Shown: piece by piece, positions 1 to 40,177 of the stretch
Position numbering within the stretch: the first letter of the stretch is position 1
How the letters are laid out: each line of letters begins with the position of its first letter
Assembly: GCA_009886115.1 (NCBI GenBank)
Contig: VFJJ01000197.1
Coordinates: forward strand, 1-40,177
Length of the DNA stretch: 40,177 nt
From: Actinomycetota bacterium
GTDB lineage: Bacteria; Actinomycetota; Acidimicrobiia; IMCC26256; VFJJ01
Direction: 5' to 3'
The notes under the pieces: model-generated
Database searches by the model: none
Seen by the model: only the letters and a program-made list of their open reading frames with translations
What the model was told of the DNA's origin: nothing
Translations under genes and position numbers: made by a program

Positions 1-76
1 CGGTGCCCGCGGTGCCCGCGGTGCCCGCGGTGCCCGCGGTGCCCGCGGTGCCCGCGGTGCCCGCGGTGCCCGCGGT
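1..76. repeat. 9-bp tandem repeat (about 8.4 units)
   Basis: The unit CGGTGCCCG repeats perfectly about eight times from the window edge, followed by six GCT triplets at 77-94. Read on the minus strand it encodes a Ser6 run followed by Thr-Ala-Gly repeats inside the DUF222 protein. The 9-bp unit preserves frame, so copy-number changes would only lengthen or shorten the linker. The array may continue beyond the window. Confidence 0.95.
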
Positions 77-850
77 GCTGCTGCTGCTGCTGCTGGGACC
101 TTCGTCGGCGAGGCGTTCGGCTCCGACGTGGACGACGACGAGGGGTCGGGCCGGGTTCTGGGCCAGGATCTCGGGATGGCCTGCGCACATGGTGACGAGG
201 GCGTCGGCCATGCGGGCGCCTCGCCGGACGGGTTCGCCGTGTTCGAGCCGGCCTTCTTCGGGCATGTTGTCGGCGAGCCGGTTCAACGTTTCTTCCACGA
301 TGACGGCCTGCTCACCCGAGAGCTGTCCCCGGATCCGGAGTGTCGAGTCGTGTCGGCGGATGAGTTGCACGAACCGTTCCTGATGCTGGGAGAGCGCATC
401 CTTCGCACTGACGGGACGTAACGCTCGGGCCTTGACGACCGTGGAGTGATACGACCAGCCCGGAGCTTGCTCGGCGAGCTCGGCATCAAGGCCGGAATCG
501 GGCTCGGCACCGGCGTCGGCACCGGCGTCGGCGGTGGCGACGGGGGCGAGGACCTGGAGTTGGTCCCACGACAGGCGACCTTGACGCCAGGCCTGCATGA
601 GCGCGGGGATGGCCGGGGCCCGGGTGGCGATGGCAACCTCACGACGAGCGGTTGCCAGTGACAGGTTCGCCCGGGCTGCCAGCCAGGTGGCCGTGTCGGG
701 CATCCCGTCGACCCGGAAGCCTTGAGCCTCGTCGAACGCGGCGATCACATCGATCAACTCGGCATGAACAGCCGTCATCAACGCTCGCAACTCACCGAGC
801 GTGTCGGCCAACTCCTCCGGTTCGATATCGGCGAATCGGGTCCAGTCCAT
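1..850 (-). CDS. DUF222 (13E12 repeat family) protein, N-terminal part, cut by window edge
   Basis: The minus strand is open from an ATG at 848-850 to the left edge, so the C-terminus is missing. The reading contains the typical DUF222 core: a helical N-terminus (MDWTRFADIEPEELADTL), a segment around residues 70-100 rich in Ala and Arg (ARANLSLATARREVA), and the later RRGARMADALVTMCAG stretch. In this family a C-terminal HNH nuclease domain usually follows, but that part would lie outside the window. Near residue 250 the protein enters a low-complexity linker: six Ser codons, then at least eight Thr-Ala-Gly units. No good Shine-Dalgarno precedes the ATG, so the exact start is less certain. 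Some 13E12 family genes belong to the LexA regulon in mycobacteria (family knowledge), but no SOS box is seen directly upstream of this gene. Confidence 0.85.
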   Translation of the reverse strand, partial: MDWTRFADIEPEELADTLGELRALMTAVHAELIDVIAAFDEAQGFRVDGMPDTATWLAARANLSLATARREVAIATRAPAIPALMQAWRQGRLSWDQLQVLAPVATADAGADAGAEPDSGLDAELAEQAPGWSYHSTVVKARALRPVSAKDALSQHQERFVQLIRRHDSTLRIRGQLSGEQAVIVEETLNRLADNMPEEGRLEHGEPVRRGARMADALVTMCAGHPEILAQNPARPLVVVHVGAERLADEGPSSSSSSTAGTAGTAGTAGTAGTAGTAGTAGT

Positions 851-1078
851 CGACCGTCATGATACCAGGGGAGTACGACAGTAATGACCTCCTCCACGAC
901 CAAAAGAAGAGATGCAATTTGAACCACCGGACATGACCCGGAGACAGTCATCGTCACATCGAGATGGGGTGACCGATCAACGAGCCGATATCATCGCCAC
1001 CGACCTTGGCGACGGGGGTTGTGCGGTCGTTTCTCGCCAATGACGGATGCGGTGCGAGCGGGCAGCGCTGTCCACGAG

Positions 1079-1108
1079 TCGACAGTCGAACACATGTTCG
1101 ACTACGAT
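1079..1108 (+). promoter_or_regulatory. Promoter with LexA (SOS) box in its spacer
   Basis: The 318-bp gap between the DUF222 start (850) and the gene at 1169 holds a 9-bp inverted repeat with a 2-bp centre at 1084-1103. Its core at 1087-1100 is CGAACACATGTTCG, which fits the Gram-positive/actinobacterial LexA consensus CGAACRNRYGTTCG at every position. It lies between a TCGACA (1079-1084, one mismatch to TTGACA) and a TACGAT (1103-1108) separated by 18 bp, so bound LexA would cover the promoter. The -10 is about 60 bp from the start codon at 1169. Nothing else was recognised in the gap. Confidence 0.8.
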
Positions 1109-1168
1109 GGACCGGGTCGAACCCGGTGTCGCCGATCTCGGCGACACCGACGTGCGCGAGGAGCTCCG

Positions 1169-1582
1169 ATGGCCCGTGAAGATCCCAGCGTGGTCGCTCT
1201 GGTCTCCGACCTCATCGACCGGTCGCGTATCCAGGGCGTCATCGCTGGTGTGCGATTCGCCGGGACGCCCACGGCGGCGGCCAGCATCGGGGGCGACGTG
1301 GTCGTGGTCGACCTGGTCCGCTTCGTCGCCGCGATCGCACCGTTGCGGGCCACGCTCCCCGACGCTCGGATCGTGGCCTTCGGGCCGCACGTCGACGACG
1401 TCGGCGCGGCCGCAGCCCGCGACGCCGGCGCCGACCTCGTCGTTGCCCGTTCGCGTTTCTTCCGCCAGATCCGCCGCTGCGTGCTCGATGTCGACGGCGC
1501 CGAGACCAACCCCGACGACCCCGACGACACCGACGACCCCGAGACCAACCCCGACGACACCGACGACACCGAGACCGACTGA
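1169..1582 (+). CDS. Small receiver-like protein with acidic repeat tail, probably SOS-controlled
   Basis: This 137-residue protein starts at ATG 1169, preceded by GAGGAG seven bases upstream. Residues about 5-105 look like a truncated or degenerate response-regulator receiver (Rossmann-like) fold. A strand DVVVVDL ends in Asp where a phosphoacceptor could sit, the next strand-loop reads IVAFGPHVDD, and the last is AGADLVVARSRFF. The acidic pair expected after the first strand is not seen, so classical phosphorelay is doubtful. Similar stand-alone proteins are widespread in Actinobacteria without assigned function. The last 35 residues are an Asp/Pro/Thr tail built from a repeated ETNPDD-type unit. 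The LexA box upstream suggests induction by DNA damage. Function is unknown. Confidence 0.75.
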   Translation: MAREDPSVVALVSDLIDRSRIQGVIAGVRFAGTPTAAASIGGDVVVVDLVRFVAAIAPLRATLPDARIVAFGPHVDDVGAAAARDAGADLVVARSRFFRQIRRCVLDVDGAETNPDDPDDTDDPETNPDDTDDTETD

Positions 1583-1597
1583 GTCAGCCCAGGGGCG

Positions 1598-2350
1598 TCA
1601 GATCATGGGCCAGGGGTAGGGGTAGTCGGTGCGGGGCTCGGGGAGGACGGCCTCGCTGGTGAGCGCGTCGACGCGCATCCAGAGCGCCTCGAGCTCGTAG
1701 GGCGAGAGCAGATTCGCCAGGCGGCTGCGGTGCGGCTTGAGCAGCACCGAGCTCAGGACCCGGAGCTCGTCGAGGGTGGCGTCGTCGAGGGGATCGCCGA
1801 TGAAGTCCCAGATGACCGTCCGGAGCTTGTGGTCGTCGTGGAACGTGAGGCCGTGGTCGATGCCGACGATCGTCCCGTCGACGGTGGAACGCAGCACGTG
1901 CCCGGCCTTGCGGTCGGCGTTGTTCACCACCACGTCGAACGCAGCGAAGGCGCGGAACCGGTCGGGATGCTCATCGCGGAGGGTGAGGTAGTGGTCGTTG
2001 GGATCGTGGGGAACGAACTCCTGCACCATGCCCTCGCCGTGCGGCCCGTCCCGCAGCACCGTGCGGGGCACCACGTCCCAGCCCAGCAGCTCGGAGACCT
2101 CGAACGCCGCCACTTCACGCTGGCAGAGCGTCCCGGCCGTGAAGTCCCAGAGGGGCCGCTCGCCACGCCGGGGCTTGTAGATCACGAGCATCTCGGCGTC
2201 GTCGAGCACCGCCGTGCCGAGGAAGGTGGCGTTCGACGAGTACCGCATCCGCCCGAGGAGCTGTAGCTCACCACACGCGAGCACCCCGGCCCGTTGCTCG
2301 GGCGGCAGCTGCGGGGGAACGGGAAATCCGGCGAGGGTGGCGTCGGCCAT
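1598..2350 (-). CDS. SCO1664 family protein (TIGR03843-type)
   Basis: This 250-residue protein is the third gene of a conserved actinobacterial trio. It has the features of the SCO1664 family, which resembles PI3/PI4-kinase-like folds: a GELQLLGRMRYSSNATFL start, a Lys-containing strand (LVIYKPRRGERPLWDF), a DVVVNNADRKAGHVL segment like a catalytic loop, and GIDHGLTFH like a metal-binding motif. Substrate and function are not established. The start was placed at ATG 2350, eight bases after the stop of the DUF3090 gene. An in-frame ATG at 2434 would overlap that gene by 76 bp and add 28 residues unlike the family. The tail DYPYPWPMI is typical. Confidence 0.85.
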   Translation of the reverse strand: MADATLAGFPVPPQLPPEQRAGVLACGELQLLGRMRYSSNATFLGTAVLDDAEMLVIYKPRRGERPLWDFTAGTLCQREVAAFEVSELLGWDVVPRTVLRDGPHGEGMVQEFVPHDPNDHYLTLRDEHPDRFRAFAAFDVVVNNADRKAGHVLRSTVDGTIVGIDHGLTFHDDHKLRTVIWDFIGDPLDDATLDELRVLSSVLLKPHRSRLANLLSPYELEALWMRVDALTSEAVLPEPRTDYPYPWPMI

Positions 2351-2358
2351 CGGGCAGC

Positions 2359-3006
2359 TCAGTTCATCCCTGGGCAGCCCTGCCAGTTCTGCTGCGGACA
2401 GCCCTGGCGCTCGGGTTCCATCGGGAGGCGGCACAGCTCGCAGATCGGCCGTCCTGCGGCCACCACCCGAGCGGCCTGCTGGGCCAGCGCCCGCATCTGG
2501 GCCCGCGTCGCGAGCACCCGCACCAACCGCCCCGTCGGCTCGGCCCCGAACGAGGGATGGGCGCCCGAGACGCGTGGCCGACCCTGCTCGTCCACGTCGG
2601 CCTCGCTGGTCCCCGTGGGATCGTCGGCATCGTCGGGGTCTTCGTCGTCGGTCTCCGCCGCGGGTGCAGGATCGTTGAACTCCTGCAGCTCGAGCACGAT
2701 GAGACCACGTCCCACGTCGAAGCCCAACCGGATCTGCCGGGCCCGGAAGTTGGGTTCGGTGGGTTCCTGGAGGGCGGCCGCGGCGGCAGGGACATCGGAG
2801 CCCGGATCGTTGGGGAGACGACGATCGAGCTGCTCGAGCAGGGCCAATGCGTGTCGGGCCAGCGCCGCGACCTGCTGCTTCTCGACCAGGACGGTGATCT
2901 GGAGCGATCCGGCCTCGGCCTGGATCAAGAAGGCGCGCTGGCCCGGCTCGCCCACGGCGCCGGCCCCGAGCCGATCGACCGGGTCGAGCTCGATGGCCTC
3001 GGTCAT
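2359..3006 (-). CDS. DUF3090 family protein
   Basis: This 215-residue protein matches the DUF3090 (TIGR03847) pattern. It has an N-terminal beta-rich half (GQRAFLIQAEAG, then LVEKQQVAALA), an internal FRARQIRLGFD segment, and a C-terminal cysteine motif GRPICELCRLPMEPE followed by one more Cys, likely a small metal site. Residues about 120-150 are a very acidic insert (Asp/Glu/Thr-rich) that looks like a lineage-specific linker. The ATG at 3006 overlaps the TGA of the upstream phosphatase by four bases (ATGA), and the SCO1664 gene starts just downstream, so the three are almost certainly co-translated. Biochemical role is unknown. Confidence 0.88.
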   Translation of the reverse strand: MTEAIELDPVDRLGAGAVGEPGQRAFLIQAEAGSLQITVLVEKQQVAALARHALALLEQLDRRLPNDPGSDVPAAAAALQEPTEPNFRARQIRLGFDVGRGLIVLELQEFNDPAPAAETDDEDPDDADDPTGTSEADVDEQGRPRVSGAHPSFGAEPTGRLVRVLATRAQMRALAQQAARVVAAGRPICELCRLPMEPERQGCPQQNWQGCPGMN

Positions 3007-3749
3007 CCTGGGCCGTCGGAGGGTCCCGCCGCGGCTTCCGGCGGTTCCGCCGCCGTTCCCGGCGGCTCGGTCGGGGCCTCTGGGGGCGGTGGAAGCATCT
3101 CGGCGAACCCGCCGGTGTCGTTGAACTTCACGACAGCGGCACCGTGGGGACCGATCGTCAGCCCGGTCACCGACGCCGGCGAGATCACCAGCCGTTGGAA
3201 CTGGTCGAGGTGCGTCCCGGCGAAATGGGCGACGGCCGCCTTGATCACGTCGGCGTGCGAGACGATGACGACGAGCTCACCGGCATGGCGGCCCGCCACC
3301 TCCTCGACGGCGGCAACGGCGCGGTTTTGCATCTCGCGGATCGACTCACCCTCGGGGAACCGGGCCAGCGACGGGGTGCGCTGCACCTGCTTCCAGATCT
3401 CGGTGGAGACGAGGTCCTTGATCTGCTGACCGGTCCAGGTGCCGTACTCGGCCTCGATCATGCCGTCGAGTCGTACCACGTCGAGCCCGTGGTGTGATGC
3501 GATGGCCGCCGCCGTCTGCATGGTCCGCTCGATGGGGCTGGCGTAGATCGCCGAGACGGGCAGGTCCTTCAGGCGCTCGCCCACGTCGGCTGCCTGGGCC
3601 TGCCCTTCTTCGGAGAGATCGATGCCGGGCAGTCGGCCCGAGAGGATCGGACCCGTCTGGTGGGTGACCGCGTGCCGCACCAGCAGCACCCGGGTCGGCG
3701 GCGGGGTCCGAGGGGCGGCGGCGGGGTCCGCCTGCGAGGGTTCGGGCAT
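3003..3749 (-). CDS. Histidine phosphatase / phosphoglycerate-mutase-like protein (MSMEG_4193 family)
   Basis: First gene of the trio, 248 residues. It carries the histidine-phosphatase signatures: LLVRHAVTHQTG near the N-terminus with the phosphoacceptor His after Arg, SAIYASPIERTMQTA, the acid EAEYGTWTG, and a second catalytic His in VVIVSHADVIKAAV. It belongs with the MSMEG_4193 type (TIGR03848), annotated as a probable phosphomutase or phosphatase whose substrate is not known. The last 30 residues are a Pro/Glu/Ala-rich tail. The ATG at 3749 was chosen because the family similarity begins about 18 residues later; the reading frame stays open far upstream but the extension is not protein-like. 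The upstream region contains a palindrome and direct repeats that may control the operon. Confidence 0.88.
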   Translation of the reverse strand: MPEPSQADPAAAPRTPPPTRVLLVRHAVTHQTGPILSGRLPGIDLSEEGQAQAADVGERLKDLPVSAIYASPIERTMQTAAAIASHHGLDVVRLDGMIEAEYGTWTGQQIKDLVSTEIWKQVQRTPSLARFPEGESIREMQNRAVAAVEEVAGRHAGELVVIVSHADVIKAAVAHFAGTHLDQFQRLVISPASVTGLTIGPHGAAVVKFNDTGGFAEMLPPPPEAPTEPPGTAAEPPEAAAGPSDGPG

Positions 3750-3791
3750 CGCGCGAGGGTACGCGGTCTCGTCGCACGTGTGCGGAGGAAA

Positions 3792-3806
3792 GCTCGTGTC
3801 ACGAGC
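3792..3806. promoter_or_regulatory. Perfect 15-bp palindrome, candidate operator
   Basis: GCTCGTG-T-CACGAGC is a 7+1+7 perfect inverted repeat, 43 bp upstream of the phosphatase start (3749), where an operator or promoter for the trio would be expected. No known regulator was matched. Confidence 0.45.
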
Positions 3807-3830
3807 ATTTCTGCCGGAAGCCAGCGGAGG

Positions 3831-3866
3831 ATCGGAACAACACCGAGAATCGGAACAACACCGAGC
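3831..3866. repeat. Two direct 18-bp repeats in the divergent control region
   Basis: ATCGGAACAACACCGAG occurs twice in immediate succession with an 18-bp period (3831 and 3849). The spacing, close to two helical turns, would suit side-by-side binding of a regulator. The whole gap 3750-4157 between the phosphatase operon and the DUF3151 gene has no recognisable gene; besides these repeats it holds the palindrome at 3792 and the hairpin at 3883. Confidence 0.7.
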
Positions 3867-3882
3867 ACGGCCGGTGTGGCGC

Positions 3883-3929
3883 GGTCCCCGTCCCGCACCA
3901 GATCGCGAGCGACCCGGGGGACGGGGACC
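3883..3929. other. Long GC-rich inverted repeat (hairpin)
   Basis: GGTCCCCGTCC (3883-3893) is the exact complement of GGACGGGGACC (3919-3929), with 25 bases between; one further G-C pair extends the inner end. There is no T-run and both neighbouring genes point away, so a terminator role is not obvious. Confidence 0.6.
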
Positions 3930-4157
3930 CCGCAGGCTGCCTCCCCGCAGCGACCCCGCGACGGGACCGCATGAGCGGGGCCCGTCGTGACCAAGGTGGG
4001 ACGGGCTCGCTACTGGCTCCCCGCCGGCCAAGCGACCGAGTACGGCCGGCGGATCATCGCTTCCCCGAGGCCCTGCGCAGGCAGGGAGCCTCGATGCCTG
4101 CAGTATGGCGCATCGTGACCCCGGGGCCAATGAGACGAGCGACCTATGCTCGCTTTC

Positions 4158-4601
4158 ATGACGGATGCCCAGCCTGTCCGGTTGACCGCCGGTCTCCCCC
4201 AGACCGTGATCCCGCCCGAGCCCGCCGCCGTCCTCGACGCCCTCGCCGCAGCGGTGCGCGAGCCAGAGCCCGCGGCCCGCAAGGCGGCGGTGGCGCTGGT
4301 TGCGGGCGGCCGTCCCCGATTCCTCGCCGCCTGGGCCACGCTGGCCGAGCTGGCCGACGATCCCGTGGAGTCCTACGCCTACGCGCGGGTGGGGTATCAC
4401 CGGGGCCTCGACCAGCTGCGCGCCGCAGGGTGGCGCGGATCGGGCTACTGCCGGTGGACGCACGAGTCGAACCGGGGCTTCCTCCGTTCGCTCGAGGCGC
4501 TCCGAGCGGCGGCCGAGCGCATCGGCGAGGCCGACGAGGCCGCCCGCTGTGCCGAGTTCCTCCTCCAGCTCGACCCCGAATGGACCCGCCGGTCGGTGTG
4601 A
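4158..4601 (+). CDS. DUF3151 family protein
   Basis: This 147-residue cytoplasmic protein matches DUF3151, a family conserved across Actinobacteria (Rv0360c type). Diagnostic stretches are AYARVGYHRGLDQLRAAGW and HESNRGFLRSLEALR, preceded by an Ala-rich helical region. No enzymatic motif is visible and the family has no assigned function. The start was placed at ATG 4158 (MTDAQPV); an in-frame ATG at 4146 would add four residues. There is no clear Shine-Dalgarno, so leaderless translation is possible. It stands alone, diverging from the phosphatase operon and converging on the acyl-CoA ligase. Confidence 0.85.
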   Translation: MTDAQPVRLTAGLPQTVIPPEPAAVLDALAAAVREPEPAARKAAVALVAGGRPRFLAAWATLAELADDPVESYAYARVGYHRGLDQLRAAGWRGSGYCRWTHESNRGFLRSLEALRAAAERIGEADEAARCAEFLLQLDPEWTRRSV

Positions 4602-4651
4602 TCCACCGCTCGCCGATTCCTCCTCGATTCTCCTCGAGTGCCCTCTCGAGC

Positions 4652-6310
4652 TCAGGTGCCGCCGGCCGGGCCGACGAGCTCGGGGACGATCTCGCTGGCG
4701 GCATGACGGGCCCGCAGCACCTTCTTGTCGAACTTGCCGACGGAGGTCTTGGGCACCTCGGCGATGAACGCCCACCGCTCGGGCAGCCACCACCGGGCCA
4801 CCTGGGGCGCCAGGAACGCCGACAGCGCTGCTGCGGTGGCCGCACCGGCGGTGACCCCCTCGCGCAGCACGACACAGGCCATCGGGCGCTCGTCCCACCG
4901 TTCGTCGGGCACCCCGATCACCGAGGCCTCGACCACGTCGGGATGGGCCATGATCAGGTTCTCGAGCTCGACGGTCGAGATCCACTCGCCGCCGGACTTC
5001 ACGACGTCCTTGGCCCGGTCGGTGATCTGCACGAAGCCATGGTCGTCGACGTTGGCGATGTCGCCCGTGCGCAGCCACCCGTCGTGGAACTTCCCGGGGT
5101 CGGGGTCGAGGTGGTACGACGCCGTCACCCACGGGCCTCGTACCTCGATCTCGCCGACGCTCTCACCGTCCCACGGCAGCTCGTTGCCGTCGTCGTCGCA
5201 GATCCGAAGCTCGACGCCGGGGATGACGCGACCCGTGCGCACCCGCCAGGCCATCTGCGACTCGGCGTCGGTCGCGGCATCCTTCGGGGGATGGCCCATG
5301 GCGGCGAGCGGGCTGGTCTCGGTCATGCCCCAGCCCTGGATCATCCTCACGCCGAAGCGTTGCTCGAGCTTCTCCATGAGCGAACGGGGGACGGCCGACC
5401 CGCCGCACATGACCATTCGAAGTGACGAGAGGTCGATCTCGTTGCTCTCGCCGAAGCGCACGATGTCGGCCCAGATCGTGGGGACAGCGCCCGAGAACGT
5501 GGGGCGCTCGGCCGCGATGAGGCGAGTGAGCGGCTCGGCCTGGAGGTACTGCTGGGGCATGAGCAGGTCGGCACCGGCCATGAACGCCGCGTAGGGCATC
5601 CCCCAGGCGTTGGCGTGGAACATCGGCACGATGGTCAACAGCGTGTCGGTCTCGCAGACCCCCAGCACCGCTGCCGAGGTGATCGCCAGCGAGTGGAGCC
5701 AGGCCGAGCGATGGCTGTAGGCCACACCCTTGGGGTTGCCGGTGGTGCCGCTCGTGTAGCACATGGCGCAGGCCGAGCGTTCGTCGATGTCGGGCCACGG
5801 GTAGCTGGGCGGGGCCGCTTCGAGGAGCGCCTCGTAGTCGTGCACCTCGTAGCCCGGGCCGCCGTCGAGCACGGCTCGGTCGCCGGGGCCGGTGACGATG
5901 ATGTGCTCGACGGTCGTGAGCTCGTCTTTCACCCGGGCGAGCAGAGGCAGGATCGACCCGTTGGCGATGACGACGCGGTCGTGCGCGTGGTTGGCCACGT
6001 AGGCGAGTTGCTCGGGGAACAGCCTGATGTTGAGCGTGTGCAGCACAGCGCCCATCGAGGGGACCGCCAGGTAGGCCTCGACGTGCTCCTGGTTGTTCCA
6101 CATGAACGTGCCGACCCGGTCGCCGGGGTTCATCCCCAGTGTCGCCAGCGCCCCGGCCAGCCGCTCGGCCCGATCGCCGACCTGAGCGAAGCTCGCCCGC
6201 CGGCAGTGGTCGCCCTCGAAGGTGATCACCTCGCTGGTCGCATGCACCCGACGGCCGTGGCGGAGGATCATCTGCACCGAGAGGGGGAAGTCCTGCATCG
6301 TGCTCAACAT
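4652..6310 (-). CDS. Fatty acid--CoA ligase (AMP-binding, FadD-like)
   Basis: This 552-residue enzyme of the ANL superfamily activates a medium- or long-chain fatty acid by adenylation and thioesterification to CoA. Visible motifs are the P-loop CYTSGTTGNPKG (184-195), FHANAWGMPY (231-240), the GWGMTETSP signature (326-334), DGWLRTGDIA (409-418), the hinge region DRAKDVVKSGGEW (431-443), and the C-terminal catalytic Lys in KTSVGKFDKK (Lys526). The N-terminal sequence is like many actinobacterial FadD proteins and AlkK-like ligases. The ATG at 6310 has a GGAGG just upstream; the open frame further upstream is not coding. Chain-length specificity cannot be told from sequence. It is divergent from a carboxylesterase, separated by 142 bp. 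Confidence 0.93.
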   Translation of the reverse strand: MLSTMQDFPLSVQMILRHGRRVHATSEVITFEGDHCRRASFAQVGDRAERLAGALATLGMNPGDRVGTFMWNNQEHVEAYLAVPSMGAVLHTLNIRLFPEQLAYVANHAHDRVVIANGSILPLLARVKDELTTVEHIIVTGPGDRAVLDGGPGYEVHDYEALLEAAPPSYPWPDIDERSACAMCYTSGTTGNPKGVAYSHRSAWLHSLAITSAAVLGVCETDTLLTIVPMFHANAWGMPYAAFMAGADLLMPQQYLQAEPLTRLIAAERPTFSGAVPTIWADIVRFGESNEIDLSSLRMVMCGGSAVPRSLMEKLEQRFGVRMIQGWGMTETSPLAAMGHPPKDAATDAESQMAWRVRTGRVIPGVELRICDDDGNELPWDGESVGEIEVRGPWVTASYHLDPDPGKFHDGWLRTGDIANVDDHGFVQITDRAKDVVKSGGEWISTVELENLIMAHPDVVEASVIGVPDERWDERPMACVVLREGVTAGAATAAALSAFLAPQVARWWLPERWAFIAEVPKTSVGKFDKKVLRARHAASEIVPELVGPAGGT

Positions 6311-6452
6311 GGTGGCCTCCTGAGCCGCTGTGTCGTCGGGGCTGCGGGGTCGTGAGCAGCCGTCGCGCTCGAGTGCGTCGTGGCATCGCCGGCTCAGCCG
6401 GGATGAGCGCGCCGATCGCAGCGCAGGATACGAGCGCGCCACACTGTTGGCC

Positions 6453-8000
6453 ATGAGCGCGACCGCCGGCCCGATCGTCGAGACCGTCGCGGGCCGGATC
6501 GCCGGCGCCGCGACCTCGAACGGCATCACCGTCTTCCGGGGGGTGCCCTACGGCGGATCGGCCGCGGGGGCCCAGCGATTCCGCCTGCCGACGCCGCCGA
6601 CGCCGTGGGCGGGTGTTCGCGCTGCCGTCGAGTTCGGCCCCGCAGCCCAGCAACGCCAGATCCCGTGGTTGGCTCAGCTCCTGCCGGGGATGGGCACCGG
6701 GGAGCTGAGCGAGGACTGCCTCTCGCTCAACGTCTGGACGCCGGGGTGCGATCCCGCAGCGAAGCGCCCCGTGATGGTGTGGGTCCACGGCGGCGCGTTC
6801 ACGATCGGCTCGGGCGCCGAGCCGTGGTACGAGGGCTCCAAGCTCGCGCGGCGGGGCGATGTCGTTGTCGTGACCGTCAACTACCGGTTGGGTATCTTCG
6901 GCTTCGCCGCGCTGGCGGGCGCCGGCCAGGGAGCGCTCGTCGACGCAGCGGTGGCCAACGCCGGGCTGCACGATCAGGTCGCGGCGTTGCGGTGGGTCCG
7001 CGACAACGTGACCTCCTTCGGGGGTGATCCAGCCAACGTGACGATCTTCGGGGAGTCGGCCGGGGCCATGTCGGTGAGCGCCCTGCTGGGCATCCCGAGC
7101 GCCCGAGGGCTGTTCCACCGGGCGATCGCCCAGAGCGGCGCCGCCCATCATGTGGCTCCGGCTGCCCATGCGGGCGAGGTGGTCGATCGGATGCTGCATG
7201 CGCTCGACCTCGACGCTTCCTCGGCGAGCCGCTTGCGCGACATGCCCGTCGAACGGCTGCTCGAGGTGCAGCTCGAGATGGAGCTCCGAACCTGGTCGGA
7301 CGCCGACGCCCATCACCTGGCGTTCTGCCCCGTGGTCGACGGCGATCTGCTGCCCGCGCACCCGCTCGATGCGATCCGTGCGGGGAGCGCCGCAGGCGTC
7401 GCTCTCCTCGCGGGCTCGAACCGCAACGAATGGAACCTGTTCCAGTTCCTCGACCCCGACCTCAACCGTCTCGACGACGTCCGCTTCGTGGAGCGCTGCG
7501 AAGCCCTCTACCCCGGACACGGCGCCGAACTGGCGGCCGCCTACGTCGACGCCCATCCCGCGGCCACACCCTGGCAACGGCTCCTGGAGCTGCGGACCGA
7601 CTGGGGATTCCGGGTACCGGCGCTCCAGCTGCTCGAAGCGCAAGCCGTCCACAGCGCGCACACGTACCGCTACGAGTTCGCGTGGCCGTCGCCGGCCATG
7701 GGAGGCATGCTCGGGGCCTGTCACGCCTTGGAGCTCCCGTTCGTGTTCGACACCCACGACGTGCCCGGGACGGCCGTCTTCACCGGTGAGGGAGCGGCCG
7801 TCGACCGCCTCACCCGGGCGATGCAGGACGCCTGGATCGCCTTCGCCCGCACGGGCAACCCGAACCATGACGGGCTTGCGGCCTGGCCCGGTGCCATCGC
7901 TGCCGCCGGTCGTCCCTGCCTGGTGCTCGACGAGACCATCCACGTCGACCCGGGTCGAGACGATGCCGATCACCACGCGTTCTGGCGCCGGCACCGCTAG
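6453..8000 (+). CDS. Type-B carboxylesterase / lipase family protein
   Basis: This 515-residue alpha/beta hydrolase of the carboxylesterase type-B family (PnbA-like) hydrolyses carboxylic esters. Motifs in order: FRGVPYGG (28-35), EDCLSLNVWTP (87-97), the oxyanion-hole loop VHGGAF (111-116), the nucleophile elbow GESAG with Ser202, the acid Glu326 in GSNRNEWNLF, and His424 in ACHALELPFVF. The complete triad suggests an active enzyme. No signal peptide is seen, so it is probably cytoplasmic. The start ATG 6453 lacks a strong Shine-Dalgarno. A 54-bp hairpin element follows the stop codon, and the next gene converges. Substrate is unknown; pairing with the acyl-CoA ligase hints at ester or lipid catabolism (inference). 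Confidence 0.92.
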   Translation: MSATAGPIVETVAGRIAGAATSNGITVFRGVPYGGSAAGAQRFRLPTPPTPWAGVRAAVEFGPAAQQRQIPWLAQLLPGMGTGELSEDCLSLNVWTPGCDPAAKRPVMVWVHGGAFTIGSGAEPWYEGSKLARRGDVVVVTVNYRLGIFGFAALAGAGQGALVDAAVANAGLHDQVAALRWVRDNVTSFGGDPANVTIFGESAGAMSVSALLGIPSARGLFHRAIAQSGAAHHVAPAAHAGEVVDRMLHALDLDASSASRLRDMPVERLLEVQLEMELRTWSDADAHHLAFCPVVDGDLLPAHPLDAIRAGSAAGVALLAGSNRNEWNLFQFLDPDLNRLDDVRFVERCEALYPGHGAELAAAYVDAHPAATPWQRLLELRTDWGFRVPALQLLEAQAVHSAHTYRYEFAWPSPAMGGMLGACHALELPFVFDTHDVPGTAVFTGEGAAVDRLTRAMQDAWIAFARTGNPNHDGLAAWPGAIAAAGRPCLVLDETIHVDPGRDDADHHAFWRRHR

Positions 8001-8004
8001 TTCC

Positions 8005-8058
8005 ACGTTCTTTGCGTCTGAAACCGCGCCCGGCGTGGCCGTGGACGCAAAGAACGGG
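8005..8058. repeat. 54-bp hairpin element, copy 1
   Basis: Arms CGTTCTTTGCGTC (8006-8018) and GACGCAAAGAACG (8044-8056) are perfectly complementary over 13 bp with a 25-base loop. A second copy of exactly the same length lies at 28776-28829, identical at about 40 of 54 positions. It sits just after the carboxylesterase stop and before the end of a convergent gene, a place suited to a bidirectional terminator, although there is no T-run. Confidence 0.8.
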
Positions 8059-8082
8059 AGGTTCGGCGGGTGGGCGTCAGGC

Positions 8083-9621
8083 TCAGCAGACCGTTCCGTC
8101 GGCCGGGGCCTCGAGGTCGATCAGGTAGGCGTCGACGGCATCGTCGATGCAGTCGCTCTTGCCGCCGTAGGCCGTGTGACCCTCGCCCTCATAGGTCAAC
8201 AGCACGCCCGAGGCGAGCTGCTCGGCCAGGGCCACGGCGCCCTCGTACGGCGTGGCAGGGTCGCCGGTCGTGCCCACGAGCAGGATCGGCGGCGCGCCGG
8301 GCACGGTCTCGGTGCTCGGAATGGGATCGGCTGCCGTCGGCCAACCGGTGCACGAGGCCAGCCCGAGCCCGATGAAACGGCCCCAGACCGGGTACCGAAC
8401 GGCCAGCTCATCGGCCAGGCGTTCCGCGTCGTCGTATGACGGCCGCTCGTCGCTGTCGGCGCAGTTGATCGCCACGTTGGCGTCGCTCAGATTCCCGTAC
8501 ACGCCGTCACCTTGGTAGTCGGTGAAGTCGTCCGACAGAGCGAGCAGGATCGTGCCGTCGCCACCGTCGGCTGCGTCGAGACCGAGCTCGAGGTAGTCCC
8601 ACCCGGACTCGCTGTCGTAGAGGGCGCGGAGGATGCCGATCTGGGCCTCGCCCAGGTGCAGGAGGCGGCCGTCTTCCTCGAGCAGCTCGGCGTCGGTGGG
8701 CAGGGTCTCGCCATCCTCGAGGCGGGCGAGGACGCGCTCCATCACCGCCCGGGGATCGGGGCCGATCGGGCACGATCTCCGGCTCTCACACGCGGCGAAG
8801 AAGGCCCCGGTGGCCTCCTCGAAGCTGGCGGCGTCCTGGCTCACCGAGTCGGCCGCCTCGAGCTGCGGATCGACGACCCCGTCGAGCACCAGCGCCCGGA
8901 CACGGGCGGGGAACAAGACGGCATAGGCGTAGCCCAAGGAGGTCCCGTAGGAGTATCCCAGGTACGTGAGCCTCTCGTCGCCGATCGCTTCGCGGATCCG
9001 GTCGAGGTCGCGGGCGGCGTTGTTGGTGCCCACGCTGGACAGCAGCTCTCCGGCGTTGCGCTGGCAGGCGGTCACGAACTCGTCGTGGAGCGCCCAGACC
9101 CGCTCGATCTCCTGGGGGGTGTCGGGATCGCCGTCGAAGGCGGCGGAGGTCGCCGTGTCGTCCGCGCACTCGATGGCGGTGCTCTGCCCCACGCCCCGCG
9201 GGTCGAAGCTGACGAGGTCGAAGCGGTCCTGTACCGCCTCGGGCAACGACTCGAAGCCCGACCTGAGGAACTCGACGCCGGGCGCTCCCGGACCGCCGAA
9301 GTTGATCACCAGGGAGCCGACGCGCCGACCCTCGTCCTCGGCCGGCCGCCGGGTCACGGCGATCTCGATCTCGGGCCCGTCGGGATCGGCGTAGTCGACC
9401 GGCACGAGGAGCGTGGCACAGTCGAAGTCGTCGCTCTCGCCGTTGTCGCCTTCGGGACACGGCTCCCATGCGAGCGCGATCCCGCTCGACGCCCCGGGCG
9501 AGCTGGCGGTGGTCTCGGGCTCGGCTCCTCGAGACGTGGAGTCGTCGGCGCAGCCGGCAGCCATGAGCATCAGGACGAGCGCCACCGGGAGCCCGTTGAC
9601 CAAGAATGAGCTCCGTCGCAT
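8083..9621 (-). CDS. Secreted lipoprotein alpha/beta hydrolase, S33 family (tripeptidyl aminopeptidase-like)
   Basis: This 512-residue protein begins with a lipoprotein signal peptide: MRRSSF, a hydrophobic stretch, and lipobox LMAAGC with the lipidated Cys24. It then has the alpha/beta-hydrolase core: NFGGPGAPG (108-116, oxyanion loop), FDPRGVGQS (140-148), and the nucleophile elbow GYSYGT with Ser225. The C-terminal TAP-like domain contains LLVGTTGDPATP (acid) and GEGHTAY (His). It resembles mycobacterial and streptomycete secreted peptidases of MEROPS S33, such as tripeptidyl aminopeptidases, so release of N-terminal peptides outside the membrane is likely but not proven. The ATG at 9621 has AGGAGG a few bases upstream, a strong start. 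Confidence 0.92.
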   Translation of the reverse strand: MRRSSFLVNGLPVALVLMLMAAGCADDSTSRGAEPETTASSPGASSGIALAWEPCPEGDNGESDDFDCATLLVPVDYADPDGPEIEIAVTRRPAEDEGRRVGSLVINFGGPGAPGVEFLRSGFESLPEAVQDRFDLVSFDPRGVGQSTAIECADDTATSAAFDGDPDTPQEIERVWALHDEFVTACQRNAGELLSSVGTNNAARDLDRIREAIGDERLTYLGYSYGTSLGYAYAVLFPARVRALVLDGVVDPQLEAADSVSQDAASFEEATGAFFAACESRRSCPIGPDPRAVMERVLARLEDGETLPTDAELLEEDGRLLHLGEAQIGILRALYDSESGWDYLELGLDAADGGDGTILLALSDDFTDYQGDGVYGNLSDANVAINCADSDERPSYDDAERLADELAVRYPVWGRFIGLGLASCTGWPTAADPIPSTETVPGAPPILLVGTTGDPATPYEGAVALAEQLASGVLLTYEGEGHTAYGGKSDCIDDAVDAYLIDLEAPADGTVC

Positions 9622-9674
9622 CGGTCCTCCTGTCGCGAGACGCCGGGCCCGAGCGTACGAGCGATCGAGCGTGC

Positions 9675-11807
9675 TCACCCGGCAGGGCTCGAGGTGCTCG
9701 CGGTCGGTGCACTCGTCGTCGCTGGGACCGTGGTCGTCGTCGGGTTCGAGACCGTCGAGCAGACCTCGAGCGCCAGGCTCATGCTCTCCTCGAAGTCGGC
9801 CGACGGCTGCCCGGCGACCGCGGCCGCGAGCTCGTCGATGCCGACCGCATCGCGAACCAGGTCGACGATGCACTCGGCACCGGCGCGATCGATCCGCTCG
9901 ACGGCCTGGGTGGAGGCGACGAGGCCGGCTCGGGCGACCAGGGCATCCCAGGTGGAGGTCTGCTCCTCCCGAACCGTGGGGGCCAGCCCCGTCTCGTTGC
10001 ACAGGCCCAGCGTGACGACATCGTTCTGCAGCTCGATGTCGGCCCCGGGAACGGTCTCGGCCCAGACCCTGAACGCGTCGTCGACCTCGTCGAGATCCTT
10101 GAGCGTTCGGCCGGCGACCGAGACCCTGAGGCAGGTCTCCGAACCGCGCCTGGTGAGCAGATACACGTCGCCGTCGGTGCCGGTGACCGCGGTCCAGGCC
10201 TGCTGGAAGTTGGTCCGCTCGCCGATCAGCAGGAGCAGGTGCAACACGCCGAGCCGGCCGGACGCGAGCGGGATCTCACCGGGACCGGGCGTCGGAACGT
10301 CGACTCGACGAGCCTCGTGGCCGACCAGGGCGTCCAGGGGGAACAGCAGATGATCTGTCGAATCGGGAGGATCGGCGTAGAACGCCGACAGGGCGTCGCG
10401 TCCCTCGGCTTCGAGCACCAGACCGAGCCAGTCCGATCCCAGCCTGAAGGGTGCCTCGTGGGCTGCGACCAGAGCGTCAGACGGCCCGCGTGCAGGTTCG
10501 GGGGCCATGAGGATCGCCAGCTCTGCGCTCTCGGGATCGATGTCCATGCCGATCCGGTCACCGATCTCCTGCTCGAGCGCGGAACGATCGCTCACCGACA
10601 TGTCGGCGAGCAGCGCCGCGGTGATGCGGTCGGCGTCGCCCTCGATCAGGGAACGACGGGCCACCGCCTCGTCGACGGCGAACCCGCCGTCGCCGATGTC
10701 GCTGTGCTGATCGACCAGCGCGACCAGGAGCTGGCGACCGATCGCAATGCGCCCGAGTGGCGTCACCGTCTCGCCCCGCAGATACAGCGTGTCGACGGTG
10801 ACGTCGTAGCGCGCCGCCGCGAGGGACGGGAGGACGGTGGCAGCCTCGCCGGTCGTCGATCTGAGCGATCGGGCCCCGATCCGAGATCCCGGCGTCTCGG
10901 CGGTCGAGGTCGTATCCGTCGTCGGCCCGGTCGGCGTATCCGTTGCGGGGGTTGCCTTGGACGGAGAGACGGTCGGGGGGAGCAGGCCTGCCGTCAACAG
11001 GACCGCATCCCAGGCCCGAGCCGACCGCTCGGTTGCCGCGACGGTTCCGGGCGTCTCGACCGGGGGGTCGGCCCCATCGTCGGCGTCATCGGTCGCCCAG
11101 CCCTGGTCGACTCTTTGATCGAACTCGATCTCGGTGAGGACCTCGACGTCGACGGGGAACTGGAACGTCAGGCCCCGGGTGTTCTCGACGGCCCGGGCGA
11201 TCGACGCGATGCGGCCATCCCATTCGATCTCGATGGGTGCCAGGGTGGCGAGGTTGCTCGGCACCTGGTCGCCCGACACGGGCTGTCGTCCGATGGCGAG
11301 ATAGACGACGCCGATCACCGACACCGTCGCCAGGGCGAGGAGCACGCGAAACGTGGCCGACGACGAAGAGCTGAGGATGGCTTGCAGCGTCACCGCCTCG
11401 GCCGCCTCGGCCCTTCTCGTGGCTCGTGTCGCGACCTCGCGACCGCCGCCCAGCTCCGACGAGTCGACCTCCGGCTCGAGCTCCCACACGAGCTTGTCGT
11501 CGAGGTCGACGTTCTCGGCGTGGAGATCGACGGGGCCGGCATGATCCAGCGAGGGTCGACCCAGGGCGGCCCCGAGCGCTCCACGGCCGACCGTCGCGGC
11601 CGATCGGTCGGTGGGGTTCCTGGCCTGGTCGCCGGTGTCGGAACCCGGCTCGGCCACCCGACAGCTCCAACAGCTCGGCTCGGCGAAGTGCACCCTGCTT
11701 CCGCACGCGAAGCAGGTGGTCATCAGCGACGCTCGACACGACGGGCAGTTGTTGTCGAGCAGGGGTGCGGGCTTGCCGCAGCGCGGGCAGCTCGGATCGA
11801 CCCTCAT
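9675..11807 (-). CDS. Zinc-ribbon membrane protein with degenerate metallopeptidase-like outer domain (paralogue 2)
   Basis: This 710-residue protein starts with two four-Cys zinc ribbons (CxxC at 7/10, 21/24, 32/35, 46/49), then an acidic linker and one membrane span at about 152-172 (VLLALATVSVIGVVYLAI). After the span comes a domain with the order of the actinobacterial metallopeptidase-like family that normally contains HELTHALQDQH: VENTRGLTFQFPVDVEVL, DTLYLRGETVTPLG, then RQLLVALVDQHSDI (358-371), then SLIEGDADRI. At the zinc site the expected His, Glu, His read Arg358, Gln359, Val362, so it should not be a working protease. A Thr-rich tail ends the protein. The ATG overlaps the TGA of the upstream paralogue by four bases. 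A pseudo-enzyme with scaffold or sensing role is inferred. Confidence 0.85.
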   Translation of the reverse strand: MRVDPSCPRCGKPAPLLDNNCPSCRASLMTTCFACGSRVHFAEPSCWSCRVAEPGSDTGDQARNPTDRSAATVGRGALGAALGRPSLDHAGPVDLHAENVDLDDKLVWELEPEVDSSELGGGREVATRATRRAEAAEAVTLQAILSSSSSATFRVLLALATVSVIGVVYLAIGRQPVSGDQVPSNLATLAPIEIEWDGRIASIARAVENTRGLTFQFPVDVEVLTEIEFDQRVDQGWATDDADDGADPPVETPGTVAATERSARAWDAVLLTAGLLPPTVSPSKATPATDTPTGPTTDTTSTAETPGSRIGARSLRSTTGEAATVLPSLAAARYDVTVDTLYLRGETVTPLGRIAIGRQLLVALVDQHSDIGDGGFAVDEAVARRSLIEGDADRITAALLADMSVSDRSALEQEIGDRIGMDIDPESAELAILMAPEPARGPSDALVAAHEAPFRLGSDWLGLVLEAEGRDALSAFYADPPDSTDHLLFPLDALVGHEARRVDVPTPGPGEIPLASGRLGVLHLLLLIGERTNFQQAWTAVTGTDGDVYLLTRRGSETCLRVSVAGRTLKDLDEVDDAFRVWAETVPGADIELQNDVVTLGLCNETGLAPTVREEQTSTWDALVARAGLVASTQAVERIDRAGAECIVDLVRDAVGIDELAAAVAGQPSADFEESMSLALEVCSTVSNPTTTTVPATTSAPTASTSSPAG

Positions 11808-13744
11808 GGGGCCGCGTCCGCCACGCTCCCGACGGCGTTCTGCGCGGGGTAGAGGGAGTTCAGCGCCGGGTAGTAGCCAGCGCATGCCGCCACGGCTTGC
11901 GCGAAGGTCGGCGTGTCGAGCATCGAGCCGGTCGTCGTCTCGGCCACCGCAGCGTCGACCAGGCCGTCGTTTCCGAGTTGCGCCCGCATGCTGTCGACAA
12001 CGCAGAACCCCGCGTCGGCGTCGACCCCGAGGGTGATCACCGCGCCCAGCGCCTGCGCCCGGGCCATCTGGACGAGCCCGGCCGACCACCGCTCGGTCCT
12101 GGTGGTCTGCGAGTTCGTCGCCGCGCCGGTCGCCTCCAGCATCGCTGTCGTCGTCGTCGTCGATTGAACGGCCCCCGAGGGAGCGATCCCCGTCGTGGTC
12201 GCGGCTGACGGGGTGTCGATGGTCGCGGCCGAGCAGGTGTGCAACGAGATCGACGCGGGCTTCGAGACCACCGTGGCGTTCGGCAGACCCGCCGCCCAGC
12301 GCTCGAACACGTCGAGCACGACCCCAGGGGCCGTTGCCGCGTCGAGGGCGACCGTGAGATCGAGGCAGACCTGCTCGGAGGTGCGACTCACGAGATACCG
12401 ATCGTTGCGCCACTCGGCCGCGGCGGCGAGGCTGGGGTCGAAGTCGAGGCGTTCACCGAGGAGCACCAGCAGGTGCAACGCCCCGAGTCGGCCCTGGGCC
12501 ACCACGTCGAACCCGCTGGCCGGCGAAGGCGATTCGATGGACGGACGGGTGTTGGTCCGGCCCGGGGAGAGCAGCTCGATCTCGCCGGGCGCGGCAACGG
12601 CGAAGAGCTCGCCGACGGAGAGATCGTCACCTCCCCGGTCCCTGAGCTCCAAGGCCAGCCAACCGTCATGCGCCGTCGTGCCCAGGAGATACGACGCCGC
12701 GCCGAAGCCCTGCGTGTCCAGGAGCAGACGCCGGGTGGCCACCTCGTCGTGCTGCGCCGTGGCGTGTTCATCGCGCTCGACCCCGACCAGCTCGGCGACG
12801 TATCGATCGACGATCGCGCTGCGCGCCGACGCGATCCGCGCCGCCCAGCCCGTGACGGCCTCGAGCTCAGCGGCTTCCGGGGCGCTCACGTCGAGGTGCT
12901 GGGCCAGCAGCGCCACCGTGAGCTGGCCCACGAGCTCCGCGCGGACGTCGGTCCCGGCTCCCGTCGCCGAGATGTACACGACTCGCTCGCCGTTGTCGTA
13001 GGCCACCCGGCTGGCGACGACGGAAGCCAATGAGGCCGTCGGCGCGTCGTCGTGGACCCCCGCTGCCGCCCCGACCGAGCTCCACACGGCGCCCGACGCG
13101 TCGAGTGCTGCGACGAGCAGGTCGTTGTCGCGATGCGCGACGAACTCGGGATCGTCGAAGACCACGGTCACGGGTTCCCGGAACTCGAGCCCGACCTCGT
13201 TCTCGACGAAGGCGACGAGATCGGTGACGCGGGGGTCCCACCTGGGCTCCTCGGCCGATGTCGTCTCTCGACCGTCCGCTGACGGGCCGCCGTCGCGTCC
13301 CTGGGTGACCAAGAAGGCGCTGCCCGCACCGGCGGCGAGCGCCAGCACCGTCAGGATCTTCACGGCCGAGCGGGAAGCGCCGGAGCGCGCCGTGGACGAC
13401 GAGAGGAAGGCTGGCAGCGCGGCGTCGGTGCGGGCGGCGCCTGTCGCCCGTCCGTTCCGGTGCTTGCGGCCGCGCGCGGACTGCTCGGCGTCGGAGCTCC
13501 CACCATCGGCTCCGGTTTCGCCGCTCGGGTCGACGTCGGGTACGGGCTCGCCATCGCGTAGCGATGACGGGTGACCGGCAGCCGGGTGCTCGACCCGACA
13601 GTTCCAGCACACCCCCTCGGCCAGGTGGACGGCGGCACGACATCGGCGACACGCTGTCATGAGCGACGCTTGGCACTCGGGGCATTTGTTCTCGAGCAAC
13701 GGCGCCGACCCGCTGCAGCGGGGGCAGACCGCCTCGATCTTCAT
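11804..13744 (-). CDS. Zinc-ribbon membrane protein with degenerate metallopeptidase-like outer domain (paralogue 1)
   Basis: This 646-residue protein has the same architecture as its downstream neighbour: Cys pairs at identical positions (7/10, 21/24, 32/35, 46/49), a polar linker, a membrane span at about 128-147, and an outer domain beginning FVENEVGLEFREPVTVVF. The place of the HELTHALQDQH motif reads GQLTVALLAQHLDV (273-286): His, Glu and His are replaced by Gly273, Gln274 and Val277. The later EGDA-type motif is also lost here (ARSAIVDRYV). The segment RLGALHLLVLLGERLDF matches the family's C-terminal part. GGAGAG precedes the ATG at 13744. The 312-bp gap to the divergent multicopper oxidase contains nothing recognisable besides the motif at 13988. 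Confidence 0.85.
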   Translation of the reverse strand: MKIEAVCPRCSGSAPLLENKCPECQASLMTACRRCRAAVHLAEGVCWNCRVEHPAAGHPSSLRDGEPVPDVDPSGETGADGGSSDAEQSARGRKHRNGRATGAARTDAALPAFLSSSTARSGASRSAVKILTVLALAAGAGSAFLVTQGRDGGPSADGRETTSAEEPRWDPRVTDLVAFVENEVGLEFREPVTVVFDDPEFVAHRDNDLLVAALDASGAVWSSVGAAAGVHDDAPTASLASVVASRVAYDNGERVVYISATGAGTDVRAELVGQLTVALLAQHLDVSAPEAAELEAVTGWAARIASARSAIVDRYVAELVGVERDEHATAQHDEVATRRLLLDTQGFGAASYLLGTTAHDGWLALELRDRGGDDLSVGELFAVAAPGEIELLSPGRTNTRPSIESPSPASGFDVVAQGRLGALHLLVLLGERLDFDPSLAAAAEWRNDRYLVSRTSEQVCLDLTVALDAATAPGVVLDVFERWAAGLPNATVVSKPASISLHTCSAATIDTPSAATTTGIAPSGAVQSTTTTTAMLEATGAATNSQTTRTERWSAGLVQMARAQALGAVITLGVDADAGFCVVDSMRAQLGNDGLVDAAVAETTTGSMLDTPTFAQAVAACAGYYPALNSLYPAQNAVGSVADAAP

Positions 13745-13987
13745 TGCGCTCTCCCTGGCCGCACCCGTGATCGGTCCCGCCGCGACGAACCATGCCGCCT
13801 GGCGTGGACTGATCTCCTCCTCGGAGATTCGACCGGCTCAGGGCCTCGCTTGAGCAGTTCAGCTCGGGCGGGCCACCGGTCCGCACCTTCGCGTGAACGC
13901 GAGGAGGGTCCGAGGTTTGGGCAAAGACCCGAGATCGCTCCGGGGCCACTGCGCTTCGCGGCGTTTCGACCCGTATCGACGAATTGT

Positions 13988-14020
13988 CAAAAGGTTTTCA
14001 ACAGGTCGCCCTTCTACGAT
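13988..14020 (+). promoter_or_regulatory. Conserved motif upstream of the first multicopper oxidase (candidate promoter)
   Basis: CAAAAGG followed after 20 bases by TACGAT, with a TCAACAGGTC block between, recurs with the same spacing upstream of the second oxidase (15680-15712). TACGAT looks like a -10 box 36 bp before the start codon at 14057; no standard -35 is at 16-19 bp, so an activator-dependent or alternative-sigma promoter is possible. Confidence 0.5.
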
Positions 14021-14056
14021 CCCGGGACTGTTCGAACCGAACTCCAGGGGTGGGGA

Positions 14057-15637
14057 ATGGCGCTCACACGGCGCGAGATGTTGAAGTTGGGGATTGCCGG
14101 GTCGGCGGCGGTGGCGCTGCCGCTCCAGCGAGTGGTGAGCGGCGCTGTGGCCCAGACCCGGATCGCCGAGAGCAGCTTGCCGGCGCCGTTCACCGTCCCG
14201 TTCGCGGTCCCGCCGGTCATCACCCCGCACCGAACCGACGCCACCACCGACTACTACATGCTCACGCAGAAGCAGTCGACGGTTCAGATCCTCCCGGGCA
14301 TCAACACGCCCGTCTGGGGTTACAACGGCATCGTCCCCGGCCCGACGATCGACGTGCAGCAGGGTCGCCAGGTGCTCATCCGCCAGGTCAACAAGCTCCC
14401 GGACCGTCACCCCATCGCCGGGTACCAGCCCTGGACCTCGACGCACCTCCACGGCTCGCCGTCGTTGCCGCAGTTCGACGGCTACGCCAGCGACATCACC
14501 CGGCCGGGACAGTACAAGGATTATCGCTATTCCAACACCGAGAGTGCCCGTACGCTCTGGTACCACGATCACGGGGTGCACCACACGGCTGAGAACGCCT
14601 ACATGGGGCTGGCGGCGTTCTACCGGCTGCACGATCCCCTCGAGGTGTCGTTGCCGATCCCCAAGGGGAACTACGACATCCCGTTGATGATCCACGACGC
14701 CATGTTCGCCACCGACGGGCAACTCATCGGTGACGACCACGATCATTCGGGCATCATGGGCGACGTCATCCTCGTGAACGGCCGCCCGTGGCCCGTGATG
14801 CAGGTCGAGCAGCGCAAGTACCGGTTCAGGATCCTGGTCGGGAGCATGTCGCGCTCGTACCGGTTGAAGCTCGACAGCGGCCAGATGATGACGGTGATCG
14901 CCGGCGATGGCGGGTTCATGCCGGTACCGCAGCCTGTCAGTGTGCTGCGGACGGGCATGGCCGAGCGCTACGAGGTGATCATCGACTTCGCCAACATCCC
15001 GATCGGCCAGCGGGTCGTGATGCGCAACCTCCCTCGCAGCGACAGCGACGACAACAACATCTCCTACACCCACACCGACAAGGTCATGGCCTTCGATGTC
15101 GTTGCACCGTCGTCGAGCTCAGCGAACAACGAGATCCCGGCGGTGCTCGACCCGAACAACCCGGTCATGGCCCTCCAACCGGCCCAAGCCGTCGCCCGTC
15201 GAACCATGAAGCTCGACCGCTCCAAGGGCCAGTGGACGATCAACGGCACATCGTGGGCTGACGTGGTCGCCAGCGGATACAAGAAGGTGATGGCCAACCC
15301 CAAGCTGAACGACATCGAGATCTGGACGATCGAGAACGCGAGTGGCGGCTGGTTCCACCCGCTGCACATCCATCTCGTCGACTTCAAGATCCTCGACCGC
15401 AACGGCTTGCCCCCGCTGCCCCAGGAGCTGGGCCCCAAGGATGTTGTCTACGTCGGCGAGAACGAGACGGTACGGCTGATCATGCGCTTCGGCCCGCACC
15501 TCGGGAAGTACATGATCCACTGCCACAACATGGTCCATGAAGACCACGACATGATGACCCAGTTCGAGGTGGGCACCGGCGGACCCGACCCCATCCGGGC
15601 CGCTCTTCCCAAGTGGGGCTCGCCCCCTGCCCCATGA
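14057..15637 (+). CDS. Multicopper oxidase, Tat-exported (copy 1)
   Basis: This 526-residue protein has a twin-arginine signal (TRREMLKLGIAGSAAVAL), so it is folded with copper before or during export. All four copper motifs of a CotA-like laccase are present: HLH (130-132), HDH (170-172), HPLHIH (434-439) and HCHNMVHEDHDMM (488-500), giving the type-1 site (His434, Cys489, His494, Met499 or 500) and the trinuclear centre. It should oxidise phenols, metals or other donors and reduce oxygen to water; the donor cannot be deduced. The ATG at 14057 follows AGGGGTGGGGA. It is very similar to the third oxidase at 18720, indicating a local duplication. Confidence 0.95.
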   Translation: MALTRREMLKLGIAGSAAVALPLQRVVSGAVAQTRIAESSLPAPFTVPFAVPPVITPHRTDATTDYYMLTQKQSTVQILPGINTPVWGYNGIVPGPTIDVQQGRQVLIRQVNKLPDRHPIAGYQPWTSTHLHGSPSLPQFDGYASDITRPGQYKDYRYSNTESARTLWYHDHGVHHTAENAYMGLAAFYRLHDPLEVSLPIPKGNYDIPLMIHDAMFATDGQLIGDDHDHSGIMGDVILVNGRPWPVMQVEQRKYRFRILVGSMSRSYRLKLDSGQMMTVIAGDGGFMPVPQPVSVLRTGMAERYEVIIDFANIPIGQRVVMRNLPRSDSDDNNISYTHTDKVMAFDVVAPSSSSANNEIPAVLDPNNPVMALQPAQAVARRTMKLDRSKGQWTINGTSWADVVASGYKKVMANPKLNDIEIWTIENASGGWFHPLHIHLVDFKILDRNGLPPLPQELGPKDVVYVGENETVRLIMRFGPHLGKYMIHCHNMVHEDHDMMTQFEVGTGGPDPIRAALPKWGSPPAP

Positions 15638-15679
15638 GGTTTGGTCCCTCACCGCGCTTCGCCCGATTCGCGGGGATGC

Positions 15680-15712
15680 CAAAAGGCTGCTCAAAGGTCC
15701 CATTTGTACGTT
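15680..15712 (+). promoter_or_regulatory. Conserved motif upstream of the second multicopper oxidase (candidate promoter)
   Basis: CAAAAGG, then TCAAAGGTCC, then TACGTT, matches the motif at 13988-14020 with identical spacing between AAAAGG and TACG(A/T)T. GCGCTTCGC also occurs a short way upstream in both regions. It lies 89 bp before the start at 15802, in the 164-bp gap after the first oxidase. Confidence 0.5.
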
Positions 15713-15801
15713 CGCCTACGCAACGTTGGTGGGAGTCCCATCCGAGGGCCGGGTTCGCGCCCTGGACCATTCGAGATAGGTGACGAGCGAGGAGCGGTCA
15801 C

Positions 15802-18006
15802 ATGACTGACGAGCTCGAAGGCGACATCTTGGAATCCGAAAGTGAGGGCACGATTCCGCGCCGAGCCCTCCTGAAGCTCGGCGTGGCGGGGGCTGCGGCG
15901 CTCGCGCTCGGGAGTGCCGGGTCCCTGATCGTGCCGGACCTACGCCGTAGGGGCCTGTTGTCCGCCAACGGAGTGTTCGACGCGGCCTCGATCGCGTGGG
16001 CCGATACTCTGTACAAGGAGCTCTTCCCCACGAGCCCCCTGATCGTGTCGCCCTTCCAGGACGAGCTGCCCATTCCCAGGGCACTGGCGCCCACCCCGAT
16101 GTCGGAGTACAGCTCCTGGAAGACACCGCCGGGACCCGGAAACGGCCAGCAATCGGCATACGGCAACGACAGGCATCAGATCTGGCCGAGCACCGTTGGT
16201 TATCCCGACCCGATCGTGTACCAGATCAAGGTGCAGGTGAACACGCATGCGTTCACCACGTCTCAGGTACTCCCGATCGACTCGAAGGGGCTCCCGTCGA
16301 TCTCGTTCGACGCGACCGGCAAGAGATATCCCGCGGGGACGCGACGGGCGCTGCCACCCAGCACGATCTATGGATTCAATGGGACCTTCCCCGGCCCCAT
16401 GATCAACGCCGAGTACGGCAAGCCCGTGCTGCTCCGGTTCCAGAACGAGTTGGATGAGAACCCCCTCGACCTCGACCGCCAGGACTTCGGCTCGCCCGAC
16501 TGGTCATTCCTGACCCACCTCCACAACGGGCACACGGCTCCCGAGAGCGACGGCAACCCGCACTACGCCATGAACTACGGCCCACGGGATCGCGGGTACG
16601 CCCCCCAGATGTGGGTCGACAACCTCTATCTCAACTGGCCCGCGGGTGGCGATTCCCGCGAGAAGCAGAGCTTCTTCTGGATGCACGACCACACCATGGA
16701 CCACACTGGCGCCAACGTCTACAAGGGCATGGTTGGCCTGTACCCGATCTATGATCCCGCGCAGAACCTGGACGCGGGCGACGAGACAATGGGCTACCGG
16801 TTACCCGGCGTCCGAACGAACAACCCGGACGGGTCGTTCGACGTCGAGTACGACATCCCGCTGGCGATCTACGACTGCCGCCTCGACGACGGGGTCACCA
16901 AGCACCTGGACATCCACGACGGGATGGGCGAGTACCCCGAGGCGAAGAACCCGCGCACCCATCCGGAGTGGTGGGGCAAGACGTTCTACAAGCACTTCCC
17001 CAACCACGGCTTCGTGGGTGACATCTTCACGGTCAACGGGACGGCTTACCCGGTGCTGGAGGTCAAGCGGCGCAAGTACCGCTTCCGGTTCCTCGACGCG
17101 TCCGTCGCCCGTATTTACGAGTTCAAGCTGATGAGCTCGACACAGGGGCCGAAGACGGCCACGTCGCTCGGCTACACGGGAACCGAGCTCCAGGGTCAGT
17201 ACCGCATCCCCGACGCGCAGCAGTGCATGCAGTTCACCCAGATTGCCACTGACGGTGGCCTCATCCCGTTCCCGATAACACGCGACTCGTTCGAGCTCTG
17301 GCCCGCCAAACGCCGCGAGTTCATCGTCGATTTCACGAAATATCAGGATGGCACGCCGACCACGAAGGGCGACGTGATCTACCTGACCAACGTGATGAAG
17401 ATGCCCGACGGACGCATGTGGACGAACTCGTCGAGATCCCTTCCGGACCCGAACTACAAGATACCGGTCCTGAAGATCGTGATCGGCGACGACGCCCCAG
17501 ATGACAGCCAGATCCCCACCGCGCTTCGCCCCCTGCCGGATGTACCAGCGAACTGGCAATCGATGCTCGACAATCGCACGATCTTCGAGGTGAAGCGCGG
17601 CAGCCTGGGTGGTGAGATCGAGTGGCTGATCAACGGCAAGCCATTCGATCCGGCACAAGTGGCGACGAGCCTGAGGAATCCCGCAGGCAGGTCGCCGCTC
17701 GCACAGCAGCGGATGGGGAGCTACAACCTCTGGGAGCTGCGCAACGGTGGTGGCGGGTGGGTGCATCCATTCCACCTGCACATGGAGGAGCATCGCACGC
17801 TCATGCGCAACGGGAAGGTCGTGAAACCGGGTGACGCGGCGCACCCCGACGACATCTCCAAGGAGGATCTCGTGGCGTTGGATCCCGGTGAGTCGGTGAT
17901 CATCGGCCGATACTTCCGAGACTTCATCGGTCCCTATGTTGGCCATTGCCACAACCTCGCGCACGAGGACCACGCCATGATGTTCGGCTGGGAGATCGTG
18001 CCGTAG
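15802..18006 (+). CDS. Multicopper oxidase, Tat-exported, long form
   Basis: This 734-residue protein is longer than and clearly different from the two neighbouring oxidases. A Tat motif IPRRALLKLG (18-27) precedes a hydrophobic stretch. Copper motifs are HLH (239-241), HDH (295-297), HPFHLH (655-660) and HCHNLAHEDHAMM (715-727), a complete set. Extra length comes from an N-terminal segment of about 150 residues and an insertion around residues 430-470, in the manner of phenoxazinone-synthase or bilirubin-oxidase-like enzymes; the substrate is not predictable. GAGGAG lies upstream of the ATG. The following membrane protein starts within 40 bp, so they are probably co-transcribed. Confidence 0.94.
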   Translation: MTDELEGDILESESEGTIPRRALLKLGVAGAAALALGSAGSLIVPDLRRRGLLSANGVFDAASIAWADTLYKELFPTSPLIVSPFQDELPIPRALAPTPMSEYSSWKTPPGPGNGQQSAYGNDRHQIWPSTVGYPDPIVYQIKVQVNTHAFTTSQVLPIDSKGLPSISFDATGKRYPAGTRRALPPSTIYGFNGTFPGPMINAEYGKPVLLRFQNELDENPLDLDRQDFGSPDWSFLTHLHNGHTAPESDGNPHYAMNYGPRDRGYAPQMWVDNLYLNWPAGGDSREKQSFFWMHDHTMDHTGANVYKGMVGLYPIYDPAQNLDAGDETMGYRLPGVRTNNPDGSFDVEYDIPLAIYDCRLDDGVTKHLDIHDGMGEYPEAKNPRTHPEWWGKTFYKHFPNHGFVGDIFTVNGTAYPVLEVKRRKYRFRFLDASVARIYEFKLMSSTQGPKTATSLGYTGTELQGQYRIPDAQQCMQFTQIATDGGLIPFPITRDSFELWPAKRREFIVDFTKYQDGTPTTKGDVIYLTNVMKMPDGRMWTNSSRSLPDPNYKIPVLKIVIGDDAPDDSQIPTALRPLPDVPANWQSMLDNRTIFEVKRGSLGGEIEWLINGKPFDPAQVATSLRNPAGRSPLAQQRMGSYNLWELRNGGGGWVHPFHLHMEEHRTLMRNGKVVKPGDAAHPDDISKEDLVALDPGESVIIGRYFRDFIGPYVGHCHNLAHEDHAMMFGWEIVP

Positions 18007-18042
18007 ATGTTGGTTCATTTCCAGACGAGGAGTTCCAAGATA

Positions 18043-18723
18043 ATGAACCGGAGCTCACCACGGCTCTCATGGGCGACGATCGCAATCCTGGCTTTCGTGA
18101 TCTCCTTTGGCGACGGCTTCATCGCCACGTCCCTACACGGTGCGATCGGTGCTATCGAGCGCACCGGTTCGCCGTTTGCGTACTGGCTTCGTAGCTCGAC
18201 GTTGATGCTCCCGCTGTACGTCCTAGCGGTGACGGTTGCCCTCGTGGCCGCACGTCGCTGGGTCGGGCAGAGCCGGCGAACGCCGGTCAAGCTGGCCGTC
18301 GCCGCGCTACTCGTCATCGGGATCACGAGCGCCGTCGGGGTCGCCGAGGTGGCAGCCAGCTCGACGTACGACTACCACCTCCAGTCACGTGAGCTGGAAC
18401 GCGTGCATTCGGTGCATTCGGTGCATTCACATCCGAGCAGCACCCACCCCGCAACGCTCGATCTGGCGTCGGGTTCAACATGTTCTGCGCTCTGTGAGGC
18501 GAAGCGCTCCACGCTCGCCGTGCATGTGCGGGCCGTGAAGTACGCCGCCGTCGTGCTGTTGATCACGAACCTCGTGCTGGTCGCATTCGTGCTGGTGTTC
18601 CGCGGCGATCGCTTGTGGCTGCGGCACGACCGGATACGGGGTGCGCATCGGGGACGACACCGCCACCGTGCCGCTGGCGGTGTCGGGCATCTCGCCGGAA
18701 CCCGAACCTCGATCGCCTCATGA
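18043..18723 (+). CDS. Four-span membrane protein with His-rich loop
   Basis: This 226-residue protein (from ATG 18043, with GAGGAG ten bases upstream; ATG 18007 directly after the oxidase stop is an alternative) has about four membrane spans: AILAFVISFGDGFIA, TLMLPLYVLAVTVALVA, LAVAALLVIGITSAVG and AAVVLLITNLVLVAFV. Between spans three and four is a roughly 60-residue loop with VHSVHSVHSHP and two Cys, encoded partly by a 9-bp triplicated repeat. Such a loop could bind copper or another metal. The last 40 residues are unusually Arg/His-rich and may reflect a frame disturbance. The TGA overlaps the ATG of the third oxidase (ATGA), indicating translational coupling. The family was not recognised. 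Confidence 0.65.
   Translation: MNRSSPRLSWATIAILAFVISFGDGFIATSLHGAIGAIERTGSPFAYWLRSSTLMLPLYVLAVTVALVAARRWVGQSRRTPVKLAVAALLVIGITSAVGVAEVAASSTYDYHLQSRELERVHSVHSVHSHPSSTHPATLDLASGSTCSALCEAKRSTLAVHVRAVKYAAVVLLITNLVLVAFVLVFRGDRLWLRHDRIRGAHRGRHRHRAAGGVGHLAGTRTSIAS
18403..18429 (+). repeat. 9-bp triplication encoding Val-His-Ser x3
   Basis: GTGCATTCG, GTGCATTCG, GTGCATTCA follow directly on one another within the membrane-protein gene and encode VHSVHSVHS in the loop. Confidence 0.9.
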
Positions 18724-20288
18724 CACTGACTCGGCGCGAGATGCTCAAGTTGGGGCTGGCGGGGTCGGCGGCGATCGCGTTGCCCGTCCGGCGGATGGTT
18801 CGCGCCGACGACGGGCCCGGTCGGATTTCCGAGAGCCGCCTCCCTGAGCCTTTCACGGTGCCCTTCGCGGCGCTGCAGGTACTGGCACCGTCTCGTGTCG
18901 ACGCGACGACCGACTACTACTCGATCACCCAGCGCCCGGCAACGGCCCAGATCATCCCCGGGTTCGACACGCCGGTGTGGGGGTACAACGGCCTCGTACC
19001 CGGGCCCACGATCGAGGCTCAGCAGGGTCGACGGGTCGTTGTGCGCATGGCCAACGCCTTACCGGCGACGCATCCCACTCTGGGCTACCTCCCGTCGACG
19101 TCGACCCATCTTCACGGCGCGCCGTCCCGTCCCCAGTACGACGGGTACGCCAACGACCTGACGCTCCCCGGGCAGTGGAAGGACTACGTCTACAACGACG
19201 TGCCCAACGGCCGCACGATCTGGTACCACGATCACGCCGTCCACCACACGGCCCCGAACGTGTACATGGGCCTGGCCGGCATGTACCTCGTGCGAGACCC
19301 GCTCGAGCAGGGGCTGGCGATCCCCCAGGGCCGCTATGACGTGCCCCTGATGATCCAGGACGCGCTCTTCGCCAGCGACGGCAGCCTCCTCTTCGACGAC
19401 GATGACGAGTCGGGCCTGATGGGCGACGTCATCCTCGTCAACGGTCGGCCGTGGCCGGTGATGCGGGTGGAGCGGCGCAAGTACCGGTTCCGGATCCTGA
19501 TCGCCAGCTTGTCGCGCTCGTACCGGCTGGCCCTCGACACGGGTGATCCGCTCACCGTGATCGCCACCGACGGCGGCTTGATGGCGGCCCCTCAGCCCGT
19601 CACCAGACTCCCCGCCAGCACGGCGGAGCGTTACGAGGTGATCATCGACTTCGCCAAGTATCCGATCGGGCGACGAGTCGTGCTGCGCAACCTGAGCAAC
19701 AAGAACAACGTCGACTATCCCGATACCGACAAGGTCATGGCCTTCGACGTCGTCGATGAGCCCTCGAGCACGGAGGGTAACTCGATCCCCTCGGTGCTCG
19801 ACCCGAACAACCCCGTGATGGCCCTCGATCCGGCCCTGGCGGTGGCCCGGCGATCGATGAAGCTCGATCGCGGTGGCGGCCAGTGGACGATCAGTGATGT
19901 GATCTGGGACGACATCGTGGCCAGCAGGTTCAGGAAGGTGTTCGCCAACCCCCAGCTGAACGACGTCGAGATCTGGACGCTCCAGAATTCGAGCGGCGGT
20001 TGGTTCCACCCGTTGCACCTCCACCTCGTCGACTTCAAGATCCTCGACCGCAACGGCAAGCCTCCGCGGGCTCACGAACGGGGCCCGAAGGACACCGTGT
20101 ATCTCGGCGAGAACGAGACGATCCGCGTAATCGCCCGTTTCGGCCCCCACCGCGGTCGATACCTGGTGCACTGCCACAACGTCGTGCACGAAGACCACGA
20201 CATGATGACCCAATACGAGGTCGGAACCGGCGGAGACGACCCCATCACGAGCGCGCCCGCAGTGTGGGGCACCCCTCCCGCTCCCTGA
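18720..20288 (+). CDS. Multicopper oxidase, Tat-exported (copy 2 of the short form)
   Basis: This 522-residue protein is a close paralogue of the oxidase at 14057; most motifs are identical, including the Tat signal TRREMLKLGLAGSAA. Copper motifs are HLH (130-132), HDH (170-172), HPLHLH (430-435) and HCHNVVHEDHDMM (484-496). Differences cluster in the loop before residue 230, where copy 1 has DDHDHSG and this copy has DDDDESG, which could alter metal or substrate access. The start overlaps the stop of the preceding membrane-protein gene by four bases, and there is no Shine-Dalgarno, so translation is probably coupled. No copy of the upstream motif found before the first two oxidases was seen. 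Confidence 0.93.
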   Translation: MTLTRREMLKLGLAGSAAIALPVRRMVRADDGPGRISESRLPEPFTVPFAALQVLAPSRVDATTDYYSITQRPATAQIIPGFDTPVWGYNGLVPGPTIEAQQGRRVVVRMANALPATHPTLGYLPSTSTHLHGAPSRPQYDGYANDLTLPGQWKDYVYNDVPNGRTIWYHDHAVHHTAPNVYMGLAGMYLVRDPLEQGLAIPQGRYDVPLMIQDALFASDGSLLFDDDDESGLMGDVILVNGRPWPVMRVERRKYRFRILIASLSRSYRLALDTGDPLTVIATDGGLMAAPQPVTRLPASTAERYEVIIDFAKYPIGRRVVLRNLSNKNNVDYPDTDKVMAFDVVDEPSSTEGNSIPSVLDPNNPVMALDPALAVARRSMKLDRGGGQWTISDVIWDDIVASRFRKVFANPQLNDVEIWTLQNSSGGWFHPLHLHLVDFKILDRNGKPPRAHERGPKDTVYLGENETIRVIARFGPHRGRYLVHCHNVVHEDHDMMTQYEVGTGGDDPITSAPAVWGTPPAP

Positions 20289-20303
20289 TCAAAGGGCTGT
20301 TCG

Positions 20304-20843
20304 ATGAGCATCGAGACCGAGATCCAGCCGGTGGGCTCTCCCGCCGTTGGCGCACCCCCGGCCGTCGCCGCGAAGTGCTCCGCATCGAGACGGGCCGTGG
20401 CGCTCGGAGCCTTCACGTCGGCCTATGCCGGGCTCGTCCACCTCGTCGTGGCCCCCGAGCACCTGGGCCACTGGTGGGTGTTCGGGGTGTTCATGATCGC
20501 CGTCGGCGTGGGCCAGATCGGATTGGCCGGCTGGGTGCTCCGCCGACCGGGGACATCGTCGGCGATGGTCGGGATCCTGGGCTCGCTGGCGATCGTCGCC
20601 GTCTACTTCGTCGCCCACACCCGGGGCATCGACATCGGTCCGGCCGGAGACGACGGTCACGGTGGGGGTCACGACGCCGAGACGGCCGGACCGGCCGCGA
20701 TCGCGGCGACGGTTGGCGAGCTCGTCACCATCGGCGCCTTCATCACCCTGTTGCCGCTCATGTTGCGCCGGCGCGTCGTGAATCTCCTGGGGGCGCTCGG
20801 GCTCGGGGCCTGGGCGCTCTGGCTGCTCGGCGGCCTGGGTTGA
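20304..20843 (+). CDS. Multi-span membrane protein
   Basis: This 179-residue protein has about four to five membrane spans. The first carries AGLVHLVVAPEHLGHWW, an HxxxxPEHxxxW pattern seen in small actinobacterial membrane proteins, and there is a His/Gly loop GDDGHGGGHDAE between later spans. Conserved membrane-embedded His residues could bind a metal or haem, but no family with known function was recognised. It starts 15 bp after the third oxidase and its stop overlaps the TTG proposed for the signal peptidase gene, so it appears to be part of the oxidase operon. Confidence 0.75.
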   Translation: MSIETEIQPVGSPAVGAPPAVAAKCSASRRAVALGAFTSAYAGLVHLVVAPEHLGHWWVFGVFMIAVGVGQIGLAGWVLRRPGTSSAMVGILGSLAIVAVYFVAHTRGIDIGPAGDDGHGGGHDAETAGPAAIAATVGELVTIGAFITLLPLMLRRRVVNLLGALGLGAWALWLLGGLG

Positions 20844-21493
20844 CAGCCGAAGCCCCGACGGAAGCTCTCGCCGTCGCCGACTCCCTCAAGGACGCCGACG
20901 CGCTCTCGGACATCGACGGCTGCGCGGACATCGACGCTGAAGGCCGTGTCGGCGCCGGCGCGGTGCGCCCGGGCCCGGCGGGCGATCTTCATCTTCGGAC
21001 CCGTCGGTGGCCGCTTCGCCTGCGCACGGTTCTCGGACTTGTCCTCGCAGCCGGCGCGCTGGTGTGCTGGATGTTCGTCGCCGAGCCCGTGCGGGTGCAG
21101 TCTTCGAGCATGGCGCCGACGCTCGATGACGGCGATCGGATCATCGTGAACAAGCTGGCCTACAGGGTCCACGATCCCCGCTCGGGTGACGTGATCGTCT
21201 TGGAAGCGCCCGACGATGCTGGGCTGGTCGTCAAGCGCGTCGTGGCCGTCGGGGGCGACGAGGTGGGTATCGAGGACGGGGTGCTCGTCGTCAACGGGGT
21301 GGCGAGGAGTGAGGCCTACGTCGACCAGGAGACCATCGACGGTGTTTACTTCGGCCCGGTCGAGGTTCCCGTGGGCACGGTGTTCGTGATGGGCGACAAC
21401 CGGGCCGAGTCGGTCGACTCTCGAGAGTACGGCGCCGTGTCGATCGACGATGTCGTCGGGCGGGTCTCGTGGCGGGTGTGGCCGCTCGGGTGA
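20840..21493 (+). CDS. lepB: Signal peptidase I
   Basis: This is a membrane-bound Ser/Lys signal peptidase that removes N-terminal signal peptides of exported proteins. After a hydrophobic span (VLGLVLAAGALVCWMFV) come the catalytic Ser in QSSSMAPTLDDGDRIIVNK (Ser90), the general-base Lys in LVVKRVVAVGGDE (Lys132), and the box-E motif VFVMGDNRAESVDSREYG. No ATG precedes the span in frame. The proposed TTG at 20840 overlaps the previous TGA (TTGA) and gives 217 residues with an acidic N-terminus; a GTG at 20963 would give 176 residues. Its position after the Tat-dependent oxidases could reflect shared export needs, but this is inference. Confidence 0.85.
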   Translation: MTAEAPTEALAVADSLKDADALSDIDGCADIDAEGRVGAGAVRPGPAGDLHLRTRRWPLRLRTVLGLVLAAGALVCWMFVAEPVRVQSSSMAPTLDDGDRIIVNKLAYRVHDPRSGDVIVLEAPDDAGLVVKRVVAVGGDEVGIEDGVLVVNGVARSEAYVDQETIDGVYFGPVEVPVGTVFVMGDNRAESVDSREYGAVSIDDVVGRVSWRVWPLG

Positions 21494-21548
21494 CGGGCCG
21501 GGCTCAGGCGAGCGCCTTGGAGCGGTCGTCGGCGTGGCAGCATGCTCC

Positions 21549-22493
21549 ATGATCGAGCGCGCCGTTGCTGTCGACCGTCCGGACTTCACCGTCCACCACT
21601 CGCCGCTCCCGGGGCGCGACGTGACCGCTGCCTACTGGCGTGAGGGAGTGGGCGGCCGTCCACTCGTGCTGTTGCACGGATTCCCCGAGACCAAGCGGAT
21701 CTGGGCCCGATGCGTGCAGCCCCTCGCCGATGCCGGCTTCGAGGTGATCGTTCCCGACCTCCGCGGCTACGGCGACAGCAGCCTGGCGCCCGACGGCCAC
21801 TACGACATCGTCGCGTACAGCCTCGACGCCCATGCCCTGGTCCACGACGTGCTCGGCCACGAGACGTGCAGCGTGGTCGGCGGAGACGTCGGTGGGGCGG
21901 TACTCCCCGACCTCTCAGCCCGGTTCGCGGGCTTCGTAGAGCGCCAGGTGATCTTCAACACCATGGCCCCGCATCTCCCCGAGCTCTACGAGGCCGCAGG
22001 CATCGCGCCCGATCCGCCGGTCACCGAGCGGCCCCAGTCCGACTACTTCGTCCGCCAGGGCACCGATGCCGACGGCCTCATCGCCGAGCTGGCCACGCCC
22101 CAGCTGCGCCGGTCGTACATCCGCGACTTCTACACACACCGCCTGTGGGGAGCGCCCGGAGCCTTCACCCGCGACGACGTGGAGTGGATGGCCGAGCCGT
22201 TCGAGGACGCCGCCCGGCTCCGGGCCGCGATCGCGGTCTACGAGTCGGCCTTCGGCAATCGCCAGTTGGAGGCCCCCCCGGCCAACCGTGGCCCGAACGC
22301 GACGCCCACGCTCATCCTGTACGGCCCCGAGGACCACGTCGTCGCGCCATCGTTCTACCGTCGCTGCGAGGTCGCCTTCCCCGTGCACGTCGGACCCTTC
22401 CTCGTGCCCGGGGCCGGGCATTTCCTCCAATGGGAGCGGGCCGACATCCTCGTGAACGCCGTCGTCTCGTTCCTCGGCGCGCCGGCGCAATGA
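21549..22493 (+). CDS. Alpha/beta hydrolase, epoxide-hydrolase-like
   Basis: This 314-residue protein has the epoxide hydrolase / haloalkane dehalogenase type of alpha/beta fold. HGFPE (43-47) forms the oxyanion hole, the elbow VGGDVGGAV places Asp113 as nucleophile instead of Ser, the acid is likely Asp262 in YGPEDHVV, and His291 is in GAGHFLQWE. The Asp nucleophile and HGFP favour epoxide hydrolase or fluoroacetate dehalogenase over an esterase. Cap-domain Tyr residues are available (YFVRQG, YIRDFYTHRLW) but cannot be assigned as the epoxide-activating pair. The start ATG 21549 lies 55 bp after the signal peptidase stop. Confidence 0.85.
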   Translation: MIERAVAVDRPDFTVHHSPLPGRDVTAAYWREGVGGRPLVLLHGFPETKRIWARCVQPLADAGFEVIVPDLRGYGDSSLAPDGHYDIVAYSLDAHALVHDVLGHETCSVVGGDVGGAVLPDLSARFAGFVERQVIFNTMAPHLPELYEAAGIAPDPPVTERPQSDYFVRQGTDADGLIAELATPQLRRSYIRDFYTHRLWGAPGAFTRDDVEWMAEPFEDAARLRAAIAVYESAFGNRQLEAPPANRGPNATPTLILYGPEDHVVAPSFYRRCEVAFPVHVGPFLVPGAGHFLQWERADILVNAVVSFLGAPAQ

Positions 22494-22512
22494 TGAATGC
22501 GACAGGGAACCG

Positions 22513-23799
22513 ATGAGCGCCCGTCTGGTCTACGACCACTTCTACTCGTACGAGGAGCTCGGGAGCTTCCTGCACGACCTGGCCGCCGAGTTCCCCGGGT
22601 TGCTGAGCGTCGAGAGCATCGGGAGGTCGTTCCAGGGACGTGAGCTGTGGCTGGCGACGGTCACCAACTCGGCGACCGCTCCACACTCCGAGAAGCCGGC
22701 ACTGTGGCTGGAGGCCAACATCCATGCCATCGAGCTGACGGGTTCCCATGCCGCGCTCCAACTGATCGAGCGCCTCGTGACCACACATGGCCACGACGAG
22801 CGGGTGACGAGGGTCCTCGACACCCGCTGCTTCTACGTGCTCCCCCGCCTCAATCCCGACGGCGCCGAACACGTGATGCGCCCAGGTGCTGCGTACGTCC
22901 GCTCGTCGGTGCGCCCCTACCCGCGGCTCGACCAGCAGGACGGCTTGGTGGAGGGTGACGTCGACGGTGACGGGCGGGTCCTCACCATGCGGGTTCCCGA
23001 TCCTAACGGGGCCTGGATGGCCCATCCCGACGAGCCCCGGCTCCTCGTGCTACGCGACCCCGAGGACGACGGCGCCGCCGGCCCGTGCTTCCGGCTCCTG
23101 CGCGAAGGCACGATCGAGGGCTACGACGGAACGCTCGTCCCCATCGCCCCCGACCTGTTCGGGCTCGATCTCAACCGCAACTACCCCATGGAGTGGCGCC
23201 CCGAGGGCGATCAGACGGGTGCCGGTCCGTATCCGACGTCGGAACCCGAGATCGCGGCCGAGGTCGCGGCCATCACCGAGCGGCGCAACATCTCGGCGTT
23301 CGTCGCGTACCACACCCACGGTGGGCTCTATCTCCGTCCGTACAGCGCGCACGCCGACGACACCATGCCCACCTCCGATCTCCGGACCTACACCAAGATC
23401 GGACGAAAGGCGACCGAGCTCACCGGATACCCGGTGCTGGCGGTGTTCCATGACTTCCTCTATCACCCCAAGCAGGTGGAGACGGGGGCGTCCGACGACT
23501 GGGCCTACGACCATCTCGGCGTCTTCGCCTGGACGGTCGAGTTCTGGAGCCCCAAACGCCGGGCCGGCATCGCCGACGACAAGCCCATCGACTGGTTTCG
23601 TGAGCACCCGGTCGCCGACGATCTCGCGATCATGCGGTGGAACGACGAAGCCTTGGGAACAGAGGGTTTCGTCGACTGGTACCCGGTCGAGCATCCGCAG
23701 CTCGGACCGGTGGAGCTCGGCGGCTTCCCCTGCTCCAGCCGTGGAGCAACCCGCCGTTCTCGATGCTGGAGGCCGAGATCGCCCCACACGCCGACATGA
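22513..23799 (+). CDS. M14 family zinc carboxypeptidase, N-terminal part (frameshifted)
   Basis: This frame encodes the catalytic domain of an M14 metallocarboxypeptidase, which removes C-terminal residues using one zinc. Ligands His71 and Glu74 lie in NIHAIELTG, the third His is in AYHTHGG (267/269), FGLDLNRNYP holds the substrate-binding Asn-Arg, and the catalytic Glu343 is in TVEFWSP. All key residues are present. The match to the family runs to ELGGF (about residue 405); after that the frame turns to Arg-rich nonsense ending at 23799, while the expected continuation is in another frame (WSNPPFSMLEAEIAPHAD). One missing C in the CCCC at 23727-23730 accounts for it. Either an assembly/sequencing indel or a true disruption outside the catalytic core. 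Confidence 0.85.
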   Translation: MSARLVYDHFYSYEELGSFLHDLAAEFPGLLSVESIGRSFQGRELWLATVTNSATAPHSEKPALWLEANIHAIELTGSHAALQLIERLVTTHGHDERVTRVLDTRCFYVLPRLNPDGAEHVMRPGAAYVRSSVRPYPRLDQQDGLVEGDVDGDGRVLTMRVPDPNGAWMAHPDEPRLLVLRDPEDDGAAGPCFRLLREGTIEGYDGTLVPIAPDLFGLDLNRNYPMEWRPEGDQTGAGPYPTSEPEIAAEVAAITERRNISAFVAYHTHGGLYLRPYSAHADDTMPTSDLRTYTKIGRKATELTGYPVLAVFHDFLYHPKQVETGASDDWAYDHLGVFAWTVEFWSPKRRAGIADDKPIDWFREHPVADDLAIMRWNDEALGTEGFVDWYPVEHPQLGPVELGGFPCSSRGATRRSRCWRPRSPHTPT

Positions 23800-24209
23800 T
23801 GATCCACCACCTGTTGATCTCGCCCCTGCTGCGGCAGCGTTCGGTGGAGGTCTCGGCGGTCGGCCCCGGGGTGTGGAAGGTGCGGGTGGTCGTCGAGAAC
23901 GCCGGTTGGCTGCCCACCAAGGTCACAGAGAAGGCCGTGGAACGCAAGGCGGTACGACCGATCGAGGCCGAGATCGTCGTGCCCGACGGTGCGGTGCTGG
24001 TGGGCGGCGATCGGAGGATCGAGCTGGGCCAGCTCTCGGGCCGGTCGTCGAAGACCACGCCCATGGACGCCTTCTCGGGGACCCTCGATCCCACGTCGGA
24101 TCGGGCCAAGGTCGAGTGGGTCGTGCGGGCTGCCGAGGGCACCACGGTCTCGGTCACGGTGCGCCACGACCGCGGCGGCGTCGTGCGAGCCGACATCGTC
24201 CTGGCCTGA
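23763..24209 (+). CDS. M14 carboxypeptidase, C-terminal part in shifted frame
   Basis: This frame continues the carboxypeptidase at 22513. From about 23730 it reads LLQPWSNPPFSMLEAEIAPHAD and then a beta-rich C-terminal domain (VWKVRVVVENAGWLPTKV, VEWVVRAAEGTTVSVTVRHD). It has no start signal of its own at ATG 23763, so the two frames were most likely one gene of about 565 residues. The domain resembles beta-sandwich modules that follow catalytic domains of some M14 peptidases and probably helps binding or stability. If the indel is an artefact, 22513-24209 is one intact gene. Confidence 0.7.
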   Translation: MLEAEIAPHADMMIHHLLISPLLRQRSVEVSAVGPGVWKVRVVVENAGWLPTKVTEKAVERKAVRPIEAEIVVPDGAVLVGGDRRIELGQLSGRSSKTTPMDAFSGTLDPTSDRAKVEWVVRAAEGTTVSVTVRHDRGGVVRADIVLA

Positions 24210-24220
24210 CCGCGGCGGTC

Positions 24221-24370
24221 GGCGGCATCTTCACGCAGTTCGGCGGACCGCTCGGCCACACCGCAGTCATGGCACGCGAGTTCGCCATACCCGCCGTGGT
24301 CGGCGCCGGTGTGCTTCCGCTGCACCTGAACGGGCTCCTCGGGACCCTCACGGCTCCGCCGCCCCGCTGA
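24221..24370 (+). pseudogene. Remnant of a PEP-utilising enzyme mobile (phosphohistidine) domain
   Basis: The 180-bp gap after the M14 gene still reads, in one frame, as about 49 residues: FTQFGGPLGHTAVMAREFA followed by IPAVVGAGVL and a stop at 24368. This is the conserved phosphohistidine motif GGxxSHxAxxAREFGIPAVVG of PEP synthase, pyruvate phosphate dikinase and rifampicin phosphotransferase-like proteins, with the phospho-accepting His retained. No start codon, N-terminal ATP-grasp part or rest of the enzyme is present, so it is a broken fragment left by deletion or recombination. The sequence after GVL is not conserved. Confidence 0.7.
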
Positions 24371-24390
24371 CGGCTCGGCCGCCGGCCAGG

Positions 24391-25260
24391 TCAGGTCAGG
24401 AGGGCCTCGGGGGTGAGGGCGACGATACCGGTCGCGCCCAAGGCCCGGAGATCGCCGAGGCGTTGCCACAGGTCTCTCTGGGTCACGACGAAGTGGACGG
24501 CCACGAGATCGTCGCGGGCGGCGAGGGGGAGCACGGTCGGCGAAGCCAGCCCGGGGAACACCTGGCTCAGATCGCCGACCCGGTCGCGGGGCACGTGCAG
24601 CATCACGTACCGGTGCCGGCGGGCGTCGAGCACGGCTTCGAGGCGGAGCACGAGGTCGTCGAGCACGGCCACGACCTCGCCGACCGCGAGATCACTCGAT
24701 GGGCGGCGCACGAACTCGGCCTGGCAGGCGCCGATGACCTCGAGCGCCCGCAGCCCATTGGTGACGAGGCTGGTGCCGGTCTCGCGCAGGTCGACGATGG
24801 CGTCGGCCAGACCGGCCGCGCACACCCCTTCCAGCGACCCGCCCATGGCGACGACGGTCACGGTGACGCCTCGATCTGCGAAGAAGCGCTCGGTGGTGGC
24901 CGGCAGGTGGGTGGCCACGACGCAGCCGCGGAGATCGTCGACGTTGGCGCGTCCGTCGTCGGCTCGCGAAGCGACGACGAGGTCGGTCTTGGCGAAACCC
25001 AGCGCCAGACTCGGGTAGGTCTCGATGCGGTGCTCGCCCACGATGTCGGTGGCGAGGAACGCCGCATCGAGAGCGCCGGCCGCGAGCGCGGCCGCGGCGT
25101 CGCGGGGCCGCATCTCGATGCACTCCAACCCGTCGACGTTGGCGCGCGCGCCCGCGCCGTGGAACATCGACGTGGAGTATCCGGCAGCCTTGAGGAGCGC
25201 CAGGCAGTCGTCGCGCAGGCGTCCCTTCGACGGGATGGCGACCCGTGCCCCGACGGTCAT
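24391..25260 (-). CDS. hisG: ATP phosphoribosyltransferase, long form
   Basis: HisG condenses ATP and PRPP, the committed step of histidine synthesis. The 289-residue length and a C-terminal ACT-like domain (from about residue 210: YVMLHVPRDRVGDLSQVFPG) mark the long, histidine-feedback-inhibited hexameric type, which does not need HisZ. Typical motifs are AIPSKGRLRDD at the N-terminus, DAAFLATDIVGEH, and the PRPP-binding DLRETGTSLVTNGL. The start ATG 25260 lies 13 bp after the hisE stop, so the two genes form an operon. A GTG-free, clean start is preferred over the long open extension upstream, which overlaps hisE. Confidence 0.95.
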   Translation of the reverse strand: MTVGARVAIPSKGRLRDDCLALLKAAGYSTSMFHGAGARANVDGLECIEMRPRDAAAALAAGALDAAFLATDIVGEHRIETYPSLALGFAKTDLVVASRADDGRANVDDLRGCVVATHLPATTERFFADRGVTVTVVAMGGSLEGVCAAGLADAIVDLRETGTSLVTNGLRALEVIGACQAEFVRRPSSDLAVGEVVAVLDDLVLRLEAVLDARRHRYVMLHVPRDRVGDLSQVFPGLASPTVLPLAARDDLVAVHFVVTQRDLWQRLGDLRALGATGIVALTPEALLT

Positions 25261-25273
25261 CGTGCTCCTCGGC

Positions 25274-25567
25274 TCATGTCCGGCGCCGGTGGAGCACAGC
25301 GAGCACGTCGTCGATCGAGACGCCGACCCCGACGAGCCCGACGAGGGTGTGGAACAGGAGATCGGCGGCTTCTTCGGCGGTACGGTCACGGTCGATCTGA
25401 GCCCGGCCGAGCTCGAGACACAGCTCGAACGCCTCTTCCATGATCTTTCGCTGGGCCCGTTCGGGATCGGCGAAGAGCGTCGCCGTGTACGAGCCGGGGG
25501 GCGGATCGTCCCGCCGGCTTCGCAGCACGGCTTCGAGCTCAGGGAGCACGTTGACGTCCTCGGCCAT
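25274..25567 (-). CDS. hisE: Phosphoribosyl-ATP pyrophosphohydrolase
   Basis: This 97-residue all-helical enzyme hydrolyses PR-ATP to PR-AMP, the second step of histidine synthesis. The MazG-like metal-binding motif is clear: QRKIMEEAFELCLELG followed by EEAADLLFHTLVGL, in which the Glu and Asp residues bind magnesium. The N-terminus MAEDVNVLPELEAVL and SYTATLFADPE are also usual. It is directly upstream of hisG. The HisI step is not encoded here, so the rest of the pathway lies elsewhere. Confidence 0.94.
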   Translation of the reverse strand: MAEDVNVLPELEAVLRSRRDDPPPGSYTATLFADPERAQRKIMEEAFELCLELGRAQIDRDRTAEEAADLLFHTLVGLVGVGVSIDDVLAVLHRRRT

Positions 25568-25597
25568 CCATCGGCTCCACTCGGTCGCGGTCGTGCC

Positions 25598-25804
25598 TTA
25601 CTTGGCCAGCGTGACGATGGCTTGGGCCCAGGCGACGTACTTGCTCTCAGCCAGATCACGGACGGTCTTGATGTGGAGCGCCTCGTCGAGCAGGCCGGCC
25701 ATACGCGGCGAGATGCCCTGGAGCGCCTCGACGGGCAGATCGGCGATCTCGGCGAAGCTCTTGCCCTCGTGCTCCTTGTCGACGAACTTGGCGATGTCGG
25801 CCAT
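25598..25804 (-). CDS. Small helix-hairpin-like protein
   Basis: This 68-residue protein is preceded by AAGGAGA, a strong ribosome-binding site, eight bases before ATG 25804. It is helical and has a GISPRMAGLLDEALHIKTVRDLAES segment similar to helix-hairpin-helix-type repeats (Gly-Ile turns followed by LxxxxI-TVxDLA), which often bind DNA or mediate protein contacts. It lies 30 bp before hisE on the same strand, so it is likely in the histidine operon. The family was not identified and the role is unknown. Confidence 0.75.
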   Translation of the reverse strand: MADIAKFVDKEHEGKSFAEIADLPVEALQGISPRMAGLLDEALHIKTVRDLAESKYVAWAQAIVTLAK

Positions 25805-25891
25805 CAGGGTCTCCTTCGTATGTGGGATCTGGAGGGTTGAGTCTCGCGCTTCATGCGACGGGCGCGTTGGCGCGCTCGGGTTCACCGGAGA

Positions 25892-26410
25892 TCACGAGAT
25901 CCGTCGAAGCTCCCGCAGGTAGCGCTCGCGCTTGGCGAGGTAGCTCTGCATGCCGTGGATGATCTCGGCCCGGTCGGCGGCGTTCTCGCGGATCTGGGCC
26001 GGGACCCCGAGCGCCAGCGCTCCCTCGGGCACGATCATCCGGTTCCTGACCACGGCGTTGGCACCCACGAGCGCCCCGGTCTTGACCACGGCCCCGTGGA
26101 GCACGACGGCGGCTGTGCCCACCAGCGCGCCGTCCTCGATCGTGCAGCCCTCGAGGTGTGCGAGATGGCCGATCACGCACTCGGCGCCCACGATCGTCGC
26201 CAGCTCGGCCGTGCAGTGCAGCACCGCGCCGTCTTGGATCGAGGTGCGGGCACCGACCGATATCCGGCTCTCATCGCCCCGCAGCACCGCGCACGGCCAG
26301 ATCGTGGCCTCGGCGCCGATCTCGACGTCGCCGATGATGACGGCTTCGGCGGCGACGAACGCGCTGGGGTGGATGCGGGGAGCGATGTCGCCGAGGGCGT
26401 AGACGGGCAT
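25892..26410 (-). CDS. Gamma-carbonic-anhydrase-like hexapeptide protein
   Basis: This 172-residue left-handed beta-helix protein is built from hexapeptide repeats (IIGDVEIGAEATIWPCAVLRGD, then IVPEGALALGVPA) and ends with an alpha helix, as in YrdA/PaaY/Cam-like proteins. Two of the three zinc ligands are visible: His65 (VLHCT) and His82 (IGHLAHLEG). At the third position, usually His five residues after His82, there is Glu87; another His is at 85. Carbonic anhydrase activity is therefore uncertain. The ATG 26410 is 57 bp from the divergent LOG-family gene. It may be the first gene of the run into hisE-hisG. Confidence 0.88.
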   Translation of the reverse strand: MPVYALGDIAPRIHPSAFVAAEAVIIGDVEIGAEATIWPCAVLRGDESRISVGARTSIQDGAVLHCTAELATIVGAECVIGHLAHLEGCTIEDGALVGTAAVVLHGAVVKTGALVGANAVVRNRMIVPEGALALGVPAQIRENAADRAEIIHGMQSYLAKRERYLRELRRIS

Positions 26411-26467
26411 GACGAGCAAGGTACCGCTGCGCCTCGGTGGGCCTCGCACCCGGTTACCCTGCAGGTG

Positions 26468-27217
26468 ATGCGTGAGCAGGGACCGGCCGGCAACGTCACC
26501 CCGCCACCGCGCCCGAGCGCTGGCGGTCGAACCGACGAACGCCGCATGCTCTCGGGCCGTGATTCCCGAACTGAGGAGTTCCTCCGGGTTCTCCGCATCA
26601 GCGGGGAGTTCATCCGGGGCTTCCGGGCGCTGCACTTCCTGCCGCCCTGCGTGACCCTCTTCGGCTCGGCTCGCTTCGGCGAGGGCCACGAGCACTATGC
26701 CAGCACCCGCCGACTTGCTGGGCGGATCGGCTCCGACGGTTGGGGCGTGATGACCGGCGGGGGGCCGGGGCTGATGGAAGCGGCCAACCGCGGTGCCCGT
26801 GAGGTCGGCGCCCTCTCGGTCGGGGCGACCATCGACGTCAACCGCGAACCAGCAAATCCGTACTGCGACCACACGGTGCCCTTCCACTACTTCTTCGCCC
26901 GCAAGGTGATCCTCGTGAAGTACTCCTACGGCTTCGTGCACGCTCCCGGTGGCTTCGGAACGCTGGACGAGCTCACTGAGGCCTTGACGCTCGTACAGAC
27001 CGGAAAGATCGCCGAGTTCCCGACAATCCTCTTCGGAACCCGGTACTGGCAAGGGTTTCGTGATTGGGTCGCGGACCGCCTGGTTGGCGAAGGCGCCATC
27101 CACCCCGACGATCTCGACCGGCTCGTGATCACCGACGACGACGACGAGCAGGTCTCCGAGATCCTCCGTGGCGCCGCAGCCCATCTCGGCCTCGAGCTCT
27201 CGCCGCGAGCGCTCTGA
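26468..27217 (+). CDS. LOG family protein (TIGR00730-type Rossmann fold)
   Basis: This 249-residue protein has the LOG (lysine decarboxylase-like) signatures: TLFGSARF, GGGPGLMEAANRGA and PGGFGTLDELTEALT. The PGGxGTxxE motif defines enzymes that release active cytokinin bases or hydrolyse nucleoside 5'-monophosphates. A bacterial protein of this type probably cleaves a nucleotide such as AMP; the older name lysine decarboxylase is not supported. The N-terminal 40 residues are a polar extension. ATG 26468 is preceded in frame by a GTG at 26465. It may be in one unit with zwf, 123 bp downstream. Confidence 0.9.
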   Translation: MREQGPAGNVTPPPRPSAGGRTDERRMLSGRDSRTEEFLRVLRISGEFIRGFRALHFLPPCVTLFGSARFGEGHEHYASTRRLAGRIGSDGWGVMTGGGPGLMEAANRGAREVGALSVGATIDVNREPANPYCDHTVPFHYFFARKVILVKYSYGFVHAPGGFGTLDELTEALTLVQTGKIAEFPTILFGTRYWQGFRDWVADRLVGEGAIHPDDLDRLVITDDDDEQVSEILRGAAAHLGLELSPRAL

Positions 27218-27340
27218 CGTCGACCGGACACCGAACCGACAGCGACCCCGGGCTCAGGTTCGGGACAGATCGGGCCGATACGGACGATCACGCACCATCT
27301 GTGCGATACCGTCGAGCTTGGCGTCAGGGAGGAGACCCGG

Positions 27341-28744
27341 ATGAGTCAGATCGGGATGCGGTCGGACGCGGTCGTGTTGTTCGGCGTCACCGGCGACCTC
27401 GCCTACAAGAAGCTGCTGCCGTCGCTGTACAGCCTGGCCGAGCGGGGTCGGCTCGGGGTGCCCGTCATCGGGGTCGCCCGCAGCGACTGGTCCGACGGCC
27501 AACTCCGTGAGCGGGCTGCGGCGGCGATCAACGAATCCGGGATCGCGATCGACGACCGGGTGATGCACGACTTCCTCCACACGATGACGTACGTCCGGGG
27601 CGGCTACGGCGAGTCGGCCCTCTACGAGCGCATCGACACCCGCCTCAAGGAGGTCGGGAGCAAGCATCCGTTGTTCTACCTGTCGATCCCGCCGTCGGTG
27701 TTCGACGAGGTCATTGGTGGCTTGGGCCGGGTGGGCCTGAACGAGCAGACCCGGGTGATCGTGGAGAAGCCGTTCGGCCGCGACCTTGCCACTGCGCTCG
27801 AGCTCAACCGGATCCTGCACGAGCATTTTTCGGAATCGGCGATCTATCGAATCGATCACTTCCTTGGTAAGGAGCCGGTCCAGAACCTGCTCGTCTTCCG
27901 TTTCGCGAACTCGCTCTTCGAGCCCATCTGGAATCGTCATCACATCCACAGCGTCCAGATCACCATGACCGAGAAGTTCGGGGTGGAAGGGCGGGGTGGC
28001 TTCTACGAAGAAGTCGGCGCGCTCCGCGATGTGGTGCAGAACCATCTGCTGGAGTTGATCACGATCTTGGCCATGGACCCGCCGGTCTCGGCCGACGCCA
28101 ACGCCTTGCGCGACAAGAAGGTCGAGGTCTTGAAGGCCATCCGTACGCTGCCGCCCGAGCGTGTCGTGCGGGGTCAGTACGTGGGATACCGCGACGAGGA
28201 AGGTGTCGATCCGCAGTCCGACATCGAGACCTACGTGGCGCTCGAGTTCGAGATCGATTCGTGGCGCTGGTCGGGCGTGCCGTTCCTCGTGCGTGCTGGT
28301 AAGGCCATGAAAGAAACCATCACCGAGGCGGTCGTGGAGTTCAAGGCCCCGCCGCGGCTGCTCTTCGGCGCGGCCGACGGCGCGCCCCCACCGAGCCAGT
28401 TGCGCTTTCACATCAAGCCCGATGACAAGACGGTGCTCACGCTCCAGGCCAAGGCGCCGGGCAGCGAGATGGTCACCCGTCCCGTCGACCTCGCGGTGAG
28501 CTATGAGGACAGCCTGGGCGAAGGTCCCGAGGCCTACGAGCAGTTGATCGACGACGCGATGGATGGCGACGCCCAACGCTTCGCCCGTCAGGACGCCGTC
28601 GAGGAGGCCTGGCGCATCGTCACGCCGGTGCTCGAGGACCCGCCCCCGGTGAAGCCGTACTGGAAGGGCTCGTGGGGCCCGGAGGAAGCCGCTCGGATCG
28701 CAGCCGGCATCGGTGGTTGGACCCCCTTCCACAGCGCGCACTGA
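27341..28744 (+). CDS. zwf: Glucose-6-phosphate 1-dehydrogenase
   Basis: This 467-residue enzyme oxidises glucose-6-phosphate to 6-phosphogluconolactone, supplying NADPH and pentose phosphates. The N-terminal nucleotide-binding motif reads GVTGDLAYKKLLPSLY instead of the usual GASGDLxxRKL. EKPFG (142-146), the active-site RIDHFLGKE (170-178, with His173) and EKFGVEGRGGFYEEVGALRD follow as in the family, ending with a normal C-terminal domain. GAGGAGA lies before the ATG at 27341. The following gene is a glycosidase, with a hairpin element between, which suggests a transcription end after zwf. Confidence 0.95.
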   Translation: MSQIGMRSDAVVLFGVTGDLAYKKLLPSLYSLAERGRLGVPVIGVARSDWSDGQLRERAAAAINESGIAIDDRVMHDFLHTMTYVRGGYGESALYERIDTRLKEVGSKHPLFYLSIPPSVFDEVIGGLGRVGLNEQTRVIVEKPFGRDLATALELNRILHEHFSESAIYRIDHFLGKEPVQNLLVFRFANSLFEPIWNRHHIHSVQITMTEKFGVEGRGGFYEEVGALRDVVQNHLLELITILAMDPPVSADANALRDKKVEVLKAIRTLPPERVVRGQYVGYRDEEGVDPQSDIETYVALEFEIDSWRWSGVPFLVRAGKAMKETITEAVVEFKAPPRLLFGAADGAPPPSQLRFHIKPDDKTVLTLQAKAPGSEMVTRPVDLAVSYEDSLGEGPEAYEQLIDDAMDGDAQRFARQDAVEEAWRIVTPVLEDPPPVKPYWKGSWGPEEAARIAAGIGGWTPFHSAH

Positions 28745-28775
28745 CGCTGATCGCCTTGTCCCGCCAAGCCAACCC

Positions 28776-28829
28776 CCGTTCTTTGTGTCCAGAGCCGCGT
28801 CTGGCACCGTCCTGGACACAAAGAACGGG
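28776..28829. repeat. 54-bp hairpin element, copy 2
   Basis: Arms CCCGTTCTTTGTGTCC (28775-28790) and GGACACAAAGAACGGG (28814-28829) pair perfectly over 16 bp. It has exactly the same length as the element at 8005-8058. Where that copy has a C-G pair within the stem (positions 11 and 43 of the unit), this one has T-A, a compensatory change. It lies between the zwf stop and the glycosidase start. Confidence 0.85.
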
Positions 28830-28859
28830 CACGGTTGCCGGCTGCTCGGCGTCGCCGCC

Positions 28860-31571
28860 ATGACCGACGCTGAACGGCGCAGGCTCTCCGAAGACCGGCT
28901 CGGGATCGCACCGTGGCGGCGCTGGGGGCCCTATGTCTCGCTCCGCCAGTGGGGCACGGTCCGTGAGGACTATTCCGAGCACGGCACGGCGTGGGAGTAC
29001 TTCCCGTTCGACGATGCCCGCTCGCGCGCCTACCGGTGGGGCGAGGACGGCCTGGCGGCGATCTGCGATCGCTGGCAGCACCTGTGCCTCGGTCTGGCGC
29101 TGTGGAACGGGCACGATCCGATCCTGAAGGAGCGGCTCTTCGGGCTGTCGAACCACGAGGGCAACCACGGCGAGGACGTGAAGGAGCTGTGGTGGCCCCT
29201 CGACGGGTTACCCACCCACGCATGGCATCGCTGGTGCTACCGCTATCCACAGCGTCGATTCCCCTACGAGCAGTTGCGGGACGAGAACGCTCGGCGCTCT
29301 CGGAGCGAGCCCGAGTTCGAGCTGGCCGACACCGGGATCTTCGACGACTCGCGGTTCTTCGACGTGGAGCTGGTGATGGCCAAGGTGTCGCCCAACGACC
29401 TGTGCCTGCGTTACGACATCACCAACCACGGCCCCGACGTCGCGGCGCTGCACGTGCTCCCGCAGGCGTGGTTCCGCAACACCTGGGCCTGGGGCCGCGA
29501 CGACCGCTATCCGAGCCTCCAGGCGATCGACGACCACACCGTGCTCGCCCGGCACGACACCCTCGGTCGGTTCCAGATCGCGTTCGACCCGGCGGTGCCG
29601 ATGGCCGGCGACGGCCTGCTGTTCACCGACAACGAGACCAACAGTGAGCGCCTCTGGGGATGGCCGTCGCGGACACCCTTCGTGAAGGACGCCTTCCACG
29701 ACCATGTGATCAGCGGCGCAGCAACCGTCAACCCGGAACGCCGAGGCACCAAGGCCGCGGCGTGGTATCGCCTGGAGATCCCGTCGGGAGCGACCGCGTC
29801 GATCAGGGTTCGGGTGCGTCCCGACCTCCCCGATCTCCCTGAGCCCAATGCGTTCGGCGCCGGATTCGGCGAGGTGTTCGCGCTGCGTCAGCGCGAGGCC
29901 GACGACTTCCATGCCGCGCTCGCCGGCGACGACATGCCCGCAGTCGAGAGCGTCGTGATGCGCCGCGCCGTCGCCGGGCTGCTGGCGACCAAGCAGTACT
30001 ACCACTTCCACGTCGAGGAGTGGCTGGACGGCGATCCGTCGCAGCCGGCTCCTCCCCCGGGTCGACGGACGCTGCGCAACGCCGACTGGACCCATCTGGC
30101 CAACACCGACATCGTGTCGATGCCCGACGGCTGGGAGTACCCCTGGTACGCCGCGTGGGACTTGGCGTTCCACATGATCCCGATGGCGTTCGTCGATCCC
30201 GACTTCGCCAAGGAGCAGCTCCTGCTCCTGTGTCGCGAGTGGTACATGCACCCGAACGGACAGTTACCGGCGTATGAATGGGCGCTGGGCGACGTGAATC
30301 CGCCGGTGCACGCCTGGGCGGCGTGGCGCGTCTACAAGATCGACGCCCGCAACTCGGGCGTCGCCGATCACGACTTCCTCCAGCGCGTGTTCCACAAGCT
30401 GTTGCTGAACTTCACGTGGTGGGTGAACCGCAAGGATGCCGACGGCCGCAACGTGTTCGAGGGTGGGTTCCTCGGCCTCGACAACATCTCGCTGTTCGAC
30501 CGCTCCAAGGCACTCCCGGCTGGGGGGCGACTCCATCAGGTCGACGCCACGGCCTGGATGGGCATGTTCTGCTTGAACATGCTGGCGATGGCCCTCGAGC
30601 TGGCCCGGACCGACCGCGCCTACGAGGACGTCGCCACCAAGTTCTTCGAGCATTTTCTCGCGATCGCCAACGCCTTGAACAGCGCCGGACCCAGTGGGGT
30701 GTCGTTGTGGGACGACGAGGACGGGTTCTTCTACGACGTGCTGTCGATCCCCGGGCGGGCGCCGATCCCCTTGAAGGTGCGCACGATCGTCGGGATCATC
30801 CCGCTGTTCGCCGTCGAGACCATCGAACCCGAGGTGCTCGAAGCGCTCCCCGACTTCGCGGCCCGCATGCGCTGGCTCATCAAGAACCGCCCCCGCTTGT
30901 GCGGCAACGTGTTCGACCTCGACCTGCCCGGACGGGGCCAGCGGCGGATGCTCTCGCTGATCGGCCCCGAGCGCCTCCGCCTGATCCTGAGCCGGACCCT
31001 GGCCGAGGACCGGTTCCTCTCGCCCTACGGCGTTCGGTCGTTGTCGAAGGCCCATTCGGAGCGTCCGGTACGGGTCGAGATCGACGGTGTCGTCCACGAG
31101 ATCACGTACGAGCCCGGCGAGTCGGCGAGCGGCACGTTCGGCGGGAACTCCAACTGGCGGGGCCCGGTCTGGTTCCCCATCAACTATCTGCTCATCGAGT
31201 CGCTGCAGAAGTTCGGGCTCTACTTCGGTGACGACTTCACCGTCGAGATGCCGACGGGCTCGGGCCGATTCATGGATCTCGACGGGGTCGCCGACGAGCT
31301 CTCGGACCGCCTCATCTCGCTCTTCGTCCCCGGCGCCGACGGGCGCCGTCCCCTCAACGGCGGCCGCGACCTCTACGACCAGGATCCCCTGTTCGCGCAG
31401 CACGTGCACTTCCCCGAGTACTTCCACGGCGACTCCGGTGCCGGCCTCGGCTCGAGCCATCAGACCGGCTGGACGGCCCTCGTGGCCAAGCTCATCCGCC
31501 AGCAATCCCGCCCCCGCAACGCCCCCGGCATCTCAGCCGAGAAGTTCCGCCAGCGCCGCGACGAACCCTGA
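28860..31571 (+). CDS. GH63-type glycosidase (mannosylglycerate-hydrolase/glucosidase-like)
   Basis: This 903-residue cytoplasmic protein has the order of large GH63-like enzymes: an N-terminal WGPYVSLRQWGTVREDYSEHG region, a beta-sandwich domain, and an (alpha/alpha)6 barrel with DGWEYPWYAAWDLAFHMIP, GQLPAYEWALGDVNPPVHAW, FEGGFLGLDNISLFDRS and GNSNWRGPVWFPINYL. Asp in the YAAWDLAF and Glu or Asp in the LGLDNI and EWALGDVNPP stretches are the likely catalytic acids. Bacterial members hydrolyse glucosylglycerate, mannosylglycerate or glucosyl oligosaccharides; the substrate here is not certain. The start ATG 28860 was chosen because the open frame upstream runs through the hairpin element. Context with zwf and, further on, glgA/glgC suggests carbohydrate storage or osmolyte turnover. 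Confidence 0.88.
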   Translation: MTDAERRRLSEDRLGIAPWRRWGPYVSLRQWGTVREDYSEHGTAWEYFPFDDARSRAYRWGEDGLAAICDRWQHLCLGLALWNGHDPILKERLFGLSNHEGNHGEDVKELWWPLDGLPTHAWHRWCYRYPQRRFPYEQLRDENARRSRSEPEFELADTGIFDDSRFFDVELVMAKVSPNDLCLRYDITNHGPDVAALHVLPQAWFRNTWAWGRDDRYPSLQAIDDHTVLARHDTLGRFQIAFDPAVPMAGDGLLFTDNETNSERLWGWPSRTPFVKDAFHDHVISGAATVNPERRGTKAAAWYRLEIPSGATASIRVRVRPDLPDLPEPNAFGAGFGEVFALRQREADDFHAALAGDDMPAVESVVMRRAVAGLLATKQYYHFHVEEWLDGDPSQPAPPPGRRTLRNADWTHLANTDIVSMPDGWEYPWYAAWDLAFHMIPMAFVDPDFAKEQLLLLCREWYMHPNGQLPAYEWALGDVNPPVHAWAAWRVYKIDARNSGVADHDFLQRVFHKLLLNFTWWVNRKDADGRNVFEGGFLGLDNISLFDRSKALPAGGRLHQVDATAWMGMFCLNMLAMALELARTDRAYEDVATKFFEHFLAIANALNSAGPSGVSLWDDEDGFFYDVLSIPGRAPIPLKVRTIVGIIPLFAVETIEPEVLEALPDFAARMRWLIKNRPRLCGNVFDLDLPGRGQRRMLSLIGPERLRLILSRTLAEDRFLSPYGVRSLSKAHSERPVRVEIDGVVHEITYEPGESASGTFGGNSNWRGPVWFPINYLLIESLQKFGLYFGDDFTVEMPTGSGRFMDLDGVADELSDRLISLFVPGADGRRPLNGGRDLYDQDPLFAQHVHFPEYFHGDSGAGLGSSHQTGWTALVAKLIRQQSRPRNAPGISAEKFRQRRDEP

Positions 31572-31832
31572 GCTCTCGGTAGACCCGAGCACTTCGGCGG
31601 GTACCCGTCGCGCGCCGGGTTGTTGACCGAGGAGGTCGTTCCCGCGGTTCCCGCGCCCGTGTTGGCTGAAGCGTGGCGGGGCTGGGGTCGCCAGGCGAGC
31701 CTGGCCCGCTTCCTGGCTCTGTGCGCGATCGAGCGACGCACGCTTCATGACTTCGATCTGCTCGCCGCGCCGGGCCCTTTCGGTCGACCTCTCACCTCAC
31801 TGTGAGGAAAACAGCGAGCGATCGATGCCCGG

Positions 31833-32510
31833 TCAGCGGCCGGGGGCGCGGCTGCGGACCATGGCCCGGGCGAGGGCCTGGTCGAGCAGCACGAGCACGG
31901 TGTCCTTCACGGCGTCCTTGGCCCGAGCGTCGGTGGTGACGATCGGAACCTCGGGGCTCAGGTCGAGCGCCTCGCGGATGTCGTCGAGCTCGTGGGCGAG
32001 TCGTCCGTCGAAGCGGTTCACGGCGACCACGAACGGGAGGTCGCGGTGCTCGAAGTAGTCGACGGCCGGGAAGCAGTCGTCGATGCGCCGGGTGTCGACC
32101 AGCACGATGGCGCCGAGCGCACCCGTGATGAGGTCGTCCCACATGAACCCGAAGCGGTCCTGGCCGGGCGTGCCGAAGATGTAGAGGATGATGGAGCGGT
32201 CGATCGTGACCCGTCCGAAGTCCATGGCGACGGTGGTCGTGGTCTTGGTGGTGACGTCGCCGCGATCGTCGATCTCGGCCCCGAGGCTGGTCATGGCGGC
32301 TTCGGTGGTGAGCGGGGGGATCTCGGAGATCGCCCCGACCATGGTGGTCTTGCCCACGCCGAATCCGCCGGCCACCACGATCTTCACCGGGATCGGCTGC
32401 GCGCGGTCCCCCGCTGATCGCGCGATGGCGCCCGCCGCAACAGTCGGGCCTGCCGAAGCAGGAGCCGGAGTCGCTGGAGTGGCCGGAGTTTCAGAGCGAG
32501 CGAACGCCAT
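31833..32510 (-). CDS. Conservon small GTPase (CvnD-type)
   Basis: Fourth gene of a conservon; 225 residues. It is a Ras-like P-loop GTPase: G1 GGFGVGKTTMVGAI, a TTEAAMTSLGAE switch, the G3 motif FGTPGQDRFGFMWDDL, and G4 VAVNRFDG (NRFD for NKxD). The first 40 residues are a Pro/Ala/Thr-rich extension. The start ATG 32510 overlaps the DUF742 gene by 20 bp; an upstream TTG is in frame. In Streptomyces the conservon GTPase binds the membrane kinase with the roadblock and DUF742 proteins in a complex likened to eukaryotic GPCR systems, and it affects development. The downstream gap 31572-31832 shows no recognisable gene. Confidence 0.9.
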   Translation of the reverse strand: MAFARSETPATPATPAPASAGPTVAAGAIARSAGDRAQPIPVKIVVAGGFGVGKTTMVGAISEIPPLTTEAAMTSLGAEIDDRGDVTTKTTTTVAMDFGRVTIDRSIILYIFGTPGQDRFGFMWDDLITGALGAIVLVDTRRIDDCFPAVDYFEHRDLPFVVAVNRFDGRLAHELDDIREALDLSPEVPIVTTDARAKDAVKDTVLVLLDQALARAMVRSRAPGR

Positions 32511-32928
32511 CAATCAACCTCTTGATCAGCTCGACATCGTCGGTCGGGGCGACCAACGGGATGCTCCGGTCGAGGTACCCGGCAGTGATGAGATCTCCGC
32601 AGAGCACCCGGGCCACCGTGATCGGGATCTTCATCGCTGCCGAGATCTCGGCCACCGACACGGGCTCGGACGCCAGTCGGGTGATGTCGGCGAGCTCGAA
32701 CGCCAGCCTCGGCGAGGCTGATCGTCCGGCGTCGGTCGCCGAGACGATCGTCTCGAAGGCGATGTCCTGGTCGGTGCGAGTACGCCCCCGGGTCAAGAAG
32801 AACGGTCGGACGGGATCGTCGTCCTCGAGCACGTCGCACGGTGGGGCGGGCGGCGTGAGGGAGCGCGACTCGAGGAGCCTTTCACGGCCGTCGAGCGCAG
32901 CGCGATCGGTCCGAAATCTCGGGCTCAC
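32491..32928 (-). CDS. Conservon DUF742 protein (CvnC-type)
   Basis: This 145-residue protein matches DUF742: a disordered N-terminus, VRPFFLTRGRTRTDQDIAFETIVSA, and a winged-helix-like C-terminal half with SVAEISAAMKIPITVARVLCGDLITAGYL. The C-terminal part may bind DNA or partner proteins. The start is a GTG at 32928, overlapping the roadblock gene's TGA (GTGA). It lies in order between the roadblock protein and the GTPase, the usual conservon order. Confidence 0.9.
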   Translation of the reverse strand: MSPRFRTDRAALDGRERLLESRSLTPPAPPCDVLEDDDPVRPFFLTRGRTRTDQDIAFETIVSATDAGRSASPRLAFELADITRLASEPVSVAEISAAMKIPITVARVLCGDLITAGYLDRSIPLVAPTDDVELIKRLIDGVRSL

Positions 32929-33350
32929 AGCTGCAGGCTGTTCTTCAACTCGGTGACGAGTGCGGGGGTGAGCTGCGCGCCGACCCTCTCGATGAGAAGG
33001 GTCATCTCATAGCCGACGAGCCCGAGCTCGCACGTCTTCTCGGTGGTCACGGCGAGGGCCGATCCGCCGTTGATCGAGGCAACGAAGAGGTAGCCCCGAT
33101 ACATCTCGACGATGATCTGGCTCAGCCCACCGCGGCCCATGATCCGGGAAGCCCCGTCGGCGAGACTCCGCATCCCTGAGACGATGGCGGCGAGCTTGTC
33201 GGCTGAACCCCGCTCCATGGTGGACGAGATGGCCATGAGCAGTCCGTCGCCGGACACGGCGATCGCCTGTTCGACGCCGACGGTGTTGTCGACGAAGCTC
33301 GACAAGAGCCAGTTGAAGTTCTGGGCGCCGGTACTGAGGGTCGTGGTCAC
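32925..33350 (-). CDS. Conservon roadblock/LC7 protein (CvnB-type)
   Basis: This 141-residue protein has the roadblock/LC7 fold: FNWLLSSFVDNTVGVEQAIAVS, DGLLMAISS, KLAAIVSGMRSLADGASRIMG and VEMYRGYLFVASINGGSALAV. Such proteins act as regulators (GTPase-activating-like) of the conservon GTPase. The start is GTG 33350, with GGAAGGG upstream; family similarity begins at once after it, and the longer open frame is not family-like. The sensor kinase gene ends 82 bp upstream. Confidence 0.88.
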   Translation of the reverse strand: MTTTLSTGAQNFNWLLSSFVDNTVGVEQAIAVSGDGLLMAISSTMERGSADKLAAIVSGMRSLADGASRIMGRGGLSQIIVEMYRGYLFVASINGGSALAVTTEKTCELGLVGYEMTLLIERVGAQLTPALVTELKNSLQL

Positions 33351-33432
33351 TGTCGCTGCCCTTCCGTGTCCCGTGCCTGATCCGCTCGAGAGCTGTCGCC
33401 GGCGAGACGCGGTTGCGAGCGTTGACACGACC

Positions 33433-35643
33433 TCATGATCCGGGCTCCGCGTCTCTGATCGCGTCGTGCACGCCCGACTGGAAGCTCGAGAGGCGTGCCT
33501 TGACGTCATCGGCCGTCGCCACCGGGATGCCTTCGGTTCGCTCGGGCACCGGGCCCGTGTCGGGAAGTTGCGCGCCGCGGACCCTTCGCCGCAACCCTGA
33601 GGCACCCAGGGTACCCGCCGTTCGCGCTCCTACCGGCTCGAGGGCTGGGGTCGGGCCTGGGGCTGCGGCGGCCTCGGCCTCAGCGGCGAGATCGTGTTCG
33701 GTCTCGCGAGCCATGGTCACACCGGCCTGGAAGCTGGCGAGTGAGGTACGGGTCTCGTCCGGAGATCGCTGCTCGGCCGGGCCGGTCTCCAGCTCCTTCG
33801 AGACGATGTCTCCCAGGTGTGCACCCCGGACCCGGCGCTGGAGCCGGGGAGGACCGGCGTCGTCGAACTCGGGGTGCTGCGTCGCGGGGTGCTGCGCCGA
33901 GACGGGGCTCGGAGCGGGCGGGGCGGGCGCGGCGGCGAACGTCGGCTGCGGCAACGGGGGCAGTGGTGGCACCGGCTCGGAGACGTAGGTGGGTCGCGGC
34001 GCGAGCGGGGCACTGATCCGGAGGGCGGTGTTCGACGGCTCACCCGGATCGAGTTGGGACTCCACGTCGATCTCCACGATCGCCAACGGAAGCTCGACCT
34101 GCACGGTCAGACCGTCGGCACCGGAATCGACGAACGTCGCTCTGATGCCGTGCCTGGCTGCGAGACGCCCCACCACGTAGAGGCCCAGGACCTTGGTGGG
34201 AGCCAGGTCGAGACGAGCCACCTCGTCCAGGCGCCGGTTGGCCTCCGCGAGCTCGGGCGGCGACATCCCGATGCCCTGGTCGATCACCGTGATGACGTAG
34301 CCGTGATCGGCCTTTCGCCCGACCACACGCACTCGGCTGGTCGGGGGGGAGAAGACCGTGGCGTTCTCGATGAGCTCTGCGAGCAGATGGGCGACATCGG
34401 CGATGGCATTGCCCCTGACCCGGGCAGGCTCGATGTCGTGGAACTCCACCCGGTCGTACGACTCGATCTCCGACAGCGCCGCTCGGACGACGTTGCCGAG
34501 CTCGACGGGCTTCGTCCACGTGCGAGCAGGCTCCGATCCGGCGAGCACGAGGAGGCTCTCGGCGTTGCGACGCATGCGGGTGGTCAGGTGGTCGAGGCGG
34601 AAGAGGTCGTCGAGGGTCTCGGGATCCCGCTCGGTTCGTTCGAGCTCGGAGATGAACGACAGCGTGCGATTGAGCAGGCTCTGGTTGCGGCGACCCAGGT
34701 TCACGAACATCTCGGCGACGTTGCGGCGTATGCGGGCCTGTTCCGACGCGAGCTTGACGGCCGTCTGCTGCACGGTGTTGAACGCAGCCGCGAGGTCGGC
34801 GAGCTCATCGGAGCTGTCGACACCGAACTCGTCGAGCCCCGGGATCGCGAGCGCATCGTCGTCGGCCCCCATGTTCTGGATGGCGTACACCACCCTGGGG
34901 AGCTCCTCCTCTGCCGCACGGTACGCCGCAGCCGTGAGCTGCTTGACGGGACGACTGATCGCCCTGATCACGGCGACCCCGAGGGCGACGGCCAACACGA
35001 TGATCGCTCCGAGGACGATGGCCAGAATGGTGAGGCGGGATCGGATCAGGTCGCGGGCGTCGGACTCCTGGGCCGCGAGCTCCTGGCGTGCCAGGGTGAC
35101 GACCTGATCGATCAAGCGCTGGTGCTCTTCGAAGCTGGGCCTGACCTCGTTGTTGAGGATGGTGATCGCGGCATTGAGATCCCTGGTGGCCACGGCCGGA
35201 AGGAATCGCTCGTCGACGGCGACGAAGAACTCGACACCGGAGCTCCACGACAGGTCGAGGAACAGCGTGCGGAGCTCTTCGTCGTCGAGCGCGGTCTGCC
35301 AATAGTCATGGCGCTCATCGAAGCTGGCCCGTCCGGCCGAGATGGCTTCGATGGAGCGGGCGATGTTGAGATCGGACTGTTCGGCCGTCCCGATCCCGGC
35401 CGAGAGCGAGGACAGTTCGTTGGCGATCTGGTTCGCCGCCAGGTAGCTCTCGACCGCATAGCTCGGTGGCGGGAGAACGTCGGCGATGAGCTCGTTGGTC
35501 TCGGCGAGGTCCTGGTACTTGTCACCGTTGATCCGCACGGCTTCGAACGTCGGCCAGGCGACCGCGGCTGCGCCCACGATCGCCACGAGCGGCACGGCGA
35601 TCACCAACGCCAGCTTGGTTCCGATGTTCAGCCTGCGAAGCAT
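33433..35643 (-). CDS. Conservon sensor histidine kinase (CvnA-type)
   Basis: This 736-residue membrane kinase has a first span (LALVIAVPLVAIVGAAAV) near the N-terminus, a helical extracytoplasmic sensing region of about 250 residues, a second span (ILAIVLGAIIVLAVALGVAVI), a HAMP-like linker (ISRPVKQLTAAA), a helical region (MFVNLGRRNQSLLNRTLSFI) with an ATPase domain (LLAELIENATVFSPP, VIDQGIGM, GLYVVGRLA), and a Pro-rich tail. No classical H-box His-Glu pair was identified, usual for conservon kinases. The tail carries two copies of an LxRRVRGAxL...SSFQ(A/S)GV motif, near residues 570 and 690. The ATG 35643 follows GGGAGAG. It is the first gene of the operon. Confidence 0.9.
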   Translation of the reverse strand: MLRRLNIGTKLALVIAVPLVAIVGAAAVAWPTFEAVRINGDKYQDLAETNELIADVLPPPSYAVESYLAANQIANELSSLSAGIGTAEQSDLNIARSIEAISAGRASFDERHDYWQTALDDEELRTLFLDLSWSSGVEFFVAVDERFLPAVATRDLNAAITILNNEVRPSFEEHQRLIDQVVTLARQELAAQESDARDLIRSRLTILAIVLGAIIVLAVALGVAVIRAISRPVKQLTAAAYRAAEEELPRVVYAIQNMGADDDALAIPGLDEFGVDSSDELADLAAAFNTVQQTAVKLASEQARIRRNVAEMFVNLGRRNQSLLNRTLSFISELERTERDPETLDDLFRLDHLTTRMRRNAESLLVLAGSEPARTWTKPVELGNVVRAALSEIESYDRVEFHDIEPARVRGNAIADVAHLLAELIENATVFSPPTSRVRVVGRKADHGYVITVIDQGIGMSPPELAEANRRLDEVARLDLAPTKVLGLYVVGRLAARHGIRATFVDSGADGLTVQVELPLAIVEIDVESQLDPGEPSNTALRISAPLAPRPTYVSEPVPPLPPLPQPTFAAAPAPPAPSPVSAQHPATQHPEFDDAGPPRLQRRVRGAHLGDIVSKELETGPAEQRSPDETRTSLASFQAGVTMARETEHDLAAEAEAAAAPGPTPALEPVGARTAGTLGASGLRRRVRGAQLPDTGPVPERTEGIPVATADDVKARLSSFQSGVHDAIRDAEPGS

Positions 35644-35803
35644 CGAGCTCTCCCTACCGGCGCTGGCACCGACGAGGCGCCCCGTTTGATGCCTGACTCC
35701 CAGCACGCTCCAGGGAGGGCGCGGGCTCCAGCGATGGGCGCCTCGGTGCCCGCCACTGAGGATGCATCGGCACGGGGTGGTCTCACTGAAGTGCTCGGTC
35801 CTC

Positions 35804-36964
35804 TCACGTCGACGACCATTCTTCGGTCGGGCTCGGATGGACGGCGCCTTGTCCGACACCTGAAGTCTTGCTCGCTTCGGGTCGAGGTACGTACGCGCCC
35901 GCGGTCGGGTCGAGGCGTCGGGCCCAGGCCTTCACCACGTTCTGGTCGCTCAACACGACCACCCGTGCCGAGGACGCACGCCCGGCGATCCAGTCGAGCA
36001 AGCGTCGCACGACATCCGAGGGTAGGGCCCGCAGGGCGTGGTCGACGAGCACTGGTCGATCGCCGATGACCGACTCCAGGCAGGCCTTGGCCTCCTCGAA
36101 CGACGCCGCCAGGTTGACCGGAGCCGCCTCCGGATCCGGCTCGGTTCCCTCGGGCTCGGGTGGGGCGGAGACGATGCCCTCGAGTCGCTCGACCAGCTCA
36201 TGGTCACCGAGGTTCAACGCGGCCACGCCGGCTCCGAGCAAGCGCTCCGTTCGAGCTCGGAGGCTCGCCCGTGCGGCTTCGCGCTCGCTTCGGCGCGCGC
36301 TGGCATCGCTCATCACCTTCACGAGCTCGCGCTGGGACTCCTCGATCTCGTCAACGGCTTCGCGGAGGCGCTCCCTGGCTCTGCTGTCGACGGCGGCGGA
36401 AGCGCTGGTGAGGACGAAGTCCTCGTACGTGCTGAACCCGAGCCCAGCGAGCAGCTCCTTGAGCTCGACGCGGGCATGCTCGCGTCGCCGCCGGCCCCCG
36501 GTGTCGATCTTGCGCCGACCCGCTGTCTCGTCGTGCCCGAGGGCACGGTCGTGGGCTGTGTCGATGGCCCGACGGACCTCGGGCGAGAACAGGTCCGATC
36601 CGGTGTTGCGATTGGCGAGCTCGACCGCCTCGTTGGCCCGCGTCACACGATCCTGCGCAGCGTTCACCTCGGCGTCGTCTTCGTCGGAGTCGACGGTCCC
36701 GGCGAGGTCGTGCCAGCTGGAGAGCAGTGCGGCGGCGATCGACGGGTCGAAGCCGACCACCTGCAGCGGGGTCCGGAACTCGGGGAGCAGGGCCTGGTCC
36801 GACACGGCGGCTCGGAGGTCGGCGAGCTTGATGATCGCGACGTCTGCACCCAACGCTCGGGCGACGGCGTCTCCGAGACGGCCGGATCGGTCCCGGACAT
36901 CCTCGATCACCGTCAGGCGCTCGTGCAGGACGAGCGTCGAACCCAGATCACGTTCGAGTGTCAT
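35804..36964 (-). CDS. Coiled-coil protein with degenerate ATPase-like C-terminus
   Basis: This 386-residue protein has a long charged helical middle (about residues 100-270), for example DSRARERLREAVDEIEESQREL, which would form coiled coils. The C-terminus reads RPVLVDHALRALPSDVVRRLLDWIAG, then ARVVVLSDQNVVKAWARRL. This looks like the Walker-B and switch end of SMC/RecN-like ATPases (hhhhDxAhxxLxxxxxxxLLxxL...QVIVLTDD), but the acidic Glu is absent and no P-loop is present at the N-terminus. It may be a partner or relic of an SMC-type protein. It is 160 bp upstream of the conservon on the same strand. The start ATG 36964 was preferred to one at 36982. Confidence 0.75.
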   Translation of the reverse strand: MTLERDLGSTLVLHERLTVIEDVRDRSGRLGDAVARALGADVAIIKLADLRAAVSDQALLPEFRTPLQVVGFDPSIAAALLSSWHDLAGTVDSDEDDAEVNAAQDRVTRANEAVELANRNTGSDLFSPEVRRAIDTAHDRALGHDETAGRRKIDTGGRRRREHARVELKELLAGLGFSTYEDFVLTSASAAVDSRARERLREAVDEIEESQRELVKVMSDASARRSEREAARASLRARTERLLGAGVAALNLGDHELVERLEGIVSAPPEPEGTEPDPEAAPVNLAASFEEAKACLESVIGDRPVLVDHALRALPSDVVRRLLDWIAGRASSARVVVLSDQNVVKAWARRLDPTAGAYVPRPEASKTSGVGQGAVHPSPTEEWSST

Positions 36965-37013
36965 GTCAGGCGATCCCAACACGTGTGGCCGCTCCCCGTC
37001 GATACCCCGCAGT

Positions 37014-37130
37014 GATACCGCGCACGTCGTTCGTCAGCCCTGAAATCGGTCGAGGTCGTCGACGCCTTGAGCACGTTGCGCCGCTTCGGCCCGGTCCGAT
37101 CCGTCGGCTTCGTCGGACCTGCGCGGTATC
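37014..37130. repeat. 11-bp inverted repeat flanking the intergenic region
   Basis: GATACCGCGCA (37014-37024) and TGCGCGGTATC (37120-37130) are exact complements, 95 bp apart, in the gap between the coiled-coil gene (start 36964) and glgA (start 37159). They could be paired binding sites for one regulator of both divergent genes. Confidence 0.5.
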
Positions 37131-37158
37131 GCGCCTCCGAGCGATATCGTGAGCGTCG

Positions 37159-38598
37159 ATGCACATCCTGTTCGCTGCGGCAGAGTGCGCGCCCCTGGTC
37201 CGTGTCGGTGGGCTGGCCGAGGCCGCCTCCTCACTGGTTCGGACCCTGCGGGACTCGGGAGTCGTGGTGACCCTGGTGATCCCCGAGTATCGAGATCGCG
37301 ACCATCGGGTCGAGCTCGCTGAGGAGGTCACGGTTCCGCTCGAGGTCGACGAATGGGCTCGCCCGGCGACCGCCCGATTCGGGATCGCCGAGGGCTTCGG
37401 GCCGATCGTCACCGTCGACGTTCCCGGGATCGCCAAGCCGCATCCGTACGTCGACCCGACCACGGGCATCGGTTGGGCCGACAACCCCTTGCGGTTCTTC
37501 GCGTTCTCGGCCGCGGTGGGCGCCTTGGCCGAGCTGCTCGACCCGGACGTCGTCCACGTCAACGACTGGCACACGGCGGGGGCCCTGGGGTTCACCGGTG
37601 TCACGCGACCGAGCGTCTTGACGGTCCACAACCTCGCGTACCAGGGACAGTGTGAGCTTGCGTGGGCGGCCCGGCTCGCGTCGCGGGCCGACGTCGACGC
37701 GTACGTCTGGGCGGGCGACACCAACCCGCTCGCCGGCGGGATCCGCTTGGCGGACAGGGTCGTGGCCGTGAGCCCCACGTACGCGCGCGAGATCGTCGAT
37801 CCGGCCCACGGCATGGGACTCGACGAGGTCCTCGTCGCCAAGGGCCCGGCGCTGTCGGGGATCATCAACGGGATCGACGCCGCAACGTGGGATCCAGCAG
37901 CGAACCCGGCGCTGCCGGCTCGATTCGACGCGACGCGCCTCGCGCCGCGCGCACGGTGTCGGGCGCACCTCCTGACCGAGTTGGGCTGGAGCGACGCCGT
38001 CGGGGTGCCCGCTCCCGATCTGATGCTCGGGATGGTCACTCGCATGGTCGACCAGAAAGGCGTCGATCTCGCACTGGCGCTGGTGCCGTACCTCGACGGC
38101 TTGGGCGCCCGGTTGGTGATGCTGGGATCGGGCGATCCCGACCTCGTGGCCGAGGCTCGGCGGGCGATGCACGATCACCCCGATCGGGTCGCCTTCCACG
38201 AGGGCTATGACGACGCGTTGGGGCATCGGATCTTCGCCGGTTGCGATGCCGTCCTCGTCCCCAGCCGCTTCGAGCCGTGTGGGCTCACCCAGATGCAGGC
38301 CATGCGGTACGGCGCGATGCCCATCGTGACCGACGTGGGTGGACTGCACGACACGGTCATCGACGCCGATCGCGATCGTCTGCTCGGGACGGGTTTCGTC
38401 GCTCGAAAGGTCGAGCCCGCCGCGCTCGTCGACGCGGTGCACCGCGCAGCACGAGCCTGGCGAAACCGGCCGCGCCGTGAAGCGATCCAGCGCCGAGGAA
38501 TGACGGCCGATTGGTCGTGGACCCGGCCTGCAGCGCAGATCGTCGACCTCTACGAGGATCTGTTGACACCCAGTCCAGCTCCGGGGTCCCGATCCTGA
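37159..38598 (+). CDS. glgA: Glycogen synthase (GT5, ADP-glucose type)
   Basis: This 479-residue GT5 enzyme transfers glucose from ADP-glucose to the growing alpha-1,4-glucan. Motifs: MHILFAAAECAPLVRVGGL at the N-terminus, DVVHVNDWHTAG, TVHNLAYQG, RMVDQKGVDLA, and SRFEPCGLTQMQAMRYGAMPIV with the catalytic Glu, then VGGLHDTV. In the classic KxGGL substrate motif the Lys at residue 15 is Arg. The length is normal. The start ATG 37159 is not preceded by a clear ribosome-binding site. glgC follows 55 bp downstream, so a glycogen synthesis operon is likely. Confidence 0.93.
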   Translation: MHILFAAAECAPLVRVGGLAEAASSLVRTLRDSGVVVTLVIPEYRDRDHRVELAEEVTVPLEVDEWARPATARFGIAEGFGPIVTVDVPGIAKPHPYVDPTTGIGWADNPLRFFAFSAAVGALAELLDPDVVHVNDWHTAGALGFTGVTRPSVLTVHNLAYQGQCELAWAARLASRADVDAYVWAGDTNPLAGGIRLADRVVAVSPTYAREIVDPAHGMGLDEVLVAKGPALSGIINGIDAATWDPAANPALPARFDATRLAPRARCRAHLLTELGWSDAVGVPAPDLMLGMVTRMVDQKGVDLALALVPYLDGLGARLVMLGSGDPDLVAEARRAMHDHPDRVAFHEGYDDALGHRIFAGCDAVLVPSRFEPCGLTQMQAMRYGAMPIVTDVGGLHDTVIDADRDRLLGTGFVARKVEPAALVDAVHRAARAWRNRPRREAIQRRGMTADWSWTRPAAQIVDLYEDLLTPSPAPGSRS

Positions 38599-38653
38599 GC
38601 GCTGCGAGGGCCTGGAAACGTCGCCCTGCGCCCGGGGAATAGGCTCCTCGGCA

Positions 38654-39922
38654 ATGGCCGCTTCCCCGAAGGTCCTCGTGGCGATCCTCGCCGGTGGTGA
38701 GGGCAAACGCCTGCACCCGCTCACGAAGGAACGGGCCAAGCCCGGCGTGCCCTTTGGCGGCTCGTACCGGCTCGTCGACTTCGTGTTGTCGAACTTCGCG
38801 AACGCCGGCTTTCTCAAGATCATCGTGCTGACCCAGTACAAGAGCCACAGCCTCGATCGTCACATCTCCCAGACCTGGCGGTTCTCGACCCTGCTGGGGA
38901 ACTACGTGGCCTCGGTGCCGGCCCAGATGCGCCGGGGGCCGTACTGGTTCTCCGGCTCGGCTGACGCCATCTTCCAGAACTTGAACCTCGTCGCTGACGA
39001 GCGCCCCGACATCGTGTGCGTGTTCGGTGCCGACCACATCTACCGGATGGATCCCAGGCAGATGGTCGAGCGGCATCTCGACCTCCGCGCCGGGGTCACC
39101 GTGGGGGGCATCCCCGTTGCCAGCGACGAGGCGCATCAGTTCGGGATCATCGAGACCGACGGGCGCGACAAGATCGTGCGCTTCCACGAGAAGCCCGCCA
39201 ACCCACCTTCGGTCCCCGGCGAGCCCGATGTGTGCCTGGCCTCCATGGGGAATTACGTCTTCAACACCGAGGTGCTCGTCGACGCCGTCACCGAGGACGC
39301 CGCCGATCCCGACTCGTCGCACGATCTCGGAGGCGACATCATCCCGAAGCTCACCCAGGCCGGTATGGCCTATGTCTACGACTTCCGCGGCAACTGGGTC
39401 CCCGGACAACTCCAGCGCGAGCGGGGCTACTGGCGCGACGTCGGGACGATCGACGCGTACTACGCGGCGAACATGGACCTCATCGCCCCGGTGCCGATCT
39501 TCAGTCTCTACAACCGCGATTGGCCGATCTACACGTACCAACCGCCGTTGTCGCCAGCCAAGCTCGTGCGCGGGTCCGATGGGTTGCCGGGCGCCGCCTC
39601 CGACAGCCTCCTGTGCGAAGGCTCGATCGTCTCCGGTGGTCGGGTCGAACGATCGATCGTGGGCCCCGGGTGCTACATCGACCAGGGCGCCGAGGTGGAG
39701 GAAGCCATCTTGTTCAGCGACGTGACCATCGGCCCCGGAGCCGTGGTGCGGAACTGCATCATCGACAAGCATGTCCACGTGCCGGCCGGGTTCGAGATCG
39801 GGGTTCATCCCGAGCTCGACAGCGCCCGGTTCACCGTGTCGGCCGCCGGGATCGTGGTGATCGAGAAGGGCCGAGATCTTTCCCTGTCTATGGAGACTGA
39901 TGGTCATGCCGGCGCGGTCTGA
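38654..39922 (+). CDS. glgC: Glucose-1-phosphate adenylyltransferase (ADP-glucose pyrophosphorylase)
   Basis: This 422-residue enzyme makes ADP-glucose from glucose-1-phosphate and ATP, supplying GlgA. It has the N-terminal nucleotidyltransferase domain (AILAGGEGKRLHPLTKERAKP), the FGADHIYRMD active-site region, FHEKPANPP, GNYVFN, ERGYWRDVGTIDAYY, and a C-terminal left-handed beta-helix (GSIVSGGRVERSIVGPGCYI) that regulates the enzyme. Allosteric regulators are not predictable from sequence alone. The start ATG 38654 gives the family-normal length, 55 bp after glgA. The next gene overlaps its 3' end by 23 bp. Confidence 0.95.
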   Translation: MAASPKVLVAILAGGEGKRLHPLTKERAKPGVPFGGSYRLVDFVLSNFANAGFLKIIVLTQYKSHSLDRHISQTWRFSTLLGNYVASVPAQMRRGPYWFSGSADAIFQNLNLVADERPDIVCVFGADHIYRMDPRQMVERHLDLRAGVTVGGIPVASDEAHQFGIIETDGRDKIVRFHEKPANPPSVPGEPDVCLASMGNYVFNTEVLVDAVTEDAADPDSSHDLGGDIIPKLTQAGMAYVYDFRGNWVPGQLQRERGYWRDVGTIDAYYAANMDLIAPVPIFSLYNRDWPIYTYQPPLSPAKLVRGSDGLPGAASDSLLCEGSIVSGGRVERSIVGPGCYIDQGAEVEEAILFSDVTIGPGAVVRNCIIDKHVHVPAGFEIGVHPELDSARFTVSAAGIVVIEKGRDLSLSMETDGHAGAV

Positions 39923-40177
39923 GAGTCCAGCACCCCAGGCGACCGGAACGGGGCGCCCCGAGGGGCATCGCCGCAAGCAGGCGGCGTTGGCGCGCGCCCG
40001 CCGGCGACGTCAGCGACGTTTGACCATCGGGGCCACGGCGCTGGGTCTGGGTGCTGTGGTGTGGGCGATCGTGGCCGCCGCGACCGACGACGGCGGAGGG
40101 GGGCGGCCGGCGGCGGAGACGACCGTCACCACGGCTCCCTCGATCACCACGGTGCCCGGCTCGTCCGTACCGGAAAC
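39900..40177 (+). CDS. Membrane-anchored or secreted protein, N-terminal part, cut by window edge
   Basis: An open frame runs from ATG 39900 (or 39906) to the right edge, overlapping the end of glgC by 23 bp. The start reads MVMPARSESPAPQ, then a very basic helix (RARRRRQRRLT), a membrane span (IGATALGLGAVVWAIVAA), and a Thr/Pro/Ser-rich outside linker (ETTVTTAPSITTVPGS). The basic stretch before the span predicts that the C-terminus faces outside. The functional domain lies beyond the window, so no function can be given. Confidence 0.6.
   Translation, partial: MVMPARSESPAPQATGTGRPEGHRRKQAALARARRRRQRRLTIGATALGLGAVVWAIVAAATDDGGGGRPAAETTVTTAPSITTVPGSSVPE

Follow-up and report, generated by a model that had tools for sequence, protein, structure and literature searches.

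Loss of the HExxH motif in the predicted outer domains of two tandem zinc-ribbon membrane proteins from an uncultured actinobacterium

What might two neighbouring genes be for if each encodes a zinc-ribbon module, a membrane span, and an outer domain that resembles a metallopeptidase devoid of its catalytic motif? This question is raised by P1 and P2 of an uncultured actinobacterium (Table 1). The window, that is, the whole stretch of DNA analysed (40,177 nucleotides), is one entire contig of a 5.4-Mb assembly that is 95.6% complete and represents the sole genome of its family in the set examined.

Table 1. Features of P1, P2, and the adjacent hydrolase gene (positions in the window)
Feature	Position	Strand	Description or basis
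P1	11804-13744	minus	646 aa; double zinc ribbon, one predicted span, outer pseudo-metallopeptidase domain
P1 double zinc ribbon, residues 7-49	13598..13726	minus	eight Cys; sequence, Pfam match
P1 membrane span, residues 128-146	13307..13363	minus	hydropathy
P1 outer region, residues 169-646	11807..13240	minus	AlphaFold2 pLDDT 79.6, pTM 0.79; 3cmn Z 10.2
P1 dead site GQLTV, residues 273-277	12914..12928	minus	at the place of HELTH; profile alignment
P2	9675-11807	minus	710 aa; tandem paralogue of P1
P2 double zinc ribbon, residues 7-49	11661..11789	minus	eight Cys; sequence, Pfam match
P2 membrane span, residues 155-173	11289..11345	minus	hydropathy
P2 outer region, residues 196-710	9678..11222	minus	AlphaFold2 pLDDT 82.1, pTM 0.80; 3cmn Z 10.3
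P2 dead site RQLLV, residues 358-362	10722..10736	minus	at the place of HELTH; profile alignment
P2 EGDA, residues 389-392	10632..10643	minus	third-ligand Glu kept (replaced in P1); sequence
P2 C-terminal alpha/beta domain, conserved Cys pair	9996..10292	minus	weakly similar to the outer sensor domain of PknH and to RseB/MucB
TAP-like alpha/beta hydrolase	8083..9621	minus	lipoprotein-type signal; probable third operon gene

Two overlapping genes with double zinc ribbons

A first-pass annotation had described two adjacent paralogues with eight cysteines at the same positions and one span each, made together by virtue of overlapping stop and start codons. Both open reading frames were recovered with these features. 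The TGA of P1 and the ATG of P2 share the tetranucleotide ATGA, and co-translation is likely. The G+C contents at the three codon positions, 0.71/0.56/0.88 and 0.70/0.54/0.86, are typical of real genes. The ATG of the TAP-like gene, preceded by AGGAGG, lies 53 nt past the P2 stop codon. Carboxylesterase and AMP-binding enzyme genes follow beyond it (6330-8000, plus strand, and 4655-6529, minus strand), and multicopper oxidase domains are encoded by three plus-strand frames (13571-20285) divergent from P1. At the other family loci, mostly inspected with 1.5-6 kb of flanking DNA, no TAP-like, esterase, or multicopper oxidase gene related to those of the window was found, and a search of a plasmid collection gave no match.

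The cysteines occupy residues 7, 10, 21, 24, 32, 35, 46, and 49 in both proteins, which are 56% identical over residues 1-50. Both contain four CxxC pairs in the spacing of PF12773 (DZR) and match positions 1-44 of the 45 in this profile, with scores of 20.6 and 20.4 bits that lie under the gathering cut-off of 27.3. One strong hydrophobic segment is present in each protein. The ribbons, presumably loaded with zinc, would lie on the cytoplasmic side of the membrane. No signalling domain was detected in P1 or P2 apart from the ribbon, which is the most constrained part between them (dN/dS 0.37). Among the members examined, only P1 and P2 carry a double ribbon. Used alone as a query across the order, it yielded no second full-length match; the partial matches were shorter ribbon-like stretches, several of them in frames of DnaJ-like length. 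The combination of an inner zinc module with an outer peptidase-like domain had been regarded as unusual, a view that found no support in this form: at least six relatives (L012, L028, L031, L032, L167, and L043) have a single zinc ribbon ahead of the span and an intact HExxH motif, and loss of HExxH proved to be recurrent (see below).

P1 and P2 may stem from a membrane-anchored metallopeptidase-like gene that was duplicated in tandem, with catalysis being lost. The argument for duplication comes from adjacency and ribbon identity because the sisterhood of P1 and P2 was not steady between trees, with 98% support in one quick tree, whose branches were long, and an unsettled placement in the next. 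Both proteins are among the longest branches in both trees.

The dead site and the predicted fold of the outer domains

The outer domains had been proposed to follow a family that normally carries HELTHALQDQH, with the zinc-binding His/Glu/His gone at Gly273/Gln274/Val277 of P1 and Arg358/Gln359/Val362 of P2, and with an EGDA-type motif left in P2 and lost from P1. Profile-profile comparison bore this out. With hhalign, a P1+P2 profile and an intact-only profile were aligned over their whole length (probability 100, E 5.4e-45), and RQLLVALVDQHSDI was placed on HELTHALQDQHFDL without a gap; P1 by itself reached E 4.3e-23. The extended motifs are GQLTVALLAQH, beginning at P1 residue 273, and RQLLVALVDQH, beginning at P2 residue 358. 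Hence H/E/H is replaced by G, Q, and V in P1 and by R, Q, and V in P2, and the third-ligand Glu of the EGxA motif is present in P2 and absent in P1. Columns that look structural are kept in both proteins, namely Pro 23, Gln 119, Gly 197, Cys 299, Trp 322, and Cys 345 (L014 numbering). The Arg in place of the first His and the Gln in place of Glu agree with the substitution biases reported for HExxH (PMC3650047). Judged by sequence, the loss of the catalytic motif from P1 and P2 is firm, and their sequences combine homology to peptidases with the absence of the catalytic residues, as is characteristic of pseudopeptidases. The intact relatives are presumably peptidases, considering their HExxH motif and fold.

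The modelled outer region of P1 consists of a zincin-like domain, a C-terminal alpha/beta domain with conserved Cys, and a Thr-rich stretch. In VIA-align, 3cmn was the top match of both models, with 215 residues for P1 and 210 for P2, each at an rmsd of 5.2 (Z 10.2 and 10.3, respectively). All rows after 3cmn had Z values under 7; these lower matches included clostridial collagenase peptidase domains for both models and M1 aminopeptidases for P2. The 3cmn structure is zincin-like (SCOP d.92.1.16) and belongs to DUF2342 (PMC3650047). A zincin-like fold of the predicted outer domains is well supported by these models, in line with the gluzincin-like fold that had been anticipated. Neither of the two outcomes that the first-pass annotation had named as refuting its reading was observed. 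Foldseek gave no match in the PDB at E <= 0.001, with unrelated designed proteins topmost, and a sequence search of solved structures with one intact member found nothing. Profile searches of solved structures returned only IrrE and, later, 3cmn weakly (A2 profile, E 0.002). For the C-terminal domain, the PknH-type structure 4esq (Z 6.2 and 6.5) and RseB/MucB (Z 5-6) scored too low for a common fold to be accepted with confidence.

Recurrent loss of HExxH in a widespread family

Relatives occur in 30 of the 58 genomes of the order, mostly as proteins of ~500 aa with HELTHALQDQH and EGDA. A profile search detected the family in 241 of the 395 genomes sampled from the class, and a genome-wide scan located it also in Nocardioides, Chloroflexi, Acidobacteria, myxobacteria, and Haloarcula. 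No Pfam family covers the outer domain of P1, P2, or the relatives tested, and the DUF6782 matches in intact relatives are weak. NCBIfam NF038145 (Hvo_1808 family surface protein) matches 28 of 29 aligned members; P2 matches it with E 7.5e-9 and 34-35 bits (the curated cut-off is 200), and P1 not at all. HVO_1808 has been treated as a putative lipoprotein (PMC2945643), and our literature search gave no other study. A survey of genomes for homologues with HExxH and for the tandem pair, as suggested by the first-pass annotation, yielded the former; no orthologue of the pair was found in the 58 genomes of the order or the 395 of the class. Among the members examined, the pair alone has double ribbons, a tandem arrangement, and dead sites in both copies, and this combination therefore rests on one MAG.

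The same genome encodes a distant third member with intact HELDH and EGDA (locus L141, 3414-5687, minus strand, on contig C210 of G000). It adjoins an adenosine deaminase gene and scores 134 bits versus 357 and 291. Haloarcula has two overlapping intact family frames in tandem (L109, 4140-6945, and L112, 4164-6972), and intact tandem pairs were also seen at L075 and L078.

Of the 209 members found at the loci examined, 195 retain HExxH and 12 lack it; two do not extend over the motif. The Glu of EGxA is kept in all 198 members that start with HE at the motif. Because 195 of 207 members retain HExxH and every HE-starting member retains this Glu, the loss of H/E/H is specific. The lost share (12/207, or about one in 20) is lowered by the choice of members, which was not random, part of them having been collected by a pattern scan that favours HExxH. 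The lost-site members form seven groups, namely P1 and P2 of the window, the HELxR copies in three genomes of a single genus, L042, L192/L220, L195/L200, L201, and L100_5512. At least five changes are needed on a tree built with the motif columns left out, several placements being unsure. L195/L200 sit among the intact members L076, L080, and L085 (support 99) and have an inositol-monophosphatase family neighbour gene in common with them; thus, loss of the site probably took place at a single conserved locus. A gene of this family lies on the opposite strand near L076, L080, L085, L250, L251, L252, and L254, which include intact and lost-site members. It was rejected as a common context, as it links some lost-site and intact members and is absent for the window. 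At L100 (5512-8522, 'bacterium OM1 bin76'), a lost-site copy with GEIAK and EADA is located immediately upstream of an intact one.

By a simple method, dN/dS was 0.16-0.33 for five pairs of lost-site orthologues and 0.24-0.41 for three intact pairs. The values are about alike, and we conclude that the lost-site proteins are kept. Since no orthologue of the window pair was found, this evidence of purifying selection comes from relatives in other lineages and not from P1 and P2 themselves. Lost-site and intact copies coexist in genomes G003 and G049. The notion that a lost-site copy always accompanies an intact one was dropped, because three near-complete genomes (G226, G337, and G206; 97-99% complete) have a lost-site copy only. 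Thus, lost-site proteins do not have to assist an intact member of the family, and these genomes suggest that the domain can persist where no intact relative exists.

Possible roles of the pair and related systems

The first-pass annotation had tentatively proposed a sensor or an assembly scaffold. We lean, with slightly better than even confidence, towards P1 and P2 being tandem duplicates that have lost catalysis and work as a co-made pair of noncatalytic receptors or adaptors. As relatives lost the same site at the frequency and on the number of branches given above, the two proteins probably function as non-enzymes and bind something on the outside of the cell. There, the dead zincin cleft and the C-terminal domain would bind a ligand (a peptide, a wall component, or a partner protein), and in the cytoplasm the double zinc ribbons may pair both chains or dock an inner partner; pairing is suggested by the gene overlap, and signalling could accompany it. 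In other metallopeptidase families, pseudopeptidases act as receptors or partners (PMC11266112). A bolder version, in which the two chains make up a transmembrane receptor whose dead clefts read an outside ligand and whose ribbons relay inward, as one case of a repeated conversion of this large actinobacterial surface metallopeptidase family into receptors, appears rather unlikely to us.

The main rival, which we rate as a tentative possibility, is that P1 and P2 are accessory subunits positioning, chaperoning, or restraining either the TAP-like lipoprotein or the distant intact paralogue on C210. The probable operon with the TAP-like gene and the presence of an intact member in the same genome would fit this role, as would the joint occurrence of lost-site and intact copies in two further genomes and their direct adjacency at L100. 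Inactive partners also serve in other peptidase families, and prokaryotic two-gene M16B operons have an alpha/beta subunit arrangement (PMC11266112). However, no homologue of the TAP-like protein was found within the flanks, mostly short, of other family loci, the C210 paralogue is distant by score, and lost-site copies occur alone in three near-complete genomes.

Whether the outer domains of P1 and P2 are functionless and drifting must also be considered: no orthologue of the pair is known, and the outer-domain dN/dS between P1 and P2 of 0.7-1.0 also fits relaxed constraint. Their long branches and the greater losses in P1 than in P2 point in the same direction. Yet both genes are long intact reading frames with a coding base composition, Cys, Trp, and core positions are retained, the AlphaFold2 models are confident, and lost-site members elsewhere are under purifying selection. 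We judge decay to be quite improbable. It is still more improbable that P1 and P2 remain enzymes using another metal site or another chemistry. EGDA is present in P2, and our literature search found no assay of the family, but the cleft of either protein is without the H/E/H ligand set and that of P1 also without the Glu.

Noncatalytic receptors or adaptors, the reading we prefer, can be set against several known systems. The NF038145 (Hvo_1808) family is homologous to P1 and P2 over the whole outer domain, and nearly all of its members have HELTHALQDQH and EGDA, whereas P1 and P2 are devoid of HExxH, carry a double ribbon, and score as described above. DUF2342 (PF10103; 3cmn, Caur0242) shares the zincin fold as the best structural match of both models; P1 and P2 have no Pfam match to it and differ in being membrane proteins, in having a second outer domain, and in carrying a zinc ribbon. 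The six single-ribbon relatives have the ribbon, the span, and the outer metallopeptidase domain in common with the pair, but they possess four instead of eight Cys, an intact site, and no tandem copy in the stretches seen. The lost-site members of other lineages (L041, L042, L192/L220, L195/L200, L201, and L100_5512) resemble P1 and P2 in the loss of HExxH and in having an N-terminal hydrophobic segment; no zinc ribbon was found in them, and they are single copies or, at L100, lie beside an intact copy.

TcaA-type proteins of Firmicutes have a membrane span and outer domains. They also contain a zinc ribbon domain (PMC10611510), whereas Pfam reports no TcaA domain in P1 or P2. Our literature search turned up no description of a zinc-ribbon pseudoprotease in bacteria, and the pseudopeptidases studied so far are mostly animal proteins (PMC11266112). 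Here, a bacterial surface family that is widespread in its class loses its active site repeatedly, with the lost-site copies under purifying selection, and the three near-complete genomes that have a lost-site copy only offer simple systems for asking about the noncatalytic role of the domain. As seen in one assembly, P1 and P2 would represent a known kind of protein, the pseudopeptidase, in a previously unstudied bacterial family.

Follow-up and report, generated by a model that had tools for sequence, protein, structure and literature searches.

The M14-hisG spacer and its surroundings

The window, by which we mean the whole stretch of DNA analysed here (40,177 bases), is an entire contig (G000:C148) of an assembly of 5.4 Mb in 224 contigs, with a completeness of 95.6% and a contamination estimate of 3.04%. 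Within it an M14 zinc carboxypeptidase-like gene on the plus strand and hisG on the minus strand face each other across a spacer of 181 bases, which extends from the M14 stop codon (24207-24209) to the hisG stop codon (24391-24393). This spacer holds a fragment related to PEP-utilising enzymes (Table 1). The alpha/beta hydrolase gene of the window is apparently complete (Abhydrolase_1 profile positions 2-244 of 245) and hisE looks complete likewise. The G+C content is even across the fragment, and the local DNA has about 70% G+C.

Table 1. Features of the M14-hisG locus (coordinates of the window).
Feature	Position	Strand	Characteristics
M14 zinc carboxypeptidase-like gene	22513..24209	+	Two frames (22513-23799, then the frame of 23637-24209); PF00246, E 5.7e-47
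Putative deletion junction	24206..24212	.	Overlaps the M14 stop codon TGA, 24207-24209
Probable 3' remnant of a PEP-utilising enzyme gene	24206..24370	+	PF00391 phosphohistidine loop, short in-frame gap, domain end motif, stop codon
First ATG in the remnant frame after M14	24269..24271	+	Behind the histidine codon, 24257-24259
hisG	24391..25263	-	Convergent with the remnant, apparently intact; PF01634 and PF08029; 62% identity to the hisG of G012 over 6-289 of 290

The part of the PEP-utilising domain that is present

Nucleotides 24212-24370 translate in plus frame 2 to AAVGGIFTQFGGPLGHTAVMAREFAIPAVVGAGVLPLHLNGLLGTLTAPPPR, followed by a stop codon. The initial annotation had recognised here a phosphohistidine motif of PEP-utilising enzymes in a short ORF, and our comparisons bear this out. 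The sequence GGPLGHTAVMAREFAIPAVVG is present in that frame, in an ORF with its stop codon at 24368-24370, and the translation of 24212-24367 matches PF00391 with E 2.2e-10 and 40.4 bits (gathering cut-off 23.1) at profile positions 22-56 of 72. A PF00391 search of the whole genome placed the match at 24206-24316, with profile positions 20-55 and 39.9 bits. With a home-made profile built from 18 related domains the window reached 36.3 bits (E 1.9e-9) against at most 13.7 bits in 30 codon-shuffled windows, so this match is not due to chance. The best NCBIfam models for the fragment, PRK05849.1 and PRK08296.1-5, scored 24 bits versus cut-offs of 501 and 578. The extent given in the initial annotation, 24221-24370, was right at its end, but the homology starts further upstream, at 24206-24215, where it touches the M14 stop codon.

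The predicted phosphorylated histidine lies in GGPLGHTA and aligns with the histidine conserved in 18 homologous domains. The fragment shares with PF00391 enzymes the loop GGxxxHxAxxARExxxPAVxG and an end motif like VDGxxGTVT, and differs from them in lacking about 20 first domain positions, about 7-8 internal and about 500 upstream residues, and any usual start codon before the histidine. The complete domain of 72 positions is thus absent, and its end motif was recovered separately from the profile matches. After a gap of about 7-8 residues past the loop (7 residues versus paralogue L002, 8 columns in the multiple alignment) the frame continues as LHLNGLLGTLT, which aligns with the domain end motif (for example IRVDGTAGTVT in L002). 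Only 5 of 20,000 shuffles reached the score of this 18-residue tail, as did about 40 of the 9,208 stop-free peptides of the window; the profile used in this test leans on the recognition pattern, because it was drawn from only those 15 of the 18 domains whose end motif that pattern recognised. The stop codon at 24368-24370 stands near the usual end of PEP-utilising proteins with a C-terminal domain. The initial annotation held that nothing else of the enzyme was left, which is true upstream of the loop, where this frame crosses M14 coding sequence that is itself translated in another frame, but overlooks the preserved end motif. By its sequence the fragment reads as the last 60 or so codons of a PEP-utilising enzyme, without a short internal stretch and some 500 upstream codons.

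How well has the fragment been preserved? Its core has a median identity of 0.47 to the 18 other domains, while the intact rows have 0.45-0.55; its best identity, 0.56, equals the lowest of the best identities among the intact rows (0.56-0.78). There is no internal stop codon, and GC3 is 0.865, just under the 0.872-0.917 of five neighbouring stretches. The preserved core, open frame and GC3 fit a recent loss and fit a living ORF as well. The loss of the PEP-utilising gene may have been fairly recent.

The domains compared depend on the pattern by which they were cut. The home-made profile contains 18 domains from 19 loci, with no row for L033. A second alignment represents 12 of 15 loci, with no rows for L107, L108 and L117; L106 and L110 had spurious additional rows in it, which were ignored. 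The same pattern missed several loci in another homologue listing.

The junction and the M14 gene

The C-terminal part of the M14 protein can be aligned with its relatives up to their residue 188-190 of 190 wherever the contig reaches that far (L012 is cut short), and the relatives inspected end at this place too. The PEP-utiliser homology sets in at 24206 in the genome search or at 24212 with the home-made profile, that is, at the M14 stop codon or two bases past it. A normal M14 end directly followed by PEP-utiliser homology is the pattern expected from a deletion that began at the M14 terminus and reached into the gene behind it. No repeat that could mediate such a deletion was seen across the junction, which says little, since a deletion of this kind leaves one copy only.

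The M14 gene itself has one frameshift at about 23725-23741, beside a short run of C. In our reading of the alignment, the linker at this place is one base shorter than the L012 protein implies. Past the frameshift the reading frame continues without interruption over about 470 bases to the normal end, and the relatives read in one frame there. The N-terminal part is 48-62% identical to these relatives and the C-terminal part 37-54% (in L012, cut short, only 19 residues could be compared). The continued conservation of the downstream frame indicates that the frameshift is either recent or a sequencing error, and it could indeed be the latter. Strong M14 matches occur in 13 other genomes, and in 12 of these the gene is in one piece without stops, one of the 12 being cut by a contig end. 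The initial annotation described the area 23.7-24.4 kb as decaying or rearranged. For M14 this holds as far as the single frameshift; the rest of its frame is unbroken, however, and the hydrolase, hisG and hisE look intact. The frameshift and the PEP-utiliser fragment need not be connected and may be regarded as two separate small lesions.

An M14 homologue in another genome of the order (L022 / L027, G057:C1:709656-710857) is also split over two frames, elsewhere in the protein (at about query residues 224-241).

Relatives of the locus and of the fragment

Besides its own genome, M14 has matches at E <= 1e-80 in 13 of the 61 genomes searched and weak ones in 3 more, with a top identity of 62%. 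We compared 31 M14 neighbourhoods, consisting of 12 loci from 11 of the 13 whole genomes and 19 loci from a separate contig set; the two sets may overlap, some neighbourhoods are shortened by contig ends, and all belong to distant relatives, whose M14 does not exceed 62% identity. For G020 and G052 short loci only were compared, with the fragment alone. In none of these 31 distant neighbourhoods was the PEP-utiliser domain found with the home-made profile, whose best E was 0.23 versus 1.9e-9 for the window. Of 11 further window features compared, including hisG, hisE and the hydrolase, none had a match at E <= 1e-4 in the 12 whole-genome M14 loci. Of 57 other genomes, 9 contain a hisG match at E <= 1e-20; in the one neighbourhood examined, that of the nearest hisG (G012), a convergent ORF of unknown kind is present and no match to the fragment was found.

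At E <= 1e-6 the fragment itself has relatives in one genome of the order (out of 57 others), in 3 of 395 in the phylum sample and in 21 of 394 in the class sample, which includes the one from the order. They are 47-63% identical over 31-43 residues. Seventeen of the 21 class-level relatives sit in open frames of 559-625 codons, and the best (G537, 60% over 40 residues) in one of 565 codons. A plasmid source was considered and rejected: 61 plasmid records matched at E <= 0.1, each over less than 80% of the query, and the best of the 10 listed had 60% identity over 30 residues.

Elsewhere in the assembly there are 7 other PF00391 matches (contigs C42, C80, C108, C158, C60 and C23). PPDK_N (PF01326) has one match, in the C42 gene with its own PF00391 domain, so most of these genes are without a recognisable nucleotide-binding domain of that type. 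A search of the rest of the genome for the missing part of the enzyme, proposed in the initial annotation, yielded no orphan N-terminal half: the N-terminal profile A1 (13 rows, 442 positions) gave 5 matches in the assembly (C23, C60, C80 twice and C108), and each of the genes concerned keeps a PF00391 domain. The missing half may lie in the unassembled part of the genome, or the N-terminal part may have been of a type other than A1. The fragment is not a recent copy of a paralogue either. The best protein identity to the paralogues is 49-56% over 29-38 residues and the best same-position DNA match 73% over 62 bases (L006). No second DNA copy of the region was found among the 40 of 334 candidates scored, the next match having 41 bits.

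Origin of the fragment

We consider it highly probable that the fragment, about 160 bases long, is the tail of a gene for a PEP-utilising enzyme that lost its main part by deletion, and that it makes no working small protein. The initial annotation had proposed a past deletion or recombination, and a deletion remnant is indeed the best explanation of a piece that has the C-terminal part only, joins M14 at its stop codon and has no usual start. The lack of the domain in the 31 distant M14 neighbourhoods, and of an orphan N-terminal half among the profile A1 matches, agrees with this. A PEP-utilising enzyme gene with a C-terminal phosphohistidine domain would once have stood between M14 and hisG, in the same direction as the fragment, and its product, judged by the nearest relatives, would have had about 550-620 residues. 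The deletion would have begun where M14 ends and reached as far as the phosphohistidine loop, taking out about 500 codons. A further small loss, in frame and of about 7-8 codons, would have occurred ahead of the domain end. The remaining bases would then be a non-functional spacer between two convergent genes.

Could the locus owe its present form to an error of assembly or sequencing, at the M14 stop/PEP junction or at the M14 frameshift? The assembly is fragmented and has the contamination estimate given above, and the frameshift occurs nearby in a C-rich stretch of a gene that is unbroken in nearly all the other genomes with strong matches. The fragment, however, lies well inside the contig (at 24.2 of 40.2 kb), with even G+C across it, without a second copy among the candidates scored and with an apparently intact hisG immediately behind it, which makes such an artefact unlikely. 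We regard as more doubtful still that the fragment encodes a genuine small protein (about 33-53 residues) with a free phosphohistidine loop, despite its well-preserved core, its GC3 and the lack of stops. This frame is open from 22877 onward, through most of M14, in DNA of such high G+C content, so its openness gives no support for a gene. Among the in-frame start codons listed over 23951-24367 there is no ATG, GTG or TTG between GTG 24116, inside M14, and the histidine, and CTG 24206 is the only candidate; a product started from the first ATG would lack the histidine. The beginning of the domain and part of the stretch after the loop are also missing, and the domain does not accompany M14 in any of the 31 neighbourhoods. 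No sigma-70-like promoter was detected in 23900-24700, which is weak evidence because other promoter types are not covered by this search; no terminator was found in the same interval and no RNA family in 23700-24900. That a living protein of about 53 residues starts from the CTG overlapping the M14 stop codon and serves as a detached phosphohistidine carrier for one of the PEP-utilising paralogues of this genome seems to us extremely improbable.

Hardly more credible is the idea that frameshifting lets M14 translation run on into the fragment as a C-terminal extension. The homology does begin exactly at the M14 end and on the same strand, but the M14 N-terminal part, the M14 C-terminal part and the fragment are in three frames (22513, 23637 and 24212 modulo 3 are 1, 0 and 2), which would require two shifts, and the relatives stop at the same M14 position with no such domain nearby.

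The deletion remnant, therefore our preferred explanation, has the features by which bacterial pseudogene remnants are recognised: homology to a known protein, a truncated gene and no usual start. In a functional PEP-utilising enzyme (PEP synthase, PPDK or Rph-like) the remaining parts would be in the same gene, and here they are not. Such sequences are not rare: Liu et al. 2004 (PMC522871) reported about 7,000 pseudogene candidates in 64 prokaryotic genomes. Like the spacer pseudogenes found there by homology, our fragment combines protein homology with the lack of a complete gene and a position in a spacer; it differs in that its gene was lost by truncation and the remainder has no stop codons or frameshifts. 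The fragment is an ordinary gene remnant. For annotation this means that the stretch is not to be entered as a gene. It has little significance otherwise, except in showing that a motif enclosed in an open frame does not count as evidence of a gene where the DNA has about 70% G+C. The M14 frameshift should be verified in the reads before the locus is counted as degraded.

Further upstream the window (13571-20288) contains three successive multicopper oxidase genes, at 13571-15637, 15802-18006 and 18615-20288. In the middle one Cu-oxidase_3 was matched only at profile positions 15-48.
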